Origin: Opitutales bacterium
Lineage (GTDB): Bacteria; Verrucomicrobiota; Verrucomicrobiia; Opitutales; Oceanipulchritudinaceae
Reading direction: 5' to 3'
Assembly: GCA_020831485.1 (NCBI GenBank)
Contig: JAFIGG010000001.1
Location: 144,414 to 208,413 of the forward strand
Length of the DNA: 64,000 nt
Shown: piece by piece, positions 1-64,000 of the stretch
Layout: each line of letters opens with the position of its first letter
Position numbering within the stretch: position 1 is the stretch's first letter
Notes under the pieces: model-generated
The model's input: only the letters and a program-made list of their open reading frames with translations
Told to the model about the DNA's origin: nothing
Databases searched by the model: none
Program-made: the position numbers and the translations under genes

Positions 1-1467
1 GAAGATCACCCGCTGCGGGAGAGCATGGAGGTGTTGAACCGGGCCAGTCTGACACTCGATCAAGGGGAACGGATCCAGATCTTTGAGCGAGCCCTGGAGA
101 TTGCCGAAGAAGAAATCCTCTCCTTCAGCATTGCCACCGCACCACCCATGCCGGTAGTCACCGACCGCAACCTGCGCAACGTTCCCGCTACAGCCCTGGT
201 CGATTTTCGGCTTGCGTCGCCCTCCAACACGGCACCAGAGCTCTATTATTTTGAGCAACCGATTCATGGCCGGGGAATTGCCGAACAGATTCGAGAGGAT
301 ACCCTCAGCCCGAAGCGGTCGCCAAGAGTTGAGCAAATTGCTTCAGCAGCGGACGGGTCTACTTCCAAATGGCGCCCCTTTCTTCATTTCCTATGGATCG
401 GCGGGCTGATTGGTGGAACCCTCGTGACCGCTATTCGGTTTCCTTTCATCGGTCGTCGATTATTGATCATGCTGCCGACCCTGGGGGTTATTTCATTCGC
501 CTGCTTTGCCATCATTCAGATGCCGCCCGGCAATTACGTCGAAACCCAGATCCTGATGCTGCAGATGCAGGGTGCCCCAACCTCTGAAGATGAAGTGGCC
601 CACCTGCGGGAACTCTACCACCTGGACGAACCTTTTCTCCAGCAATACGCACGCTGGGTGGGTTTGTATTGGTTCACCTCATTCTCAGCAGAAGACACCG
701 GCTTGTTGCAGGGCGACCTCGGTCGCTCAATGGAGCATGGAGTATCCGTCAATCAACTAGTGGGAGACCGGATTCTCCTGACACTGCTGATATCCATTGG
801 AACGATTTTGTTTACCTGGATTGTAGCTTTACCCATTGGCATCTATTCAGCGCTTCGACCCTATTCGCTCGGAGACTATGTAGCCACACTCATTGGGTTT
901 ATTGGCATGTGCATTCCCAATTTCCTGCTCGCATTGCTGGTGATCTACTGGAGTAACCATTTTCTGGGCATACAGGTAACGGGACTGTTTTCCTCTGAAT
1001 ACGCTGCACAACCCTTCTGGAACCTGGCTAAGGTTTGGGACTTCCTCAAACACGTCTGGGTTCCAGTGCTGGTGCTGGGCATTACCGGAACGGCCGGCAT
1101 GATTCGTGTCATGCGGGGCAACCTGATGGATGAGCTGCGCAAGCCCTACGTCACCACGGCCCGGGCAAAAGGCGTGCGACCAATGAAACTGGTTCTCAAA
1201 TACCCGGTCCGCATCGCTCTCAACCCGTTTATTTCCGGCATCGGAATGATTTTTCCACACATTATTTCAGGCGGTGCAATCGTCTCCATCGTATTGAGCC
1301 TGCCCACCGTAGGACCCATGATGCTGACCGCGCTGATGACTGAAGACATCTATTTCGCCGGCTCACTTCTAATGATCCTCGGCTTCCTGGGAGTGATCGG
1401 AACACTTGTCAGTGACCTGCTTCTCATGTGGCTGGATCCACGCATCCGCATGGAAGGTAAATCTTGA
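1..1467 (+). CDS. Solute-binding domain / OppB-type permease fusion, 3' part
   Basis: The reading frame is open from the first base, so the gene begins outside the window and the ATG at 25 is probably internal. Counting from that ATG, residues 1-80 resemble the C-terminal tail of a family 5 extracellular solute-binding protein, 85-115 are a polar linker, 117-137 form an extra membrane helix, and 143 onward is a complete OppB/DppB permease (first helix 143-165, EAA loop YVTTARAKGV at 375-384). The extra helix would carry the chain from a periplasmic binding domain back to the cytoplasmic start normal for OppB. The protein would bind and import peptides or oligosaccharides together with the three genes that follow. 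The permease call is firm; the fusion is inferred from the open frame and the tail similarity. Confidence 0.85.
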   Translation, partial: EDHPLRESMEVLNRASLTLDQGERIQIFERALEIAEEEILSFSIATAPPMPVVTDRNLRNVPATALVDFRLASPSNTAPELYYFEQPIHGRGIAEQIREDTLSPKRSPRVEQIASAADGSTSKWRPFLHFLWIGGLIGGTLVTAIRFPFIGRRLLIMLPTLGVISFACFAIIQMPPGNYVETQILMLQMQGAPTSEDEVAHLRELYHLDEPFLQQYARWVGLYWFTSFSAEDTGLLQGDLGRSMEHGVSVNQLVGDRILLTLLISIGTILFTWIVALPIGIYSALRPYSLGDYVATLIGFIGMCIPNFLLALLVIYWSNHFLGIQVTGLFSSEYAAQPFWNLAKVWDFLKHVWVPVLVLGITGTAGMIRVMRGNLMDELRKPYVTTARAKGVRPMKLVLKYPVRIALNPFISGIGMIFPHIISGGAIVSIVLSLPTVGPMMLTALMTEDIYFAGSLLMILGFLGVIGTLVSDLLLMWLDPRIRMEGKS

Positions 1468-2600
1468 GCGTTATGGATCAGGACATGCTTCAATCATCGG
1501 AAAAGGCGACCCAGAGTCAATGGGCACTCATTCGGCGGCGTTTCTTCCGCCACAAACTGGGCGTCATTTCCCTGGCAACACTGATCATATTGTATGTCGT
1601 TGCAGTGTTTGCAGAATTTTTCTCACCCTACCCGCCGGGGCATCGCAACCCGGATACACCGTATGCCCCTCCACAGACCGTTCGATTCTCCTTCGAACAT
1701 GGCTTGCACGCCAAAGCCCAGGTTCCCAACATTGATCCGGTAACGCTCAATCATTACTACACAATCAGCGACGAGGTGGTCCCGCTGGGCTTCTTTGTGC
1801 GCGGTGAACCCTACCGCCTATGGGGGCTTTTCGAATGGGACCGGCGCTTTTTCGGTCCGGTAAATTCCGGTAATGGTGACGGGGAATCAACACTGGATGC
1901 AGGCCTCAACACTTTCTTCTGGCTTGGGTCCGACAAGTTTGGCCGCGATCAGCTCAGTCGTTTGATCGCCGGTTCACGCATCAGCCTGTCCGTTGGCATG
2001 CTGTCGATTTTAGCGACCTTTCTGCTGGGAATCAGCATCGGAGGTATCTCCGGCTACCTTGGAGGGCGGGTGGACAACCTGATTCAGCGCATTATTGAAA
2101 TCGTCAACGCTTTCCCGCAGCTTCCACTCTGGCTCGCCTTTGCAGCCGTATTGCCGGGACATTGGTCTTCACTGAGGATCTACTTCATGATCACTCTGGT
2201 CCTCAGCCTTCTGAACTGGACAGGGCTGGCGCGGACCGTTCGCGGCAAGATCCTTGCGCTTCGAGAGGAGGATTACGCTGTCGCGGCACGATTGCTGGGC
2301 GCTTCTCATTTCCGCATTCTATTCCGCCATTTGCTGCCCGGCTTCACGAGCCATATAATCGTCACACTGACCTTGAGTATCCCGGTGATGATTCTCGGCG
2401 AGACGGCCTTGAGTTTCCTTGGCCTGGGATTACGCCCTCCCATCGTCAGCTGGGGCGTCATGCTTCAGGATTGCCTGAACATGGACCTTGTCGACGCATA
2501 CCCATGGATCCTCGCACCGGTCTTTTTCATCATCATCACCGTGCTCTCGTTTAATTTCCTCGGCGACGCACTGCGCGATGCGGCCGACCCATACCGTTAA
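1464..2600 (+). CDS. ABC transporter permease, OppC/DppC type
   Basis: Second inner-membrane permease of the importer. A TTG start is chosen because GGAAGG at 1451-1456 lies about seven bases before it, while the alternative ATG at 1473 is poorly placed; the start overlaps the upstream stop by four bases. Residues 32-55 are the first membrane helix; the family motif LGSDKFGRDQLSRL is at 154-167, and the permease core with its EAA loop (YAVAARLLGA) follows. At 378 residues it is longer than the roughly 300 usual for OppC, because about 95 extra residues lie between the first helix and the GSDKFGRD motif, a probable periplasmic insertion. That insertion could be an adaptation to the tethered binding domain of the upstream gene. 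Confidence 0.92.
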   Translation: MSVMDQDMLQSSEKATQSQWALIRRRFFRHKLGVISLATLIILYVVAVFAEFFSPYPPGHRNPDTPYAPPQTVRFSFEHGLHAKAQVPNIDPVTLNHYYTISDEVVPLGFFVRGEPYRLWGLFEWDRRFFGPVNSGNGDGESTLDAGLNTFFWLGSDKFGRDQLSRLIAGSRISLSVGMLSILATFLLGISIGGISGYLGGRVDNLIQRIIEIVNAFPQLPLWLAFAAVLPGHWSSLRIYFMITLVLSLLNWTGLARTVRGKILALREEDYAVAARLLGASHFRILFRHLLPGFTSHIIVTLTLSIPVMILGETALSFLGLGLRPPIVSWGVMLQDCLNMDLVDAYPWILAPVFFIIITVLSFNFLGDALRDAADPYR

Positions 2601-2615
2601 GACAGGTCCAATCCA

Positions 2616-3563
2616 ATGCATGCAAACGTACTCGAAGTCGACCAGTTATCCGTTTCTTTTGATACAGACGATGGCCGCGTCGACGCGGTCAAAGAGGTTT
2701 CTTTTGTCATTCCCCGGGGCAAGTGCGTCGCCTTGGTCGGAGAATCCGGAAGCGGCAAATCCGTCACCAGCTTTTCACTGCTGCGACTGATTCAGGATCC
2801 AGGCAAGATAACCGGCGGCCATATCCATATCTATCCGGGCGATGAACCTGCAATGGATATCGTTCAGTTGAAAGAAAATGACGAGCGTCTCTACCACCTT
2901 CGTGGAGGTTTGATAAGCATCATCTTTCAAGAGCCAATGACGGCCCTCAGCCCGGTCCACAGCATCGGCAATCAGATTACCGAGGCCATACACCTGCACC
3001 GGGGCCTCAAAGGCAAACAAGCCGATGCGCTGGCAATAGAAATGTTGCGCCGCGTCGGGATCCCCTCTCCCGAGCAACGTCTGAAGCAGTACCCGCATGA
3101 GTTCTCCGGTGGCATGCGCCAGCGCGTGGTCATCGCGATGGCCCTGGCCTGCGAACCCGAATTGCTGATTGCTGACGAACCGACCACCGCACTGGACGTC
3201 ACCATTCAGGCACAGATCCTACGCCTAATCAAGAACCTGCAAAAGGAGACCGGAACCAGTGTGCTTTTCATTACTCATGACATCGGGGTCGTTGCTCAGG
3301 TGGCGGACGAGGTCTGCGTCATGTACAAGGGTCGGATTGTCGAATCCGGAACCGTGCGCGAAGTCCTTAAAAAACCCATTCACCCCTACACAAAAGGCCT
3401 GTTGTCTGCAATCCCTGGACTCCATCAACCGGGCGAGCGCTTGCCGACAATTGATCAGGTGCTGGCGGGAAAAGACATCGCCACGCCGCACCCAATGGTA
3501 AGCCTTCCGGGCGGCCGCAAAGTCGCCTGGCCCGAAGCAGAAATACCCGCTGAATACCGATGA
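2616..3563 (+). CDS. ABC transporter ATPase, OppD/DppD type
   Basis: Cytoplasmic ATPase powering the importer. The P-loop GESGSGKS is at residues 42-49, followed by the Q-loop region [10 protein letters not shown], the signature FSGGMRQRV, Walker [13 protein letters not shown] and the switch histidine in THDIGVVA. The C-terminal extension with [12 protein letters not shown] is typical of the peptide/nickel importer subfamily. It lies 15 bases after the permease gene and overlaps the next gene by four bases (ATGA), so the four genes form one operon. The substrate cannot be read from the sequence. Confidence 0.95.
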
Positions 3564-4489
3564 CCCCAGCCGATTCAAAACAGTCTGAGCGCCTTCCTTT
3601 GCTGGAAGTCAAAAACCTGTGCAAATTCTTCCCGCTCAAAAAAGGGCCCTGGTGGAAACCCAGGGCCGAACCCCTGCGTGCGGTCGATGACATTTCGTTT
3701 ACCCTCATGCCGGGCGAGACCTTGGGCATTGTCGGTGAATCCGGAAGCGGAAAAACAACCGCAGCGAGGTCCATTCTGAGAGCCATTGATCCGACCTCCG
3801 GAGAAGTCTGGTTCAACAGCGATCGCCTCGGCCCCATCGATCTCGCACAGTTGAGCCCGAAGGCGCTCAAGCCGCTGCGCCAGGAAATGCAGATGGTGTT
3901 CCAGGACCCATTCTCGTCGCTGAACCCCCGCTTGACCGTTGGAGAAACCGTTGCCGAACCCCTGCAGATACATGGACTTGGACGGCGCGGAGAAATCCGC
4001 GACAAGGTCGTCGACATGCTCGAACGCGTCGGCCTACAAGCCGACCACTACCAACGCTACCCCCATGCCTTTTCCGGCGGTCAACGCCAGCGCATCGGAA
4101 TTGCGCGCGCACTGGTCATGCGTCCGAAGCTCATCGTCGCGGATGAAGCCGTTTCCGCTCTCGACGTGAGCGTCCAGGCACAGGTGATCAATCTGCTCAA
4201 GGATTTACAGGATTCGTTTAACCTGACCTACATCTTTGTCGCCCACGACCTATCCGTGGTACGCCATATCTGCAACCGTGTAGCCGTTATGTACCTCGGC
4301 AAGATCGTTGAATTCGGCCCGACCGAAAGTGTCTTCAACGATCCGCACCACCCCTACACGAAGGCTTTGCTCAGCGCCATTCCAATGCCCGATCCAGACA
4401 TCCCACTCAATCCTGAGCTGAACGACGAAATCGGCGACCCCAGCCGATTTAAAGGTTTGAACGTGGAACCCTATTTTCACGCAAGCTGA
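3560..4489 (+). CDS. ABC transporter ATPase, OppF/DppF type
   Basis: Second ATPase of the importer and last gene of the operon. The P-loop GESGSGKT, the Q-loop [11 protein letters not shown], the signature FSGGQRQRI and the switch region AHDLSVV are intact. Walker B reads [10 protein letters not shown], with Ala where Pro is usual after the catalytic Glu, a mild variation. The C-terminal [13 protein letters not shown] motif is typical of the peptide-importer subfamily. The last 13 bases overlap the 3' end of a gene read from the other strand, and no terminator hairpin is visible between them. Confidence 0.95.
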
Positions 4490-5715
4490 CCGGGAATCAC
4501 CGGCTGCATCCAGGCTCGCTCAATTTCTCCTTCCGAAGAATAATTGGATTTGAGTCGAGATGATAATACCTCGGCTCTCACATACAATTCGTCGCCCTGA
4601 AATTCATAACGTGCCTCATGGCCTTCATACTCAGCAAGAACCTCTCCGATGTCTGAGGAATATATGCGAGTCCGGCCTGTTACAATCTGACTATCGGGCT
4701 GTCGAAAAGGCTCACTCGACGGGTCGTAACCTTTCCTCGTCCCAATAAAACGAATCCTGTAATCAACACCGGCTTCAGCCTCAACTGAAATAGTGTAATG
4801 ACTGGCGTCTACACTGATCGAATTTATTGAAACGCCATTGCTTGCATAAAAATGTCCTTTGCGGATACTGTCTATAATCGTTTCAGAACTCAGAGAACTA
4901 CAGCTGACACAAATCCATCCACGCCCCGGACGTCCCACATCCGAGTCACTTGTTTCATAGTTATGGGTATCATCTACACCCGTTGCATAGACCAGCCCCA
5001 ATCCCAACTCAGCAATACGTTTCGTTAATACGATATCCCATACGCGGCCTACCTCCAAAACTCCATCCTCACTGCCGAAATTGACTGCTCCCCTGAATCC
5101 GTTGTAGACCTCGATCAGCTCCAGGTTTTCGACCGGGGCGATACCTTCTGCAGTTGTCGCGTTGCGAAAGTTTGGATGATTGAGCTGAGCAAGCGTTGGC
5201 CGGCCAAGATTCCTGGATGTCTTGTTCACAGCTTCAACGTTTTGCCTGATTGTCTCCTCAACGGAGCTTGCGCGTATCGGTTCTATAGGGCTTTGAACAT
5301 TATACGCATTGATGTGGATGCTTGGATCGCTCTGGGTAATTTCCACGCCTTCCAAAAGCAAGAATCGATTTTTTTCCTCAAAAAGGCCTCTAAATTCGGC
5401 CAGAGATTTTAACCTCACCTCGATGTTTCCCTCATCATCGATTCTTTGTTCCACCCAGTCTCTTCCCAGTTTTTGACGGTATAGCTCGACCACTCCAAGC
5501 CCCCCTCCTCTCTGAGCAAAAGGATTCGTCTCCGGAGTGATCCAATTCTCTCCAGTCTGACACTTATTATGGTCTGTAAGGCACAGGAAATGGTACCCCA
5601 AATCCTTGTACACCTGAGTCACAATCTCCGGAAACTGGTCACCATCCGACAAAAGCGTGTGCGCGTGTATGTTTCCCTTCCACCAGGGACTCCGACTGCT
5701 GTTCCATATTTTCAT
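4477..5715 (-). CDS. PHP-family metal-dependent phosphoesterase-like protein
   Basis: Predicted 412-residue soluble protein. The N-terminus carries PHP-domain metal ligands: HAH at 17-19, SDGD at 23-26 and TDHN at 47-50. Later motifs fit the rest of the metal site: GVEIT, NHPN and GVDDTH. PHP domains act as phosphoesterases or in DNA polymerase editing; the substrate is unknown here. About 100 C-terminal residues appear to be an additional beta-rich domain. The ATG at 5715 is chosen because the frame upstream runs into a non-coding repeat and the PHP core begins right after it. It converges with the importer operon. Base composition looks more AT-rich than the importer genes, possibly a sign of transfer. 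Confidence 0.8.
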
Positions 5716-5800
5716 ATTCACAAAAATGCAAACACTTACATAACAATAACGCCAGGGAGGTGTCAAGCCTGGGTTGAGCAGCGAAACTAACGAGGGTGCA

Positions 5801-5924
5801 ATCAAGATCAAGAGGAAGGATTTCTGACATCTCCATTCTTGATCTTGGTTCTTTATCTTGATCTTGATCCCCCGGATAAAGAATAAGAATCGGACTGGAA
5901 TTTGAGCTGCTACCAAGTGTGATT
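5801..5924 (+). repeat. GATCAAG palindromic repeat, A-type, left copy
   Basis: Begins ATCAAGATCAAGAGGAAGG, contains the inverted pair ATCAAGATCAAG / CTTGATCTTGAT, then CCCCCGGATAAAGAATAAG and a tail ending AAGTGTGATT. The tail recurs at 6825-6874 with few differences, in the same orientation, which defines the A-type. The inverted arms could form a long hairpin. Confidence 0.85.
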
Positions 5925-5946
5925 GCGCGACGAAGTGACCTTTTCA

Positions 5947-6081
5947 GATCAAGATCAAGACCCAAGAAAAAGATCAAGAGGAAGGATTTCTGGCATCTCC
6001 ATTCTTGATCTTGGTTCTTAATCTTGATCTTGATCCCCCGGATTTTGAGGGGAAAACATGCGAATTTACGGATTTGGGAAT
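5947..6081 (+). repeat. GATCAAG palindromic repeat, B-type, left copy
   Basis: Starts GATCAAGATCAAGACCC and ends with the B-type tail (GGATTTTGAGGGGAAAACAT, then CGGATTTGGGAAT). The same 135-bp unit recurs at 6568-6702 in the same orientation with a handful of differences. The two B copies lie directly on either side of the four-helix-bundle gene, inside the two A copies. Confidence 0.88.
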
Positions 6082-6115
6082 CCATGATAACGATTCAGAG
6101 TGAATACATTTTAGA

Positions 6116-6142
6116 TTGAAAATTTCTTGCTTATTTAATAAC
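6116..6142 (+). promoter_or_regulatory. Candidate promoter of the four-helix-bundle gene
   Basis: TTGAAA at 6116-6121 and AATAAC at 6137-6142 with a 15-base spacer, in a strongly AT-rich stretch 20 bases before the start codon. The spacing is short of ideal, so this is a weak call. Confidence 0.3.
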
Positions 6143-6162
6143 GTTTTAAAAATAAGTAATTA

Positions 6163-6531
6163 ATGCAAATTATATTTGATCATGAAAAACTGCACGTTTA
6201 TCAGCTATCCCTCGATTTTGTTGCATTTTCCGAGGAATTGCTGGTCGATATTCCCTCTCGAATTGCGTCGCGCGACCAATTGGAGAGGGCTTCGACATCA
6301 ATCCCCCTTAATACAGCCGAAGGTAACGGAAAATCAACAGTGAAGGACCGGTGCCGGTATTTCTATAATGCCAGAGGTTCTGCATTGGAATGTGCAGCAT
6401 GTTTAGATGTTCTGACGCGAAAGAGGCTTATAAAGGAGGAAAAATCGATAATCGGAAAAGACATGCTTAAAGAAATTGTTTCAATGTTAGTAGGGCTAAT
6501 TCGAAGCCAAGACGGTGATTGGGAATGCTGA
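6163..6531 (+). CDS. Four-helix-bundle protein, S23/IVS-encoded family
   Basis: Small protein of 122 residues matching the family first found in intervening sequences of 23S rRNA: an opening EKLHVYQLSLDF helix, then QLERASTSIPLNTAEG (family pattern Q-L-x-R-A-x-x-S-I-x-x-N-x-A-E-G), a helix with YFYNARGSALECAA, and a final helix ending in LIRSQ. Family members form four-helix bundles and oligomerise; no enzymatic function is known. The gene is AT-richer than its neighbours and has its own AT-rich leader. It stands alone in an intergenic island and is flanked on both sides by directly repeated copies of a palindromic element; its last codons lie inside the first copy of a 176-bp tandem duplication. 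That setting suggests a mobile or recently amplified unit. Confidence 0.85.
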   Translation: MQIIFDHEKLHVYQLSLDFVAFSEELLVDIPSRIASRDQLERASTSIPLNTAEGNGKSTVKDRCRYFYNARGSALECAACLDVLTRKRLIKEEKSIIGKDMLKEIVSMLVGLIRSQDGDWEC

Positions 6532-6871
6532 TTCCGATTGAGGTCGTGACTTGGATTGACCTTCTGAGATCAAGATCAAGACCCAGGAAAAAGATCAAGA
6601 GGGAGGATTTCTGACATCTCCATTCTTGATCTTGATTCTTTATCTTGATCTTGATCCCCCGGATTTTGAGGGGAAAACATGCGAATTTACGGATTTGGGA
6701 ATGCTGATTCCGATTGAGGTCGTGACTTGGATTGACCTTCTGAGATCAAGATCAAGACCCAGGAAAAAGATCAAGAGGGAGGATTTCTGACATCTCCATT
6801 CTTGATCTTGATCTTGATCCCCCGGATAAAGAATAAGAATTGGACTGGAATTTGAGCCGCTAACAAGTGTG
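6520..6871 (+). repeat. 176-bp tandem duplication after the four-helix-bundle gene
   Basis: The string TGGGAATGCTGATTCCGATT occurs at 6520 and again at 6696, and GATCAAGATCAAGACCCAGG at 6568 and 6744, giving an exact 176-base period. The first unit includes the last codons and stop of the four-helix-bundle gene. The two units differ at their 3' ends, where one carries the B-type and the other the A-type tail. Confidence 0.88.
6568..6702 (+). repeat. GATCAAG palindromic repeat, B-type, right copy
   Basis: The arms GATCAAGATCAAG (6568-6580) and CTTGATCTTGATC (6644-6656) are exact reverse complements and enclose a second inner pair, AAGATCAAGA / TCTTGATCTT. Together they allow a hairpin of about 89 bases. 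The tail matches 6037-6081. Confidence 0.88.
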
Positions 6872-6874
6872 ATT
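6744..6874 (+). repeat. GATCAAG palindromic repeat, A-type, right copy
   Basis: The same palindromic core followed by the A-type tail (GGATAAAGAATAAGAATTGG, ending AAGTGTGATT), matching 5874-5924. It closes the A-B-gene-B-A arrangement. Confidence 0.86.
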
Positions 6875-6894
6875 ACACCCAACTAACGAACCTT

Positions 6895-8205
6895 TCATTT
6901 CCATGCCGATCCATTTTCAAAATCAAAACGGGCCAATGACTCCGGTTTCATTTCGATGCTGAAACCCGGTGCCCGGGGCAGCTGGTAACAGCCCTTGTGA
7001 ATCCGCACTGGGTCGACAAAGTGCTCGTGCAGGTGGTCGACGTATTCAAGCATGCGACCTTCGCGTTTTCCGCTGATGGCGACGAAGTCGAGCATCGAAA
7101 GGTGCTGGACGTATTCACACAGGCCGACACCCCCCGCGTGTGGACAAACGGGCACTCCGTATTTGGCTGCCAGCAGAAGGATGGCCAGGTTTTCATTCAA
7201 ACCACCAACCCGGCAGGCATCGATTTGACAAACCCCCATAGCCTCCGCCTGCAGAAACTGCTTGAACAGGATGCGGTTGGCACAGTGTTCGCCGGTGGCC
7301 ACCTTTATTGGCTGCACGGCCCTGGCGATCTCCGCATGCCCGAGGACATCGTCCGGGTGCGTGGGCTCCTCAATCCAAAGGGGATTGTAGACAGCCAGTT
7401 CCCGCATGTTGGCAATGGCTTCCGCTACTTCCCACTTCTGGTTGGCATCCATCATCAGGATTCTGTCGGCTCCAATCTCGGCGCGAATCAACTGCGCCCG
7501 CCGAAGGTCATCCTGCAAATCCGCACCCACCTTCATTTTGAAACCGGTCCAGCCGTCTGATACGGCTTCCCGGCAGAGTTGCTGAATGCGCTCATCGCTG
7601 TAACCCAGCCAGCCCACCGAGGTGGTATAAGCCGGATAGCCCGATCGCTCAAGCACCTCAATTCTTACGGCTTTTCCCGCTTCAGCGCTTTCGAGCAGCT
7701 CCAGGGCTTCGGCCCGGCTCAAGGCGTTGCCCAGGTAACTCAGGTCCACACATTTAAGGATTTGTTCCGGACGCATTTCCGCCACAAGGCGCCACAGCGG
7801 CTTGCCTTCAACCTTTGCATACAAGTCCCAGATGGCATTGATCAGAGCACCCAAGGCCATGTGCACGACCCCTTTATCCGGTCCCAGCCAACGGATCTGG
7901 CTGTCACCGTTCAAGTGCTTCCAGAAGCCACCAAAATCCTCCGTAATCGCGGCCAGTTCCATACCAACAATCTGGGCTGAAAACTGCCTCAGGGCCGCAC
8001 AACAAAGGTCGTTGCCACGTCCAATTGTGAAGGCCAATCCATGCCCCTGACAGGCCGAATCGTCTGTTTTGAGGATGAGGTAAGCGGCCGAATAATCCGG
8101 ATCCTTGTTCATCGCATCCGACCCGTGTGCGCCCAGGCTCGTGGGAAAGCGGATGTCACGCACCTTGTAGTTGCGAATAGTGATGCCCTTTCCACGCATT
8201 GCCAT
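6895..8205 (-). CDS. fucD: L-fuconate dehydratase, enolase superfamily
   Basis: Predicted to dehydrate L-fuconate to 2-keto-3-deoxy-L-fuconate in non-phosphorylated fucose breakdown. The protein is close along its whole length to the FucD/ENOSF1 family: VRDIRFPTSLGAHGSDAM near the start, YPAYTTSVGWLGYSD, the catalytic K-x-K in GFKMKVGADLQDD, the metal ligands in DANQKW, EEPTHPDD and ATGEHC, and PHAGGVGLCEYVQHL. The ATG at 8205 gives MAMRGKG; 8199 is equally possible, and the longer frame beginning at 8244 adds residues not seen in the family. The gene is divergent from a hydroxyacid dehydrogenase gene 84 bases away, suggesting shared control. Fucose-rich algal polysaccharide is a likely source of substrate (inference). 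Confidence 0.93.
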   Translation of the reverse strand: MAMRGKGITIRNYKVRDIRFPTSLGAHGSDAMNKDPDYSAAYLILKTDDSACQGHGLAFTIGRGNDLCCAALRQFSAQIVGMELAAITEDFGGFWKHLNGDSQIRWLGPDKGVVHMALGALINAIWDLYAKVEGKPLWRLVAEMRPEQILKCVDLSYLGNALSRAEALELLESAEAGKAVRIEVLERSGYPAYTTSVGWLGYSDERIQQLCREAVSDGWTGFKMKVGADLQDDLRRAQLIRAEIGADRILMMDANQKWEVAEAIANMRELAVYNPLWIEEPTHPDDVLGHAEIARAVQPIKVATGEHCANRILFKQFLQAEAMGVCQIDACRVGGLNENLAILLLAAKYGVPVCPHAGGVGLCEYVQHLSMLDFVAISGKREGRMLEYVDHLHEHFVDPVRIHKGCYQLPRAPGFSIEMKPESLARFDFENGSAWK

Positions 8206-8288
8206 CTCAACAGACACAAAAGTTGACCCACACAGCAAAGGCAAACACTATCATACACAACAAGCTCAAAACTTTAAATCTGCGTATT

Positions 8289-9275
8289 ATGCAACATCGA
8301 TCCCTCAGTCTCGGACTGGAAACCGAGGCCCTTTCTTCGGAACAATGGCGTCAAGTCTCTGTACTGGCGAAGCAACTCAGGCTGAGCCTGAAGCACTTTG
8401 CAACGGCAGCAGAACGCGACGCTGCCGACCTGAGCGATGCTGAAATCATCATCGGTTCATTCCCTCCAAAAGCCCTGCTCAAAGCGCACAAGCTGAAATG
8501 GCTTCAACAGATAAGCAGTGGCATCGACTGGTTACTCGATCAGCCTGAATTGCGGAACCGAGCCTTTGTCCTTACCAACGGTTCCGATGCCAACTGCGTC
8601 CCCCTCGCGGAGCATGCGATGATGGGCTGGTTGGCATGGGCGCGACACTTTCCTCAGGCGATGGAAGCCCAACACAAAAGGGAATGGAGTCCCCCGCCCC
8701 GGAAAGAAGAGGTCTTCGAAATTGCCAACAGCACCCTCCTGATTGCCGGGATGGGATCCATTGGAAAGCATCTGGCAAGCATCGCTAAAGGCTTTGGCGC
8801 CAGAACCCTGGCCTTGCGCAATCGACCTGGAGGCAAACACAAACCCGATGCGATCGATGAAGTCTACCCTTCCAGCAACCTGCTGCAAATCCTGCCCGAA
8901 GCCGATGCAATCGTGAACACATTGCCCTATACCCCGGACACGCATCATTTGTTCGACCGCAAAGCCTTTGAGTCGATGAAACCTTCGGCGATCTTTATCA
9001 ATGTCGGCCGCGGCAAAACCGTCAATGAGACCGATCTGGCAGAGGCACTCAACAGCAAGCAGATTTACGCCGCCTGCCTCGACGTTTTCCAACAGGAACC
9101 GCTACCGCCCGAATCACTCCTCCGCAGCTGCAGAAACCTCCTGATCACAAGTCACTACGCATGGTACACACCCCATTTCAAAACACGCATTGCCGAATTG
9201 ATCGTCGACAACCTCAGCCGTTACGCCAATGGCCGGGAACTGCGAAACGTTGTTGATAAACATAAATGTTATTGA
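8289..9275 (+). CDS. D-isomer-specific 2-hydroxyacid dehydrogenase
   Basis: NAD(P)-dependent reductase or dehydrogenase of 328 residues. It has the Rossmann glycine motif GMGSIGKHLA, the catalytic Arg in NVGRGKTVNETDL, and DVFQQEPLP with the acid residue typical of the family. The final histidine appears in SHYAWYTP. The family interconverts 2-hydroxy and 2-oxo acids; the substrate here is not readable, but the divergent neighbour fucD suggests a role in sugar-acid metabolism. The ATG at 8289 is chosen because an upstream in-frame ATG at 8199 would overlap fucD. A strong hairpin follows the stop. Confidence 0.88.
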   Translation: MQHRSLSLGLETEALSSEQWRQVSVLAKQLRLSLKHFATAAERDAADLSDAEIIIGSFPPKALLKAHKLKWLQQISSGIDWLLDQPELRNRAFVLTNGSDANCVPLAEHAMMGWLAWARHFPQAMEAQHKREWSPPPRKEEVFEIANSTLLIAGMGSIGKHLASIAKGFGARTLALRNRPGGKHKPDAIDEVYPSSNLLQILPEADAIVNTLPYTPDTHHLFDRKAFESMKPSAIFINVGRGKTVNETDLAEALNSKQIYAACLDVFQQEPLPPESLLRSCRNLLITSHYAWYTPHFKTRIAELIVDNLSRYANGRELRNVVDKHKCY

Positions 9276-9303
9276 TCGCGGGTCTTGCCGTTAAACAAAA
9301 AAA

Positions 9304-9327
9304 AGCCGGAGGGAAACCCCTCCGGCT
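9304..9327. terminator. Hairpin terminator between convergent genes
   Basis: AGCCGGAGGG / CCCTCCGGCT stem with a short AAAC-type loop, in the gap between a plus-strand dehydrogenase and a minus-strand TonB receptor. An A-run precedes it (9297-9304), which reads as a T-run for minus-strand transcripts, so it mainly ends the receptor message. Confidence 0.75.
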
Positions 9328-9373
9328 GAACAATCGCTTAACTTTATCCTATGACTCCAAACAACCAGACATA

Positions 9374-11794
9374 TCAGTAGCTAAACGTAACAGAAAGCAA
9401 TGCAGAGAATGGCATCATAGGCGCACCACCGTTCGACTCCCAATCCGTGTTGAGAGCATTCTGTATCGACAGGTTAATGCTTGTATCAACATTCCGAACC
9501 CAATCCACCTTATACCCAATCAAGGCGTCGACAACAAACTGGCTGTCTACGTCTGTTTGGAACAGGGGGTTCGCATGGGCAACGATTGAAGAAGTCTGAT
9601 AGCGAAAACCAGCGCCCAAACTCAAATTCTCCAGAGCACCTTCGCCAAACGTGTATTTATTCCAAAAGTTAGCTATAAATTTTGGAGTCCTTCCCAACCT
9701 CCGATCGAGCAAAATCTCTAGATCTCGGCCTGTGAATGCTGGGTTTTCATTGACCCCCGATTTCCACATGTATGAACCGGAAAAGACTGCTTGATACCGT
9801 TGATCTCGTGTCGTCCACATGAATTCGAGCTCCATGCCCTCGGTCTCTTCCGCACCACTGATATCATAAAGAATAACATTTGTCGTGGGATCTCCGTCGT
9901 TATTGCGTGGGTCGTCCTGAGTCCTCTGCGTATTCTGATTCCGGATATTGGAACGCTGAACGTTGTAGAATGTGAGGGTCCCTGAAAGCTGTCCGTCCAT
10001 CCAATTCGCCTTAATGCCGACATCCACCGAGGATCCCTGTTCGTCCGGCATGTTGTCTACGAAATTATCACTGGGTAGAATTTGAGCGTTACCTCCTGCG
10101 AGGAATACATTCGGCCCATTCGATTGCCACGCCTCACTGGTTCCAGCAAAGAAGCTGAAACCGGGTATGAATTCATAGTTAAAGCCGAGTGAGTGACTGG
10201 TTCCCGTTCGCCGACGGTGGGGCTGTTCGTAGCGAATGCCTGCCATTACCCGCAAACGGTCTTCAAACATGTGCCCCGAATACTGGGCAAAATAGGCATT
10301 GGTCCAATTCGGCGTACCGACTGACTTTGGCTGATGCCCTACCCGGGCAGTCCGAAAATCAAACTGTTCATAACGCAATGGATCGAACTCAGCAAACAGT
10401 GTATTCGCGTCCACCACAGTTCCGTCTTCCAGAGTTTGCTCGGGAATGCGGGAATTATCAATGCCCTCAGAAGCTTGACGGAAACGGCTTGCCGTCCGCT
10501 GATAGCCGACCAGAAAACGACTCCTCAAAAAGTTCGTTTCATGCTCATACAAGCCATCCACGAAGTGCACGTTTGTCTTTTGATTGCGGACGAGCCACAA
10601 AGCCCTCAACGTGTGTGTCCCCTGACCATGCCAGCTGGTCGCAGGGAAATGCTCATCGGTGTTCATGTCCTGCAGGAAGAAGCGATACCGCAACGTTACG
10701 CCATCAAAAGGAACAAGATCGATAAAAGTATTAAAGAGGTGCTGATTATACTTCGCAGTGCTCCCAGGTCCGCTGGGGTTGTAATTCCGGGCATTGCCCG
10801 GGACCAGATGGTCCGGAATAACGCCTGAGGTGCCGCGGAACGGGAGCTCCCCGGTAGCGGCCAAGATGTCCTCTTGCCAGACTGGACCAATATCGAGTCG
10901 CCAGCGATCCTGAACGAACTCAATGGCATCATCGCGATTGGCTATGCCTTCCTCGGCCATGAAGTAATCCACCACAGCATCCGGTGGATTCTGAAAGTCC
11001 TCCAGTCGCTGCGGATTCAAAGTCGAGCCTCTGTTCGCCCTTTGATGTGAATTATACCACTGATAACTCGTGGTGATACGAAACCTATGACCCGGACTCC
11101 AACTGAGGCTCGGTGCGACCACAACCTTGTCTTCGAAGGCAAAGTCCGAGAACTCTTTACGGTCGACCCGCGAAAAGACAAGACGATGAGCCAGCGTGCC
11201 GCCCGCTACTTCACTTGTGCCCTGAGTATCGATGTAACCCCTCTTATCGTCGTATGAACCATAAGACAAGCGAACGCGCGTAGCGTCCATAAACTGTGGT
11301 CTCTTGGAAACGATATTAACGATCCCCCCCGGACGCGTTTGCCCGAAGAAGGTTCCCGTTGGCCCCTTAATGATCTCTACCCGTTCGGCATTGTCCATCG
11401 GGAGACCAAATGCGATGGTCACTCCATCCTGAATGGTAAAAGCCGGAAAACCTCTAATGATCGTTTCGTTGGTACCAGGGAAGAATTGCTCGCTCCCCTG
11501 CGCACCGGCAGTGTAGCGAACGATCTCGTCTTTTGTGTTCAGGTTCAAATCGTTGCGAAAATCCTCGGTAATGACCGAAATCATAACCGGAACGTCGTAG
11601 ATCGCAGCCCCGATTCTCGTAGCTGTAATCGTGTTTGTGGCTCGATAGCCAACATCCTGACGGGCAGAAACCTCAAACGGATTGAGGTCAACAATATCCC
11701 TGGGATCCAAGTCCGCATCCTGCGCACTCGCAATAGGTGTAACAATTAAAAACACCCAAGCAACATGCAGCCAGGCTTTTATGTGTTTTTTCAT
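9374..11794 (-). CDS. TonB-dependent outer-membrane receptor, siderophore type
   Basis: Outer-membrane active transporter of 806 residues. Residues 1-24 are a signal peptide ending IASAQ. The plug domain follows (about 35-165), with LNPFEVSA, ATRIGAAIYDVPVMISVIT and VEIIKGPTGTFFGQTRPGG, the last close to the siderophore-receptor signature. The rest is a 22-strand-type barrel rich in alternating aromatic residues and ending in VTFSY, the usual C-terminal aromatic. Family members import iron chelates, but in Verrucomicrobiota related receptors may take up other ligands. It is transcribed alone from the 11795-12189 interval. Confidence 0.92.
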   Translation of the reverse strand: MKKHIKAWLHVAWVFLIVTPIASAQDADLDPRDIVDLNPFEVSARQDVGYRATNTITATRIGAAIYDVPVMISVITEDFRNDLNLNTKDEIVRYTAGAQGSEQFFPGTNETIIRGFPAFTIQDGVTIAFGLPMDNAERVEIIKGPTGTFFGQTRPGGIVNIVSKRPQFMDATRVRLSYGSYDDKRGYIDTQGTSEVAGGTLAHRLVFSRVDRKEFSDFAFEDKVVVAPSLSWSPGHRFRITTSYQWYNSHQRANRGSTLNPQRLEDFQNPPDAVVDYFMAEEGIANRDDAIEFVQDRWRLDIGPVWQEDILAATGELPFRGTSGVIPDHLVPGNARNYNPSGPGSTAKYNQHLFNTFIDLVPFDGVTLRYRFFLQDMNTDEHFPATSWHGQGTHTLRALWLVRNQKTNVHFVDGLYEHETNFLRSRFLVGYQRTASRFRQASEGIDNSRIPEQTLEDGTVVDANTLFAEFDPLRYEQFDFRTARVGHQPKSVGTPNWTNAYFAQYSGHMFEDRLRVMAGIRYEQPHRRRTGTSHSLGFNYEFIPGFSFFAGTSEAWQSNGPNVFLAGGNAQILPSDNFVDNMPDEQGSSVDVGIKANWMDGQLSGTLTFYNVQRSNIRNQNTQRTQDDPRNNDGDPTTNVILYDISGAEETEGMELEFMWTTRDQRYQAVFSGSYMWKSGVNENPAFTGRDLEILLDRRLGRTPKFIANFWNKYTFGEGALENLSLGAGFRYQTSSIVAHANPLFQTDVDSQFVVDALIGYKVDWVRNVDTSINLSIQNALNTDWESNGGAPMMPFSALLSVTFSY

Positions 11795-12189
11795 AATAAT
11801 GAGTAGTTCGTATTTTAGTTAAGTCGGTCTGAGAAGGAATTTCTTACCATAAGGCAACCTTCTTGCAGACATAAGAAAAGGTTGGGAAATACAGGTCAAC
11901 AAAAAAAAACACTTTTCAACAAAAAGAAACTTGTACCTGCATTCACTTCACTGCCTGCAGACGCTTTGACCTTTTTAAAAAGCAAACAAGCGGCACCCTC
12001 CCCTTCAAAGACCCTCAAAAATCGCCACCACCCGCGCCGCTCAGGCCGCATAAAAACTGATCCCTTCACCATACCGACCTCATTAAACCCTACCCAACGC
12101 CAGGCAAACCACCAAACAATCCAACCGTCCACACCAAAAATACTCAAATAAAACACTAATAAACTATTTAGCAGGTTCAAGGAACCCCC
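11795..12189. other. Leader region of the TonB receptor gene
   Basis: No convincing gene. A minus-strand open frame at 11896-12180 has a biased, unrecognisable composition and I reject it. The left part probably holds the receptor promoter; the right part is AT-rich DNA behind the aminotransferase stop. Confidence 0.6.
11871..11899 (-). promoter_or_regulatory. Candidate promoter of the TonB receptor gene
   Basis: On the minus strand TTGACC (11899-11894) and TCTTAT (11876-11871) are separated by 17 bases, about 75 bases before the start codon. The -10 match is only moderate. Confidence 0.35.
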
Positions 12190-13500
12190 TCAACCCTCAA
12201 ACAAACCCAGACCGGAACAAGCCTTAACGATACCGTTCTCAATATCAATAAAGTCTGCCTCCGAATACAGCGGCCCAACAGCAATAGCCACCATCGCAGA
12301 AAGGATTCCATCCGTCTCCGGACAGTCCGCCGGACTGTAGCGAACGGCCTCGCCTGGCTGCCCTTTCGCAAATGGAGGCATGGCTGGATGCGGCATGCGG
12401 CGCTGCTTTACGTAGTCCAGATGCAGCAGATTGACCATACCCGAGGACGGCCCCACCCGTAATCCTTCAGCATTATACGCCTGCGAGAACAAGCGAGCCT
12501 TCTCGCCCGATCCAAAATCAATGAACATTGTTATCCCCAGATCGCCCGCCAGGTCATAACTTTGACGAAAGGAAATCCCAGGCAATCGCTGTTCGAGGTT
12601 TGACCGTAGACGATGCCACCATTTACGGCATTTACTGATCATCCCATCAAGTTTAGCGAACTGTGCGATACCCATCGCTGCGGTGACCTCACTGATGCGG
12701 AACTGCAGACCAGAGAAACCGCCACTGGAATCGGCCACAATTCCGAGCTCTGAAGGCAATTGCGCAGCGAACACCTCCCGAAGAATTCCAAGGTCGTGAA
12801 AACGCACGGCCCGCTCAAAGATACGGGCGTCTTTGCACAACAGAAAACCGCCCTCACCCGTCGAAAGGATCTTATTCCCCTGCATGCTGAACACACCGAT
12901 ATCCCCCACAGTTCCCAACTTACGCCCATTCAAACTTCCGCCCATTGCCTGGGCCACATCCTCAACAAGTGCAATGCCCCCGGGGTCAAGCAGGCCCTTG
13001 ATCGCTTCGAGATTCGCCGCGCTTCCCTGATAATGGACCACTAGAACCGCCTTGGTTTTTGAGTTCAGCTTTTCCCGCAAGTGGTCCGCGTCGAGATTCA
13101 TACTCCGATCAATCTCACAGAAAACCGGCGTTGCACCTGCCAGCACAATTGAATTGTAACAGGAAAACCAACTGAAGGCCGGCAGGACAACTTCATCCCC
13201 AGGACCAATTCCCAGAGCCGCCCACGCGCACTGCAGCGCCGCAGAACATGAGGTCAGACCCAAGGCATAAGGCACCTCGAAATACGACCTCAACAATGCC
13301 TCAAAATCATCCGCAAAGTGCGACTTACCCAAGCCGTAATGCCTGAACAGATTGCGGTTTTCGACAACCTTACACAACGCCTCCAGCTCATCCGCACCCA
13401 CCGAAGACGCTCCCAGCAAGGCACTCGGCAACGGCTCGGCTCTGATAGCAGCTCCACCATGAAGCGCCAACTTTGGGGTAAATAATTCATGCCTGTCCAT
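12190..13500 (-). CDS. DegT/DnrJ/EryC1/StrS-family aminotransferase
   Basis: PLP-dependent enzyme of 436 residues. The Schiff-base lysine is K210 in MQGNKILSTGEGG, and the PLP-binding elements include TSCSAALQCAW at 84-94, PAFSWFS at 107-113 and VEDVAQAMGG. Family members transaminate keto-sugars or act on cyclitols (sugar nucleotides, aminoglycosides). No glycosyltransferase or sugar-nucleotide gene lies nearby, so the substrate may be a free sugar or inositol derivative instead; this is inference. It follows a GntR/LacI hybrid regulator on the same strand by 58 bases and is probably in its operon. Confidence 0.88.
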   Translation of the reverse strand: MDRHELFTPKLALHGGAAIRAEPLPSALLGASSVGADELEALCKVVENRNLFRHYGLGKSHFADDFEALLRSYFEVPYALGLTSCSAALQCAWAALGIGPGDEVVLPAFSWFSCYNSIVLAGATPVFCEIDRSMNLDADHLREKLNSKTKAVLVVHYQGSAANLEAIKGLLDPGGIALVEDVAQAMGGSLNGRKLGTVGDIGVFSMQGNKILSTGEGGFLLCKDARIFERAVRFHDLGILREVFAAQLPSELGIVADSSGGFSGLQFRISEVTAAMGIAQFAKLDGMISKCRKWWHRLRSNLEQRLPGISFRQSYDLAGDLGITMFIDFGSGEKARLFSQAYNAEGLRVGPSSGMVNLLHLDYVKQRRMPHPAMPPFAKGQPGEAVRYSPADCPETDGILSAMVAIAVGPLYSEADFIDIENGIVKACSGLGLFEG

Positions 13501-13558
13501 TATGGTGACAAACAGGAATCAGGCATTCCAACAAAAGACAACAAAATAAGAACAGTTA

Positions 13559-14707
13559 TCAACTCTTTTGTCCGGCCGCTGCCCTCATCGATGAGCCCAA
13601 CTCCAGATTGGGCACCAGCCGAGGCACCGAGTAAGGCTTTTCGTCGATAGCTGCCAAAAGCGTAAAGACCAGCTCCTGGCCCAGCTTATAGAGAGGAGGC
13701 GATACTTTGGACAGTCCGTCCCAGGGCGCGGGCAAGCTGGGTATCTCCACACCACTCAGAACATTGAAAACAACCGCAAGCGCATCAGGGACAATCTCCG
13801 GAGAAGTTTCCATGACTTCCTTCAGGTTATGAATTGCATAAGTATAAAGAACCAGCAGGCCCGTAACATCGGAATTCTCCCTAAAGTAAGCCCTGACCTT
13901 CTCCGTCTCTAACTCAGGCTCCGAACCGCTGAAGGAAACAATGGCCGACGAAGGAATTGCCAGTCCAAACATTTCCGCAGTTTCCCTCAAGGCTTCTATC
14001 CGAGCTTTGTAGTAGTCGTCCTTTTCGTCATGAATGAACAACCCCACCTTGCGGTGACCTCCAAATTTGAACGCCGAAAGCACCTGAGAACTGAAGGCAT
14101 ACTCATCGTCGCGAAGAACTGGAATATCCAGGTCCCCGATTCTTCGTATAGTGGTCACCACTTTACAGCCCAGTGCCTGAATACGCCGCACCAGCGCCAC
14201 ATCACGATTCCCTCTTGCATGCAACCAGACCACCCCATCCGGTTTTTTTTCCTCAATTATTTTATAAAGCTCTTCCTGCTTTTCCTTGCTGCGGCCAATA
14301 CCTTCCGGATAGCGCTCAAAAGAAATCGTGACATTCCGATCCTGAGCGGCGAACAGCATCCCTTCAATGATCTTCCCGGTAAACCAGTACTCATCATTCT
14401 TCACAAAATACGGAATCAGGACCAACAGCTCCCTGCGTCCGTTTTTCCTGAAACCCGCAGGCAGAGACTTAATGTAGTACCCGCTGCCGTGGCGCGCTTC
14501 CAACAAGCCTTCATCTTCAAGTATACCCAAGGCCTTGTGCACAGTGGAGAGGCTGTGTCCACTGCGTTTGACTAACTGCCGGATTGTTGGAAAACGCTGC
14601 CCAACCTCCATACCTCTTTCAGCCACATAGGTCTTTAATTCATTCGCGAAATCGCGGTAATGGGGTCCCGAGGCCTCTCCGAAATCCTGAATGTCTTTGT
14701 TCTGCAT
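13559..14707 (-). CDS. GntR-type DNA-binding / LacI-type sugar-sensing regulator
   Basis: Transcription regulator of 382 residues. Residues 15-85 are a winged helix of GntR type (YVAERGMEVGQRFPTIRQLV, then STVHKALGILEDEGLLEARH). Residues 92-375 are a periplasmic-binding-protein-like domain as in LacI (LLVLIPYFVKNDEYW, GVVWLHARG, GHRKVGLFIHDEKDDYY). This architecture is common for regulators of carbohydrate genes in Verrucomicrobiota. The downstream aminotransferase gene is its likely target, together with its own promoter. Confidence 0.88.
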   Translation of the reverse strand: MQNKDIQDFGEASGPHYRDFANELKTYVAERGMEVGQRFPTIRQLVKRSGHSLSTVHKALGILEDEGLLEARHGSGYYIKSLPAGFRKNGRRELLVLIPYFVKNDEYWFTGKIIEGMLFAAQDRNVTISFERYPEGIGRSKEKQEELYKIIEEKKPDGVVWLHARGNRDVALVRRIQALGCKVVTTIRRIGDLDIPVLRDDEYAFSSQVLSAFKFGGHRKVGLFIHDEKDDYYKARIEALRETAEMFGLAIPSSAIVSFSGSEPELETEKVRAYFRENSDVTGLLVLYTYAIHNLKEVMETSPEIVPDALAVVFNVLSGVEIPSLPAPWDGLSKVSPPLYKLGQELVFTLLAAIDEKPYSVPRLVPNLELGSSMRAAAGQKS

Positions 14708-14800
14708 TTATTAAAAGCTTACGGTTAGTAACTCTAAAAACTGTAATCAGTAAGAAACCTAATAGCAGAAAGTGTCAACGCTCCAGACAAACAAATTCAA

Positions 14801-14830
14801 ACAGTAAGACATCATTGTTTGTTTACTGTA
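14801..14830. promoter_or_regulatory. Candidate operator upstream of the GntR/LacI hybrid gene
   Basis: ACAGTAAG at 14801 and TTTACTGT at 14822-14829 form an imperfect inverted repeat about 95 bases before the regulator start. It would suit an autoregulatory dimer site; there is no direct evidence. Confidence 0.3.
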
Positions 14831-14857
14831 AAGCCTCGAAAGGCACTTCGTGGCTTT

Positions 14858-14878
14858 GGGCGGACGAGGCGTCCGCCC
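14858..14878. repeat. REP-like palindrome
   Basis: GGGCGGACG-AGG-CGTCCGCCC, a perfect nine-base stem with an AGG loop, just past the 3' end of the TolB-like gene. The palindrome at 22319-22337 has the same AGG loop and CG closing pair but a different stem, so both belong to one structural family. It may also act as a terminator. Confidence 0.75.
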
Positions 14879-14893
14879 TCCCTCCTTTTTCCC

Positions 14894-16096
14894 TCAGTAA
14901 ATAAAATGAGCCTGTTCGACGTTGCGGAGGTCGCTGGGGCTCAGGGGCACTGCGCGGCCGGTTTCGGTGTCGAGAATCATCAGGCGGCGGTTGCTGCGGG
15001 TACGCTCGGTGTAGATCAGGTGGCGGCCGTCGTTGAGCCACATGGGGTGCACGGCATCGCCGGGACTCTGGGAGATAAAGCGGCTTTCACCGGCTTCGAA
15101 AGAATAGAGCGCAATCTGGAAGGATCCACTGACAGCCGCCGTAAAGGCGATCAGGTCGGGATTGGCCTGATTCCAGTTGGGCTCGGAGCAGTTGCGGCTG
15201 ATGTTGGTGGGGAGGCGGCGCATGTTGCTGCCGCTGGCATCGATGGTGTAAATCTGTGGGCGACCGGCCAGGTCGGAGGTAAAGACGATGCGGCGGCCAT
15301 CCGGCGACCAGGAAGGGTCGGCCTCGAGGCTGGGCGTTTCCGTCAGGCGACGCAGGTCGCGGCCGTCCGGGTCGGAGACATACAGCTGAGAGTTGCCCGT
15401 TCCGCTCAGGATCATTGCCACGCGGCGACCGTCGGGGCTGAAGGTGGCGCCCGTATTGGTGCCCCGGTAGGCGGCGAAAACGGTGCGCCTGCCGGTTTCA
15501 ACGTCGACCTTGAAGATGTCCGGAAAACCGGTGCGGTGGTAACTGGTGTAAAGCAGGGTGCGGCCATCCGGAGACAGGTTGGGAAGCAGGCACTGGCGCT
15601 GATCGGAGGTTAGCTGGCGGACCTGCGTGAACAGGATGTCACTGCTGTAAATCTCTGAGTTGCCGCTGCGGTCGGAGACAAAGGCCAGACGGCCGCTGAA
15701 GAAACCGGGGATTCCCAAGGTTCTGCGGACGGCAAAATCACTGGCACGCGCAACCGCCTGGCGACGATTGGACGCCTCGAAGTTTTGCTGAAGCAGGTCC
15801 TGCCCGCCACTGCGAATGGTCAGGCGCACGGAACGCTCGCCGGTTGCATCGTAACGAAATTCGAAATCCGGGCGACCCGAGGCCGAAGTATCAATGCCAC
15901 CATGCAGCTGAAACAGCGCGGTCGCTGTTCGGCGGATGTCAGCATCGTCCGCGGTGATCTGGACAGTGCGGACCAATCCCTGGGTGGCCCCGACCACATC
16001 CGGCAGGCGGATACTGTCGCCCTGCCCTATCAGGGACACGGAGCAAAGAATGGAGCAAAAGAGGGAAAGAAAAACGGTTCGTGTGGCGTGCATCAT
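14894..16096 (-). CDS. TolB-like beta-propeller protein
   Basis: Exported protein of 400 residues with a signal peptide (about 1-24). The N-terminal half (30-140) resembles the TolB N-terminal domain. From about 150 there are WD40/PD40-type repeats: RLAFVSDRSGNSEIY, NLSPDGRTLLYTSYH, TFSPDGRRVAM, SWSPDGRRIVFTSD. In the Tol-Pal system TolB lies in the periplasm and helps outer-membrane constriction and colicin entry; no other tol gene is adjacent, so an independent propeller protein cannot be excluded. The divergent neighbour is mrp. Confidence 0.85.
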   Translation of the reverse strand: MMHATRTVFLSLFCSILCSVSLIGQGDSIRLPDVVGATQGLVRTVQITADDADIRRTATALFQLHGGIDTSASGRPDFEFRYDATGERSVRLTIRSGGQDLLQQNFEASNRRQAVARASDFAVRRTLGIPGFFSGRLAFVSDRSGNSEIYSSDILFTQVRQLTSDQRQCLLPNLSPDGRTLLYTSYHRTGFPDIFKVDVETGRRTVFAAYRGTNTGATFSPDGRRVAMILSGTGNSQLYVSDPDGRDLRRLTETPSLEADPSWSPDGRRIVFTSDLAGRPQIYTIDASGSNMRRLPTNISRNCSEPNWNQANPDLIAFTAAVSGSFQIALYSFEAGESRFISQSPGDAVHPMWLNDGRHLIYTERTRSNRRLMILDTETGRAVPLSPSDLRNVEQAHFIY

Positions 16097-16208
16097 TGAA
16101 TCTAAAGACTTCTCCGCATCACAAAGGTTCGATCAATCGGGCGCGATAAAAAAAATCAAGTTTGCGTAACCGGCCATTAGACTGCACTTTTCCCACAAAA
16201 TATAGCTT

Positions 16209-17285
16209 ATGGCGGACGAAAACAGCATCAAAGAAGCACTCAAATCGGTCAAGTATCCGGGGTTCAGCAGGGATATTGTATCCTTCGGCCTGGTTCAGGA
16301 GGTTGCAGTCGAAGGCAAAACAGCCCGGGTGAACCTGAGCCTGACAACCGGCAACCCGAAAATCCCGACCGAAATCAAACAGGCGGTGGAATCGACCCTT
16401 TCAGCCCTCGACGGCATCGAAGATGTCGAATGCAACATCGCGGTGCAGGCACCAAAGGGGGCGACCTCGGCCGCCAGCGGCCAGCAGAGCGCGGTCAAAC
16501 TGCCCGGCATTCGCCGCATTATCGCCGTCGCCAGTGGCAAAGGCGGTGTCGGCAAGTCAACCGTCGCCACCAACCTTGCCTGCGCCATCAGTCAGGAACT
16601 GAGCGAAAAAGGCAGCGACGGTAGAGTTGCCCTGCTGGACTGCGACATCTATGGCCCGTCGATCCCACAGATGATGGGCCTGCACGTGCGGCCGGAGATC
16701 GAAAATGAGAAGATCATCCCACCCGAGAATTTCGGCATCAAGGTTATGTCTATGGCGTTGTTGGTGGACGCCGATGCACCGGTTGTCTGGCGCGGCCCGA
16801 TGATCAACAATGCCATTTCGCAATTTGCCCAGCACGTCAACTGGGGCGAGATCGACACTCTGGTTGTGGACCTGCCGCCCGGAACCGGCGATGCCCAGCT
16901 GTCTCTGGTACAGACTTTCCCGGTGGATGCGGCTTTGATCGTCACGACCCCGCAAAAGGTAGCTGTGGACGTGACCCGTCGCGGTGCCCGCATGTTTGAA
17001 AAGGTGTCCGTTCCGATCATCGGTATCTGCGAAAACATGAGCTACCTGGAGGCCCCGGACGGCAGTCGCCAGCACATCTTTGGCGAAGGCGGCGGCCTCC
17101 TGACCTCGAAGGATTTGAATGCCCCACTGCTGGCACAGATTCCCCTAGACAGCGATGTCCGCGAAGGCGGCGACCGCGGCCTGCCGATCACGATATCCTA
17201 CCCGGACAGCACCGCAGCCAAGGCATTCCGCGAAATGGCCCGGTCTGTAATGGTGCGTTTGGAGAGCAACAACCCTATGGGTTAA
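16209..17285 (+). CDS. mrp: Mrp/NBP35-family P-loop ATPase, Fe-S cluster carrier
   Basis: Cytosolic ATPase of 358 residues. Residues 1-90 form the DUF59/MIP18-like domain often fused in bacterial Mrp; the deviant Walker A GKGGVGKST is near 114-122. Later conserved parts are DCDIYGPSIPQMMG, VDLPPGTGDAQLS and TPQKVAVDVTRRGARMF. The region after CENMSYL reads APDGSRQ, so the C-x-x-C that holds the bridging Fe-S cluster in many family members is absent. Mrp proteins carry Fe-S clusters to target enzymes; this one may differ in cluster binding. A bidirectional hairpin follows. Confidence 0.9.
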   Translation: MADENSIKEALKSVKYPGFSRDIVSFGLVQEVAVEGKTARVNLSLTTGNPKIPTEIKQAVESTLSALDGIEDVECNIAVQAPKGATSAASGQQSAVKLPGIRRIIAVASGKGGVGKSTVATNLACAISQELSEKGSDGRVALLDCDIYGPSIPQMMGLHVRPEIENEKIIPPENFGIKVMSMALLVDADAPVVWRGPMINNAISQFAQHVNWGEIDTLVVDLPPGTGDAQLSLVQTFPVDAALIVTTPQKVAVDVTRRGARMFEKVSVPIIGICENMSYLEAPDGSRQHIFGEGGGLLTSKDLNAPLLAQIPLDSDVREGGDRGLPITISYPDSTAAKAFREMARSVMVRLESNNPMG

Positions 17286-17345
17286 CGTAGCAAAACGATC
17301 CCACTTACCACACCCTGCGCAGCGGGGACCGCCGCGCCTACGACC

Positions 17346-17379
17346 AAAAAAGCCGAATCCAACTGGATTCGGCTTTTTT
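17346..17379. terminator. Bidirectional terminator
   Basis: AGCCGAATCCA / TGGATTCGGCT stem flanked by an A-run and a T-run, between mrp (plus) and rpmG (minus). Both strands show a typical intrinsic terminator. Confidence 0.92.
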
Positions 17380-17401
17380 ATAAATTCTATCTCTGCTTTG
17401 C

Positions 17402-17569
17402 TTACTTGATTTCGCGGTGCAGGGTATGACGGCGCAGGTGCGGGTTGTATTTCTTCTTTTCAACGCGGCCCTGCTGCAGTTTCTTGTTGCGGCACGACAT
17501 GTAGCGCGAAACAGGTTTGTTCTCCCCGCGGGCTTCGGTGCATTCCAAAATGATGTGTTCTCTCGGCAT
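17402..17569 (-). CDS. rpmG: Ribosomal protein bL33
   Basis: Reverse-strand frame of 55 residues beginning [15 protein letters not shown] and ending [11 protein letters not shown], the L33 pattern. It binds 23S rRNA near the E site. The zinc-binding cysteine pairs are missing: only single cysteines remain (C10 and C26), and the late CxxC is replaced by [10 protein letters not shown]. It is therefore the zinc-independent form. It lies alone between a strong terminator and a small gene read on the same strand. Confidence 0.93.
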
Positions 17570-17648
17570 GGTATAAATTCTGGTGAAAAGGGAAGGAAGC
17601 TAGGGCTAATTGCGATGCTGACAAGCAAAAAGATCGCAAATGCAGGCT

Positions 17649-17888
17649 TCAGGCATTCTCAACCAAACTGTCTTCGCGGCGGGAGGTCCGCCAACCGTCA
17701 CGGTGCCTGCGAATCCAATCAAGCAGAGCCCGTTCAAAGCCAATGTCACGACCTGCTTTCTCCGACTCGATCCATTTATGTTTAAGAATCTCCTCACGCT
17801 CAGCCAAGAATTCCTGATAAAGGCTCGAACGCGCCAGAAATGCTCCGGAGCTATCCACTACTTTGTCTTTCTTGATATGTGCACTCAT
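17649..17888 (-). CDS. Small conserved protein with DUF4032-like segment
   Basis: Protein of 79 residues when started at the ATG at 17888 (MSAHIKKDKVVDSS). The centre, YQEFLAEREEILKHKWIESE then KAGRDIGFERALLDWI, resembles the C-terminal part of DUF4032 proteins (pattern HKWxxSExAGRDxG), but here it is free-standing. The function is unknown. The longer frame to 18068 has no family support upstream of this ATG. It is charged and predicted soluble. Confidence 0.65.
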   Translation of the reverse strand: MSAHIKKDKVVDSSGAFLARSSLYQEFLAEREEILKHKWIESEKAGRDIGFERALLDWIRRHRDGWRTSRREDSLVENA

Positions 17889-18079
17889 TAACACTGCAGC
17901 CCAATCTGTGATGTCCCAGCCAAGTATGCAAATCGATTTTAATTTGCCGGTAAGAAAAGTTGCCTGGTAGTATAACTTATAACAACTATTAGTAGGACAA
18001 GTTTCCCGAAATGTCCAACAAGGAGGCTTTTTACTTCTACGGCTTGACCCTTCGTTTGAAGCATTCACTTTCTGAGCCT

Positions 18080-19276
18080 ATGAAAAAGGCCTTGCTCGCA
18101 TTCGACAAGTTCAAGGACGCGCTTGACGCCCTCGGCGCCTGCGAAACCGTTTCGGCGGTTATTCGCGAACACAGTCCGGACACGGAAATTCGACGGATGC
18201 CGCTCTCCGATGGAGGCGAAGGCTTTGCCCAGATCCTCACGGCTGCAGCGGGTGGTGAACTAAAGGAGCTCAAAGTTGCGGGTCCCCGCCTTAAACCAGT
18301 GCAGGCCCAGTATGGCTGGGTCCAGATAGAAAAACTTCCCTCTCAGGTCGCGGATATACTGCAAATCCCAGCGCAGGGCAGGCTTGCAGTAATTGAAATG
18401 GCTCAAGCCGCCGGCATCGAAAGCCTGCACGCTTCGGAACGCGATCCCTGGCACACCAGCAGCTTCGGCGTAGGCGAAATGATGGCCGACGCTGTGGCCA
18501 GCGGGGCCGACGCAATCCTGCTGGGGATCGGTGGCAGCGCGACCATTGACCTCGGCGTTGGCGCCCTCGAGGCGCTGGGATTGCAATTTTATGACCGTGA
18601 TCTGCAACCCGTTCGGCAAATGACGCCGGCACGCTGGAAACTCGCGGCCACTGTCGGCAGCACCTTAAAACTGGCCGGCAAGATGCCACCGGTCCGAATT
18701 GCCTGCGACGTGCGCAACCCCTTGGTTGGGGACAAGGGCGCAACGCGTGTCTTCGGACCGCAAAAAGGCCTGAAAGCCAGGGATATCCCGCGGATGGAGC
18801 GTTGGGTCGACAAAATGGCCCGCCGCCTTCTGGGCTGCTTTGGCACCGACTGGGATTCCTACGAAACAGAATTGAACCGCCCCGGCAGCGGTGCAGCCGG
18901 CGGCATTGCCTTCGGACTGCGGACTGCCCTCGCCGATGTCGAGCTGGTGGCGGGCTTTGAGCTCTTCAGCCTCTGGTGTCGACTCCCTGAGAATCTGGAC
19001 TGGGCCGACACCATATTCACTGGTGAAGGTGGGTTGGACGCAGGCACCTTGAACGGCAAAGGGCCCGGTTCACTGATCCAGCGGGCACGCCCCGACCAAC
19101 AAGTCATTTTTATGGCTGGACGGATAGACGCGGAAGTCCAGTCTCGGCTTTCCAACGAGTATCCCTGGGTTTCCTGTAACGCTCTCAGCCCGGCCCACTG
19201 GCCTCTGGAAAAAGCACTGCGAGAGACCCGGAACCAACTGGCCAGTCGAGCACGCGATTACATTCTGCATTCATGA
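18080..19276 (+). CDS. glxK: Glycerate kinase, GlxK type
   Basis: Phosphorylates D-glycerate (probably to 2-phosphoglycerate) at the end of glyoxylate and sugar-acid pathways. The 398-residue protein opens with KKALLAFDKFKDALDA, contains RMPLSDGGEGF, the glycine-rich GIGGSATIDLGVGALEALG, and TGEGGLDAGTLNGKGPGSL, all family hallmarks. The ATG at 18080 is chosen because the family begins a few residues before AFDKFK; an upstream frame start at 18011 adds unrelated residues. The 3' end overlaps the DUF2062 gene by four bases. Confidence 0.9.
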   Translation: MKKALLAFDKFKDALDALGACETVSAVIREHSPDTEIRRMPLSDGGEGFAQILTAAAGGELKELKVAGPRLKPVQAQYGWVQIEKLPSQVADILQIPAQGRLAVIEMAQAAGIESLHASERDPWHTSSFGVGEMMADAVASGADAILLGIGGSATIDLGVGALEALGLQFYDRDLQPVRQMTPARWKLAATVGSTLKLAGKMPPVRIACDVRNPLVGDKGATRVFGPQKGLKARDIPRMERWVDKMARRLLGCFGTDWDSYETELNRPGSGAAGGIAFGLRTALADVELVAGFELFSLWCRLPENLDWADTIFTGEGGLDAGTLNGKGPGSLIQRARPDQQVIFMAGRIDAEVQSRLSNEYPWVSCNALSPAHWPLEKALRETRNQLASRARDYILHS

Positions 19277-19938
19277 CCATCGATCCCGAAGAAGAAAACC
19301 TCCAGACTCTGCGTCGCGAGCGCATTGCCCGGACCAAGCGTTTCCTTCGCAAGCTGCCGCGGCGCACAAATATCCACCGCTACCCTGTCCTGAAGTGGTT
19401 CGCCGCCTCGGCACGCAAGCGGTCCTACCTTTGGAGCTTTCGGGTGCAGGCGGTCACGCCAGCGCTTTATGCGGGTTTCATCCTGGCCTTCCTTCCCCTG
19501 TATGGAATCCAGCTAATCCTCTCTTTTGTGCTGTCGCTGATCTTTCGTGCGAATCTTGCCGTTGTCGTCGCCCTACAGTTCATCACCAACCCGCTGACGG
19601 TCATACCCATCTATTTCACGGCTTTTCAAATCGGACGGCTCTTCCTACGACTGTTCGGGCTCGAAGGGCCCCATCTGAACATGACTCAGGCCCGAGCTCT
19701 TTTCAGTGGCATCCATCAGGGTGATTGGGGTTCAAACCTCCAGTTCTTTTTCAGCGTCATTGGATTGACCAGTCTGGGAGCACTCATGATGGGCATCTTC
19801 TGCGCTGCAATTGCCAACGTTGTCTACAAGGCAACCGCCCGCGAGGTCACCCTCTCCTACCAGCGCCTCAAAGAGCTGCAGGCGCGCCGGGAGGCCGTTG
19901 CGCGTTCAGCCCAAGAAAACCATACTGAAAACCATTAA
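19273..19938 (+). CDS. DUF2062 membrane protein
   Basis: Inner-membrane protein of 221 residues with a basic N-terminal region and three hydrophobic stretches (about 62-90, 95-125 and 155-185). The second covers LAVVVALQFITNPLTVIPIY, the conserved DUF2062 core. The function is unknown; related proteins are sometimes fused to glycosyltransferases. It overlaps glxK by ATGA and is followed by the NamZ-type gene at 54 bases, so the three may be co-transcribed. A 118-bp segment of this gene has a homologous fragment at 28893-29010. Confidence 0.85.
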   Translation: MTIDPEEENLQTLRRERIARTKRFLRKLPRRTNIHRYPVLKWFAASARKRSYLWSFRVQAVTPALYAGFILAFLPLYGIQLILSFVLSLIFRANLAVVVALQFITNPLTVIPIYFTAFQIGRLFLRLFGLEGPHLNMTQARALFSGIHQGDWGSNLQFFFSVIGLTSLGALMMGIFCAAIANVVYKATAREVTLSYQRLKELQARREAVARSAQENHTENH

Positions 19939-19991
19939 GCACTGCACCACTCACTTTAACACCTTGTCCTAAACCTCTGAATCCTCTCCCG

Positions 19992-21266
19992 ATGCCAAAT
20001 CGCCGTTCCTTTATCCGCACCACCTCAATCGCAGCAGGCGCCCTTGCCTTCGCGCCCTTCAGCCTGGCATCCAATGGCCGCCGGGGCCAGACCCTCCCGG
20101 GCATCGATGTACTCGAACGTAGTGGCTTCCAATTACTTCGAAACCAGCGCGTGGGCCTCCTTACCAATCCGGCGGGCGTCAATCGCCAGGGCACCTCTAC
20201 CATCGACGTGCTCAGGCGGGCATCGAACGTCAACCTGGTAGCCCTGTTCGGACCAGAGCACGGCATTTACGGGGATGAGCGAGCCAATGTGCCGATACAG
20301 GACCGCGTCGACCCGCGCACCAATCTACCGGTTTACTCGCTGTATGGGCGCTTTCGCAAACCGACCCCGGAAATGCTCCAGCGCATCGACACCCTGGTCG
20401 TCGATCTGCAGGATGTAGGCTCCCGCAGTTACACTTACATCAGTTGCATGCGCTATGCGATGGAGGCCTGTTTTGAAAACAACAAGCGTATCGTCATCCT
20501 TGATCGCCCCAACCCAATAGGGGGATTGAAGATCGACGGCCCCTGGCTGGAACGGGAATGGATGAGTTATGTCGGGGCCTTTCAGGTCCCTTATGTGCAC
20601 GCCCTGACGATTGGCGAAATCGCCCGCATGGCCAAAAACGAATCTGACGTGCTGCCCATTCCCGACGATGTTCGCCGCCGCGGCCAACTTGAAGTGGTGC
20701 CGATGCAGAACTGGTCCCGAGACATGCTTTGGACGGATACAGGTATGAACTGGGTGCCGACCTCGCCGGCCATTCCGGATGTGGCTGCAGCCATGGGCTA
20801 CGCGATGACCGGCCTGGGCTGTCAACTGGGCGGATTCAGCCACGGCTACGGCACCCGCCATCCCTTCCGCCTGTTGCAATTCAGCGGGCGTTCGCCGGAA
20901 GCCATCGCCGAAGCCTTGACCGCACGACGCATTCCCGGACTGGAGTTTCGGGTCATTTCCTTCCAGGAGAACGGCCGGACTCACCGCGGCACCTATGTGC
21001 TGGTCCGCAGCTGGCGCGACCTGCGGCCGACCGAAATCAGCTTCCACCTGATGGCCCTGGCAGCCCAATGGAACTCAAATAATCCCTTCTCAGCCGCCAG
21101 CCAGGGACTGCAGGAACTGTTCACCAAACATGTCGGCGAAGGTGCTGTCATGGAAGCCCTCAAACGCGACGGACCCAACTTCCAAGTTGCCCCCTTCCTC
21201 CGCCGTTGGGAACAACGCAACGCCCAGTACGCCCGCCAGAAACAGCGCTGGCATTTATACAGCTGA
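19992..21266 (+). CDS. namZ: DUF1343 protein, NamZ-type exo-beta-N-acetylmuramidase
   Basis: Exported protein of 424 residues. It starts with a twin-arginine-like signal (NRRSFIRTTSIAAGALAFAP). The DUF1343 core includes NQRVGLLTNPAGVNRQGTST, LVALFGPEHGIYGDE, DTLVVDLQDVGSRSYTYI and LDRPNPIGG. Family member NamZ (GH171) removes terminal MurNAc from peptidoglycan fragments in wall recycling. The protein would therefore act in the periplasm on wall fragments, but other DUF1343 members are uncharacterised. A 29-bp segment reappears in the mosaic near 29012. Confidence 0.88.
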   Translation: MPNRRSFIRTTSIAAGALAFAPFSLASNGRRGQTLPGIDVLERSGFQLLRNQRVGLLTNPAGVNRQGTSTIDVLRRASNVNLVALFGPEHGIYGDERANVPIQDRVDPRTNLPVYSLYGRFRKPTPEMLQRIDTLVVDLQDVGSRSYTYISCMRYAMEACFENNKRIVILDRPNPIGGLKIDGPWLEREWMSYVGAFQVPYVHALTIGEIARMAKNESDVLPIPDDVRRRGQLEVVPMQNWSRDMLWTDTGMNWVPTSPAIPDVAAAMGYAMTGLGCQLGGFSHGYGTRHPFRLLQFSGRSPEAIAEALTARRIPGLEFRVISFQENGRTHRGTYVLVRSWRDLRPTEISFHLMALAAQWNSNNPFSAASQGLQELFTKHVGEGAVMEALKRDGPNFQVAPFLRRWEQRNAQYARQKQRWHLYS

Positions 21267-21315
21267 GGTTGCCGAAAGGATTTGTTGGGCTGTGGGGGCT
21301 GTGGGCTGTAGCGAG

Positions 21316-21336
21316 CCAACGATAGTGGTTCGTTGG
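21316..21336. repeat. Short inverted repeat downstream of namZ
   Basis: CCAACGA / TCGTTGG arms around TAGTGGT, a seven-base stem. It may serve as a weak terminator for namZ or belong to the local palindrome families. Confidence 0.35.
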
Positions 21337-21360
21337 ATACGCACAGGCAACCCATCCCAA

Positions 21361-21427
21361 ACCAAGATCAAGAATGGTGATGCCAGAAATCCTCCCTCTT
21401 GATCTTTTTCTGGCGTCTTGATCTCAG
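21361..21427 (-). repeat. GATCAAG palindromic repeat, solo truncated copy
   Basis: Read on the minus strand this is GAGATCAAGACGCCAGAAAA, then AGATCAAGAGGGAGGATTTC and TGGCATCACCATTCTTGATC. It matches the first two-thirds of the repeats at 5947 and 6568 but lacks their tails, and it is inverted relative to them. No four-helix-bundle gene lies next to it. Confidence 0.82.
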
Positions 21428-21509
21428 ATCTCAGAGTTGATCAGTCCTGCTGGGTTGAGAACTGGATAATCAGCAGATACCTATTTTCGGTTAAGCAGTA
21501 TGCATGAGA

Positions 21510-21911
21510 TCAGATCGCTTGAACCGCTTCCACCGGCGTCATAATCCGCGCTGGTCTGCAAATTTCTTCCGGAAAATGAGCGGTGTTCCCGGTAACCAGA
21601 ACTTTGTCAGCTGTCGCCAGAGCAGTTCCAAGAAATACGGTGTCGTCCGGGTCGGGCAAATCGGGTGCGTCCAGCGGAAGAATTTGATCGGAGGGACCGA
21701 AGCAATTCAAAAGATTCGCCACCACCAATGGCGATAGTTTGAACTTCGGGCGCATGAGAACCGTGCGGTATTCGGCGAGCATGGGCGGCGACCACGCCAA
21801 GCGAATGCGACCTTCCACCGCCGCCCGCATGATGCGGTCGCAGTTGCCTCCAGCCGTAAGAGCGGCGGAGACCAGCACGTTCGTGTCGATAACCCAAACA
21901 GGAACCGTCAT
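21510..21911 (-). CDS. vapC: PIN-domain toxin, VapC type
   Basis: Putative RNase toxin of 133 residues. PIN acidic residues are visible: VIDTNVLVSA (D9), LAEY after the first helices, and DPDDTVFLGTAL for the third and fourth acids. VapC toxins cut tRNA or rRNA when not held by antitoxin. Its start overlaps the antitoxin stop by one base, the usual antitoxin-first arrangement. It is flanked by a truncated GATCAAG repeat on one side and palindromes on the far side of the antitoxin gene. Confidence 0.88.
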   Translation of the reverse strand: MTVPVWVIDTNVLVSAALTAGGNCDRIMRAAVEGRIRLAWSPPMLAEYRTVLMRPKFKLSPLVVANLLNCFGPSDQILPLDAPDLPDPDDTVFLGTALATADKVLVTGNTAHFPEEICRPARIMTPVEAVQAI

Positions 21912-22240
21912 TAGGACTGGCCTTTACCACGCTTCGCGTGGCGCTCTTTCCTGGAAGCGGCAATCTCCGAATCGATCTCCTCCAGAGTGGTCTCGGAGGT
22001 TCCGGCGCGTGCCGCCTCGGCTTGAGCGGCATCCAATGCACGGCCCAATAAAAGGCGACGCAATGCATCCAAATCGGCCTCGATCCCCAATCCACTTGTG
22101 GGAATCAAGTAGGCGGCCGGAACGCCGTTTTTCGTGACGACCTGAGCCCCCTCAGCAGAAACCTTGGCCATGACTTTGCCCGGTTGCTTGGAAAGTTCAC
22201 GCGTGGAAATGAATGAAGTCATGGATGCAATATCGGACAT
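21911..22240 (-). CDS. Phd/YefM-family antitoxin
   Basis: Antitoxin of 109 residues (ATG at 22240; MTSFISTREL at 22222 is an alternative). The N-terminal SxxxLSKQPGKVMAKVSAEG and VVTKNGVPAAYLIP segments fit the Phd/YefM DNA-binding fold; the C-terminal part (DALRRLLLGRALDAAQAEAA and on) would wrap the toxin. It probably represses its own promoter in complex with the PIN toxin. Pairing of Phd with PIN is common. The longer frame to 22381 runs through palindromic DNA and is not used. Confidence 0.83.
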   Translation of the reverse strand: MSDIASMTSFISTRELSKQPGKVMAKVSAEGAQVVTKNGVPAAYLIPTSGLGIEADLDALRRLLLGRALDAAQAEAARAGTSETTLEEIDSEIAASRKERHAKRGKGQS

Positions 22241-22318
22241 TTGTCCGTCTTTGTCAACGGTGATGAAGTTGGGGGTAGTGAACCAACAGAGTAGTAGGGT
22301 TAGGGCTTGGTTCTCTAT

Positions 22319-22368
22319 CGGGCACGAGGCGTGCCCGACCCCGGGGCGGTGGACGCCCCCGTCCACCG
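22319..22368. repeat. Two REP-like palindromes in tandem
   Basis: CGGGCACG-AGG-CGTGCCCG at 22319-22337 and CGGTGGACG-CCCC-CGTCCACCG at 22347-22368, both perfect stems. They lie between the antitoxin gene and the end of the GH4 gene. Confidence 0.82.
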
Positions 22369-22419
22369 ATGCATGAAGCATACCAGAACCGACACCACCC
22401 CAAACAGTTAAAATAGCGA

Positions 22420-23862
22420 TTACTTAAAACCCGGCAAAAATGTCTTTTCGGCCTCGAACAATTCTTCGGCCATTTGCTTGATTTCCGCTGGGCAGAGAAC
22501 GGCTGCGGTCAAGGGATCGAGCATCAGTGCGTGAGTGGCGGTTTCCAGGCTCTTTTCAATGATGGCGGTGGCACCGAGGTCAAACATGGCCATGTTGCTG
22601 GCGCAAAGGTGAGCCATCTGCGGTGGCAGCGCGCCGTAGCGGCAGGGATTGATCCCGTTGGCGTCAACCATGGTGGCCACCTCCACGCAGCCATCGGCCG
22701 GGAGGTTGCTGATCAGGCTGCCGCCGCCGTCCTGCTGGTTGTAGACGTTGCCGTGGATTCGGAACGGAGTGTCCTTCTCGCGGGCTTCTATAATCCAACT
22801 ACCGTATTCCCAGGAGCGCTCACTGGGTAATTCCTTTTCACCTTTGATCATGCTTTCGCGCTCTTCATCGGCAGCCTTTCGCCATTGTGGCCAACCGTTG
22901 GCGTAAAAGCGCGACTCGCCATCGTAGCGCTCACGCATGTAGTGAGACTTGGTGGCATCCTTCGTCCGGTAATAGGGAAGGTATTCGGAAAGGTGTCCAC
23001 TGGACTCCGTAATAAAGGCTCCGAAATGCAGGGCCATGTCCTTGCGCACGAGGTCCTTGTCCCGCTTGGTCGCGGTATCGTCTTTGCGAGCCGCGAAGAC
23101 GCCTTCGACTTCTGGACGAAACTTCTCGAACAGCCGCGGATAGAGATCTTCTCCCTGGTGCTTCAACTTCGTGAACCAGGCCAGATGGTTGATGCCGGCG
23201 CATTCCCATTCGATTTCATCCAGGGGCAGCCCGGCATATTCCGCCAGCAGCTGACTGGTCCCCTGAACGGAGTGGCAGAGCCCGACAACCGCAACCTTTG
23301 GAACCGCACGAAATGCCGCCAGGCAGAGCATATTCATGGGATTGGTGTAATTCAGAACAAGCGCCTGCGGGCAGATGCGTTCGATATCACGCAGGATGTC
23401 CAACCAGACCGGCCCTGTACGCAGCGCCTTCATCAGACCTCCGGGCCCAATCGTATCGCCGATGCACTGGTCTACACCGTATTTGAGCGGGATGTCGTTG
23501 TCGAAGGCCACACATTCGACCCCGCTGACCTCGATCGAGTTAACGATGTAGTTCGCGTCCTTGAAAGCTTCTGTCCGGTCCGTGCTTGCGGTAATTTTCC
23601 AGTTCTCACCGCCGGGAATTTTTTCGCGCAACTTTTCAATCAAGCGCCGCATGCGCTCGAGTCGCTCTGCGTCGATGTCCACCATGACGATTTCACCGCC
23701 GACATTGCCGGGAATCAACATCGTGTCTTTGGAAATTTGCAGACAGAAAAAGCTGCCCGCTCCGAGAAAAACAACCTTGATCGGGCGTTTCATTTCGCCT
23801 GCCAATCCGATGGCATTTGCAGATTGGGAGTGAGCGGCGTGTCCAGTGTCTTTTTTGGGCAT
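22420..23862 (-). CDS. melA: Glycoside hydrolase family 4 alpha-galactosidase (MelA-like)
   Basis: NAD- and metal-dependent glycosidase of 480 residues acting by oxidation-elimination. It has the nucleotide motif VVFLGAGSFF, GDTIGPGGLMKALRTGPVW, VVGLCHSVQGTSQLL with the metal-binding Cys-His, ECAGINHLAWF, ITESSGHLSEYLPYY and SNLPADGCVEVATMVDANGI. These follow E. coli MelA closely, hence the alpha-galactosidase call; alpha-glucosidase or glucuronidase activity is possible in GH4. No signal peptide is seen. The ATG at 23862 is used; MKRPIKVVFLGAG at 23793 would begin nearer the conserved core. It diverges from a large PEP-CTERM gene across a repeat-rich promoter region. Confidence 0.9.
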   Translation of the reverse strand: MPKKDTGHAAHSQSANAIGLAGEMKRPIKVVFLGAGSFFCLQISKDTMLIPGNVGGEIVMVDIDAERLERMRRLIEKLREKIPGGENWKITASTDRTEAFKDANYIVNSIEVSGVECVAFDNDIPLKYGVDQCIGDTIGPGGLMKALRTGPVWLDILRDIERICPQALVLNYTNPMNMLCLAAFRAVPKVAVVGLCHSVQGTSQLLAEYAGLPLDEIEWECAGINHLAWFTKLKHQGEDLYPRLFEKFRPEVEGVFAARKDDTATKRDKDLVRKDMALHFGAFITESSGHLSEYLPYYRTKDATKSHYMRERYDGESRFYANGWPQWRKAADEERESMIKGEKELPSERSWEYGSWIIEAREKDTPFRIHGNVYNQQDGGGSLISNLPADGCVEVATMVDANGINPCRYGALPPQMAHLCASNMAMFDLGATAIIEKSLETATHALMLDPLTAAVLCPAEIKQMAEELFEAEKTFLPGFK

Positions 23863-23880
23863 AATAGTATTGGAATGGAT

Positions 23881-23904
23881 GGTTGGATGGTTGGATGGTT
23901 GGAT
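23881..23904. repeat. Octamer tandem repeat (GGTTGGAT x3)
   Basis: Three exact GGTTGGAT units bordered by imperfect copies (GGAATGGAT before, AGTTGGAA after), 19 bases upstream of the GH4 start. The number of units could vary by slippage. Confidence 0.8.
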
Positions 23905-23959
23905 AGTTGGAAGGGAGCTATCCCAAAATCGGGGTAAAAACTCAAGCGATTGTTGTGAA
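23905..23959. repeat. 55-bp dispersed sequence, copy 1
   Basis: Starts AGTTGGAAGGGAGCTATCCC and ends GCGATTGTTGTGAA. It is identical over 55 bases to 29043-29097. It contains the small inverted repeat GGGA-GCTA-TCCC and lies in the divergent promoter region of the GH4 and PEP-CTERM genes. Confidence 0.88.
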
Positions 23960-23978
23960 GCCTGTCCATACACTGGAA

Positions 23979-23999
23979 GGGGCTTTCGCCCAAAGCCCC
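23979..23999. repeat. GC-rich hairpin upstream of PEP-CTERM gene
   Basis: GGGGCTTT-CGCCC-AAAGCCCC, an eight-base perfect stem 80 bases before the PEP-CTERM start. It may be a regulatory leader hairpin or another REP-like element. Confidence 0.6.
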
Positions 24000-24079
24000 C
24001 AAACACCACCTACCAAAGTAGGTATCCCATGCTCAGCTTTGCATTTGAGACGAGACACAAGGGCGGTTTGGATATCAAT

Positions 24080-27000
24080 ATGTCTGCGTCTCCAAGCTCT
24101 TTACTCAGGTTAACCGCTGCCTGTCCAGTGGTGATTTACAGTGTGAGCGTCTATGTGTGCCTTGCACTTTTCGCCTCGCCCGCTTACGGGCTCTTCGACG
24201 ACGAAGATCCCTGGGGCTGGGACGATTTTGACTACATCATCGACGACGATTCTCCGGATCCCTTCGACATGGATTCGTTCGTGCCGGATGAGTGGAACAT
24301 AGTAGAGCGAACCCTCGACCAGACATGGACCGGTTCGGCGAACATCAGCCACTTGGAGTTCCTTGAGAATCCGAACATCCTCATCTCCGGCGATCTCTAT
24401 GCCACGATTGTCCAGGGATGGCACCATCCGGATTTTAATCCAAGCATCACCGTGACGGGCTCATTCCACATGGAGGAGTTCTCCTGGACGAATACGGTAG
24501 GTGGCGAAATACGAATGGGAGATGGTGGCACGACCGGTTCGTTCCACATCGACGATTTCATGGTGCACACTCTCAGTCTGTTCGAGGTCAACCGGGCAGA
24601 TGATATCGACTTTGATCCAGGTATCCTGAACACCAGCATTTTCCGACAGGCCGGCAGCGGAACCACCACTTTGACCGGCCAGGTTAAGGTCCAGGACAGA
24701 ATCGAAGTGACCGCTGGCCGACTCAATATTCACCAGAATGATCTGTTCGATTTCGATGAAGGCACGGTTTCGGTGGCCGAGAACACGACGCTGGATATGA
24801 CGGGTACTTCGGGCGGGGTATATCAGCTCGAATCAATCGATGAGGGCGGCCTGATTCTTTCAGGGGGCAATGAATTTATCCATAGCGGAAGTATTAATGC
24901 TCAGCGCGGTACAATTAATAATCAGCTGGTGCCTGTTGATCTCGAATTGGATGAAGGGAGCACTTTGCGATTACAAGGCCCTTTTGGCACCATTTTTTCC
25001 GCACGTGACAATAATGCGCTCTATTTTCCGGGTGATGGCGACATCGTACTGGAAGGAAACTTGATAGAAGCGACGAGAGTGGATTTTGGGCAGAACACGG
25101 TCCACAACAAAACAGATTTAAGAGCTTTCCCCATGGATGGAGCAGTAACGGCGGAGAATATCGTCAACGATGGCACAATCGACGTGATTCGAATCTTAAC
25201 AGTGCATGATACCATTTCCGGATCTGGAGAGGTGATTTTCAGAGGGACCCTTCCGGAGGTCTCCGCCTGGATGGATTTTGGGCATTTCACCGGGGAACAA
25301 AAGTTGACCGTTCGCGGCGAATCCTTGGATGTGGGAACAGCTGAGAGGAGAAGGATAGGCGGCCATTTTGACAACAGTAGAGGAATCGATATCATTGCCA
25401 CTGCATCAGTCGCAGGGAGTTCGATCATTGAAACCGATATCGAACTGATTGAATTCGCGGGCCAAGACCGGTTCGGTAATGACATCGAATCGAGTCTTAC
25501 TTTTCTGGGAAGGGATATCATACTTTCAGGAACGGTTTTTGGAGAAGGCACCGCATTTGCGAGGTCCGGTTCCATGACCACTCTGGAAGCGGGAGAAATG
25601 GATTTGTCCGGGGGCTTGGTTATTCAGGGCGGCACATTTCAGGTGGGCGATTTCAATACGCAAGGAAATCTGGCAAACCCAGTGGATCTGGAGGGGGGCA
25701 ACTTACAATTCGCCAGAAACGATCTCTACGTGTTTGATGAAGCCATCTCTGGAAACGGTGTGGTCCGGCAGTTGGGCCAGGGTGAGTTGCTTCTTTCCGG
25801 CGACAGCACTTATACGGGCCTGACCGTCGTCGAAAATGGAAGCCTGCGTGTCGGTCACGAAAATGCCCTGGGGGCAAGTTCCGTGGAGATTTACGCGGGA
25901 GCAGTTTTCGATACCGGTGACTATGACTTCGATTTGAGCCGGGTGAACGGAACAGGCGAATTTCGCAGTGAACGCGATTACGTATTCGATAGCGGCGAAA
26001 ATCACACGTCCGAAGTACAACTGACCGGCGATAATGCGTTAATTAAGCGCGGAGAAGGCATCTTGACGCTCACCAGGGAACAGAACGATTACACCGGCGG
26101 CACGATTGTGAGCGAGGGTCTATTGCAGGCCGGTTCGGAGGCGGTTTTTGGTGCCTTACCGAATAATATTGTCCTGAAAACCGGAGGTGCCATCGGAAAT
26201 CTTCAAGATTCCCTCAGTTTGGGCGAAGATCGAAACATTATTCTGGCCGAAGGCGGAGGGCGTTTGCGGGCGGGCGGCGGCAATACCCTTTCCGTCGCTG
26301 GCGTCATAAGCGGTACCGGCGATTTGCGGGTGGTGAACGAAACAGGAACCGTGACGCTCTCCGGGACGAACACCTACGAGGGCTCCACGATTATAGGCGG
26401 TAGCGAGGAAAATGGCGGTTATGCGGGAAGCGATCAAGCACGTCTTCGTCTGGAAAGTAACAACGCCTTGCCTTATGGAAACGTGGTGAATTTCGACGCA
26501 GGCAGCGATAACACGGGTATACTCGATTTCGACGGGCAAACGGTAGCGGTCGAGGGAATGCAGGTCTCTTCCGGAACCGGACGATTGGAGAATGCATCCG
26601 GGGCGACAATCGGCTCGGGAGGAATAGCCATTGCTGAAGGAGCTGTATTCGATTCGCTCGGGCAGGCCTTTGACCTCGGCATGTTTTCGGGTGACGGAGA
26701 CTACCACACGGGTGCGGGATATGTGTACAACGGCGACGAAGAGAAGGAGTTGACCGTCGGTTTGTCCGGAAACAATGAATTGCGGGTGGGCGGCGGTGGA
26801 CGTTTGATCGTCAACAGGGAGACAGCGCACACCGGCGGGACAGTTATCGAGTCCGGCGAACTGCAACTTGGCGATGGAGAAACGCTTGGCACAGTAGTCG
26901 GCAGTCTAAATATCGACGCTGCCGGAATGCTCGCGATAATGCAGAACGAAGACTTGGCGTTTTCAAATAACACAGCCGGCGAAGGTGGCCTTATTAAACG

Positions 27001-27955
27001 CGGGAGCGGCATCGTAGAGATGACGGGAGCAAACAACTACAGCGGAATCACCCGCATCGAAGAAGGCGGTCTTCGCCTGGGTCCGGCAAGCTATCCCTCT
27101 GGCATGGGTGTAGTGGAAATCCTCGAAGGAGCGACCTTCCACGCGAGCCGGGGTCCGGTAACTCAAGGCATACGCGGAGGAGGCAATGTAGACATCGAGG
27201 GACCAGTTCTCTGGATGGATGTATCGGAAGCGGAGACTTTCGTGGGGACTATTTCCGGAACGGGCGATTTAAACAAACGCCAAGCGGGAATACAGAGTCT
27301 GCAAGGCGAAGTCGGGCACAGCGGTCAAACAAACGTGCTTAACGGTAGGCTCGAAATTGCAGGCGGACTGGAAACTACCGGTGGACTTGTCGACGTGAGC
27401 CCGGGGGCAACCCTCGCAGCCGGAGGCACTGTTGTACGCAACCTGAGCAATTCAGGGACAGTAACAACAATGAATGGAGAAGCTCTGACCTTAACAGGTG
27501 AAGTCTCTGGCAGCGGTCGATTCGAGGGCGATTTTGTTTTCTCCGGAGCGACCTACCCGGGCACTAGCCCGGGCTTGATCGAAGTCGAAGGCAACTTGAG
27601 CTTTGCGCCAGAACATTTTCTTAAGATGGAAATCGCCGGTCCTTCCCGGGGCCAGGAATACGACGCTTTTGATATAAGCGGCGATCTGCTCCTCGACGGG
27701 ACGCTAAAGGTGGTTTTCCTCGACGGTTTTCAACCGCAGGAAGGTGACACATTCCTGTTTTTCGACGTCGGCGGTTCGATAGACGGCAGCTTCGCTGACC
27801 TCATCCTACCGAACCTAAACGACACTGATTTGATTTGGGATGCCGGGGAGCTGACTACGACCGGGAGTCTGGGCGTCATTCCAGAGCCCCGCACCTACGC
27901 ACTGATTTTCGGTCTGGCAGCACTGGTAGTAGCCTTCTTGAGGAGGAGATCCTAG
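24080..27955 (+). CDS. PEP-CTERM protein with autotransporter-type beta-strand repeats
   Basis: Surface protein of 1291 residues. The ATG at 24080 gives a signal peptide ending ASPAYG; the frame start at 23846 would overlap the GH4 gene. A short acidic stretch (DDEDPWGWDDFDY) follows cleavage. From about 560 onward there are several PATR-type repeats such as LLLSGDSTYTGLTVVENGSL, LTLTREQNDYTGGTIVSEG and VEMTGANNYSGITRIEEGGL, expected to stack as a beta-helix. The C-terminus reads VIPEPRTYALIFGLAALVVA then RRR: a PEP motif, a membrane helix and a basic tail, the sorting tag handled by exosortase. No exosortase gene is in this window. The next gene is a LuxR regulator. Confidence 0.9.
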   Translation: MSASPSSLLRLTAACPVVIYSVSVYVCLALFASPAYGLFDDEDPWGWDDFDYIIDDDSPDPFDMDSFVPDEWNIVERTLDQTWTGSANISHLEFLENPNILISGDLYATIVQGWHHPDFNPSITVTGSFHMEEFSWTNTVGGEIRMGDGGTTGSFHIDDFMVHTLSLFEVNRADDIDFDPGILNTSIFRQAGSGTTTLTGQVKVQDRIEVTAGRLNIHQNDLFDFDEGTVSVAENTTLDMTGTSGGVYQLESIDEGGLILSGGNEFIHSGSINAQRGTINNQLVPVDLELDEGSTLRLQGPFGTIFSARDNNALYFPGDGDIVLEGNLIEATRVDFGQNTVHNKTDLRAFPMDGAVTAENIVNDGTIDVIRILTVHDTISGSGEVIFRGTLPEVSAWMDFGHFTGEQKLTVRGESLDVGTAERRRIGGHFDNSRGIDIIATASVAGSSIIETDIELIEFAGQDRFGNDIESSLTFLGRDIILSGTVFGEGTAFARSGSMTTLEAGEMDLSGGLVIQGGTFQVGDFNTQGNLANPVDLEGGNLQFARNDLYVFDEAISGNGVVRQLGQGELLLSGDSTYTGLTVVENGSLRVGHENALGASSVEIYAGAVFDTGDYDFDLSRVNGTGEFRSERDYVFDSGENHTSEVQLTGDNALIKRGEGILTLTREQNDYTGGTIVSEGLLQAGSEAVFGALPNNIVLKTGGAIGNLQDSLSLGEDRNIILAEGGGRLRAGGGNTLSVAGVISGTGDLRVVNETGTVTLSGTNTYEGSTIIGGSEENGGYAGSDQARLRLESNNALPYGNVVNFDAGSDNTGILDFDGQTVAVEGMQVSSGTGRLENASGATIGSGGIAIAEGAVFDSLGQAFDLGMFSGDGDYHTGAGYVYNGDEEKELTVGLSGNNELRVGGGGRLIVNRETAHTGGTVIESGELQLGDGETLGTVVGSLNIDAAGMLAIMQNEDLAFSNNTAGEGGLIKRGSGIVEMTGANNYSGITRIEEGGLRLGPASYPSGMGVVEILEGATFHASRGPVTQGIRGGGNVDIEGPVLWMDVSEAETFVGTISGTGDLNKRQAGIQSLQGEVGHSGQTNVLNGRLEIAGGLETTGGLVDVSPGATLAAGGTVVRNLSNSGTVTTMNGEALTLTGEVSGSGRFEGDFVFSGATYPGTSPGLIEVEGNLSFAPEHFLKMEIAGPSRGQEYDAFDISGDLLLDGTLKVVFLDGFQPQEGDTFLFFDVGGSIDGSFADLILPNLNDTDLIWDAGELTTTGSLGVIPEPRTYALIFGLAALVVAFLRRRS

Positions 27956-28015
27956 GTGCTTGACCCCTCCCCTTCCTCGATGTCTAATCGCTGCTAAAAG
28001 GTATTAGGCAGTTTA

Positions 28016-28891
28016 ATGCCGTACCGCGATGCAATGCGAGAGGATCATTGGCAAAGATTGCAAAACTCGGTCACCCGGCTCTTCAGATCTGGTCTCCGAC
28101 TTGAGACCTTTATGTCCCGAACGGCCAAAGCTGTGCGGGGCACCATTGACTGCGACTTGTGCACGGTCGGGGTTTTGGACCTGCGCAGCCGTAATCTGAA
28201 GGTCTATTATGATGAGCAGCATGCGGACTTCAGTCAGGCTATGGAAGGCTACGCCGCTCACATGCACAAATACCCACTTTTCCGATTCGACCCTTGGGTG
28301 GCTGAGGGGAAACCCTTCCTGCGCAGCGATTTCTACTCGGAACGTCAGTTTCGTGACCTGGACATCTATTCGGACTGCTTCCGCGTAGCCGGTGTTTCAG
28401 AGCATGCAGCCATTCCAATATTTACAGACAAAAACACAATTGTCTTTGCCGGACTGGAGAGGTCCGGCAGGAGTTTCTCCGATGAAGACCGGGAAAGACT
28501 GACCCTCCTTCAGCCGCATCTGACAAACGCGCGAAGAACAGCCCTTGCCTGCTCCAAGATCAAGCCAGAGAACATCCAGGAGGAACATTTCGCCATGACT
28601 GAATTAAGTGCGCGTGAAGCGGAAGTGCTGACTTGGATGATCAGGGGAAAAACTCATGCAGAAATCGGCGCCCTGTTGCGACTGCGCACTCAGACAATAA
28701 AAGGCTATGCGCAAAATGTTTACCAAAAGCTCGGCGTAGACAACCGTCATGCAGCCATATTGCGCGCCCTCGAAATCGCCTCTTTCGAATCGGTACCGAA
28801 GTTACTTCTTCAAGTTAAGAGAGCTAAGATCAAAGCTCGGCTAAAGCTCAGACAAAACTCACAATCGGGTCTTCGACAAAATCGGCTCTGA
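28016..28891 (+). CDS. LuxR-family transcription regulator
   Basis: Regulator of 291 residues. The N-terminal 180 residues resemble a GAF-like sensing domain (VGVLDLRSRNLKVYY, AAIPIFTDKNTIVFAGLE). The C-terminal LuxR helix-turn-helix is clear: TELSAREAEVLTWMIRGKTH then QTIKGYAQNVYQKLGVDNRH. It lies 60 bases after the PEP-CTERM gene and may control it. The last dozen residues (QNSQSGLRQNRL) are encoded by DNA matching the end of the mtaB gene, so the original C-terminus has probably been replaced or extended by a rearrangement. Confidence 0.88.
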   Translation: MPYRDAMREDHWQRLQNSVTRLFRSGLRLETFMSRTAKAVRGTIDCDLCTVGVLDLRSRNLKVYYDEQHADFSQAMEGYAAHMHKYPLFRFDPWVAEGKPFLRSDFYSERQFRDLDIYSDCFRVAGVSEHAAIPIFTDKNTIVFAGLERSGRSFSDEDRERLTLLQPHLTNARRTALACSKIKPENIQEEHFAMTELSAREAEVLTWMIRGKTHAEIGALLRLRTQTIKGYAQNVYQKLGVDNRHAAILRALEIASFESVPKLLLQVKRAKIKARLKLRQNSQSGLRQNRL

Positions 28892-29097
28892 ACTTTCGTG
28901 CGAATCTTGCCGTGGTCGTCGCCCTACAGTTCATCACCAATCCGCTGACGGTCATCCCTATCTACTTCACGGCTTTTCAAATCGGACGACTCTTCCTGCG
29001 CCTGTTTGGAGTCGACGGCCCCTGGCTGCAACGGGAATGGAAAGTTGGAAGGGAGCTATCCCAAAATCGGGGTAAAAACTCAAGCGATTGTTGTGAA
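28852..29097 (+). pseudogene. Mosaic of gene fragments with homologues elsewhere in the window
   Basis: Four adjoining pieces can be matched by eye. 28852-28891 matches 30086-30125 (mtaB 3' end, 38/40). 28893-29010 matches 19542-19659 (DUF2062 gene, 108/118, no gaps). 29012-29040 matches 20533-20561 (namZ, 28/29). 29043-29097 matches 23905-23959 (55/55). The last three are in the same order and strand as their counterparts. Small shared words at the joins (TCGA-GG-CCC; TGGA and AGTT) suggest microhomology-guided deletion. The composite open frame across the pieces is not a functional gene. Confidence 0.82.
29043..29097. repeat. 55-bp dispersed sequence, copy 2
   Basis: Identical over 55 bases to 23905-23959 and in the same orientation. 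Beyond it the two loci diverge within a few bases. Confidence 0.88.
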
Positions 29098-29130
29098 ACG
29101 TATCCACATGTGATGGTTCCCGCCTTCGGC

Positions 29131-29221
29131 CAGCGGCGCTCTCGGCGAGAGCGCCCTACCCCATTCCGATGTTTTTCACGCACACAGAATGGTGGGGCAG
29201 TTTCGCCGAAACCGCAGCGTA
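29131..29221 (+). repeat. 91-bp double-palindrome repeat, left of vapBC
   Basis: Contains GGCGCTCTCG-G-CGAGAGCGCC, then CCCTACCCCATTCCGATG, TTTTTCACGCACACAGAA, and a second palindrome GCAGTTTCG-C-CGAAACCGC. The same layout recurs at 29977-30067 in direct orientation, with paired changes in the first stem. Confidence 0.88.
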
Positions 29222-29290
29222 CAATCAGGAGCAATGGATCTTCTCTGATAAAAATATTGAAATAATCAGATTTTAGAAGACAATATTGTC

Positions 29291-29497
29291 ATGAAATTCA
29301 GCGTAGAGATGGAGGATTCGACCCTCGAAAAGATCATGCTGGCAACTGGTATACCCAAAAAAGGTCCTGCCGTAGCCAAGGCTGCTACTGAATACTTGCG
29401 TCGAGCGATGGCCAAAGAATTTGCCTCCATGGTAATGGAGGGCAAGTTCGAGGACTACCCCCTGACCAACGACGAAATAGAGCAGTCCGACCGCTAG
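29291..29497 (+). CDS. vapB: VapB-type antitoxin
   Basis: Small protein of 68 residues: MKFSVEMEDSTLEKIMLATG, then AVAKAATEYLRRAMAKEF. This looks like a short ribbon-helix-helix-type antitoxin with an acidic tail (NDEIEQSDR). It precedes a PIN-domain toxin gene by 52 bases. A perfect palindrome overlaps its stop codon. It is expected to bind and inhibit the toxin and repress the shared promoter. Confidence 0.78.
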   Translation: MKFSVEMEDSTLEKIMLATGIPKKGPAVAKAATEYLRRAMAKEFASMVMEGKFEDYPLTNDEIEQSDR

Positions 29498-29513
29498 TGG
29501 TGCGAACCACTAG
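29494..29513. repeat. 20-bp palindrome over the vapB stop codon
   Basis: CTAGTGGT-GCGA-ACCACTAG, perfect eight-base arms, with the TAG stop of vapB in the left arm. A near copy with one G-T change lies over the hemA stop at 59984-60003. It could reduce toxin expression relative to antitoxin by forming a hairpin between the two genes. Confidence 0.75.
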
Positions 29514-29549
29514 ATCGGAATTATCCCGTAACAAGTAATTGCTAAAGCC

Positions 29550-29966
29550 ATGGTTCTTGTCGACACCAGCGCATGGATTGAGTTTTTCCGGCGGGACGGA
29601 GACCCGGCTGTCAAACTAGCCATGAAAGCATTGATTGAAGAACTCGAAGCCACACTCTGCGGACCTGTGGAGATGGAATTCCTCGGAGGCGCACTGCCCC
29701 ACGAGCGTCCCCGGATCCAGAATCGCTTCGATATACTCCCTTACCTCAAGAATGATCAAAAAATCTGGCGCGAAGCGGCCACCAATTACGCAATCCTGCG
29801 CGGCAAAGGCATCACATTGCCCTGGAACGATGCGATTATCGCCTCTCTTGCCCTCCGCAATGACTGCCGAACCTACGCTGTCGATCGCCACTTCAAGGCG
29901 ATGGAAAAGCACTTGGGTCTACGCCTCTACAAGCCGAGCTACAATGGCAATTTTCAGCCAGAATAG
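29550..29966 (+). CDS. vapC: PIN-domain toxin, VapC type
   Basis: Putative RNase of 138 residues. MVLVDTSAWIEFFR carries the first PIN acid (D5), CGPVEMEFLGG the second, and LPWNDAIIASLALRN with the later YAVDRHF the remaining ones. It forms a toxin-antitoxin module with the preceding gene. The module (29291-29966) lies between two direct copies of a 91-bp palindromic repeat. It shares little sequence with the PIN toxin at 21510 beyond the active site, so the two are not a recent duplication. Confidence 0.9.
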   Translation: MVLVDTSAWIEFFRRDGDPAVKLAMKALIEELEATLCGPVEMEFLGGALPHERPRIQNRFDILPYLKNDQKIWREAATNYAILRGKGITLPWNDAIIASLALRNDCRTYAVDRHFKAMEKHLGLRLYKPSYNGNFQPE

Positions 29967-29976
29967 TCGGAATGGT

Positions 29977-30067
29977 CAGCGGCAGTCTCGGCGAGACTGC
30001 CCTACCCCATGTCGATGTTTTTCACGCACACAGAAAGGTGGGGCGGTTTCGCCGAAACCGCCGCGTA
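29977..30067 (+). repeat. 91-bp double-palindrome repeat, right of vapBC
   Basis: Contains GGCAGTCTCG-G-CGAGACTGCC and GGCGGTTTCG-C-CGAAACCGCC separated by the same conserved spacer as the left copy. Two base pairs of the first stem differ from the left copy and both arms change together, so pairing is kept. Confidence 0.88.
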
Positions 30068-30075
30068 TCCATCCA

Positions 30076-31410
30076 TCAACCCCCTACAAAACTCACAATC
30101 GGGCCTTCGACAAAATCGGCGCTGATGCGGTCGAGACGTACGCGCACAAGTTGATTGCGAATGTCGGAGGATTGCGGATTTTCCGTGAGGACGCGGATGT
30201 AGTTGGCGGTGTAGCCGGGGAAGCGATCGTCGCGGGGGTCTTCGAGCAGGACATTCATTTCCTGGCCGAGGTAGCGCTGCATGAAGTCGTAGCGTTTCTG
30301 GCTGCTGTAGCGACGCAGCTGCAGGCAGCGGCGGTTGCGTTCTTCAATCGGCACTACGTCGTTTGCACGCTTTACTGACAATGTCCCCTCACGCTCGGAA
30401 TACGGAAACACATGGGTATAGGCGAAGCGCAGATCGTTGAAAAATCGACAGGTCTCCTCAAAATCCGCTTCTGTTTCGCCGTTGAAACCGACCAGGATAT
30501 CGGTGCCGACGCAGAGGTCGGGCACCTGCTTCACTGCCCGCTGAACAAAATCCGCATACTCCCCGGTTGTGTAGCGGCGACGCATGGCTTGCAGGACCTT
30601 GTCACAGCCCGACTGCAGAGGCAGGTGCAGATACGGCAGCAAGACATGCTCCCGGTCGCCCATGCGGTCGATCAAGGCCCAGGGCACGGTAGTCGGCTCA
30701 ATGCTGGAAATCCGCACCCTCAGCAGGCCGGGAATGTCGTTCAGGGCATCGACCAGGTCGACAATGTCGTGCCCCTCGTGCAGGTAGGTGCCGATGTTAA
30801 CTCCGGTTAGCACCAGCTCGCGCACTCCCTTGGCAACAGCCGCGCGGGCTTCGTCCAGAGTGTTTTCCCATTGTCGGACGCGGGCACGGCCACGGGCAAA
30901 GGGAATGATGCAGAAACTACAGAGAAAATCGCAGCCATCCTGAATCTTCAGGTTGGCCCGTTTGTCGAAGGGCAAGTCGCCAACAAACTGGATGCTGAAA
31001 TCCTTGCGGTCAATGCGGTCACGAACGATGACCGGCTTCTCATTTTTTCCCAGGCGGGCGTAATCGACAACGCTGAGCTTGTCCTGATTACCGATGATCA
31101 GGTCGACGCCCGGAATCGAGGCAATCGCCTTGGCACCCATCTGCGAGTAACAACCAATGACGGCCGTGAAGGCCTGAGGATTGCGGCGAACAAACTGCCG
31201 GATCATCTTCCGGCATTTCGCATCCGCCTCCCGCGTCACCGTGCAGGTGTTGATGATGCCCAGGTCTGCATCCTCACCGAAGGGCACCATTGCATAACCG
31301 GCGACCTCCAGCTTCTCCTTAATGATTTGGGATTCCGCCTGATTCAAGCGGCAGCCCAGCGTCGTCACCGACGCCCGCAAAGGTTTAGCACTGCCCTTCA
31401 GGTTCACCAT
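30076..31410 (-). CDS. mtaB: tRNA t6A37 methylthiotransferase MtaB
   Basis: Radical SAM enzyme of 444 residues that methylthiolates t6A37 of tRNA. The N-terminal UPF0004 domain has TLGCRLNQAES, NTCTVTREAD and VIGCYSQMG, three cysteines for one Fe-S cluster. The radical SAM motif is CDFLCSFCIIPFARGRAR. The C-terminal part (about 380-444) is a TRAM-type domain. The TLGCRLNQAE start and IKIQDGCD-type core fit MtaB rather than MiaB or RimO. It begins a minus-strand group with no close neighbour downstream. Forty bases at its 3' end resemble 28852-28891. Confidence 0.92.
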   Translation of the reverse strand: MVNLKGSAKPLRASVTTLGCRLNQAESQIIKEKLEVAGYAMVPFGEDADLGIINTCTVTREADAKCRKMIRQFVRRNPQAFTAVIGCYSQMGAKAIASIPGVDLIIGNQDKLSVVDYARLGKNEKPVIVRDRIDRKDFSIQFVGDLPFDKRANLKIQDGCDFLCSFCIIPFARGRARVRQWENTLDEARAAVAKGVRELVLTGVNIGTYLHEGHDIVDLVDALNDIPGLLRVRISSIEPTTVPWALIDRMGDREHVLLPYLHLPLQSGCDKVLQAMRRRYTTGEYADFVQRAVKQVPDLCVGTDILVGFNGETEADFEETCRFFNDLRFAYTHVFPYSEREGTLSVKRANDVVPIEERNRRCLQLRRYSSQKRYDFMQRYLGQEMNVLLEDPRDDRFPGYTANYIRVLTENPQSSDIRNQLVRVRLDRISADFVEGPIVSFVGG

Positions 31411-31462
31411 GAGAAAGGCGAAAACCTTTGGACCGCTTCAGCCCGGAATTCAAATCAAAAAA

Positions 31463-32032
31463 TCATTCCGGAATCCGGTATCCGGCGACAACCCAGGTTC
31501 CATCGGCCCCACGCATGAGGGTCACGACCTCAAGAACTTCTTCCGCCTCAGAAAAATTGCTCATGAATGTCAGCTTCGCGTATTCGCCATCAGGAACGAT
31601 AGGTGGCAGCTCTGAGTAGTAGGCCGAACTTTCCAGCTCACGCTCTTCAAGAGTCCCCAAAGGTTGACGGCTTGAGCGCACTTCCTGACTCCAATCGCCT
31701 TCATCCAGACGCTCACGGAAGAATGCAGCAGCGGCATTCCAGGCAGCACCCAGTTGATCTCTGTCCACACGCTCGAGCCACGACTGCCCCACTGCAATTG
31801 CCTCAGTCAAATCGGGATCCCGGTCTCCGGGCAAAGGGAGTTCGCTGTCGAAGTCAAGGGGCTCTTCCTCAAGAGCCACGCCTTCAGTCTGCTGCTGCAG
31901 ATCCTGTACAGCCATACCCGGACCTGCGCCCCCTTCTGCCTGCTGTGGCGCAGCTCCCGGTTCCTGCCCATGCACCACGGACACCATGAGGACCAAACTG
32001 AAAAAGTAACTCAGGGTTTGAATAGTTTTCAT
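31463..32032 (-). CDS. DUF4019 exported protein
   Basis: Secreted or periplasmic protein of 189 residues with a signal peptide ending SVVHGQ, a low-complexity Gln/Gly/Glu-rich linker (25-75), and a DUF4019 domain (about 78-189): SWLERVDRDQLGAAWNAAAA, RQPLGTLEERELESS, DGEYAKLTFMSNF and GTWVVAGYRI. The function is unknown. It lies between the EF-G-like gene and mtaB, all on the minus strand. Confidence 0.83.
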   Translation of the reverse strand: MKTIQTLSYFFSLVLMVSVVHGQEPGAAPQQAEGGAGPGMAVQDLQQQTEGVALEEEPLDFDSELPLPGDRDPDLTEAIAVGQSWLERVDRDQLGAAWNAAAAFFRERLDEGDWSQEVRSSRQPLGTLEERELESSAYYSELPPIVPDGEYAKLTFMSNFSEAEEVLEVVTLMRGADGTWVVAGYRIPE

Positions 32033-32111
32033 AATCTTAAGATAGCTAAAAACACAAAAACCGCACGCCCTTTTTTACATAACATCCCGTAAACCTTTAT
32101 TTTCCAGCACC

Positions 32112-34181
32112 TTAGACACCAGTCAAAGACTGAATCACCCGCATCTCAGCCTCCTTGGGAAGTTCCTCATAATGCGAAAACTGTTCGGAGTGCAGCCCAC
32201 GTCCCCCGGTCAGTGAACGCAGCCTCGTCGAGTAGCGGTACATCTCCATTTGCGGAATCTGCGCCCGGATCACTTGGAAGCGGCCATCGCTATCCATGCC
32301 CTGAATGCGCCCGCGGCGACTTGAAATATCGCCCATCACGTCACCCATGTAGGCGTCCGGCACCTTGATTTCGACATCCAGAATCGGTTCCAGCAGACAA
32401 GGTCTGGCGTCTTTGAAAGCCTGCCTGAAGGCCTCTTTGCCCGCTATCTGGAAGGCAATGTCCTTAGAGTCGACCGGATGCATTTTGCCATCGTAAAAAT
32501 CGATTTTCAGGTCCGTCACCCTGCAACTAGCCAGGATGCCTTCGTTGGCGGCGGCCAGGACTCCCTTTTCCACAGAGGGCACAAATACCCGGTCCACATT
32601 CTGTCCCACCAGGGATTCTGTAAAGATCAGCCCGCTGTCGCGTGGGCCGGGTTCAATGCGCATCCAGACTTCGGCAAACTGACCCGCCCCACCCGATTGC
32701 TTTTTGTGCCGGTAACGCGCCTCGGCCCTCGTGCTGATTGTTTCCCGAAACGGCACCCTTGGTTCAGTCAGTTCGATGTCCACATTGAAGCGCCGCTTGA
32801 GCCGTCCGCGAATCACTTCCAAATGCAGTTCACCCTGCCCCGAAATCACCATCTGTCCCGTCTCGCTATTGTTGACGAAGAGGAAGGTCGGATCCTCCTC
32901 GTGCAGAGTCGCCAGGCCCTCGGCCAGTTTGTCCTCATCGCCCTGAATCAGGACCCTGAGAGCTCCGTGAATATTCGGCTTGGGATAGCGCACTGCCGGC
33001 AATCGCAGTTTGCGCTTCGGACTGCATAGAGTATCGCCGGTGTGGGTATCCTTGAGCTTCACCATTACGCCGATGTCACCGGCCGCGAGGGTTGCCATTG
33101 GCTCCCGCTGATGGCCCTGCAGCGTATAGAGTGCGGCGATCTTTTCCGCACGGCCACGGCTGCTGTTGAAACACTCAATCCCGGACTGAACCGCACCCGA
33201 ATACATGCGACAGAATGACAGCTCACCGACATGCGGTTCGCTGATCGTCTTAAAGATATAACAAGTGGGATCCGGATCCTTCAGCGCCACTTCAACAGCC
33301 TGCCCCTCCAGATCTTCCGCCTGCACCACTTTGCGGTCCACCGGCGAGCTGCCGTATTTCGCGATAAAATCCATTAGCCGGGCCACACCTATATTCTGGG
33401 TAGCCGAAGTTGCAAAAACCGGAATGAAGGTCTGCGACTGAATAGCCGCATGCACCCCCGCCCGCAACTGATCCTCTGACAGGCTCCCCTGCTCAAAGAA
33501 AGTTTCGAGCAGACCGTCGTCGGTTTCCGCTACGTATTCGATCAATTCCCGGTGCAGGGTCTGCACCCGCTCCTTCCATTGTCCCTGCGCCGGCTTCTCG
33601 CTGAACTTGCCGGAAGCGTCCGGCGCATAGTCAATCTCCTCACTGCGCATGACATCCAGCAATTGGTTGAAGCCCGGCCCCGGATTGATCGGCACCGTCA
33701 TCGGCAAGACCTGAGACCCATAGCGCGAGCGGAGGTCTTCGACCACAGCATCAAAATCCACGTGCTCCCGGTCAAGACCGTTGACCACTATCATCTTCGG
33801 AATGCCATACTGCCCGGCATAATCCCAGACCTGATCCGTCCCCAATTCCGGCCCGTTACTGGCATTCACTACCACCAGGGCAAAATCGCCAACGCGCAAA
33901 GCCCCGAGGCCTTCACTGATAAAGTCGAGGTAACCGGGCGTATCGATCACATTGAACTTCCGCCCCATCCAATTACAGTGCAGCAGCGACGCATGGATGG
34001 ATATCTGCCGCTCCTTCTCACTGGCATGATAATCCGAAGCCGTGCTCCCGGCCTCAATGGAACCCATGCGCTTGAGCACTCCCGCGCTCATCAACATGGC
34101 TTCAGTTAGCAGAGTTTTGCCGCTCGCCTGATGGCCCACCACAGCAAAGTTACGAATCAAATCCGGGGTAAACGTTTTCAC
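32112..34181 (-). CDS. EF-G-like translational GTPase
   Basis: Protein of 689 residues with the five-domain layout of elongation factor G. G1 is GHQASGKT, G3 is DTPGYLDF, and domain II, the III/V domains and domain IV (RYRHKKQSGGAGQFAEVWMR) are recognisable. It belongs to the EF-G-like/EF-G-II group rather than canonical FusA. The G4 motif, normally NKxD, reads NGLD (VVNGLDRE), so guanine recognition may be altered. Such paralogues may act in ribosome recycling, stress translation or an unknown role. Whether a canonical fusA exists elsewhere cannot be seen here. Confidence 0.9.
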   Translation of the reverse strand: MKTFTPDLIRNFAVVGHQASGKTLLTEAMLMSAGVLKRMGSIEAGSTASDYHASEKERQISIHASLLHCNWMGRKFNVIDTPGYLDFISEGLGALRVGDFALVVVNASNGPELGTDQVWDYAGQYGIPKMIVVNGLDREHVDFDAVVEDLRSRYGSQVLPMTVPINPGPGFNQLLDVMRSEEIDYAPDASGKFSEKPAQGQWKERVQTLHRELIEYVAETDDGLLETFFEQGSLSEDQLRAGVHAAIQSQTFIPVFATSATQNIGVARLMDFIAKYGSSPVDRKVVQAEDLEGQAVEVALKDPDPTCYIFKTISEPHVGELSFCRMYSGAVQSGIECFNSSRGRAEKIAALYTLQGHQREPMATLAAGDIGVMVKLKDTHTGDTLCSPKRKLRLPAVRYPKPNIHGALRVLIQGDEDKLAEGLATLHEEDPTFLFVNNSETGQMVISGQGELHLEVIRGRLKRRFNVDIELTEPRVPFRETISTRAEARYRHKKQSGGAGQFAEVWMRIEPGPRDSGLIFTESLVGQNVDRVFVPSVEKGVLAAANEGILASCRVTDLKIDFYDGKMHPVDSKDIAFQIAGKEAFRQAFKDARPCLLEPILDVEIKVPDAYMGDVMGDISSRRGRIQGMDSDGRFQVIRAQIPQMEMYRYSTRLRSLTGGRGLHSEQFSHYEELPKEAEMRVIQSLTGV

Positions 34182-34254
34182 AAAATCAGAGCATAATCAG
34201 ATGCAGCACTTATTGCCAAGTCTGAACGGCCAGGACTCGGTGAGACTGCTGATA

Positions 34255-34290
34255 GTGGACAATGGGTGGACGTAGTGGACCTTGGTGGAC
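34255..34290 (+). promoter_or_regulatory. Four phased GTGGAC hexamers
   Basis: GTGGAC at 34255, 34266, 34275 and 34285, spaced 11, 9 and 10 bases, so all face about the same side of the helix. They lie in the divergent region between the EF-G-like gene and aroE. They could be binding sites of one regulator or a degenerate short repeat. Confidence 0.45.
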
Positions 34291-34422
34291 GGGAATAATC
34301 TCAGATTCCACAGTCCAAAGCCCCGTCATTGGACCTAAATGCCAGGCTACAGCAAATAACCCAACAACCCTCTCGCCATTTCAGGTTGCGGTACTAGGTT
34401 GCGGATGTTCAATTGTGGGCGC

Positions 34423-35328
34423 ATGGATTTGACCCTTGATACCCTGGATTCCCTTAATTCAAACAAGCCCCACCTGGCAGTGCTCGGTTTTCCGGTGCGG
34501 CACTCGCTGAGCCCGGCGATGCACAATGCGGCCTTGCAGGCTATGGCGCAGCAGGGGGTGGATGTGGGCGCTTTGAGCTACCATGCGCTGGAGCTGCCGG
34601 TTGAACGACTGGCAGAGGCGCTTGAAAAGCTCCACGCTCATGGATTTGCCGGCCTCAACCTCACCATCCCGCACAAGGTCGAAGTCCTCAAGCTGCTCTC
34701 CGAAGTGGACCCTGAAGCGGCGCGCATGGGGGCGGTCAATACTCTGGTGCGCAAGGAAAAAGGTTACGCCGGCTTCAACACCGACGGTTACGGTATCCTG
34801 AAGGCAGTCGAGCAGTGCCTGAAGCGGAGTTTCGATGGCGCTGACGTGCTGCTTCTTGGCGCTGGGGGAGCTGCGCGGGCGATTGCGGTGCAATGCCTCG
34901 CTTCCGGCTGCCAACGCCTGAGCATCGTCAACCGCTCCAATGACCGCCTCGAGCAGCTGGGGCAGCACATGCGTAGCAGCGGCACGCCCCTGGACCGGGT
35001 TCGCTTTGCCACTCCAGAGGAGCTGCCGGGCGACTGGGCCGGCGATTTATTGGTCATCAATGCCACCGCTCTGGGCCTCAAGCCAGACGACCCGGCGCCG
35101 GTGGATGTGCGGCGACTCCCGGCTGGAAGCAGCATCTTCGACACGACCTACGGATGCCGCAACCAATTGGCCGCGGATTGCGAGGCCAGAGGCCTACCCT
35201 ATGCAGACGGGCTTTCGATGCTGGTCTGGCAAGGAGTGCGCAGTCTGGAAATCTGGACCGGTTCCGAGGTTCCGGTAGAGGTTATGGCCGATGCCGCTGC
35301 GCACGCACTCAAGGAACGCCAAAAATGA
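34423..35328 (+). CDS. aroE: Shikimate dehydrogenase
   Basis: Reduces 3-dehydroshikimate to shikimate with NADPH in aromatic amino acid synthesis. The 301-residue protein shows VLGFPVRHSLSPAMHNAAL, LNLTIPHKVEVL with the catalytic lysine, NTDGYGIL, the cofactor motif LLGAGGAARAI, NRSNDR and the late DTTYGCRNQL. The ATG at 34423 is chosen; an upstream TTG at 34399 is possible. Its stop overlaps the start of the prepilin peptidase gene (ATGA). Confidence 0.95.
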   Translation: MDLTLDTLDSLNSNKPHLAVLGFPVRHSLSPAMHNAALQAMAQQGVDVGALSYHALELPVERLAEALEKLHAHGFAGLNLTIPHKVEVLKLLSEVDPEAARMGAVNTLVRKEKGYAGFNTDGYGILKAVEQCLKRSFDGADVLLLGAGGAARAIAVQCLASGCQRLSIVNRSNDRLEQLGQHMRSSGTPLDRVRFATPEELPGDWAGDLLVINATALGLKPDDPAPVDVRRLPAGSSIFDTTYGCRNQLAADCEARGLPYADGLSMLVWQGVRSLEIWTGSEVPVEVMADAAAHALKERQK

Positions 35329-36158
35329 TCACCGCCTGGATATTTGTGTTCGGGGCCTGTATCGGAAGCTTCCTGAATGTTGTAATCTATCGTCTGCCAC
35401 GGGGCGAGAGCGTTGTTCACCCGCGCTCGCACTGTCGCTGTGGCGTACCCATTGCCTGGTATGACAACATCCCTATCCTCAGCTGGTTCATTCTGCGGGG
35501 GCGCTGCCGCCACTGCAAGGAAGCCTTCAGCTTCCGCTATCCGCTAGTCGAGTTGGGCACCGCACTTGTTTTTGTTGGTCTGTGGCACAGTCAACCCTTC
35601 CTTCCCTCCCTGGCATTTATGGCCTTTGCCTGCGGAATGATCGCAGCAGCCGTTATCGACTGGGACACCATGGAAATTCCAGACCGCTTTTCCATTGGCG
35701 GAATGCTTCTGGGTCTCTTGCTCAGCGCATTTATTCCGGAGATCCATGGGATTGTTGCAGATCAGACTTTCGCAATCGGCAGCCTGCTAAGTCTGACACA
35801 ATCTCTGCAAGGTGCCCTGCTTGGATCCGGCCTGATGCTATGGATTGCCGTGATTGCGGAAAAGGTGCTGGGCAAGGAAGCAATGGGCTTTGGTGACGTC
35901 AAACTGATGGGTGCCATTGGTGCCTTTTGCGGTTGGCAGGGTGCCGTTTTTGCATTGTTTGGCGGTGCCTTTATTGGACTCGCACTGCTGCTGCCATATC
36001 TGTTGATCAACAAAAGCAAAGATGCCTCGCGACCAACCCTGGCTGGTCTGCGCATGCCCTTCGGCCCGGCTCTGGTGCTGGGCAGCCTGCTGTATCTCAT
36101 CTTCTTTCAACCCTATGTGGATGCCTACTTTGAACCGTTTCAAAATCTATTTAATTAG
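35325..36158 (+). CDS. pilD: Prepilin peptidase, type 4 (A24 family)
   Basis: Inner-membrane aspartyl protease of 277 residues that cleaves and N-methylates type IV pilin-like leader peptides. The N-terminal part has GACIGSFLNVVIYRLPRGES, a cysteine pair in HCRCGVPI and a second in CRHCKEAF, around NIPILSWFILRGRC. The two catalytic aspartates lie in IDWDTMEIPD and GFGDVKLMG. About eight membrane helices. The ATG at 35325 overlaps the aroE stop; the longer frame to 35154 is out of keeping with the family. Confidence 0.94.
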   Translation: MITAWIFVFGACIGSFLNVVIYRLPRGESVVHPRSHCRCGVPIAWYDNIPILSWFILRGRCRHCKEAFSFRYPLVELGTALVFVGLWHSQPFLPSLAFMAFACGMIAAAVIDWDTMEIPDRFSIGGMLLGLLLSAFIPEIHGIVADQTFAIGSLLSLTQSLQGALLGSGLMLWIAVIAEKVLGKEAMGFGDVKLMGAIGAFCGWQGAVFALFGGAFIGLALLLPYLLINKSKDASRPTLAGLRMPFGPALVLGSLLYLIFFQPYVDAYFEPFQNLFN

Positions 36159-37149
36159 CCTGATCGGCTGCCTCCCGCTTGTCAGCCTGACGGCGGGCAC
36201 GGTCGTCTGGCCAACCCCGTCGACTGCCTTCGAGGAGGGCTTGCCCTACACCGACTTTGTTCAGGCGACAGCCTCAGGTAACCCAGAGTCGGCTCTATTC
36301 GGCTGCGTGCGCAATGACGGACGCCGTTTTCATGAGGGGTTGGACATCCGCCCTATCCTGCCGCGCCAACGCGGTGAGGCTACTGACCCTATCTATGCCG
36401 TGGCCGACGCCACTGTGGCGCACATCAACAGCGTGGCCGGCAACAGCAGCTATGGACGCTACATTGTGCTGGTACACGATCACCTGGAACCGGCCTTCTA
36501 CACCCTTTACGCCCACCTGCGCTCCATCGACTCCGATGTTGAAGTCGGCCAGCGTGTAGACCAGGGTCAGGTTATCGGAGTCATGGGACGCTCCGCCGGC
36601 GGCTACACCATACCGCAAAGCCGGGCTCACCTGCATTTTGAGACGGGACTGCGGCTGTCGGACAGTTTCCAAAACTGGTATGATCAGCAGCAATTCGGCA
36701 GCGACAACCATCACGGCGTTTACAATGGCATGAACCTGGTTGCCTGGGATCCGCTCGATTTCTATGAGTGGAAGCGGGATTTTCCCGGAGGAACCGTTAA
36801 GGAATACCTCGACGGCCTTATTGTCGGTGCCGTCATCCAGGTCCGCAGCAGTCGAGTCCCGGACTTCGTTCGCCGCTACCCTGCCCTGCTGACCCGACCG
36901 ATCCCGCAAGACGGCGTCATTGGCTGGCAGATCGAATTCAGTCCCTGGGGCCTGCCTATGCGTTGGACCCCGCTCAACAAGCAGCATCCCCTCTCAGCAC
37001 GCGCTGAAGGGGAAGTGATCGTCACTGGGATCCACCCTAGTGCCCTGCAGGCCTACGGTTGCCGCCAGATCATTTCAATGAATGGCGAGCGAGCCGGCCT
37101 CGGCAACGGAAGTCAACGCATCATCCGCATACTGTTCGACTTCAATTAG
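36121..37149 (+). CDS. M23-family metallopeptidase
   Basis: Exported peptidase of 342 residues with a signal peptide (about 1-26, LISLIGCLPLVSLTAG). The lysostaphin-type zinc motifs are present: RRFHEGLDIRP (H-x3-D) and SRAHLHFETG (H-x-H). Family members cut cross-bridges in peptidoglycan. The C-terminal 120 residues after the peptidase domain are an unassigned extension. The start is uncertain: ATG at 36115 or 36121, or TTG at 36130; all overlap the prepilin peptidase gene. Its stop overlaps that of clpP on the other strand by four bases. Confidence 0.88.
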   Translation: MPTLNRFKIYLISLIGCLPLVSLTAGTVVWPTPSTAFEEGLPYTDFVQATASGNPESALFGCVRNDGRRFHEGLDIRPILPRQRGEATDPIYAVADATVAHINSVAGNSSYGRYIVLVHDHLEPAFYTLYAHLRSIDSDVEVGQRVDQGQVIGVMGRSAGGYTIPQSRAHLHFETGLRLSDSFQNWYDQQQFGSDNHHGVYNGMNLVAWDPLDFYEWKRDFPGGTVKEYLDGLIVGAVIQVRSSRVPDFVRRYPALLTRPIPQDGVIGWQIEFSPWGLPMRWTPLNKQHPLSARAEGEVIVTGIHPSALQAYGCRQIISMNGERAGLGNGSQRIIRILFDFN

Positions 37150-37745
37150 ACAACCTTGTCGACAACCGCGTCGGCCAGGCCGTAGTCAATTGCCTCCTGG
37201 GCGTTCAGATAGAAGTCGCGATCCGTATCCTTCTGAATCTTTTCCAGCGGTTGGCCGGAAGAGTCGGCAAGGATGCGGTTCAATTCTTCACGCAGCTTTT
37301 CCATCTCCTGCGCCTGTATGTGGATGTCCACCGCAGCACCACGCATGGTGCCCATGATCAGAGGCTGGTGAATCAAAATGCGGGCATGCGGATAAACAAG
37401 GCGCTTGCCCTTGGTTCCGCCACACAAAAAGATCGAACCCATGCTGGCGGCAAGGCCTACCACCACTACACGGATCGGGCTGCTGATCAGCTTCATCGTG
37501 TCGTAAACCGCCATGCCGGCAGTGATGGAACCCCCAGGGCTGTTCAGATAGAGCGTGATCTCCTTGCCCGGATCCATGGCTTCGAGGTAAAGCAATTGCT
37601 CAGTCGCAGCGCGTGCGGCGGCATCGTCCACTTCACCCCAGAAAAAGATTTTGCGCGCATCAATGAACTTGCGGCGCATCATTTCCGTCAGCGGCTGCTT
37701 CCACGGCGTGTTTTCGTTGGATTCGTCCTTTGAGATTGGTTCCAT
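37146..37745 (-). CDS. clpP: ATP-dependent Clp protease proteolytic subunit
   Basis: Serine protease of 199 residues forming the tetradecameric barrel of Clp. The catalytic Ser is S101 in GLAASMGS, the His is H126 in ILIHQPL, and the acid lies in QKDTDRDFYL. LNSPGGSITAGMAVYD is the conserved substrate-groove loop. The ATG at 37745 gives the normal length. No clpX or tig gene lies nearby, unlike the common arrangement, suggesting a paralogue. It is divergent from the EIIA/diadenylate cyclase gene. Confidence 0.93.
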   Translation of the reverse strand: MEPISKDESNENTPWKQPLTEMMRRKFIDARKIFFWGEVDDAAARAATEQLLYLEAMDPGKEITLYLNSPGGSITAGMAVYDTMKLISSPIRVVVVGLAASMGSIFLCGGTKGKRLVYPHARILIHQPLIMGTMRGAAVDIHIQAQEMEKLREELNRILADSSGQPLEKIQKDTDRDFYLNAQEAIDYGLADAVVDKVV

Positions 37746-37874
37746 AAGCAAAAGCTTACGTTTTATGCACAGAGCGCAAGGCTGACCAAGCAAAATCTGA
37801 GAATAGCAATGTGGAATTCGCACAAAGACCTATTTTTCAATTGTCATTTTTACAAAGTCGCTCACTTTTACCGC

Positions 37875-39236
37875 ATGCGGCTTGATCGCTATATATCCCG
37901 TTCACGAGTCATCGAAATCCAGTCCACCGACCTGGAAGGTGCGTTGGTGGAACTCATCAACACCGCCAACCGCCGGCTGCGTGATCCGCTGGATACCAAA
38001 TCCATCGTCGGCCAGCTCATCCGACGGGAAAACACAATGACGACCTATCTGGGCAACGGGGTCGCCATGCCGCATATTCGTGTAAAGCTCAACCGCCCTT
38101 ACCTTTTTGCCGTAGGCCGGGTGCGCGATGGTCTTGAATTCGAAGGACTCGCGGAATACCGCCGGGTCCGGCTTATTTTTCTTCTGCTCGCCTCCGAAGA
38201 CGAAAAGAACTATCTGAACGTACTGGCCTCAATGGCCCGGCTGTTTCGCGACGAGGAACTGGTGCAGAACATTGTCTCGGCGCCGGACACCGAAAGCTTC
38301 CGCGAACGCCTTTTCCTCGGCTTTGACGGCCTGCTGGCGCGTCCTGAACGCCGCCAGAACCGCTTCAACCGACTACTCCTTAAGGAGGCCGAGAAAATTG
38401 CCCGAGACTCCAAGTGCGCGGCCATACTTTTGTTCGCGGACACCTTTGCCGGCGGGATTGACGGTGGCAGCGGTCTGCCAAATTTCCGCACGGTCCTGGT
38501 TACCCGAGCGGCAAGCGATCGGATTCCCATGGGTGGTCAGGTGGAAACCTCCATCGAAGTCCGCTCTTTTAGCAAGCATCGGCTCTCACAGGCCCGCAGT
38601 GCCATCCTCATTGGGTTGACCCGCGGAATCTTCAAACACACCGACCGCCTCTGCTGCATCGGCGGACTGCCTTCCAGCAACCAACTGGACAGTCTGGTGG
38701 TGGTCGACATCGAACGCGAGTTCCAGAGCGTGATTGACCGCGACAATGACCTGCTGCCGAAATCGGTGAAGATCGAAGTGGTGGAACGTATGATCGCGAT
38801 CGCAACCGAGCTTTCAGTCGAAGGCCGCGAAGGCAAACCGGTAGGCACCCTGTTCGTGATCGGCGATACCAAAAAGGTGAACAGCATGATCAAACCGCTG
38901 GTTCTGAATCCATTCTACGGCTATAAGGCTGAGGACCGTAATGTGCTGAATCCCTTTATGGACGAGACTATCAAGGAATTCTCGGTAATGGACGGTTCCT
39001 TTGTCATCCGCGGGGACGGCGTCATCGAATCTGCGGGCTCATTGATCCATACAGCCGCCGAACACTACGAAGATCTGCCCAGCGGCTTTGGTGCCCGCCA
39101 CTCCGCCGCCGCCGCGATTACCCGGGCAACGGACTGCATTTCAATCTGCGTCAGCTCGAGCACCGGCCAGGTAACGCTGTTCCGCAAAGGGGTGATGTTC
39201 CCGCTGCTTGAGCGGCCAATTGGGTCGTCGTCCTGA
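37875..39236 (+). CDS. PTS EIIA / pyruvate-kinase-like / diadenylate cyclase fusion
   Basis: Predicted c-di-AMP synthase of 453 residues with three parts. Residues 5-150 are a fructose-type PTS EIIA domain with the phospho-acceptor His67 in GVAMPHIR. Residues 165-275 resemble the C-terminal pyruvate-kinase-like domain found before the cyclase in archaeal DacZ (CAAILLFADTFAGG, RTVLVTRA). Residues 295-445 are the DAC (DisA_N) domain, with the DGA motif as DGSFVIRGDG at 373-382 and the RHR motif as GARHSAAAAIT at 406-416, again closer to DacZ. The start is the ATG at 37875, where EIIA homology begins. It would make c-di-AMP and might be tuned by phosphorylation from the PTS. Confidence 0.85.
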   Translation: MRLDRYISRSRVIEIQSTDLEGALVELINTANRRLRDPLDTKSIVGQLIRRENTMTTYLGNGVAMPHIRVKLNRPYLFAVGRVRDGLEFEGLAEYRRVRLIFLLLASEDEKNYLNVLASMARLFRDEELVQNIVSAPDTESFRERLFLGFDGLLARPERRQNRFNRLLLKEAEKIARDSKCAAILLFADTFAGGIDGGSGLPNFRTVLVTRAASDRIPMGGQVETSIEVRSFSKHRLSQARSAILIGLTRGIFKHTDRLCCIGGLPSSNQLDSLVVVDIEREFQSVIDRDNDLLPKSVKIEVVERMIAIATELSVEGREGKPVGTLFVIGDTKKVNSMIKPLVLNPFYGYKAEDRNVLNPFMDETIKEFSVMDGSFVIRGDGVIESAGSLIHTAAEHYEDLPSGFGARHSAAAAITRATDCISICVSSSTGQVTLFRKGVMFPLLERPIGSSS

Positions 39237-39264
39237 GTTGGTGAAGTGGCGCTATGGTCCGGGT

Positions 39265-39284
39265 CCCGACGCTAAAGCGACGGG
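39265..39284. repeat. Imperfect palindrome after the cyclase gene
   Basis: CCCGACGC-TAAA-GCGACGGG, eight-base arms with one A-A mismatch. It may be a terminator or a member of the intergenic palindrome set. Confidence 0.4.
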
Positions 39285-39376
39285 CTACACCCTACTTCAA
39301 CGGGGTCCAAACGCATCGATTTTACCTACTCAGAAATGTTCCTATCGGGTCCGGCTTGATTTGCATGATTAACAGT

Positions 39377-39688
39377 ATGTCAAAATCACTGTCTGAACAC
39401 TCATCCCTTTCGATATCCGACTTGGTCTGTGATATCGATGTTGCCGCAACGCTCCGCTGGATTCGGTCCAGGAAACAAATCACCATCGACGGCGATCCGC
39501 AGGATTCTCTGCTGCAGATCGATATGGGCAGTGCAGAGATTGATGGCCGTGGGCCCAGAATCGAAGCGGGCTACCTTACTTTACTTGAGGCTGAAGAAAA
39601 TGGCCTTGAAGTCCTGCCAGCTCTGATCACTGGAGAGGAGAACCAGGCGCGGTCACTCGGTATTCTGATCGAGGTTGCGGTCGCCTAA
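39377..39688 (+). CDS. Small hypothetical protein
   Basis: Possible protein of 103 residues (MSKSLSEHSSLSISDLVCDI and on) with no recognised family, moderately acidic and without membrane segments. An ATG at 39365 is an alternative start. Its last 36 bases overlap the 3' end of a gene on the other strand. Composition is protein-like, but support is weak. Confidence 0.45.
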   Translation: MSKSLSEHSSLSISDLVCDIDVAATLRWIRSRKQITIDGDPQDSLLQIDMGSAEIDGRGPRIEAGYLTLLEAEENGLEVLPALITGEENQARSLGILIEVAVA

Positions 39689-40675
39689 TAACATACGGCG
39701 AAAGCGTTCCAATTCGGTCTCGCCGAAGTCCCGGGCAACACGATAGTCGACATGCCCCTCCGGTCGCTCCGGATTGAGTTCGATGACCCACAAGGGTTCG
39801 AGACTGTCCGGTAGGAGCGCATAGCGCAAGTCGCCGATGGTGCCGTTCAAGCCACTTGGCAAATAGAGATAATCGTCTGAAAAAAAGGCGAAACGCTGGA
39901 TATCCGTGTATTGAGGCGAGTCCTCGGGAATGCCCTGGCGCGCTTCTTCGACGCTCAGACGGTCGGTCGAAGCCCCTTCGTAAACCATCGTGTTGCCCCA
40001 CCAATTAACTCTCACCGCATCCACGTAGAAACGGTCATCGGTCTCATAGATCAGGCGAAAAAGAATATTGTTAAACACCGTCGGCTTGGCTTCCAGACGA
40101 ACTGGCTCATGGCCTCTGCTGGCTGCAAGTTCGTAGCCAGCAAGTTTGGCCCGATGTGTTTGCAGAGCACCCAGACTGAGAAAAGCCGCGGCAAAAAGCA
40201 ATGCGATGCGGGCCGGCACTGGACTGCGGCGCAGCAGGCCAACAATCACCAACAGCAGAATCGGCAATGTGTACAAGGGATCGACGACCGCCACAATACT
40301 CCAGGATTCCCGTCGATCTGTAAAGGGCCAGAACAGGTGGGTACCGTAGCTGGTCATCGCATCAAGAATCCCGTGATGCAGCAGCGCCAGAAAGCTGAAC
40401 AGGTAGCTGCGCCCAAAGCTCAACCAGCGCCGCACGAAGAGGTGCAAGGCGCCCGAAAGCAGCAATGCAAACACCGGAACCATGATCAATGCGTGGGTGA
40501 ACTGCCGGTGGTATTCGATGTTCAGCAAGGGATCCGTTTCCGAGCGGATGAAGATATCCACATCCGGAAACATCCCGGCCAGCACACCGACCACGGTCGC
40601 TGCAACCACCTCCTTGCGGCGGGCAGCGGATTGAGCCAATGCGGCTCCGGTTACAGCGTGGCTGAGAGGATCCAT
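39653..40675 (-). CDS. Membrane-bound metal-dependent hydrolase, DUF457/YdjM family
   Basis: Integral membrane protein of 340 residues. The N-terminal half has MDPLSHAVTGAALAQSA, FPDVDIF, EYHRQFTHALIM and LLHHGILDAMTSYG, the His/Asp clusters of this family, between four membrane helices. The C-terminal half (from about 190) is soluble. The family includes the LexA-regulated YdjM of E. coli; the enzyme activity is uncertain. It is divergent from leuS. Confidence 0.85.
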   Translation of the reverse strand: MDPLSHAVTGAALAQSAARRKEVVAATVVGVLAGMFPDVDIFIRSETDPLLNIEYHRQFTHALIMVPVFALLLSGALHLFVRRWLSFGRSYLFSFLALLHHGILDAMTSYGTHLFWPFTDRRESWSIVAVVDPLYTLPILLLVIVGLLRRSPVPARIALLFAAAFLSLGALQTHRAKLAGYELAASRGHEPVRLEAKPTVFNNILFRLIYETDDRFYVDAVRVNWWGNTMVYEGASTDRLSVEEARQGIPEDSPQYTDIQRFAFFSDDYLYLPSGLNGTIGDLRYALLPDSLEPLWVIELNPERPEGHVDYRVARDFGETELERFRRMLLGDRNLDQNTE

Positions 40676-40794
40676 AAACTGGAGAACATGTTGCAGCAGC
40701 GCGGATTGGCAAGAGCCCTCACGGAAAAACGATGCAGCATTGACGCAGCCGGTCCGGCCAGCCAGTATTTCGGGTTTTTCAGAATTTTATCATC

Positions 40795-43368
40795 ATGGCC
40801 GTAAACTGTAGCGACTACGCATTTCAGGAGATCGAATCCCACTGGCAGGGCTGGTGGAAAGCCAACCGCAGCTTTGAGGTTCGCGAAGACACATCCAAGC
40901 CGAAGTATTACCTTCTGGACATGTTCCCCTACCCGAGTGGAGCCGGCCTCCACGTCGGCCACGTGGAAAACTTCGCCGGCAGCGATGTCCTCGGTCGCTA
41001 CAAAAAAGCCCGCGGCTTCAACGTGCTCCACCCCATGGGTTGGGACGCCTTCGGCCTTCCGGCAGAGCAGTATGCGGTCAAGACCGGAACCCACCCGGAA
41101 TCCACCACCCGCACCAACATCGAGAATTTCCGCGGCCAACTGGATCGCCTCGGCCTGGCATTGGACTGGTCCCGCGAGGTCAACACCACCGACCCTCACT
41201 ACTACCGCTGGACCCAGTGGATCTTCCTCCAGCTGTTCCGCAAGGGCCTGGCCTATGTCGACGAGCGCCCGGTGAACTGGTGTCCGGCGCTGGGTACCGT
41301 CCTCGCCAACGAAGAAGTCATCGAGGGCAAATCCGAAGTCGGTGGCCATCCGGTCGAACGCCGCAATCTGCGTCAATGGGTCCTGCGGATCACCGCCTAC
41401 GCTGACAAACTGCTGGCCGGTCTGGACGAGGTCGACTGGCCGGACTCCACCAAGACCCAGCAGCGCAACTGGATCGGCCGCAGCACGGGCGCCGAAGTGC
41501 GCTTTGCCCTGGAAAATGGCGAGGACAGCATCGAAGTCTACACGACTCGTCCCGATACCCTTTTTGGCGCCACCTACATGGTTCTGGCACCGGAGCATCC
41601 TCTGACTGCAAAACTCACCACGGCGGAAAACAAGGATGCCGTTGCTAAGTATGTGGAGGCCGCTGCGCACAAGAGCGATCTCGACCGCACGGAACTGGCC
41701 AAGGACAAGTCGGGGGTCTTCAGCGGCAGCTACGCAATCAACCCAGTCAATGATCAGCGCATTCCCATCTGGATCGCCGACTACGTATTGATGGGCTACG
41801 GCACCGGAGCCATTATGGCGGTGCCGGCCCACGATGAACGCGACTTCGAGTTCGCACAGAAATTTGAGCTGCCGATCATCCCGGTCATCCAGGGCAGTGA
41901 AGACGACACCCTGCCCTACACTGGCCCCGGCAAAATGGTCAACAGCGGCCGATTCGACGGCCAGGACAGCACGAACGCCAAGGCGGCAATCATCGACTGG
42001 TTGGAATCAGAGTCACTGGGCAAAGCTGCGGTTAATTTCAAACTCCGAGACTGGCTGTTTTCCCGCCAACGCTACTGGGGCGAACCCTTCCCGATCGTAT
42101 GGGTCGAACGCGACGCCTTCGATGCGATTGCAAAGGCCGCCGGCGAAGTGGCCGAAAGCCTGCCCGAAAGCCCTGTCACCTACATGGACGGCGATGTCGA
42201 ACGCCTCGCCGTTCCGGTTCCAAATGGCCAACTGCCGGTCACTTTGCCGCCGACCGACGACTACAAACCCTCCGGATCTGGAGAAAGTCCACTGGCCCGC
42301 GTCGAGGGCTGGGTCGATGTCTGGTTCAACATTCAAACTGGCGAAACTCTGCCAGGCACGGACTCCGCGCCGAACAGCAACGACTGGGTCCGCGCCCGAC
42401 GTGAAACCAACACAATGCCGCAATGGGCAGGCAGCTGCTGGTACTACCTGCGCTATCTGGATCCGAAAAACCCGGAACAGTTGCTCAGTGATTCAGCTCG
42501 CGACTACTGGGGTTCCCCCGACTTTTATCTGGGCGGCAACGAGCATGCGGTGCTGCACCTGCTGTATGCGCGCTTCTGGCACCGCTTCCTCTATGATGAG
42601 GGCGTTCTCAAGGAACCCGAACCTTTCCGCAAACTCTTCCACCAGGGCATCGTCCTGGCGGAGAACGGTGAAAAGATGTCGAAGAGCCGCGGCAATGTAG
42701 TGAATCCCGACGACTATATCAAGAGCCACGGCGCGGACAGTCTGCGCACCTTCCTGATGTTCATGGGGCCCCTGGAAGAATCCAAGCCCTGGAACACACA
42801 GGGCATTGAGGGTGTTTCCCGCTTCCTGAAAAAAGTCTGGCGCGAGGTGGCGGGACGCGATGGCGGCCTGTCTTCGAAGCTGAAAAAGGACGGAAAGGAA
42901 AGCGCCGAAACGCTGAAAATTCTACACCAGAGCATCCGCAAGGTAACCGACGACTTTGAGAACATTCGCTTCAACACCGCGATCTCCCAATTGATGATCC
43001 TGGTGAACCATCTGAGCCGCTGCGACAGCATTCACATCGACACGGCAAGAGCCTTGGTCCGGATGGTCGCACCGCTGGCACCGCACATGGCTGAAGAGCT
43101 GTGGGAGCGCCTGGGCGAACAACCCTCTGTCTGCGATGCGGGCTGGCCAGAGTTCGACGGGAGTCTGCTTGTCGAGGATCAGGTTCAGATCGGATTTCTG
43201 GTGAACGGTAAGCCCCGTGGCGAAGGCGTTGTGGCCAAGGATGCGAGCCAGGAGGATGTGCTGGCTATTGCCCAGGCGAATGAAAAGGTTCAGGCCCATA
43301 TCGACGGCAAAACCATCCGGAAAGTCATTTACGTTCCCGGTAAGATCCTCAATCTCGTTGTCGGCTGA
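40795..43368 (+). CDS. leuS: Leucyl-tRNA synthetase
   Basis: Class I aminoacyl-tRNA synthetase of 857 residues charging tRNA-Leu. The HIGH-type motif lies in DMFPYPSGAGLHVGHVENF and the KMSKS motif in EKMSKSRGNVVNPDDY. The inserted editing domain is present (TTRPDTLFGATYMVLAPEHP). The anticodon-binding and C-terminal domains complete a normal length. The stop overlaps the lpxI start by one base (TGATG). Confidence 0.97.
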   Translation: MAVNCSDYAFQEIESHWQGWWKANRSFEVREDTSKPKYYLLDMFPYPSGAGLHVGHVENFAGSDVLGRYKKARGFNVLHPMGWDAFGLPAEQYAVKTGTHPESTTRTNIENFRGQLDRLGLALDWSREVNTTDPHYYRWTQWIFLQLFRKGLAYVDERPVNWCPALGTVLANEEVIEGKSEVGGHPVERRNLRQWVLRITAYADKLLAGLDEVDWPDSTKTQQRNWIGRSTGAEVRFALENGEDSIEVYTTRPDTLFGATYMVLAPEHPLTAKLTTAENKDAVAKYVEAAAHKSDLDRTELAKDKSGVFSGSYAINPVNDQRIPIWIADYVLMGYGTGAIMAVPAHDERDFEFAQKFELPIIPVIQGSEDDTLPYTGPGKMVNSGRFDGQDSTNAKAAIIDWLESESLGKAAVNFKLRDWLFSRQRYWGEPFPIVWVERDAFDAIAKAAGEVAESLPESPVTYMDGDVERLAVPVPNGQLPVTLPPTDDYKPSGSGESPLARVEGWVDVWFNIQTGETLPGTDSAPNSNDWVRARRETNTMPQWAGSCWYYLRYLDPKNPEQLLSDSARDYWGSPDFYLGGNEHAVLHLLYARFWHRFLYDEGVLKEPEPFRKLFHQGIVLAENGEKMSKSRGNVVNPDDYIKSHGADSLRTFLMFMGPLEESKPWNTQGIEGVSRFLKKVWREVAGRDGGLSSKLKKDGKESAETLKILHQSIRKVTDDFENIRFNTAISQLMILVNHLSRCDSIHIDTARALVRMVAPLAPHMAEELWERLGEQPSVCDAGWPEFDGSLLVEDQVQIGFLVNGKPRGEGVVAKDASQEDVLAIAQANEKVQAHIDGKTIRKVIYVPGKILNLVVG

Positions 43369-44228
43369 TGACTTCCGCTATTTCAAGCTTCCTGCCTTCA
43401 GATTTCGACCCCAGCCAGCCGGTTGCGGTGGTCGCCGGTCAGCGGGACTACCCCAAAGCCACGGTCGCCGCGATCCGCGCCGCAGGAGTTCCTGTCCGCC
43501 TGATAGCTCTGGCCGGTGAAACGGATCCGGCACTGGTGGAGACATTTGCGGAGGATGAAGTGGCTCACATTAAAGTCGGTCAGATCGGCCGGATGCTGAA
43601 GGGCCTTAAACGCGTGCAGGCGCGCTATGCGATCTTTGTCGGCCAGGTAACTCCGGGGAAATTATTCAAGGACCTCCACCCCGACTTGAAAGCGCTGGCA
43701 ATGCTGGCAAAGTTGAAGGAACGCAATGCTCACACGATTTTTGGAAGCATTGCTCATGAAATTGAAGCCATCGGGGTGCGCATGCTGGACGCGCGCGCAT
43801 TCATCGACAACAGCCTGGCCAGCACCGGACTGATGACCGGCGGACGGCAAAAGGCAGACCCGGAGCAGATTGCCTATGGGGTCCGCATGGCAAAGGAGAT
43901 AGCGCGCCTGGACATCGGCCAGGGAGTTGTTGTGCGCAAGGGTACCGTGCTGGCAGTTGAGGCTTTTGAAGGCACGGATGACATGCTGCAACGCGCAAAC
44001 AAATACAAAACCGACAAGCTTGTATTCGTTAAAACGACCCGGCCCAATCAAAATCCTTATTTCGACTGGCCTGTGTTCGGACCAAAGACCATCGAATCAA
44101 TGCAAGCCAGCGGAATCGGAACAGCCGCGCTCGAGGCCGACAAAGTTGTGATGCTGGACAAGGAAAAGCTGATCGAAAGTGCACGAAGCGCGGGCATCGA
44201 ATTGATCGGCTACGAATCGACAGATTGA
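43368..44228 (+). CDS. lpxI: UDP-2,3-diacylglucosamine pyrophosphatase LpxI
   Basis: Protein of 286 residues converting UDP-2,3-diacylglucosamine to lipid X in lipid A synthesis, replacing LpxH. Family features are VAVVAGQRDYPKATVAAIRA, KVGQIGRMLKGLKR, FVGQVTPGKLF, STGLMTGG and GTVLAVEAFEGTDDM. It shows the organism makes lipid A and thus has an LPS-bearing outer membrane. It is translationally coupled to leuS. Its 3' end overlaps a PEP-CTERM gene on the other strand by 19 bases. Confidence 0.93.
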   Translation: MTSAISSFLPSDFDPSQPVAVVAGQRDYPKATVAAIRAAGVPVRLIALAGETDPALVETFAEDEVAHIKVGQIGRMLKGLKRVQARYAIFVGQVTPGKLFKDLHPDLKALAMLAKLKERNAHTIFGSIAHEIEAIGVRMLDARAFIDNSLASTGLMTGGRQKADPEQIAYGVRMAKEIARLDIGQGVVVRKGTVLAVEAFEGTDDMLQRANKYKTDKLVFVKTTRPNQNPYFDWPVFGPKTIESMQASGIGTAALEADKVVMLDKEKLIESARSAGIELIGYESTD

Positions 44229-45976
44229 TCGGCCAAAACACTTCTGCGGCGACGCCAGAAATGAAATACGGCAGCCAGCAGGAGCATGCCACCCAGAGCA
44301 ACAGTGCCCGGTTCGGGAATGATAATGACATCCAGTTCGCCGGGAGTCAGGTGAAAGACTCCTCCACCCATGTCCTGCAGGGTTGCGTAGTAGATACCCA
44401 AGCCTTGGCCATAATCGCCCTCAAAGCGGAAGAACTGTTCATTGCCAACAACCCCCGATCCACTGTTGAAGCGGATCGTGTCGCCACCGACCGTAAAGTT
44501 CTCAATTGTTATCAACGAGAACTCGTTCCAGGGATTGAAGTCATTGATCGAAGCAAAAGTATTGATGTCCATCAGGCTCGATCCCGTTGTACCCATGTCG
44601 ATGCGAGAGTCTGTACTCAGCGTCAGAGTACCTATGTAGCGCTCTTTGCCAGCAGTCCGAAAGGTCCCTCCTTCAAGCAATACGTTGATGCGGGTTGAAC
44701 CCGTGTTGCTACCCGTTCCATCCGCATCCAAAACCAGTGTTCCACCACCGATGACGATGATTTCACCCGTCCCCAAAGTCGGGTCGTTGTTCAGGAAGGT
44801 TGTCCCGTTACCCGTCAGATAGATGTCGCCGTCGGCCGTATTCACCCAGCCTGTCAGCGCAGTATCCCCATCGCCGGTAACATAAATCGAGCCCCCGTTT
44901 GTGTTGATGTTACCGGATGCTGTGAAATCTCCACTCGAAGTCACATTGATGTCACCACCACCGGTGTTGATCGTATTGCTCGTAGTTACATTCGCTGTTC
45001 CAACTACATTGATGGCACCGCCACCCGTGTTGATTGTGTTCTGGGCATTGACCGTCGCGCCATCGCCGAAAGTGATCCCACCCCCGTTGGTGGTGATCGT
45101 GTTTTGAAATGTAACATTCTGACTGCCGCCAATGAAAATATCGCCGTTTAGCGTCGTCGTCTGAACCGGATTCGCAAAGGTCAGGTTTCCGGAACCCTCA
45201 AAACGGATCTGACCACCGGCAGCGTTGATATTGTTGTTGAACTGACCATTGCCGTTAACAGTCCAGATAAAGTCACCACCGCCGGTCAACAGCTGACCAT
45301 TGAAAGTATGATTGGCTGTCCCGTTGACCAGAAAATCACCACCACCCGTATTGAAAGTCTGGGTCCCATGAGTTGTGCTACGGTTGCCATCAATGATAAA
45401 ATTGCCGCCGGCCAGATTAGCTCCGTTGAAGGAACCCGTGCCATCGCCCAGAATGGTAACGTTCCCACCAGCGGTACCGATAGGGCCACCAACGGCTACG
45501 TGCGCCACTCCCGCCTCCACAGTAAAACTACCACCCGCAGCCGAGGAGGCTGTTGACCCGGCCATGGTAAAACTTCCACCGTTGCCATGAATAGTGAGAC
45601 CGTGTCCGTTCAACTGAGATTGGCCGCCGTTGGTAAAGTTGATCGCACCCGCTCCCACATCAAAAATCATCGACTGATTCAATGTGAATACAGTAAGATT
45701 GTGACTGGATGAGGTCTGGTTCAGAATCCCGTACACAGGACCACTGGAATAGTTGCTGCCATTCCATTGGAAGCCGTTAAACTCCCGGTTCCAACCAGTC
45801 AAATTCCGATTACCGGCCGACCCAAACAGATGGACGCCATTTAAAGGACTCGGCAGGCTGAAATTGCCCGACCCGGATGATATCTGAATCGGAGCAGCAT
45901 AAATCGGACTGTACGCAGCGCATACAATCAGGACGAGAGAAACCCCCGCCAACACTGACAGACCAAATCGATTCAT
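44210..45976 (-). CDS. PEP-CTERM protein with beta-helix-like repeats
   Basis: Surface protein of 588 residues with a signal peptide ending SPIYAAP. The ATG at 45976 gives MNRFGLSVLAG; the longer frame adds 13 residues. The centre has short repeats of about 18-22 residues rich in Gly, Asn and Thr (NTINTGGGAINVVGTANVTT, then NTINTGGGDINVTSSGDFTA), likely a beta-helix. The C-terminus has IIPEPGTVALGGMLLLAAVF followed by RRRR, the exosortase sorting tag, then a short tail (SVLADQSVDS). The role is unknown; adhesion or matrix is plausible. Confidence 0.88.
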   Translation of the reverse strand: MNRFGLSVLAGVSLVLIVCAAYSPIYAAPIQISSGSGNFSLPSPLNGVHLFGSAGNRNLTGWNREFNGFQWNGSNYSSGPVYGILNQTSSSHNLTVFTLNQSMIFDVGAGAINFTNGGQSQLNGHGLTIHGNGGSFTMAGSTASSAAGGSFTVEAGVAHVAVGGPIGTAGGNVTILGDGTGSFNGANLAGGNFIIDGNRSTTHGTQTFNTGGGDFLVNGTANHTFNGQLLTGGGDFIWTVNGNGQFNNNINAAGGQIRFEGSGNLTFANPVQTTTLNGDIFIGGSQNVTFQNTITTNGGGITFGDGATVNAQNTINTGGGAINVVGTANVTTSNTINTGGGDINVTSSGDFTASGNINTNGGSIYVTGDGDTALTGWVNTADGDIYLTGNGTTFLNNDPTLGTGEIIVIGGGTLVLDADGTGSNTGSTRINVLLEGGTFRTAGKERYIGTLTLSTDSRIDMGTTGSSLMDINTFASINDFNPWNEFSLITIENFTVGGDTIRFNSGSGVVGNEQFFRFEGDYGQGLGIYYATLQDMGGGVFHLTPGELDVIIIPEPGTVALGGMLLLAAVFHFWRRRRSVLADQSVDS

Positions 45977-46033
45977 ACTCGCAAAAACTAGAGTTAAACC
46001 CCTAAAACACAACAAAATAAAACTTATAGGAAA

Positions 46034-48406
46034 CTAATCCCTGAAACCGAAAACCTCGTCGATGCAAGCTTTTAAGTCCTTAGTACGGATTGGCTTTGAC
46101 AAATAGGCATCCGCCCCGGCTTGAAGGAACCGTTCCCGGTCCTCCTCCATCGCATCTGCGGTCAGGGCAATGATTCGCGGCCGATCCGCACGATCCGGGT
46201 AGCGCCGGCAAATCTGGCGGGTGGCATCCAGTCCATCCATTACCGGCATCTGCCGATCCATAAGGATCAGGTCGTAGGGGTCCTGATCAACGGCCTCGAC
46301 CGCTTCCATACCGTTCTCGACGACAGTACCCTGATGGCCCAGGTTTCGCAGCATCATCATCGTGACCTTCTGATTCACCTTGTTGTCTTCAGCCAATAAC
46401 ACCTTCAGGACCGTTTTCTCGGCGGGAGCGCTCGATTGGACCTTTTCGGCTTCAACAGCTGTATCCCAACGACCCTCAAACAGATCGACAAAGGTCTGCC
46501 GGAAACTCTCCGGCCGCACGGGCAAGACCAGTTCACGAAACAGATCATCCATGGAGACCTCAGAGTCGGTTCGCCTCAAAGGAGTCAGGTAGACAATCGG
46601 TAGACACTGTTTACCAGCGCATTCCTTCAACTGCCCCTGAATGGAAGGGCCTTCCAGTCGTGCATTGCGGTCATTGACCACAACCGCCTCGATCGAGCGG
46701 TAATAAACGGGATCGGATACGGCTTCGTGAGCCGATTCAACCAGCATTGGCGACATGCCCCAGCTGCGCATCATGGCTGCCATAAGGCGACGGTTGTTCG
46801 GATTCGCATCGATGATCAAAACCTTGCGTCCTTCAAGAATGCGGTTCTTGCCGTACACATAAATTCGACCCGCATCCGGCGGCATGGCCACGCGGATATT
46901 GAATTGGAAGCAGGATCCCTCGCCTTCGTCACTGGCCACAGTAATATCGCCCCCCATTAATTGAACCAGACGGCGGGTGATCGCCAAGCCAAGACCCGAA
47001 CCACCGTATTTGCGGGTCATGGAAGAATCGGCCTGGGAAAAAGGTTCAAACAGGTGCAGCAGTAGCTTGTCGGGAATTCCGATACCCGAATCAGTCAGCG
47101 CGAAGCTCAGATCCCAATAAGCGTTCTCAACCGGATTTGCTTCCACCGTCAGCTGAATCTCGCCCCTGTCGGTGAACTTAACCGCGTTAGAAAGCAGGTT
47201 GAGCAAGACCTGGCGAAGTCGCTGGCGGTCTCCGATCAAGGTCGCAGGCGCATTGGCATCGATAAAGTAGGTCAACTCCACCCGTTTTTCAGAGCATTGG
47301 GCAGCGAAGATATCCAGTGCGTCGGTAACCGCCTCACTGAGGTCAAAGGGCTCTCTTTTCAACTCAACCTTGTTGGCCTCGATCTTCGAAAAATCGAGCA
47401 CATCGTTGACTAAACCGAGCAAGCCCTCCCCGCCGTTGCTTATTGTACGGACCATGTCACGCTGAGCCTCACTCAATTCCGTCTGAACCAACTGAGAGGC
47501 CATCCCGATTACGGCATAAAGCGGGGTTCGGATCTCATGGCTCATCACCGCCAGGAAGGTGCTCTTGGCCCGATTGGCCGCCTCCGCAGCCTCCTTCGCA
47601 TGGTGCAGTGCCTTTTCGGCCCGTTTGCGCTCGGTCAGGTCCATGTCCAGCTGATAAATCTCGGACCTCCCGCCCGGTAGCTTCAGCAGCGTATGACTGG
47701 AAAAGACCGACATACGGGCGCCGTCCTTGCGCATCATTAAAGCTTCGGCCGGGGCCGCAGCTTCGCCACTCTCGACCATCTCGCGAATGACAAACTCGTA
47801 TCGGGCCCGGGCAATCGGCGGAACGATCAGATCGCAAATCGACTGCCCGATCGCCTGCTCTGCCGCAAACCCATAAAGCCGCTCACTTGCAGCGTTCCAA
47901 AAATGTACAATCCCCTTTTCGTCAAAGCCTTGAACCGCGAGCGTAGGAACACGCTGAAACAGTAGGCGGAATCGCTCTTCACTTTGCCCCAGAGAGCTGA
48001 GTGCGGATTTCCGGCGGAAAATGTCCCTTGCCTGAAGCAGCAGAACCCTTCTCCCCCAACAGTCTCCGGCAGAAAGGTTGAGCTCAACCGGAAACAAGGT
48101 TCCGTCGGCACGCACACCTTCCGCTTCAAACTGCTGCGACTGGCCCTCCCACGCCTCTGCAAGAGCACATTGCAAGCGATCGGGATCAAGCGTCTGCGGG
48201 GTGCACAAATCGATCGGATTCTGTCCGATCAATAACTTACGGGCATGACCATATAGCTTTTCTGCAGCCCGATTGACCTCCAGAATCAAGCCCTCTGCAT
48301 TCAACACGATCACCGCATCGCACAAGCCGTCAATAAATCCCCGAAAAACAGTCTCAGGCAAGATGTCTGAATCCTGAGGAGATACCGGGTAAATGCGCTT
48401 GCTCAT
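46034..48406 (-). CDS. Hybrid histidine kinase (PAS-PAS-HisKA-HATPase-REC-REC)
   Basis: Sensor kinase of 790 residues without obvious membrane helices, so probably cytoplasmic. PAS domains at about 20-130 and 142-262, phospho-acceptor H290 in FLAVMSHEIRTPLYAVIGM, and ATPase boxes NLLSNAVKF, DSGIGIP and GGSGLGLAI. The first receiver-like domain (525-645) lacks a convincing phospho-acceptor and is probably degenerate. The second (668-785) is intact, with D717 in YDLILMDRQMPVMDG. No response regulator gene is adjacent. The gene sits alone between two minus-strand genes. Confidence 0.93.
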   Translation of the reverse strand: MSKRIYPVSPQDSDILPETVFRGFIDGLCDAVIVLNAEGLILEVNRAAEKLYGHARKLLIGQNPIDLCTPQTLDPDRLQCALAEAWEGQSQQFEAEGVRADGTLFPVELNLSAGDCWGRRVLLLQARDIFRRKSALSSLGQSEERFRLLFQRVPTLAVQGFDEKGIVHFWNAASERLYGFAAEQAIGQSICDLIVPPIARARYEFVIREMVESGEAAAPAEALMMRKDGARMSVFSSHTLLKLPGGRSEIYQLDMDLTERKRAEKALHHAKEAAEAANRAKSTFLAVMSHEIRTPLYAVIGMASQLVQTELSEAQRDMVRTISNGGEGLLGLVNDVLDFSKIEANKVELKREPFDLSEAVTDALDIFAAQCSEKRVELTYFIDANAPATLIGDRQRLRQVLLNLLSNAVKFTDRGEIQLTVEANPVENAYWDLSFALTDSGIGIPDKLLLHLFEPFSQADSSMTRKYGGSGLGLAITRRLVQLMGGDITVASDEGEGSCFQFNIRVAMPPDAGRIYVYGKNRILEGRKVLIIDANPNNRRLMAAMMRSWGMSPMLVESAHEAVSDPVYYRSIEAVVVNDRNARLEGPSIQGQLKECAGKQCLPIVYLTPLRRTDSEVSMDDLFRELVLPVRPESFRQTFVDLFEGRWDTAVEAEKVQSSAPAEKTVLKVLLAEDNKVNQKVTMMMLRNLGHQGTVVENGMEAVEAVDQDPYDLILMDRQMPVMDGLDATRQICRRYPDRADRPRIIALTADAMEEDRERFLQAGADAYLSKPIRTKDLKACIDEVFGFRD

Positions 48407-48606
48407 AGCTGCGCGCCCCTTTCAAAAATCGAATTAGGGCCAGTACAAGCCGAAGCTCCGATTGCATTTCCTCGAAAAGCAAGCGAACACTCCAGACTCT
48501 GCTGATCGCTCCTACTCAAATACATCCTTAGACAGTTTGAGAGGCTAAAACGGCAAATGCTCTTCCCTACTTTAGCAAAAATCGTAAATCCGTTGAATTT
48601 TCCCAC

Positions 48607-48634
48607 AAAAAAGCCCGGACAGGTCCGGGCTTTT
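48607..48634 (-). terminator. Terminator of the rpmJ-rpmE2 transcript
   Basis: AAAAGCCCGGAC / GTCCGGGCTTTT hairpin with a T-run on the minus strand, 27 bases past the rpmE2 stop. Confidence 0.92.
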
Positions 48635-48660
48635 GGAAAATCTCTTGTTTGATAAGCGAA

Positions 48661-48906
48661 TCAACGGCGGCGGCGGAACTTGTTCTGGAACTTTTCAACA
48701 CGGCCAGCAGTGTCGACAAAGCGCTTTTCACCAGTGTAGACCGGGTGCGAATCCATCGTCACGTCGCGAACGATGACATGGTACTCCACACCGTCGATGG
48801 TCTCTGAGCGGTCCGACTTGGCGGTCGAACGGGTAAGAAAATTCTTTCCGGTGGAAACGTCGCGAAAACAAACCGGATGTGTCTTGGGATGAATATCAGT
48901 TTTCAT
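48661..48906 (-). CDS. rpmE2: Ribosomal protein bL31, type B
   Basis: Protein of 81 residues: [40 protein letters not shown] and a basic end. The zinc-binding cysteines of type A L31 are absent, so this is the zinc-independent form that replaces L31 type A under zinc limitation in many bacteria. It follows rpmJ by 21 bases and ends at a strong terminator. No type A partner is seen in this window. Confidence 0.95.
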
Positions 48907-48927
48907 AATGGACCGTACCTCCGAGGA

Positions 48928-49053
48928 TTAACCCTGACGCGCCTTGAAGCGGGGGTGTGTTTTGCAAATGACGTAGATGCGGCCACGACGACGAACCACT
49001 TGGCAGTCGGGATGGCGATCTTTTAAAGACTTGATGGAAGAAACGACTTTCAT
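48928..49053 (-). CDS. rpmJ: Ribosomal protein bL36, type B
   Basis: Protein of 41 residues ([20 protein letters not shown], then [16 protein letters not shown]), matching YkgO-type L36 with only part of the zinc ligands. The ATG at 49053 is chosen; the longer frame to 49110 has no family support. It forms a two-gene operon with rpmE2. I do not see a clear Zur box upstream. Confidence 0.93.
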
Positions 49054-49164
49054 GATAAAATCTCTTGATGGAAAACGGAGGACAAAAGCTTGCCTGCGAA
49101 GCGCTGTCAACTGATTAAACCGCGCAGGTGTCTTTTTTTGCGCAACCTATGAATTTTGCAAGCA

Positions 49165-49986
49165 CTAAGCCTGCAAACATGCCTGAATCTCCAGCTTTAA
49201 GGCCTCTGCAGCCTTAGCGGCGGCAGCGGCAAAGCCAGGGCCTTCTTCGGCATAAAGAATGCCACGTGAACTGTTTATCAGCAAACCCGTACCCTGCGCA
49301 TTAGCTCCAGCAGCGAGCGTGGCGGCCAGATCTCCTCCCTGGGCACCAATGCCAGGCACCAGGATTGGCAAATCCGGAGCTTCCGCGCGGACTTTCGCCA
49401 ACTCCTCCGGATAAGTGGCGCCAACAACCAAACCCAGATTCCGACACGCATTCCAGGATTCTGCCGCCCGCCGCGCAACGTGCAGGTATAGAGGACCCCC
49501 GCTGGCTAATTCCAAGCCTTGCAGCTCATCCGAACCCGGATTGGAGGTCTTGCATAACACAAAAGCCCCCTTGTCCTCATAGGCGGCGAATGGCTCCAAA
49601 GTATCCCCACCCATGTAGGGGTTCAAGGTAACAGCGTCGGCTCCATAAACCTCATAGCCCTCGCGGGCGTAATAGGCCGCCGTCGAACCAATATCGCCGC
49701 GCTTGTAATCAAGGATGATCAGCTTGTCCGGATGACGGTCACGCAAATAGTCGATGGTAGTCTTCAGCTCGTTCAATCGCCCGGCAGCAGCGTAATGTGC
49801 GAACTGAGGTTTGAAGGCGCAAGCATGCTCGGCAGTAGCGTCAATGATGGCCATCCCAAATGCCTCAAACGGACGGTCGGTCTCAGGCAGGCACTTGCGG
49901 ATCCGCTGCAGATCCGGATCCAAGCCCACGCAAACGAGGGATTTTGAACTCGCCCAGGAGGCCTCAAGCTTTTTGTAAAAGGACAT
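49165..49986 (-). CDS. pyrF: Orotidine 5'-phosphate decarboxylase, type 2
   Basis: Last step of UMP synthesis. The 273-residue protein has LVCVGLDPDL, AFKPQFAHY, the catalytic LIILDYKRGDIGSTAAYYA and VPGIGAQGGD. Length and motifs fit the type 2 subfamily (PyrF-II) rather than the shorter E. coli type. It stands alone on the minus strand, separated from the upstream small gene by a terminator. Confidence 0.95.
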   Translation of the reverse strand: MSFYKKLEASWASSKSLVCVGLDPDLQRIRKCLPETDRPFEAFGMAIIDATAEHACAFKPQFAHYAAAGRLNELKTTIDYLRDRHPDKLIILDYKRGDIGSTAAYYAREGYEVYGADAVTLNPYMGGDTLEPFAAYEDKGAFVLCKTSNPGSDELQGLELASGGPLYLHVARRAAESWNACRNLGLVVGATYPEELAKVRAEAPDLPILVPGIGAQGGDLAATLAAGANAQGTGLLINSSRGILYAEEGPGFAAAAAKAAEALKLEIQACLQA

Positions 49987-50027
49987 AGAAATGGCGGTAT
50001 CAACTCACCCGCAGGCGTCAATTCAAA

Positions 50028-50058
50028 TAAAAAACCTGCTTCGGATCACCGAAACAGG
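50028..50058 (-). terminator. Intrinsic terminator of the 31-residue gene
   Basis: CCTG-C-TTCGG / CCGAA-A-CAGG stem with an ATCA loop. On the minus strand it is followed by six Ts (50034-50029), as expected of an intrinsic terminator. Confidence 0.88.
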
Positions 50059-50095
50059 CTGCTTGAAAGATGAATTCAGCGCAGAGGGGCGCAGA

Positions 50096-50191
50096 TCACC
50101 AGGTCCGCTTTTTATGCCGATTGGCGCGGGAGCGCTTGCGGCGCTTGTGCTGAGAGATCTTACGACGACGTTTCTTCCTTAAATTACCCAT
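50096..50191 (-). CDS. Tiny basic protein, AURKAIP1/COX24-like
   Basis: A 31-residue frame: [20 protein letters not shown] then [11 protein letters not shown]. More than half the residues are Arg, Lys or His. It resembles the small AURKAIP1/COX24-domain proteins of Bacteroidota and others, related to mitochondrial small-subunit protein mS38, so it is probably a ribosome-bound peptide. It has its own terminator and lies opposite the transketolase gene. It is very short, but composition, start and terminator agree. Confidence 0.75.
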
Positions 50192-50360
50192 AAGTATATG
50201 ATTAGCTGAAAAAGGCGCTGAGCTTTGTATTTTTGGCAGGCGAGTAAAGCTTTTTCTGAGAAAAAACGCCAATTACCCCCTCAGCCACCAAATTTCGGGG
50301 ATTAAGGATAAAAAAGATTGGCATTACCGTCAGTTTAAAAAACCTGTTACTCACCTCATT

Positions 50361-52346
50361 ATGAATACACAAGTCCTCATGCAAGCAGCAAACCAGGCCC
50401 GGGGCCTGGCAATCGACGCGGTCCACAAGGCCGGCATCGGCCACCTCGGCCTACCCCTGGGGTGTGCGGAAATCGGCGCCGCGCTCTTCGGCGACGCGCT
50501 CTCCCATAACCCCTCCGCCCCGCGCTGGATCAACCGCGACCGCTTTGTCCTGTCCGCAGGCCACGGCAGCATGTTTCTCTATGCTTGGCTACACCTGAGC
50601 GGCTATGAGCTTTCTCTCGAGGACATTCGCCAGTTTCGCCAGCTGCACTCGAAAACCCCGGGCCACCCGGAATTCCATGAAACAGAGGGTGTCGAATGCA
50701 CCACCGGCCCTCTAGGCCAAGGGGTTGGCAATGCGGTTGGCATGGCGGCTTCGCTCAAGATCGCTGAAGCCACTTACAATACGGCTGAACATGCGATTTT
50801 TGACTCCCGGGTGGTCTGCCTCGCCGGGGATGGCTGCCTCCAGGAAGGAGTTGCCATGGAGGCCTCATCCTTCGCTGGCCACAACAAGCTCGATAACCTG
50901 ATACTCATTTACGACAGCAACGATGTGACCCTCGACGCCCAGGCGGAAGAAACGCAGAGCGAGGACACTGCGGCCCGCTACGAGGCCATGGGCTTCGAAA
51001 CGGAAACCATCGACGGCCACGACATCGAAAAGTTCCTCTCAAGCTTCAAGCGCTTGCGGAGATCCGCAAACGGCAAGCCCAAGTTGTTGATTGTCAAAAC
51101 GGTAGTCGGCAAGGGCATCCAGGAAGTCGAAGGCACATGGAAAGCGCACGGTGAAGGCGGCGCCAAATTTGCAGAATCCGCGCGCAAGAGCCTTGGCCTG
51201 CCAGGGGAAACCTTTTACGTCAGCGAAGAGGTTCGGACCGCGTTCAAGGCACGCAAGGCAGCGCTTGAAGCCAGCTACGCGAAGTGGCAGAAGACATTTC
51301 AAGCCTGGCAGAGCTCCAATCCTCAGCTGGCCAAACAACTGAAGGAAGCTGAAGCTGACCAACGCCCGGACGCCACCACGATCCTGAGCTGGATTCCAGC
51401 ATTCGAAAAGGGCAAGAAGATGGCCACCCGAGCCGCTGCAGGTGATGTGCTTCAGCCTGTTGCCGCAAAGCTGCCACGTCTCAACACCGGCAGTGCTGAC
51501 CTCTTTGGTTCAACCAAAAATTACATCAAGGACGCTGGCGAGTTCACTCCGGACAACCTGACTGGGCGCAATATCCGCTATGGCATCCGCGAACACGCGA
51601 TGGGCGCCATTACCAATGGCTTTGCCTACGACGGACTCTGGATCGCCTCCGGCGCCACCTTCCTGACATTCTCGGATTACATGCGTCCGAGCATCCGTCT
51701 CGCCGCTCTTTCCAAGTTGCCGGTCTTCCATTTTTTCACACACGACTCCGTTGGCGTAGGCGAAGACGGGCCCACCCACCAGCCGGTTGAAACCACCAGC
51801 GCCCTGCGCCTGATTCCGGACCTCGACGTGATCCGTCCGGCCGATGGCGAGGAAACCGCAGCCTCTGTGGCCCAGGCGATCAGCCGGACAGACGGCCCAA
51901 CAGCCCTGATTCTGTCCCGCCAGAACCTTCCGGATCTGGATGTTGCCTCGGCGGATGAGCGCCGCAAGGGAACCCTCAAGGGCGGCTATGTTCTGCGCAA
52001 GGAACAGGGCTCGCTTGAAGGCGTCGTTATCGCCACAGGCAGCGAGGTACACGTCGCACTCGAGGCAGCTGAAAAGCTGGGCAAGGGATTCCGCGTCGTT
52101 TCCCTGCCCTCTTTCGAAATATTCGACCGTCAACCGCAGGACTACCGCGAATCCGTGCTCCCCTCAAGCTGCACCCGTCGGGTAGCAATCGAGGCCGGCG
52201 TAAGTGGCCTCTGGTTCCGCTATGTGGGCGGCGCAGGGAAAGTCATCGGCATTGACCGCTTTGGCCTCAGTGCTCCGGGAGACCTGGTTCTGAAACATCT
52301 GGGCATGCACGCCGACAAGGTCGTCGAAACCATGCAGGGTATCTGA
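50361..52346 (+). CDS. tkt: Transketolase
   Basis: Thiamine-diphosphate enzyme of 661 residues that moves two-carbon units in the pentose phosphate pathway. It has [19 protein letters not shown], the TPP motif [20 protein letters not shown] then [12 protein letters not shown], the pyrimidine-domain [14 protein letters not shown], and [17 protein letters not shown]. The length is normal. A strong hairpin follows the stop. rpiB of the same pathway lies 3 kb downstream. Confidence 0.95.
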
Positions 52347-52370
52347 TCCCCCCCCATTTCTCCTGTGATA

Positions 52371-52415
52371 AATCGGCCACTGCTACGCATCTTGCGGCAG
52401 TGGCCGATTTTATTT
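52371..52415 (+). terminator. Terminator of tkt
   Basis: AATCGGCCACTGC / GCAGTGGCCGATT, a 13-base perfect stem with a 13-base loop followed by TTATTT. Confidence 0.93.
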
Positions 52416-52492
52416 GAAAGGCATGACAAAGCTGCCTTCACTTTCACGATTCTTCAGACCAGATTTTACAGCATTTGACGAACACACAACTC

Positions 52493-53440
52493 ATGGGGGA
52501 AAAACCGACGACCACTTGGAGGAAGCCAACGCGCTTTGCCAGCAAGCTGACCATTGGCTATCTGCTGGTCGCCCTTTTCTACATCCTGTTGTCTACTGTC
52601 GTCGCCTCAGGTTGGGCGGAAGACATTGATTCTTTGGCCCGAATCGAGCAGATCAAAGGCATGGCTTTCATAGCCATTACTGCGATTGCGCTGTTCTTTC
52701 TCACCCGATACCTGATGCAAAAGCTGGAAGACCAGATCGAAACATCGGTGGCCAAAGAGCGTGAGCTTGAAGCAGAAGAAAACCGGACTATCACCAAATC
52801 AATGATCGGTTCGATCGCACATGATTCAAACAATATGCTTTCGACGATTCTTTTTGGGTCGGAATTGCTAAGGGCTCAGGGCTCTCTCGCCGATAAGCAA
52901 TTGGAAACGCTTGGTCGAATCAAGAGTGCGGGTGAACAGATTCGCGAGCTCAACAACCGCCTGATTGAGGCCAGCCATTTCGACGACCAACTGCCAGTTG
53001 AGGTGTTCGACGTCCGCGAGGCCATGCAGGAGGTTTTGCATCTGGCCAGAGCCAGTGCACGTGTACACCAGGCAAACTGCAAGATCCAGCTGACCGGCAA
53101 CAGCGCACGCCTTCGCGCCAACCGTCACCTGCTGATCCAAGCAGTACAGAACCTCATTTTCAACGCAGCGGACGCAACCGGACGCAACGGAAGTATCGAA
53201 ATCCGCCTGCGCCCCCGGGAAGACTGGTTCGATATCGAAGTCCACGACAACGGCCCAGGCGTCCCCGAAAACATTCGCGACCGCATCTTTGACCCCTTCT
53301 ACAGTGAAAAAGCAGAGGGCAACGGCTTGGGCTTGGTCGCAGTCAAGGCCTGCGCCAAAGCCTTCAGTGGCGACATCTTTGTCGCGGACTCCGATCTGGG
53401 GGGTGCCTGCTTCAGGCTTACGCTGCCGAAATCCCGTTGA
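52493..53440 (+). CDS. Membrane sensor histidine kinase
   Basis: Protein of 315 residues. Two membrane helices (about 20-40 and 55-77) enclose only a short periplasmic loop, so the signal is probably sensed in the membrane or cytoplasm. The phospho-acceptor box is IGSIAHDSNNMLS (HDxNN type), and the ATPase boxes are QNLIFNAADA, DNGPGVPE and GNGLGLVAV. No receiver or regulator gene is next to it. The ATG at 52493 is used; a TTG at 52475 would add six residues. It precedes purD by 40 bases and may be co-transcribed with it. Confidence 0.88.
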   Translation: MGEKPTTTWRKPTRFASKLTIGYLLVALFYILLSTVVASGWAEDIDSLARIEQIKGMAFIAITAIALFFLTRYLMQKLEDQIETSVAKERELEAEENRTITKSMIGSIAHDSNNMLSTILFGSELLRAQGSLADKQLETLGRIKSAGEQIRELNNRLIEASHFDDQLPVEVFDVREAMQEVLHLARASARVHQANCKIQLTGNSARLRANRHLLIQAVQNLIFNAADATGRNGSIEIRLRPREDWFDIEVHDNGPGVPENIRDRIFDPFYSEKAEGNGLGLVAVKACAKAFSGDIFVADSDLGGACFRLTLPKSR

Positions 53441-53480
53441 CCTCCATGTCCGCAAAAGCAATCTCCCACCGTTTTTAATC

Positions 53481-54773
53481 ATGACACAAGCCTCGTCCCG
53501 CAAAGTCCTCGTTCTCGGCTCGGGTGGCCGTGAGCACGCCCTAGTCAACGCATGCCTTACCAGCCCGCTGGTAGACCGCGTCGCTGCCGCTCCAGGCAAC
53601 GGCGGCATGGAAATGGTGGTCGACTGTTTCGCACTCGATATCGAGAACCCTCAGGCCGTGCTGGAATTGGTCCAGACCGAAGGCTTCGACTGGGTCATCA
53701 TTGGCCCCGAGGCCCCTATGACCACTGGCCTGGCCGACGTGTTGCGGGATGCCGGGATCGCCGTCTACGGACCCGGTAAAAAAGGGGCGGAACTGGAAGC
53801 AAGCAAAGCGGTCTGCAAGCAATTCCTCGCCGACTACCAGATCCCGACTGCGGACTACGCCCATTTCCAGGCACTCGAACCAGCCCTGGCTTACCTCAAA
53901 GCCTGCAAATATCCAACCGTGGTCAAAGCCAGCGGGCTGGCCGCCGGTAAAGGAGTCATCATCTGCGAAGACGCACAACAGGCTGAAGCCGCCGTACGGG
54001 ACATGATGGAGCACGGCAAATTTGGTGAAAGCGGAAACGAGATTGTCATCGAAGAATTTCTCGAAGGCGAAGAACTGTCTCTGATGGTTCTGATCAGTGG
54101 CGATCAATTCGTCTGCCTGCCACCCAGCCAGGACCACAAGCGCATTGGCGAGGGTGATACCGGCCCCAACACTGGCGGTATGGGAGCATACGCCCCACTC
54201 GACCTTGTTGACGAATCGCTGATGCAGACGATCGAGGAAACTGTTATCAAACCAACCATTAAAGGGCTTGCAGCTGAATCTATCGACTTCCGTGGAACGC
54301 TGTTCATCGGCCTGATGCTGACCAAAGAAGGCCCCAAGGTGCTCGAATTCAACGTCCGCTTTGGCGATCCGGAGTGTCAGGTTTTGTTGCCCTTGTGTGA
54401 AACCGACCCCGTTGACCTGATGTTGGCCGTATCCGAAGGCCGACTGAAACCCGAAACCGTGCGGATCCGCCCGGGCGCGGCCATTATTGTCGTGATTGCT
54501 GCCCAGGGTTACCCGGGCAGCTACAATAAGGGCGAAAACATTGGCTTGCCTGTATCCCTGCCAGAAGGTGTGCATATTGTTCACGCAGGCACTAGACGCA
54601 GCCCAACAGGACAATTGCTCAGCAACGGCGGCCGGGTACTGGGAGTGGTCGCCCACGGAGACAATCTGCGGGCCGCAGCCACCAAAGCGTATGCCGTCTG
54701 CAACCAGATCGAATGGCCGGGAGCCACCTTCCGCCGAGACATTGGCTGGCGCCAACTCGCTCGCGAGGGTTGA
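53481..54773 (+). CDS. purD: Phosphoribosylamine-glycine ligase
   Basis: Second step of purine synthesis, an ATP-grasp ligase of 430 residues. Motifs: KVLVLGSGGREHAL, WVIIGPEAPM, TVVKASGLAAGKGVIIC, DHKRIGEGDTGPNTGGMGAY and EFNVRFGDPECQ. The ATG at 53481 is chosen because KVLVLGSGGREH is normally near the start; the longer frame overlaps the kinase gene. It opens a compact plus-strand run extending to hemA. Confidence 0.96.
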   Translation: MTQASSRKVLVLGSGGREHALVNACLTSPLVDRVAAAPGNGGMEMVVDCFALDIENPQAVLELVQTEGFDWVIIGPEAPMTTGLADVLRDAGIAVYGPGKKGAELEASKAVCKQFLADYQIPTADYAHFQALEPALAYLKACKYPTVVKASGLAAGKGVIICEDAQQAEAAVRDMMEHGKFGESGNEIVIEEFLEGEELSLMVLISGDQFVCLPPSQDHKRIGEGDTGPNTGGMGAYAPLDLVDESLMQTIEETVIKPTIKGLAAESIDFRGTLFIGLMLTKEGPKVLEFNVRFGDPECQVLLPLCETDPVDLMLAVSEGRLKPETVRIRPGAAIIVVIAAQGYPGSYNKGENIGLPVSLPEGVHIVHAGTRRSPTGQLLSNGGRVLGVVAHGDNLRAAATKAYAVCNQIEWPGATFRRDIGWRQLAREG

Positions 54774-54826
54774 CTTTCGGTCCCGAAAAATTGCAGACTG
54801 GCCGACTTGGACTTGTATTATACGGC

Positions 54827-55312
54827 ATGAGCGAAATCCGCCCGCAAATCACCGTTGTCTGCACCGGCAACACCTGTCGCAGCCCGATGGCTGAACGCTT
54901 GCTGCAACACGCCCTTGCCGCCGAGCCGGAACCGCTGCGCTCAATCCGGGTGGTTTCTGCCGGTGTCGCCGCATTCCCCGGAGATTCAGCTACTGAAAAT
55001 GCAGTCCGGGCACTCAAGAAGGTAGATATCGACTTGAAAGACCACCGCAGCCGTCGCTTCAGCTACCAACTGCTCGACGAATCCAGTCTGGTCCTGGCAA
55101 TGACCGACTCCCACCGTGCGTTCATCCGTCACGAGTTCCCGGAGGACGAGACACCTGTTTACCTGTTCCGAGAATTCATGCAGGACGGAAACCCGGAAGT
55201 TCCGGATCCGTGTGGCGGCCCTCTCGACTATTACATCGAAACACGGGACAATCTGGCCGAGGCCATTCCCTCGCTGCTCGCCGAGCTGCGCAAATACTTT
55301 TCCAAATCATGA
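54827..55312 (+). CDS. ywlE: Low-molecular-weight phosphatase, YwlE-like
   Basis: Phosphatase of 161 residues. The P-loop is VVCTGNTCRSPMAE, C-x5-R, and the general acid lies in DPCGGPLDYY. VSAGVAAFPG, LVLAMTDSHR and YIETRDNL fit B. subtilis YwlE. YwlE removes phosphate from arginine, and the Thr in CTGNTCRS is the residue linked to that preference. Gene order ywlE-rpiB-glyA is also that of Bacillus (with one gene fewer). No arginine kinase (McsB) is in the window, so tyrosine phosphatase activity remains possible. The stop overlaps the rpiB start. Confidence 0.9.
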   Translation: MSEIRPQITVVCTGNTCRSPMAERLLQHALAAEPEPLRSIRVVSAGVAAFPGDSATENAVRALKKVDIDLKDHRSRRFSYQLLDESSLVLAMTDSHRAFIRHEFPEDETPVYLFREFMQDGNPEVPDPCGGPLDYYIETRDNLAEAIPSLLAELRKYFSKS

Positions 55313-55758
55313 ACATAAGTCTTGGAGTCGACCATGGCGCCCTCGGATTACGCGAGGCGCTGCTTGAACACTTACAGGCCAATGGCCATACGGTCATCGA
55401 CCACGGCACCCACTCGGCGGACTCGGTCGACTACCCGGACTACGCCACCAAAGTCTGCGACGACGTCAATACCGGTAAAGCCGATTGCGGCGTGCTTTGC
55501 TGCACAACCGGCATCGGCATGTCAATGAGTGCCAACAAAGTTCCGGGCATCCGTGCCGCCCTGCTGCATTTTGAAAGTGAAGCGGCCCTCACCCGCCGCC
55601 ACAACAATGCCAACGTCGCCTGCTTTGGAGCCCACCACACAACGCCCTACGAGGCCTGTCGTATCATCGATACCTTTCTGGCCAATAAGTTTGAAGGTGG
55701 GCGCCACGAGCGCCGTGTCCACAAATTCTGCCAATTCGAAAACCAACAGAGCAGCTAA
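55309..55758 (+). CDS. rpiB: Ribose 5-phosphate isomerase B
   Basis: Isomerase of 149 residues interconverting ribose and ribulose 5-phosphate. Family motifs: MNISLGVDHGALGLREALLE, DSVDYPDYA, the catalytic-cysteine region VLCCTTGIGMSMSANKVPGI and TRRHNNANVACFGA. The ATG at 55309 overlaps the previous stop (ATGA), indicating coupling. It supplies pentose phosphates to the purine and transketolase routes nearby. Confidence 0.95.
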   Translation: MNISLGVDHGALGLREALLEHLQANGHTVIDHGTHSADSVDYPDYATKVCDDVNTGKADCGVLCCTTGIGMSMSANKVPGIRAALLHFESEAALTRRHNNANVACFGAHHTTPYEACRIIDTFLANKFEGGRHERRVHKFCQFENQQSS

Positions 55759-55764
55759 ATTTAA

Positions 55765-57039
55765 ATGAGCATCCAATCCAGCCCACTTACACTCACTAAA
55801 ACGCCACTCGCAGAGCTCGACCCCGAGCTCTTCGCGACCATCGCCTCCGAACGCCAGCGCCAGGAGAACCATATCGAGCTGATTGCCTCGGAGAACTTCA
55901 CCCTCCCGGCAGTCATCGAAGCCACCGGCAGCGTATTAACAAATAAATACGCAGAAGGTTATCCCGGCAAACGCTACTATGGCGGCTGCGAGTTTGTCGA
56001 CAAAACTGAGCAACTGGCCATCGACCGCGCCATGGAGCTTTTCGGAGCCGAATACGCCAATGTCCAGCCGCATGCTGGCAGCCAGGCCAATTTTGCGGTC
56101 TACAGCGCCATGTTAACGCCGGGCGACAAGATCCTGACAATGAACCTGGCCGACGGCGGTCACCTGACCCACGGCAACCCGGTCAATTTTTCCGGAAAGC
56201 TGTACGAAGTCGTCCACTACGGAGTTAACCCTGAAACCGGCCTCATCGACTACGACGCCCTCGAGGCGCAGGCGAAAAAGGAAAAACCGAAAATGATCAC
56301 GGTTGGCGCTTCCGCCTATCCGCGCACGATCGACTTTGAACGCATGGCGTCGATTGCGCACTCCGTGGGAGCAACCATTCTTGCCGACATCGCACACATT
56401 GCCGGCATGGTCTGCACCGGCGAACACCCAAGCCCAGTCCCCTATTGTGACTTTGTGACCACGACGACACACAAGACTCTGCGCGGTCCGCGTGGCGGCT
56501 TGATCATGGCCAAGGAAAAGTATGCCAAGGCCCTCAACAGCGCAGTCTTCCCGGGCGGCCAGGGCGGCCCATTGATGCATGTCATCGCAGCCAAAGCAGT
56601 TTGCTTCCGCGAAGCCATGAAGCCGGAGTTCAAACTCTATCAACAACAGGTCCGCCGCAATGCCCATGCCATGGCCCAGCGCTTCATTGACAAAGGTTAT
56701 AAGCTGACCAGTGGCGGCACCGACAACCACCTGATGTTGATCGACCTGAGAAAGAGCCATCCAGATATCACTGGCAAGCAAGCCCAGCTGACCCTCGACA
56801 AGGCTCACATAACCACCAATCGCAACACAGTTCCCGGCGAAACCCGCAGCCCCTTCCAGACCAGCGGCATTCGTCTGGGTGCGCCTGCCTGCACCAGCCG
56901 AGGAATGGGCGAAGCAGAATTCGAACAGATTGCCGATGCCATAGACAGTGTTCTGTCCGACCCGGAAAACAGTTCGGTTATTTCCAAGGCCCGCGAATTT
57001 GCAATCGATCTATGTCGTGCATACCCTCTCCCCTATTGA
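55765..57039 (+). CDS. glyA: Serine hydroxymethyltransferase
   Basis: PLP enzyme of 424 residues making glycine and one-carbon folate from serine. The PLP lysine lies in [13 protein letters not shown], with [49 protein letters not shown] and DIAHIAGMV. The length is normal. It starts six bases after rpiB and is followed by hemH after six bases. Glycine and one-carbon units feed purine synthesis, matching purD in the same run. Confidence 0.97.
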
Positions 57040-57045
57040 TACAAT

Positions 57046-58086
57046 ATGGGAAAGAAAGCTGCATTACTTATCAATCTGGGTTCCCCGGATTCCACTTCGG
57101 TAAAGGACGTTAAGGAATACCTGCGTGAATTCCTCACGGATGAACGCGTGATTGACCAAGCCTTTGTGCGCAAGGTCATAGTACCGCTGATCATCCTCAA
57201 TACCCGCCCTAAAAAATCGGCAGAGGCTTACTCAAGCATCTGGACCGATGAGGGTTCGCCGTTGATCGTGACGACCGAACATCAGCGTGAACGGGTTGAG
57301 GAAAGTGCCTCCGTGCCGGTCTACATGGCCATGCGCTACGCAAATCCGTCGATCCCGGATGTCCTGCAAAAGATGGTGGCCGATGGCATCGATTCGGTTT
57401 TTGTCATACCGCTCTACCCGCAGTATGCGATGTCGAGCTATGAAACGGTTGTGGTCAAAGTGGTGGAGAGCATTCGCGAAGCTGGCTTGAATCTGGATGT
57501 CGACTTTCTCCAACCGTTTTACAACGACGATAGCTACCTGGACATACTTGCCGACAGCATGCGGCCAGCGGTCGAAAGAGGCATGGACAAGCTGCTTTTC
57601 AGCTTCCACGGTATTCCAGAGCGGCACCTCCGTGTCTCGGATCCGTCCCACGCACACTGTCTGGTCACTCCCAATTGCTGTGAGAAGGCAAACCCTGCCC
57701 ACAACACCTGCTACCGCCACCAGTGTTTTTATGTGGTCAAGGAAGTTGCAAAGCGGCTCAAGCTCGAGCAAGAGCAATATTTTGTATCCTTCCAGAGTCG
57801 ACTCGGGCGCGACCCCTGGCTCAGGCCCTACACAGACAAAACTCTCGAAGAGTGGGGTAAGGCTGGCATTCAATCGGTCAAGATTGCCTGTCCCGCTTTC
57901 ACTACCGATTGCCTCGAAACCCTCGAGGAAATCGATGAAGAAGGCCGGGAGATATTCATTGAAAATGGCGGCAAGGAGTTCGAGATGATCCCCTGCCTGA
58001 ACGAAGACCCGCGCTGGATCCAATGGCTGGTCCACCAGATCGAGAACTGGACCAAGGCATCTGAGACCGCGGGCGCAGTCCGCTGA
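57046..58086 (+). CDS. hemH: Ferrochelatase
   Basis: Inserts iron into porphyrin in haem synthesis; 346 residues. Motifs: LLINLGSPDS, RDFLTDERVI-type EFLTDERVID, GSPLIVTTEHQRE, YPQYAMSSYETVV, FSFHGIPERHL with the active-site His, YFVSFQSRLGRDPWLRPYT, and ACPAFTTDCLETLEEIDEEG. Cysteines in NCCEKANPAH are spaced unlike the [2Fe-2S] type seen in some families. It is followed eight bases later by the CcsA/HemX-like gene and then hemA. Confidence 0.94.
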   Translation: MGKKAALLINLGSPDSTSVKDVKEYLREFLTDERVIDQAFVRKVIVPLIILNTRPKKSAEAYSSIWTDEGSPLIVTTEHQRERVEESASVPVYMAMRYANPSIPDVLQKMVADGIDSVFVIPLYPQYAMSSYETVVVKVVESIREAGLNLDVDFLQPFYNDDSYLDILADSMRPAVERGMDKLLFSFHGIPERHLRVSDPSHAHCLVTPNCCEKANPAHNTCYRHQCFYVVKEVAKRLKLEQEQYFVSFQSRLGRDPWLRPYTDKTLEEWGKAGIQSVKIACPAFTTDCLETLEEIDEEGREIFIENGGKEFEMIPCLNEDPRWIQWLVHQIENWTKASETAGAVR

Positions 58087-58093
58087 AGCAACA

Positions 58094-58960
58094 ATGGACC
58101 GTCTTTGGATCAGCATTTCAATTGTCTGGTACTTGGGCGGTGTCGGTCTTGCGCTGATTGCACTGCTGCGACGGCAACCGCCGCCTCATTCGATTATTTT
58201 TGGTCTGCTGCTGGTCGGCTTTTTAGCCCAGTCAACCGGTCTCTACCTGCGCGGCATGGAGGTTCAGAGCTGCCCGATTGGCAATCCATTCGAGGTACTG
58301 CAGTTTATCAGCTGGTCCGTTATGCTGCTGTTCTTCCTGACGGGGCCGATGTTCCGCCTGTCCTTATTTGGCGCCGCCTCCGCCAACCTGGCAGTATGCA
58401 TCAGCCTGATCTCCTTGTTGTTCCCCCAGTGGGACGAAGGCCGCAGGGGATACTTCGGAAGCAACCCATGGATCGAAACCCATGCGGCCATCGCACTCTT
58501 CAGCTATGGAGTGTTCGGCCTGCTGGCAGCGATTTCGGTCCTTTACCTGCTACAGAATCACGGCCTGCGCACGAAGCGGTTTTCGAGCTTCCTTAAATTT
58601 TTCCCCTCCCTGTTTGCAACGGAAACTGTACTTCATCGATTGATACTAATTGCATTCCTCACCTATTCGAGTGCGGTATTGATCGGGGGCTACTACTATG
58701 TGAACAACCCTGACGCGATCCAGTTTGGTAAACTCAGCTTCACAATCATCCTCTGGACGGGCTATTTTCTGCTTTGGTTCCTGAATCAGGCGTCCAAACT
58801 TTACGCCCATCGCCTCGCCTGGACTTGCATTGCACTGTTTCTCTTTGCGCTCCTCACTTTGTGGCCCGTTGAAGTCAACCGTGACCCCAAACCCCAAACC
58901 CTGAGTTCACTTCACAGTGAGCCCGGCCATACGACTTCCACCATTCATGCCAGCAGCTGA
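58094..58960 (+). CDS. CcsA/HemX-family membrane protein
   Basis: Protein of 288 residues with eight predicted membrane helices. It resembles the CcsA/CcmF core and the HemX protein often encoded beside hemA (GNPFEVLQFISWS, WIETHAAIALFSYGVFGLLA). HemX affects glutamyl-tRNA reductase levels in Bacillus; CcsA takes part in haem attachment to cytochrome c. Given its place between hemH and hemA the HemX role fits, but the two cannot be separated from sequence alone. It overlaps hemA by 14 bases. Confidence 0.85.
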   Translation: MDRLWISISIVWYLGGVGLALIALLRRQPPPHSIIFGLLLVGFLAQSTGLYLRGMEVQSCPIGNPFEVLQFISWSVMLLFFLTGPMFRLSLFGAASANLAVCISLISLLFPQWDEGRRGYFGSNPWIETHAAIALFSYGVFGLLAAISVLYLLQNHGLRTKRFSSFLKFFPSLFATETVLHRLILIAFLTYSSAVLIGGYYYVNNPDAIQFGKLSFTIILWTGYFLLWFLNQASKLYAHRLAWTCIALFLFALLTLWPVEVNRDPKPQTLSSLHSEPGHTTSTIHASS

Positions 58961-59987
58961 CGGACCACAACTGGTCGTCATCGGGTGCAACCACCATCAC
59001 ACACCGCTGGCGATCCGTGAACAAATTGCGTTGTCACCCGAAGGGGTTGAAGCCCTTCGCAAGCGCCTGATTGAAGACGGGAGCTTCGAGGAGTCACTGA
59101 TTCTCAACACATGCAATCGGGTCGAGGTCTACGCCATCAGCCAATCTCCGCAAGCGGCCAGGCACATCTACAAGCACCTCTCGGAGGTCAACCAGTTCCC
59201 GGAAAGCAGTTTCCGCGAGCATGCCTATGAGTATTTCCAGGAACAGGCCATTGAACACCTGTTTCAAGTCGCCGCTGGCCTTAACTCTCAGATTGTCGGC
59301 GAAACTGAAATCCTTGGTCAGGTAAAAGCCGCCTATGCAGAAGCCATTGACACAGAAAGCATTGGCCCCCTGCTCCACCGGGTATTCCAGAAAGCATTCC
59401 AAGCCTCCAAATGGGTTCGTACGCACACCGGTATCGGCGTAGGCCAAGTGAGTCTGGGCAATGTCGCCGTCGAGTTGGCCACCCGTATTTTCGGACGGCT
59501 CACCGTCGCGCGCACGCTTGTGATCGGCTCTGGAGAAGTGGGACGGGACGTCGCCAAAGCCTTTCGCAGCCGGGGTGTGGCCTGCGTCTCCATCGCCAGC
59601 CGAACTGCTGATCGCGCCGAGGGGCTTGCCCGTGCAGTGGACGGACTAATCATTCCTTTTAAAAACTGGAAATCCCATCTGCCGTACGTCGATATTTGCA
59701 TTTTTGCGACTTCCGCACCCGGAGCGATTCTCAATCCCGAAGAAATGCGTGCAGCCATGAAGCAGCGTCCTTCGCGGCCTGTGTTCCTCATAGACCTGGC
59801 CGTCCCAAGGGATGTAGAGCCGACGGTCAACGACCTTTCATCGGTTTTCCTTTACAACTACGATGACCTCGCTGGCATCGCCAACGAAAACCTGCGCAAC
59901 CGCGCAACCGAAATGGCCAACTGTAAGAATGCCCTCCAATCCCGTTCCCACCACCTATGGGCACAGATGGCAGAGCGCTACAGCTAG
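58947..59987 (+). CDS. hemA: Glutamyl-tRNA reductase
   Basis: First step of tetrapyrrole synthesis by the C5 route; 346 residues. The catalytic Cys is C56 in LILNTCNRVEVYA; FQVAAGLNSQIVGETEILGQ and LVIGSGEVGRDVA (NADPH) follow. At 346 residues it is about 70 shorter than E. coli HemA (418): the C-terminal dimerisation helices stop after HHLWAQMAERYS. Chlamydial HemA is similarly short. The ATG at 58947 fits the family start. A palindrome covers its stop codon. It ends the purD-hemA run. Confidence 0.93.
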   Translation: MPAADGPQLVVIGCNHHHTPLAIREQIALSPEGVEALRKRLIEDGSFEESLILNTCNRVEVYAISQSPQAARHIYKHLSEVNQFPESSFREHAYEYFQEQAIEHLFQVAAGLNSQIVGETEILGQVKAAYAEAIDTESIGPLLHRVFQKAFQASKWVRTHTGIGVGQVSLGNVAVELATRIFGRLTVARTLVIGSGEVGRDVAKAFRSRGVACVSIASRTADRAEGLARAVDGLIIPFKNWKSHLPYVDICIFATSAPGAILNPEEMRAAMKQRPSRPVFLIDLAVPRDVEPTVNDLSSVFLYNYDDLAGIANENLRNRATEMANCKNALQSRSHHLWAQMAERYS

Positions 59988-60003
59988 TGGTGCGACCATT
60001 AGG
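59984..60003. repeat. 20-bp palindrome over the hemA stop codon
   Basis: CTAGTGGT-GCGACCATTAGG: arms CTAGTGGT / ACCATTAG pair except for one G-T wobble. It resembles the palindrome over the vapB stop at 29494-29513, again with TAG in the left arm. Confidence 0.6.
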
Positions 60004-60005
60004 TT

Positions 60006-63000
60006 CTAAGAGGAAAAGACCAGATACACTTGGATAAAGGGCGCGTTGCGGCGGAACAAATCGGATTCGTTCACGCGGACTACGTCGGCATCAACGGTCA
60101 AATCGGCGATCCCTGCCAAAATCAACACAGGTCGCAAGCTGGCAATAATGTTGGCCAACTCGAATCCATCCAGACGACGAATCGAACCGCCGAGACTTTC
60201 CATCACAATAGTGCCGGAACTGCTGACTTGAGAAACGATCATGCTGTCCTGACTGTGCAATGTCAGAGACCCGGATTGAGTGGAAACCCTACCCTGAGGA
60301 TTCATATTCATTCCACCATTGTCGATTCGCAGGCTGAGATTGCCAGTGCCCAGATGCTCAACGGCAGCGTTGATCCCTAGGCTGCCATTTGAAAGCCGCA
60401 GCCAAAGCAGTCCGCTGCCGGAAACGATGCGCAAGCCGTTGCCAACCACTGTGGTCGAATTTGTGCTGAACAAGCCCATGGATCCATGCTGGGTCCAAGC
60501 GCTGAGCTCAGAGGCAACAAAATGAATCGGTGCTTGCTCGCTGCCAATGCCACTTTCAGCAGAAAGCGTAATGCGGCCTTGCGGTGCCTCAATGATCGCG
60601 CTTTCTCCACCAGTGCGCTGAATCTGGTCGGCTTCAATTCGGATGCTTCCACCCTCGCTGCGAATAAGGCCATCGACTTCAAAATCTCCATCGACTTCGA
60701 GGAACAAGGTTCCCGTTCCGCGGTCGACCCAATGGCGGCCCTGACTGGTGACACTGCCACCATCCAAGCGGATGTGCATGGTCTCATCCGTTGCGGTTTC
60801 AAAGCGCAGGCCGTAGGCACCCATTTGCAAACCGGAAACGGTGCGCAGGTAGATATTCGCACCGGCCTCGACATCCAGCCGTGCGGTTTCCACATAGACA
60901 GAAGCGTCACTTGAGCCAACGCTGCCGCCGGAGCGGATACGGAGTTGGGCGGATTCCCAGAGCGCTGACTCGGAAGCCGTCCGCACATCGCCGTCGGCCA
61001 CCAGGTTCAGCAGGCCCTGACTGACAGTAGCCGCCAGCACAATGTCATCTCCAGCTTGAATCTGTAGGGTTCCAAAGCCGCCCGACAGCTGCGAATCAGC
61101 TTCCATGATAACCGAACCCGCGGCACGCATGCGGAGGCCGGTTCCGGCCGAAATCAAAGAGTCGGACTGCACCTGTATTTCCTGGGCAAGCACATCGATG
61201 CTACGCGAGGCAACGAGCTCAGCAGAGTCGATCTGGAGCTGCCCTTCAACACGCAGGACCATACTGCCCCGATTCACTTGGATGTCATCACGTATCCACA
61301 GGTCACTAGCGGTGCGCAGATAAAGGTTACCGAACCCACGCAGCTCCGTGCCGATCAATTCAGCTTCGCTGGTAAGTGTAATATAAGCGGAACCGTTTCC
61401 AACAACAGTCGCGCTGAACATCGGAGCGTCGAGGACCAGTGCTCCCGCTCCACTGCGGCCAATGCCCTCACCGGCAAAAATGTATATTGCAGAACCGGCG
61501 CTCACTGCAGGACTACCCGACCCCATCTCACTGCGGACACCCCATTCAGCGATCAAGGTTACAATCTGCTCCGCCACAACAGGGGCAGCAAGGATCAGGT
61601 CACCATCAACCGCCAACTCGACAGTGCCATTTGAAACGATACCCGCCCCGTTTTCAGAAACCACGGTCAGACTGCGCGCATTATCGATCGCCAGGGTATT
61701 GCCCTCGGCAACGGCTTGGAGCTGCTGAACCCGGGTGAGCAAATTGATATTTTCACCGGCATGCATCCGCAGCATCTCAGCGCGAATCAACGCACTGCCA
61801 AGGATCGACTCGGCGGCCCTCAGGTGGACCTCGTTGCCAGCCTGAACGTCACTTTCGAGTTGAATACCACCGGAGTTGACCTGAAGCACTATGTCACCGG
61901 TGCTTCCAGCAACCAAGCCCCCATCAGTTGCTTTGGATTCGCTTACCACCGAGCCATCTCTGAGGAAGCGCCCGAAGCTGCTATCAAAAGCAGTAACGGT
62001 GACAGAAGATCCTTGTTCCAGGTGTATTCCGCCGTCAACTGTCCGCGCAGAGAGGTATTCCGCGTTGGTTTGCATTCCACGGTCGGCCAACCCAATGCCT
62101 GCCTGAGCTTCGAGCATGAGCTTCGAAGCCAGCAGGATTGGCTCTTCGCCAGCCGCATGCAGAATGGATCCACCCTGTGCATTGAGGTAAATACTATCGG
62201 CGGTCAAACGGCCCACCAGCACATCGCCAGCTGCTTCGACCCGGATACTTCCGGTTGTGGAAGTTAACAAGCTGTCAGCATGAAGAGCCACCTGACCACC
62301 GATTGCTTCGACAGAGATAGTAGCCGGCACCGTACTGGATTGGAATCCAGTGCCCACGATGACGCTTGAAGCAAAAGTTACATCCCGACCAGCAAGCAGC
62401 GTGATCTGACCGCGGTCGCTAAAAATCATATCCTCGACAGTGAGGTCGGCCGAGCTGCCACCAGCTGCAATACGAATGTTTCCAGCGGCTCCGGTTGCAA
62501 CCGTCGGCCCCTCATAGTCCGTGCTCAGGATTGAGATGGATCCGCCAATGGTTTCCAGAATCAGGTCACCCTCAGCGCTACTGCGGAATCCGCTCTCAGA
62601 GAACTCAAGGCTGGAATCGGTGGTGCCAGAGAGATTCAGAACATCAACAACAACGCTGACAGTGGTGATCTCAATCGCAGCCTGATTGACAAGGAAAACG
62701 CCTGCGCCGTCGGAATGCGCGGCCACTGCCTGAACATCCGTGCGCAAGGGATTGGCTGCGGAGGCAATAGCGCCACCGGCAGTCACGAGCAGGTTCTCGG
62801 CAAACACAGCCTGCGAGCCAGATCCAGAATCAATAATGTCGGAACCGGCTACCAAAGCCAGCGACTGAGCCGTCACCTGCCCTAGGACAATGTTGGACCC
62901 GGATGTCAACGCCACCGAAGCCTCAGCTGCTTCAACAACAGCCGTGTGCGCAAATTCAATACTTCCAGTGTGGGCGACGATGGCGACACTAGTACCGGTT

Positions 63001-64000
63001 GCAGAGGAAAGATTTGAATTGAGAGAAACAGCTTCAGCCTGCAGATGAATGTTTCCGCCAGCCGTCGTCAGATTCGCATTTACATCAAGGTCACCGTTAA
63101 CGGCCTCGATCCGAACAGAACCGGATCCCTGTGCCGCGATCGCATCTATGACTTCGATGGAACCGTCAACCGTCAGCACGATCGCCGCATTGGTTCCGGC
63201 GCTCAGTCCGGACTGGGAAGAATCACTGGAGTCGGTCACTGCGGCCTCTGAAGTCAACTCTTCGACAACCAACCCAACGCTGCCAACGGTCAATCCGCTC
63301 TCAGCCGTCAGGAAAATGCTGCCGGTATGGGAAACGGTCGTGAGCACATCAACGTCTATGCTGAGGTGGCGACTGGCTTCAGCGATCGAGCCTGCGCTTT
63401 CCAGGCGCAACTGCGTGGCGTCCACATTCAGCGTTGAGCCGGTGGCCTTCGAGATGCTGCCGGTAGCTGAGAAGATCGATACCTTGTCTGCAATAAGGTT
63501 GCCCAATTCGATGGAGCCTTCTGCGGCCAGGCGCAGGCTGCTGTCGGTGGCGGTGATGTTCACCGTGCCGTCGAGTGTGATGCCTTCGGTCTGGGCAGTG
63601 AGGCTGATGTCGGCAGCGCTTTCGATGACAACCGATTCGGTCGCTTCGATTGCAGTCTCGGCATAGAGCGTGATCAGTCCGGTGTCGCTGAGGATGTCGG
63701 CGTTCACGGTCAAGGCACCGGCTTCGGCGGACAGCAGCACGCGGCCCTCTCCATTGGCGCTCACTTCGGAATCCACTTCGATGGATCCGGTCAGGGCGAC
63801 CAGGATGATATCGCCATCGTCCAGCGTCGTCAGACCCGAAAGCTCTTCATCGGTGTGGCTAATCTCGCCTGCCGTTGCCGTCAGGCCGGAAACGCTCACG
63901 TCAACATCGCCCACGGCCAGGCCGCTCTCTGAGGTAATGAAAACTCCACCCTGCTCGGAAAGGGCTGCGACCTTGTCGACATCCACGCTCAGGTGGCGGT
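60006..64000 (-). CDS. Giant repeat-rich surface protein, C-terminal part
   Basis: At least 1330 residues; the frame is open to the window end, so the true start lies beyond 64000 (the GTG at 63986 is internal: the residues before it, RHLS, repeat at 207-210). The sequence is Gly/Ser/Ala/Val-rich with strands of the form GSIxLxAxSGLxVG, as in filamentous haemagglutinin-type beta-helices. A longer unit of about 207 residues repeats (see SIDVDVLTTVSHTGSIFLTA after residue 209, similar to the segment from residue 2, and TDVQAVAAHSDGAGVFLV near 416). The C-terminus RRNAPFIQVYLVFSS carries neither PEP-CTERM nor a barrel. It is probably a surface or secreted adhesin; no secretion partner is visible. 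Confidence 0.85.
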   Translation of the reverse strand, partial: RHLSVDVDKVAALSEQGGVFITSESGLAVGDVDVSVSGLTATAGEISHTDEELSGLTTLDDGDIILVALTGSIEVDSEVSANGEGRVLLSAEAGALTVNADILSDTGLITLYAETAIEATESVVIESAADISLTAQTEGITLDGTVNITATDSSLRLAAEGSIELGNLIADKVSIFSATGSISKATGSTLNVDATQLRLESAGSIAEASRHLSIDVDVLTTVSHTGSIFLTAESGLTVGSVGLVVEELTSEAAVTDSSDSSQSGLSAGTNAAIVLTVDGSIEVIDAIAAQGSGSVRIEAVNGDLDVNANLTTAGGNIHLQAEAVSLNSNLSSATGTSVAIVAHTGSIEFAHTAVVEAAEASVALTSGSNIVLGQVTAQSLALVAGSDIIDSGSGSQAVFAENLLVTAGGAIASAANPLRTDVQAVAAHSDGAGVFLVNQAAIEITTVSVVVDVLNLSGTTDSSLEFSESGFRSSAEGDLILETIGGSISILSTDYEGPTVATGAAGNIRIAAGGSSADLTVEDMIFSDRGQITLLAGRDVTFASSVIVGTGFQSSTVPATISVEAIGGQVALHADSLLTSTTGSIRVEAAGDVLVGRLTADSIYLNAQGGSILHAAGEEPILLASKLMLEAQAGIGLADRGMQTNAEYLSARTVDGGIHLEQGSSVTVTAFDSSFGRFLRDGSVVSESKATDGGLVAGSTGDIVLQVNSGGIQLESDVQAGNEVHLRAAESILGSALIRAEMLRMHAGENINLLTRVQQLQAVAEGNTLAIDNARSLTVVSENGAGIVSNGTVELAVDGDLILAAPVVAEQIVTLIAEWGVRSEMGSGSPAVSAGSAIYIFAGEGIGRSGAGALVLDAPMFSATVVGNGSAYITLTSEAELIGTELRGFGNLYLRTASDLWIRDDIQVNRGSMVLRVEGQLQIDSAELVASRSIDVLAQEIQVQSDSLISAGTGLRMRAAGSVIMEADSQLSGGFGTLQIQAGDDIVLAATVSQGLLNLVADGDVRTASESALWESAQLRIRSGGSVGSSDASVYVETARLDVEAGANIYLRTVSGLQMGAYGLRFETATDETMHIRLDGGSVTSQGRHWVDRGTGTLFLEVDGDFEVDGLIRSEGGSIRIEADQIQRTGGESAIIEAPQGRITLSAESGIGSEQAPIHFVASELSAWTQHGSMGLFSTNSTTVVGNGLRIVSGSGLLWLRLSNGSLGINAAVEHLGTGNLSLRIDNGGMNMNPQGRVSTQSGSLTLHSQDSMIVSQVSSSGTIVMESLGGSIRRLDGFELANIIASLRPVLILAGIADLTVDADVVRVNESDLFRRNAPFIQVYLVFSS

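Follow-up and report, generated by a model that had tools for sequence, protein, structure and literature searches.

An S23-family gene between hairpin arms lies in a transposon-like island, likely moved by an ISKra4-family transposase, in an Opitutales bacterium

Results

The window, a 64,000-nucleotide stretch from the draft genome of an Opitutales bacterium (3.86 Mb in 142 contigs; here G000, with other G numbers denoting other genomes, C numbers contigs, and L numbers loci), contains an island at positions 5794 to 6880, limits that reach beyond the span first described. As the original prediction had stated, the island is AT-rich (G+C content of 0.411, compared with 0.551 for the window) and carries an S23/23S rRNA intervening sequence (IVS)-type four-helix-bundle gene between repeats. 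This gene (6163 to 6531, + strand) encodes 122 amino acids, and its product matched Pfam 23S_rRNA_IVP (PF05635, E = 6e-20) and TIGR02436 (E = 3.8e-19), both above the cutoff. An AlphaFold2 model built from 35 sequences was a four-helix bundle (mean pLDDT = 92.7). Foldseek comparison of this model with solved structures returned the S23 proteins 2gsc and 2rld as best matches (lowest E = 2.5e-5) and, next, Avd, the protein of diversity-generating retroelements (4dwl and 8ub7; E = 0.016 or worse, TM score of about 0.72 to 0.79). The S23 model has the same predicted four-helix fold as Avd, with sequence identity of about 10%. Across S23 genes, the median dN/dS ratio was 0.22 (31 pairs with usable dS). 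Among the 10 pairs with dS up to 0.73, the ratio was 0.06 to 0.20 in nine, four of which compare one gene with near-identical copies, and 0.51 in the tenth. The S23 protein is under purifying selection and is kept.

The island lies between two genes on the − strand, one encoding a 412-amino-acid protein that had no Pfam match at 1e-5 and the other an enolase-superfamily protein (6895 to 8244). A search of 19 genomes, G000 included, with the protein of the left neighbor gave a single foreign match (G011, 33% identity over 293 residues), and no relative searched yielded the site of the island. Scans of the island for promoters and terminators detected none, including no sigma-70-like promoter. 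Because the S23 gene is antisense to both neighbors and no such promoter was found, expression of this copy is doubtful. Folding of the island as RNA gave −352.6 kcal/mol; this value came without shuffles at that length and was not counted as evidence.

Two S23 genes in G000 scored above the profile cutoff, the island gene and one on C141, and two weaker matches fell below it. By eye, the second gene (L032, C141:20694-20999) has facing simple repeats of the TGGAATGCTGGATTGG type on either side; its top-scoring inverted match is instead a G+C-rich stretch (score of 16 against a shuffle maximum of 14).

Four hairpin copies with GATCAAG/CTTGATC arms, all in direct orientation as originally proposed, were located at 5804 to 5877, 5970 to 6043, 6591 to 6664, and from 6767 onward. 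Their description as an A-B-gene-B-A arrangement is a fair shorthand; more exactly, repeat families (D1 to D3) and alignment delimit a tandem array of four units on the + strand, the second of which is split by the S23 gene. Unit 1 (5794 to 5927; D2, D3, and alignment to unit 4) comprises the left end, a hairpin copy, and a truncated right-end tail. The left part of unit 2 (5946 to 6081; D1 and D2) places a hairpin copy ahead of the gene and includes the left arm nearest to it, a stretch of CTTGATC words (6003 to 6030) that is 82% complementary to the right arm at 6567 to 6594. The right arm belongs to unit 3 (6567 to 6742), an S23-less twin of unit 2, and unit 4 (6743 to 6880) holds a hairpin copy and the complete right end. 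Unit 3 aligns with unit 2 minus the gene-bearing segment (6082 to 6526), which has an 8-bp direct repeat, TTGGGAAT, at its bounds; gene-bearing and gene-less versions therefore coexist in one array. The four units would have arisen by duplication, before or after insertion.

The two ends of the island are 11-bp terminal inverted repeats (left, GGGTGCAATCA, 5794 to 5804; right, TGATTACACCC, 6870 to 6880, both listed on the + strand), which carry a terminal C and pair at 10 of 11 positions; the end type of the island, as written for an ISKra4 counterpart, is GGGTGTAATCA. Outside these ends lies an exact 9-bp target-site duplication, AACTAACGA, at 5785 to 5793 and 6881 to 6889 (9/9 identical); the right copy stops 5 bases short of where the enolase-superfamily gene ends. 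Because the S23 gene is enclosed by paired transposon ends and a 9-base target duplication, the island was likely inserted as one unit. Local expansion of simple repeats, with ends and duplication coincidental, would explain an island built as a tandem array of repeated words. We consider this hardly credible, given that an exact 9-bp duplication adjoins matching ends and that these ends are found elsewhere too, again with duplications.

To determine how widely the hairpin is dispersed, we searched G000 with the 176-base unit, which gave 50 matches in all. Matches at E ≤ 4.5e-15 stood at 15 places outside the island (C87, C33, C46 [two], C82, C110, C38, C1 [three], C65, C9:165773, C30, C62, and C126), so that further genomic copies, one of the checks proposed at the outset, do exist; weaker or partial matches were seen on C66, C114, and C133. 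The solo repeat that had been reported elsewhere in the window is a partial copy at 21360 to 21424 (− strand; G000:C9:165773-165837, 94% identity). The end motif GGGTGYAATCA occurred 12 times in G000, compared with no occurrence of the reversed control, and 11 of the 12 matches stood at an end of the hairpin family. The twelfth (C1:7412) opens a variant left end; the same variant, with one mismatch to the motif, precedes the hairpin at C1:8771. At C33:66590-66744, a solo element of 155 bp is complete and flanked by an 8/9 duplication, and two short solo elements on C46 had duplications of 9/9 and 8/9. The stretch at 7412 to 8999 on C1 (L047) is a composite in which three partial hairpin copies are interleaved with other long direct repeats.

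Across the stretches examined in G000, G055, and G056, we distinguished 19 end pairings. A 9-bp duplication matching at 8/9 or 9/9 with zero shift was present in 11 of these, and two more (L219 and L122) reached 9/9 once one end was slid by one base. The remaining six had no duplication (L217, L220, L221, L226, and two pairings within the C1 composite, each at 3/9). By our own arithmetic, and assuming equal base frequencies, the chance of a match of at least 8/9 is about 1e-4. Matching ends, an exact 9-bp duplication, and dispersed copies support the island as a mobile unit. The original prediction is supported as to mobility; it missed the ends and the duplication, its limits being too narrow.

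The same data bear on the proposal that the repeats are REP/RAYT-like palindromes moved by a Y1 transposase. The island repeats are likewise dispersed intergenic palindromes, and G000 has four Y1_Tnp matches. In contrast to REP elements, however, the island ends in terminal inverted repeats flanked by a 9-bp duplication, features that point to an ISKra4-family DDE transposase, and none of the four Y1 matches lies on a contig with a listed hairpin copy. Because of the ends, the duplication, and the positions of the Y1 matches, we rejected a REP/RAYT origin as very improbable.

Among the genomes searched, the repeat itself was largely confined to this one. The 155-bp element matched two of 55 genomes, namely, G000 and one other with a single 29-bp match, and the island matched six of 384 genomes, G000 and five in which the match lay solely within the S23 coding part.

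We next consider the likely mover. An ISKra4 profile found no match in the 142-contig draft of G000 at E ≤ 1e-5; the identity of the transposase that moved the window island is therefore one that we infer. Candidate partners with matching ends were present in other genomes. In G005, which belongs to the same family as the window organism, L273 is a decayed ISKra4 element (NF033572, E = 9.1e-37, below the cutoff) whose ends, located by motif, are GGTGTAATCACGAGGTTTGTC and GACAAACTTCGTGATTACACC(C), the right end also being given as GACAAACTTCGTGATTACACCC. The end sequence is that of the window island, but the decay of L273 and its left end, which reads TGG, weigh against ISKra4 as the mover. In G009, a C-terminal ISKra4 fragment is followed by CGATTACACCC (L274). 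A scan of eight ISKra4 loci, L273 included, for 9-bp duplications found none.

A set of elements with shared ends was found in G055, a Verrucomicrobia metagenome-assembled genome reached through L141. With 220 bases of the left portion of the G055 S23 element as query, 41 matches were obtained in that genome, nine of them 99 to 100% identical over 219 to 220 bases, and a 19-base end motif with one mismatch allowed had 39 matches in G055, four in G056, and none in the control. Ends of the GGGCGCATGGCAGTTCTGTTGG type in G055 are common to S23-hairpin elements, to internally deleted elements, and to an ISKra4 element. Some of these elements retain S23, and others are internally deleted with apparent S23 remnants (L217 to L222; remnants were judged by reading). 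The ISKra4 element (L267:543-2542) is intact, 2.0 kb long, and flanked by a 9/9 duplication, and its transposase scored 208.3 bits against NF033572 (cutoff, 205; E = 2.1e-61). Within the same ends, a DUF6788 gene (L267:1996-2469) is divergent from the transposase gene and may encode an accessory protein. As candidates for an autonomous partner, G005 has a decayed element with the window end sequence and G055, for its own family of elements, an intact one, compared with none in the G000 draft at E ≤ 1e-5.

To determine how S23 genes are arranged in other bacteria, we scanned species genomes and obtained at least 591 candidate stretches, at least 541 of which encode an S23 relative. The best 80 by protein likeness were kept, and 73 of these were usable for counting arms, seven being left out because the flank was too short. 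Arms were sought in the 150 bases before and 250 bases after the gene and were taken as paired at a score of 15 or more. Inverted arms flanked the S23 gene at 68 of the 73 loci, compared with 6 of 356 other open reading frames at the same loci (best 80 of at least 541). The arms consist of degenerate words (e.g., TAATCN/NGATTA, CTTGCT, and CTCGTT), and, since loci have repeat words in common, 52% of the swaps also scored at least 15. A locus's own arms exceeded the median swap at 66 of 73 loci and all 25 swaps at 27 of 73. Of two loci from cultured strains, L110 had borderline arms and L114 had none by this score. The pyrimidine-rich arm was on the left at 54 loci, on the right at 4, and unclear at 15 (73 loci from the best 80 of at least 541). 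When further S23 matches and both G000 genes were compared with shuffles, 17 of 25 usable loci scored above all 200 shuffles, with varied repeat words (6 of 31 loci were left out as short). Inverted repeats beside S23 genes are thus found elsewhere, in line with the predicted association between gene family and repeat; the particular repeat of the window did not follow that association, occurring in G000 only, save for the 29-bp match.

Within shared sites, own arms scored higher on average than swapped ones. At one site with eight loci, the mean score was 25.8 for own arms and 19.1 for swaps among loci of that site, with own arms the row maximum in four of eight cases; at a second site, also with eight loci, the values were 26.0 and 20.0, and own arms were the row maximum in two of eight. 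Eight S23 cassettes (L078, L079, L127, L170, L172, L173, L181, and L184) apparently occupy the same operon gap, which we take to follow a miaB-like gene, and their arms differ yet stay complementary. By reading, the purine-rich right arm of L173, L181, and L184 stands just before the likely start of the next gene and may be a ribosome-binding region.

An automatic scan for ends with a 9-bp duplication gave 5 of 81 S23 loci, of which L141 and L161 were convincing; controls with other duplication lengths gave 1 to 4 and swapped pairs 0 to 2. The scan covered 300 bases upstream of the gene and missed the ends of the window island, where it listed a spurious pair, because those ends lie 369 bases upstream. 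In the wider S23 sample, loci that combine ends with a 9-bp duplication form a minority. Three cassettes, L186 (20- and 19-bp pieces, one base apart), L149 (31 bp), and L176 (40 bp), have long direct flanking duplications unlike the 9-bp ISKra4 signature, and another insertion route may exist.

Gene orientation was examined at 65 loci, 15 of the 80 having been dropped for lack of flank, and 16 of the 65 were then set aside for distant or missing neighbors. Relative to both neighbors, the remaining 49 S23 genes (from the best 80 of at least 541) scored 36 +/+, 7 +/−, 6 −/+, and 0 −/−. Open reading frames were called by a crude method, and each locus was counted once even where a site was shared; because several loci share one site, these values are not independent. 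Unlike all 49 scored relatives, the window S23 gene is antisense to both neighbors. L122, L141, and L143 (the last beyond the distance limit of the count) likewise are not codirectional with both neighbors; transposon ends are present at L122 and L141, and reading showed weak ends and a flanking repeat of 9 bp, GGGTGTCCC, at L143. Together with the window island, these loci, small in number, fit DNA transposition without orientation bias. Outside this sample, a four-helix-bundle gene of Flavobacterium columnare is listed between guanylate kinase and a nicotinate-nucleotide adenylyltransferase (PMC5524665, table), which fits residence in an operon gap.

Discussion

Our proposal, to which we give a probability of roughly 80%, is that the island is a transposon-like element, delimited by terminal inverted repeats and flanked by a 9-bp target duplication, in which an intact S23 gene stands between hairpin arms; that it lacks a transposase gene; and that an ISKra4-family (Mutator-like DDE) transposase likely moved it in trans. 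We observed the ends and the duplication, dispersed copies, an intact gene, the S23-less twin unit, and, in other genomes, ISKra4 elements with matching ends. The ISKra4 family (p-MULT 4) and its miniature derivatives resemble the island in the terminal C and the 9-bp duplication; the L273 ends have the island end sequence, and the S23 elements of G055 have the ends of an intact ISKra4 element. In the accessible text of Guerillot 2014 (PMC3942029), these families are described as having duplications of 8 or 9 bp and a conserved terminal C, with inverted repeats of 18 to 39 bp in transposase-encoding elements. The island differs in having no transposase and shorter ends (11 bp, compared with about 21 bp at L273 and 22 bp or more in G055), and its cargo, an S23 gene in inverted-repeat arms, is not named in that part of the source.

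The cargo is an IVS-like gene-in-a-stem, with the layout of a 23S rRNA intervening sequence placed between ordinary genes. rRNA intervening sequences are described (PMC4990558) as an S23-family open reading frame flanked by complementary arms that can pair into a long stem, which is cut by RNase III, with a sporadic distribution. The island likewise has an S23-family gene between complementary arms (the 82% complementary pair nearest the gene) but differs in standing between protein genes rather than inside an rRNA gene, in having transposon ends and a target duplication, and in having arms made of short repeated words. The IVS-like character originally suggested therefore applies to the architecture, because S23 genes outside rRNA in our sample mostly sit between inverted repeats, and not to the location.

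Two other accounts of the cargo were weighed. In the first, the hairpins represent a miniature transposon family of the ordinary kind, in which S23 is a chance passenger, the arms having no working link to the S23 protein. The hairpin family in G000 mostly stands without S23, each flank of the window gene is already a hairpin alone, and units with and without the gene stand side by side, as this account would have it. However, inverted arms that are unrelated in site and words accompany S23 at 68 of the 73 loci and other open reading frames at 6 of 356 (best 80 of at least 541), and most of the further S23 loci exceeded every shuffle; we regard a chance passenger as somewhat unlikely. In the second, S23, like Avd, acts as RNA partner to a reverse transcriptase, and the cassette spreads by reverse transcription, the transposon ends being secondary. 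PF05635 is said to resemble Avd (PMC10053308). The Avd fold, the codirectional bias of S23 genes, and the flanking duplications of about 20 to 40 bp at L186, L149, and L176 agree with such a route. Against it stand the DDE-type 9-bp duplications at the window island and at the G055 and G056 copies. In addition, the only RVT_1 match in G000 (E ≤ 0.001) lies on C127, a contig without a listed hairpin copy, and the contig of the island gave no reverse transcriptase match. Spread by reverse transcription appears improbable, and transposition on ISKra4-type ends remains our preferred explanation for the island.

How, then, might the module work and spread? The S23 gene with its inverted-repeat arms may be an older cassette, residing mostly between codirectional genes, that would serve as the mRNA-level counterpart of the rRNA intervening sequence. 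The arms would form an RNase III-type stem, by analogy with rRNA, and an S23 oligomer would bind that stem, a role comparable to that of Avd, which has a related fold and works with RNA in diversity-generating retroelements. Among the vehicles on which the cassette spreads would be ISKra4 ends. Extended to the family, this leads to a tentative model, to which we give rather less than an even chance: S23 genes and their arms may be widespread mobile, mRNA-borne intervening sequences located in operon gaps, with the stem cut from the message and bound by an S23 ring, that spread on borrowed ends such as those of ISKra4 and for which rRNA would be one special landing site. A partial literature search, conducted largely without subscription journals and bioRxiv, found no title on S23 between inverted simple repeats outside rRNA.

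S23 proteins are said to have no known function (PMC4990558). If S23 belongs to a gene-in-a-stem cassette that resides mostly outside rRNA, within operon gaps, and that can travel on transposon ends, its function would become directly testable, with its own arms as the substrate. Such a cassette would also account for paired intergenic simple repeats in Verrucomicrobiota, Planctomycetota, and other bacteria, and it would mean that insertion sequence ends can acquire IVS-like cargo.
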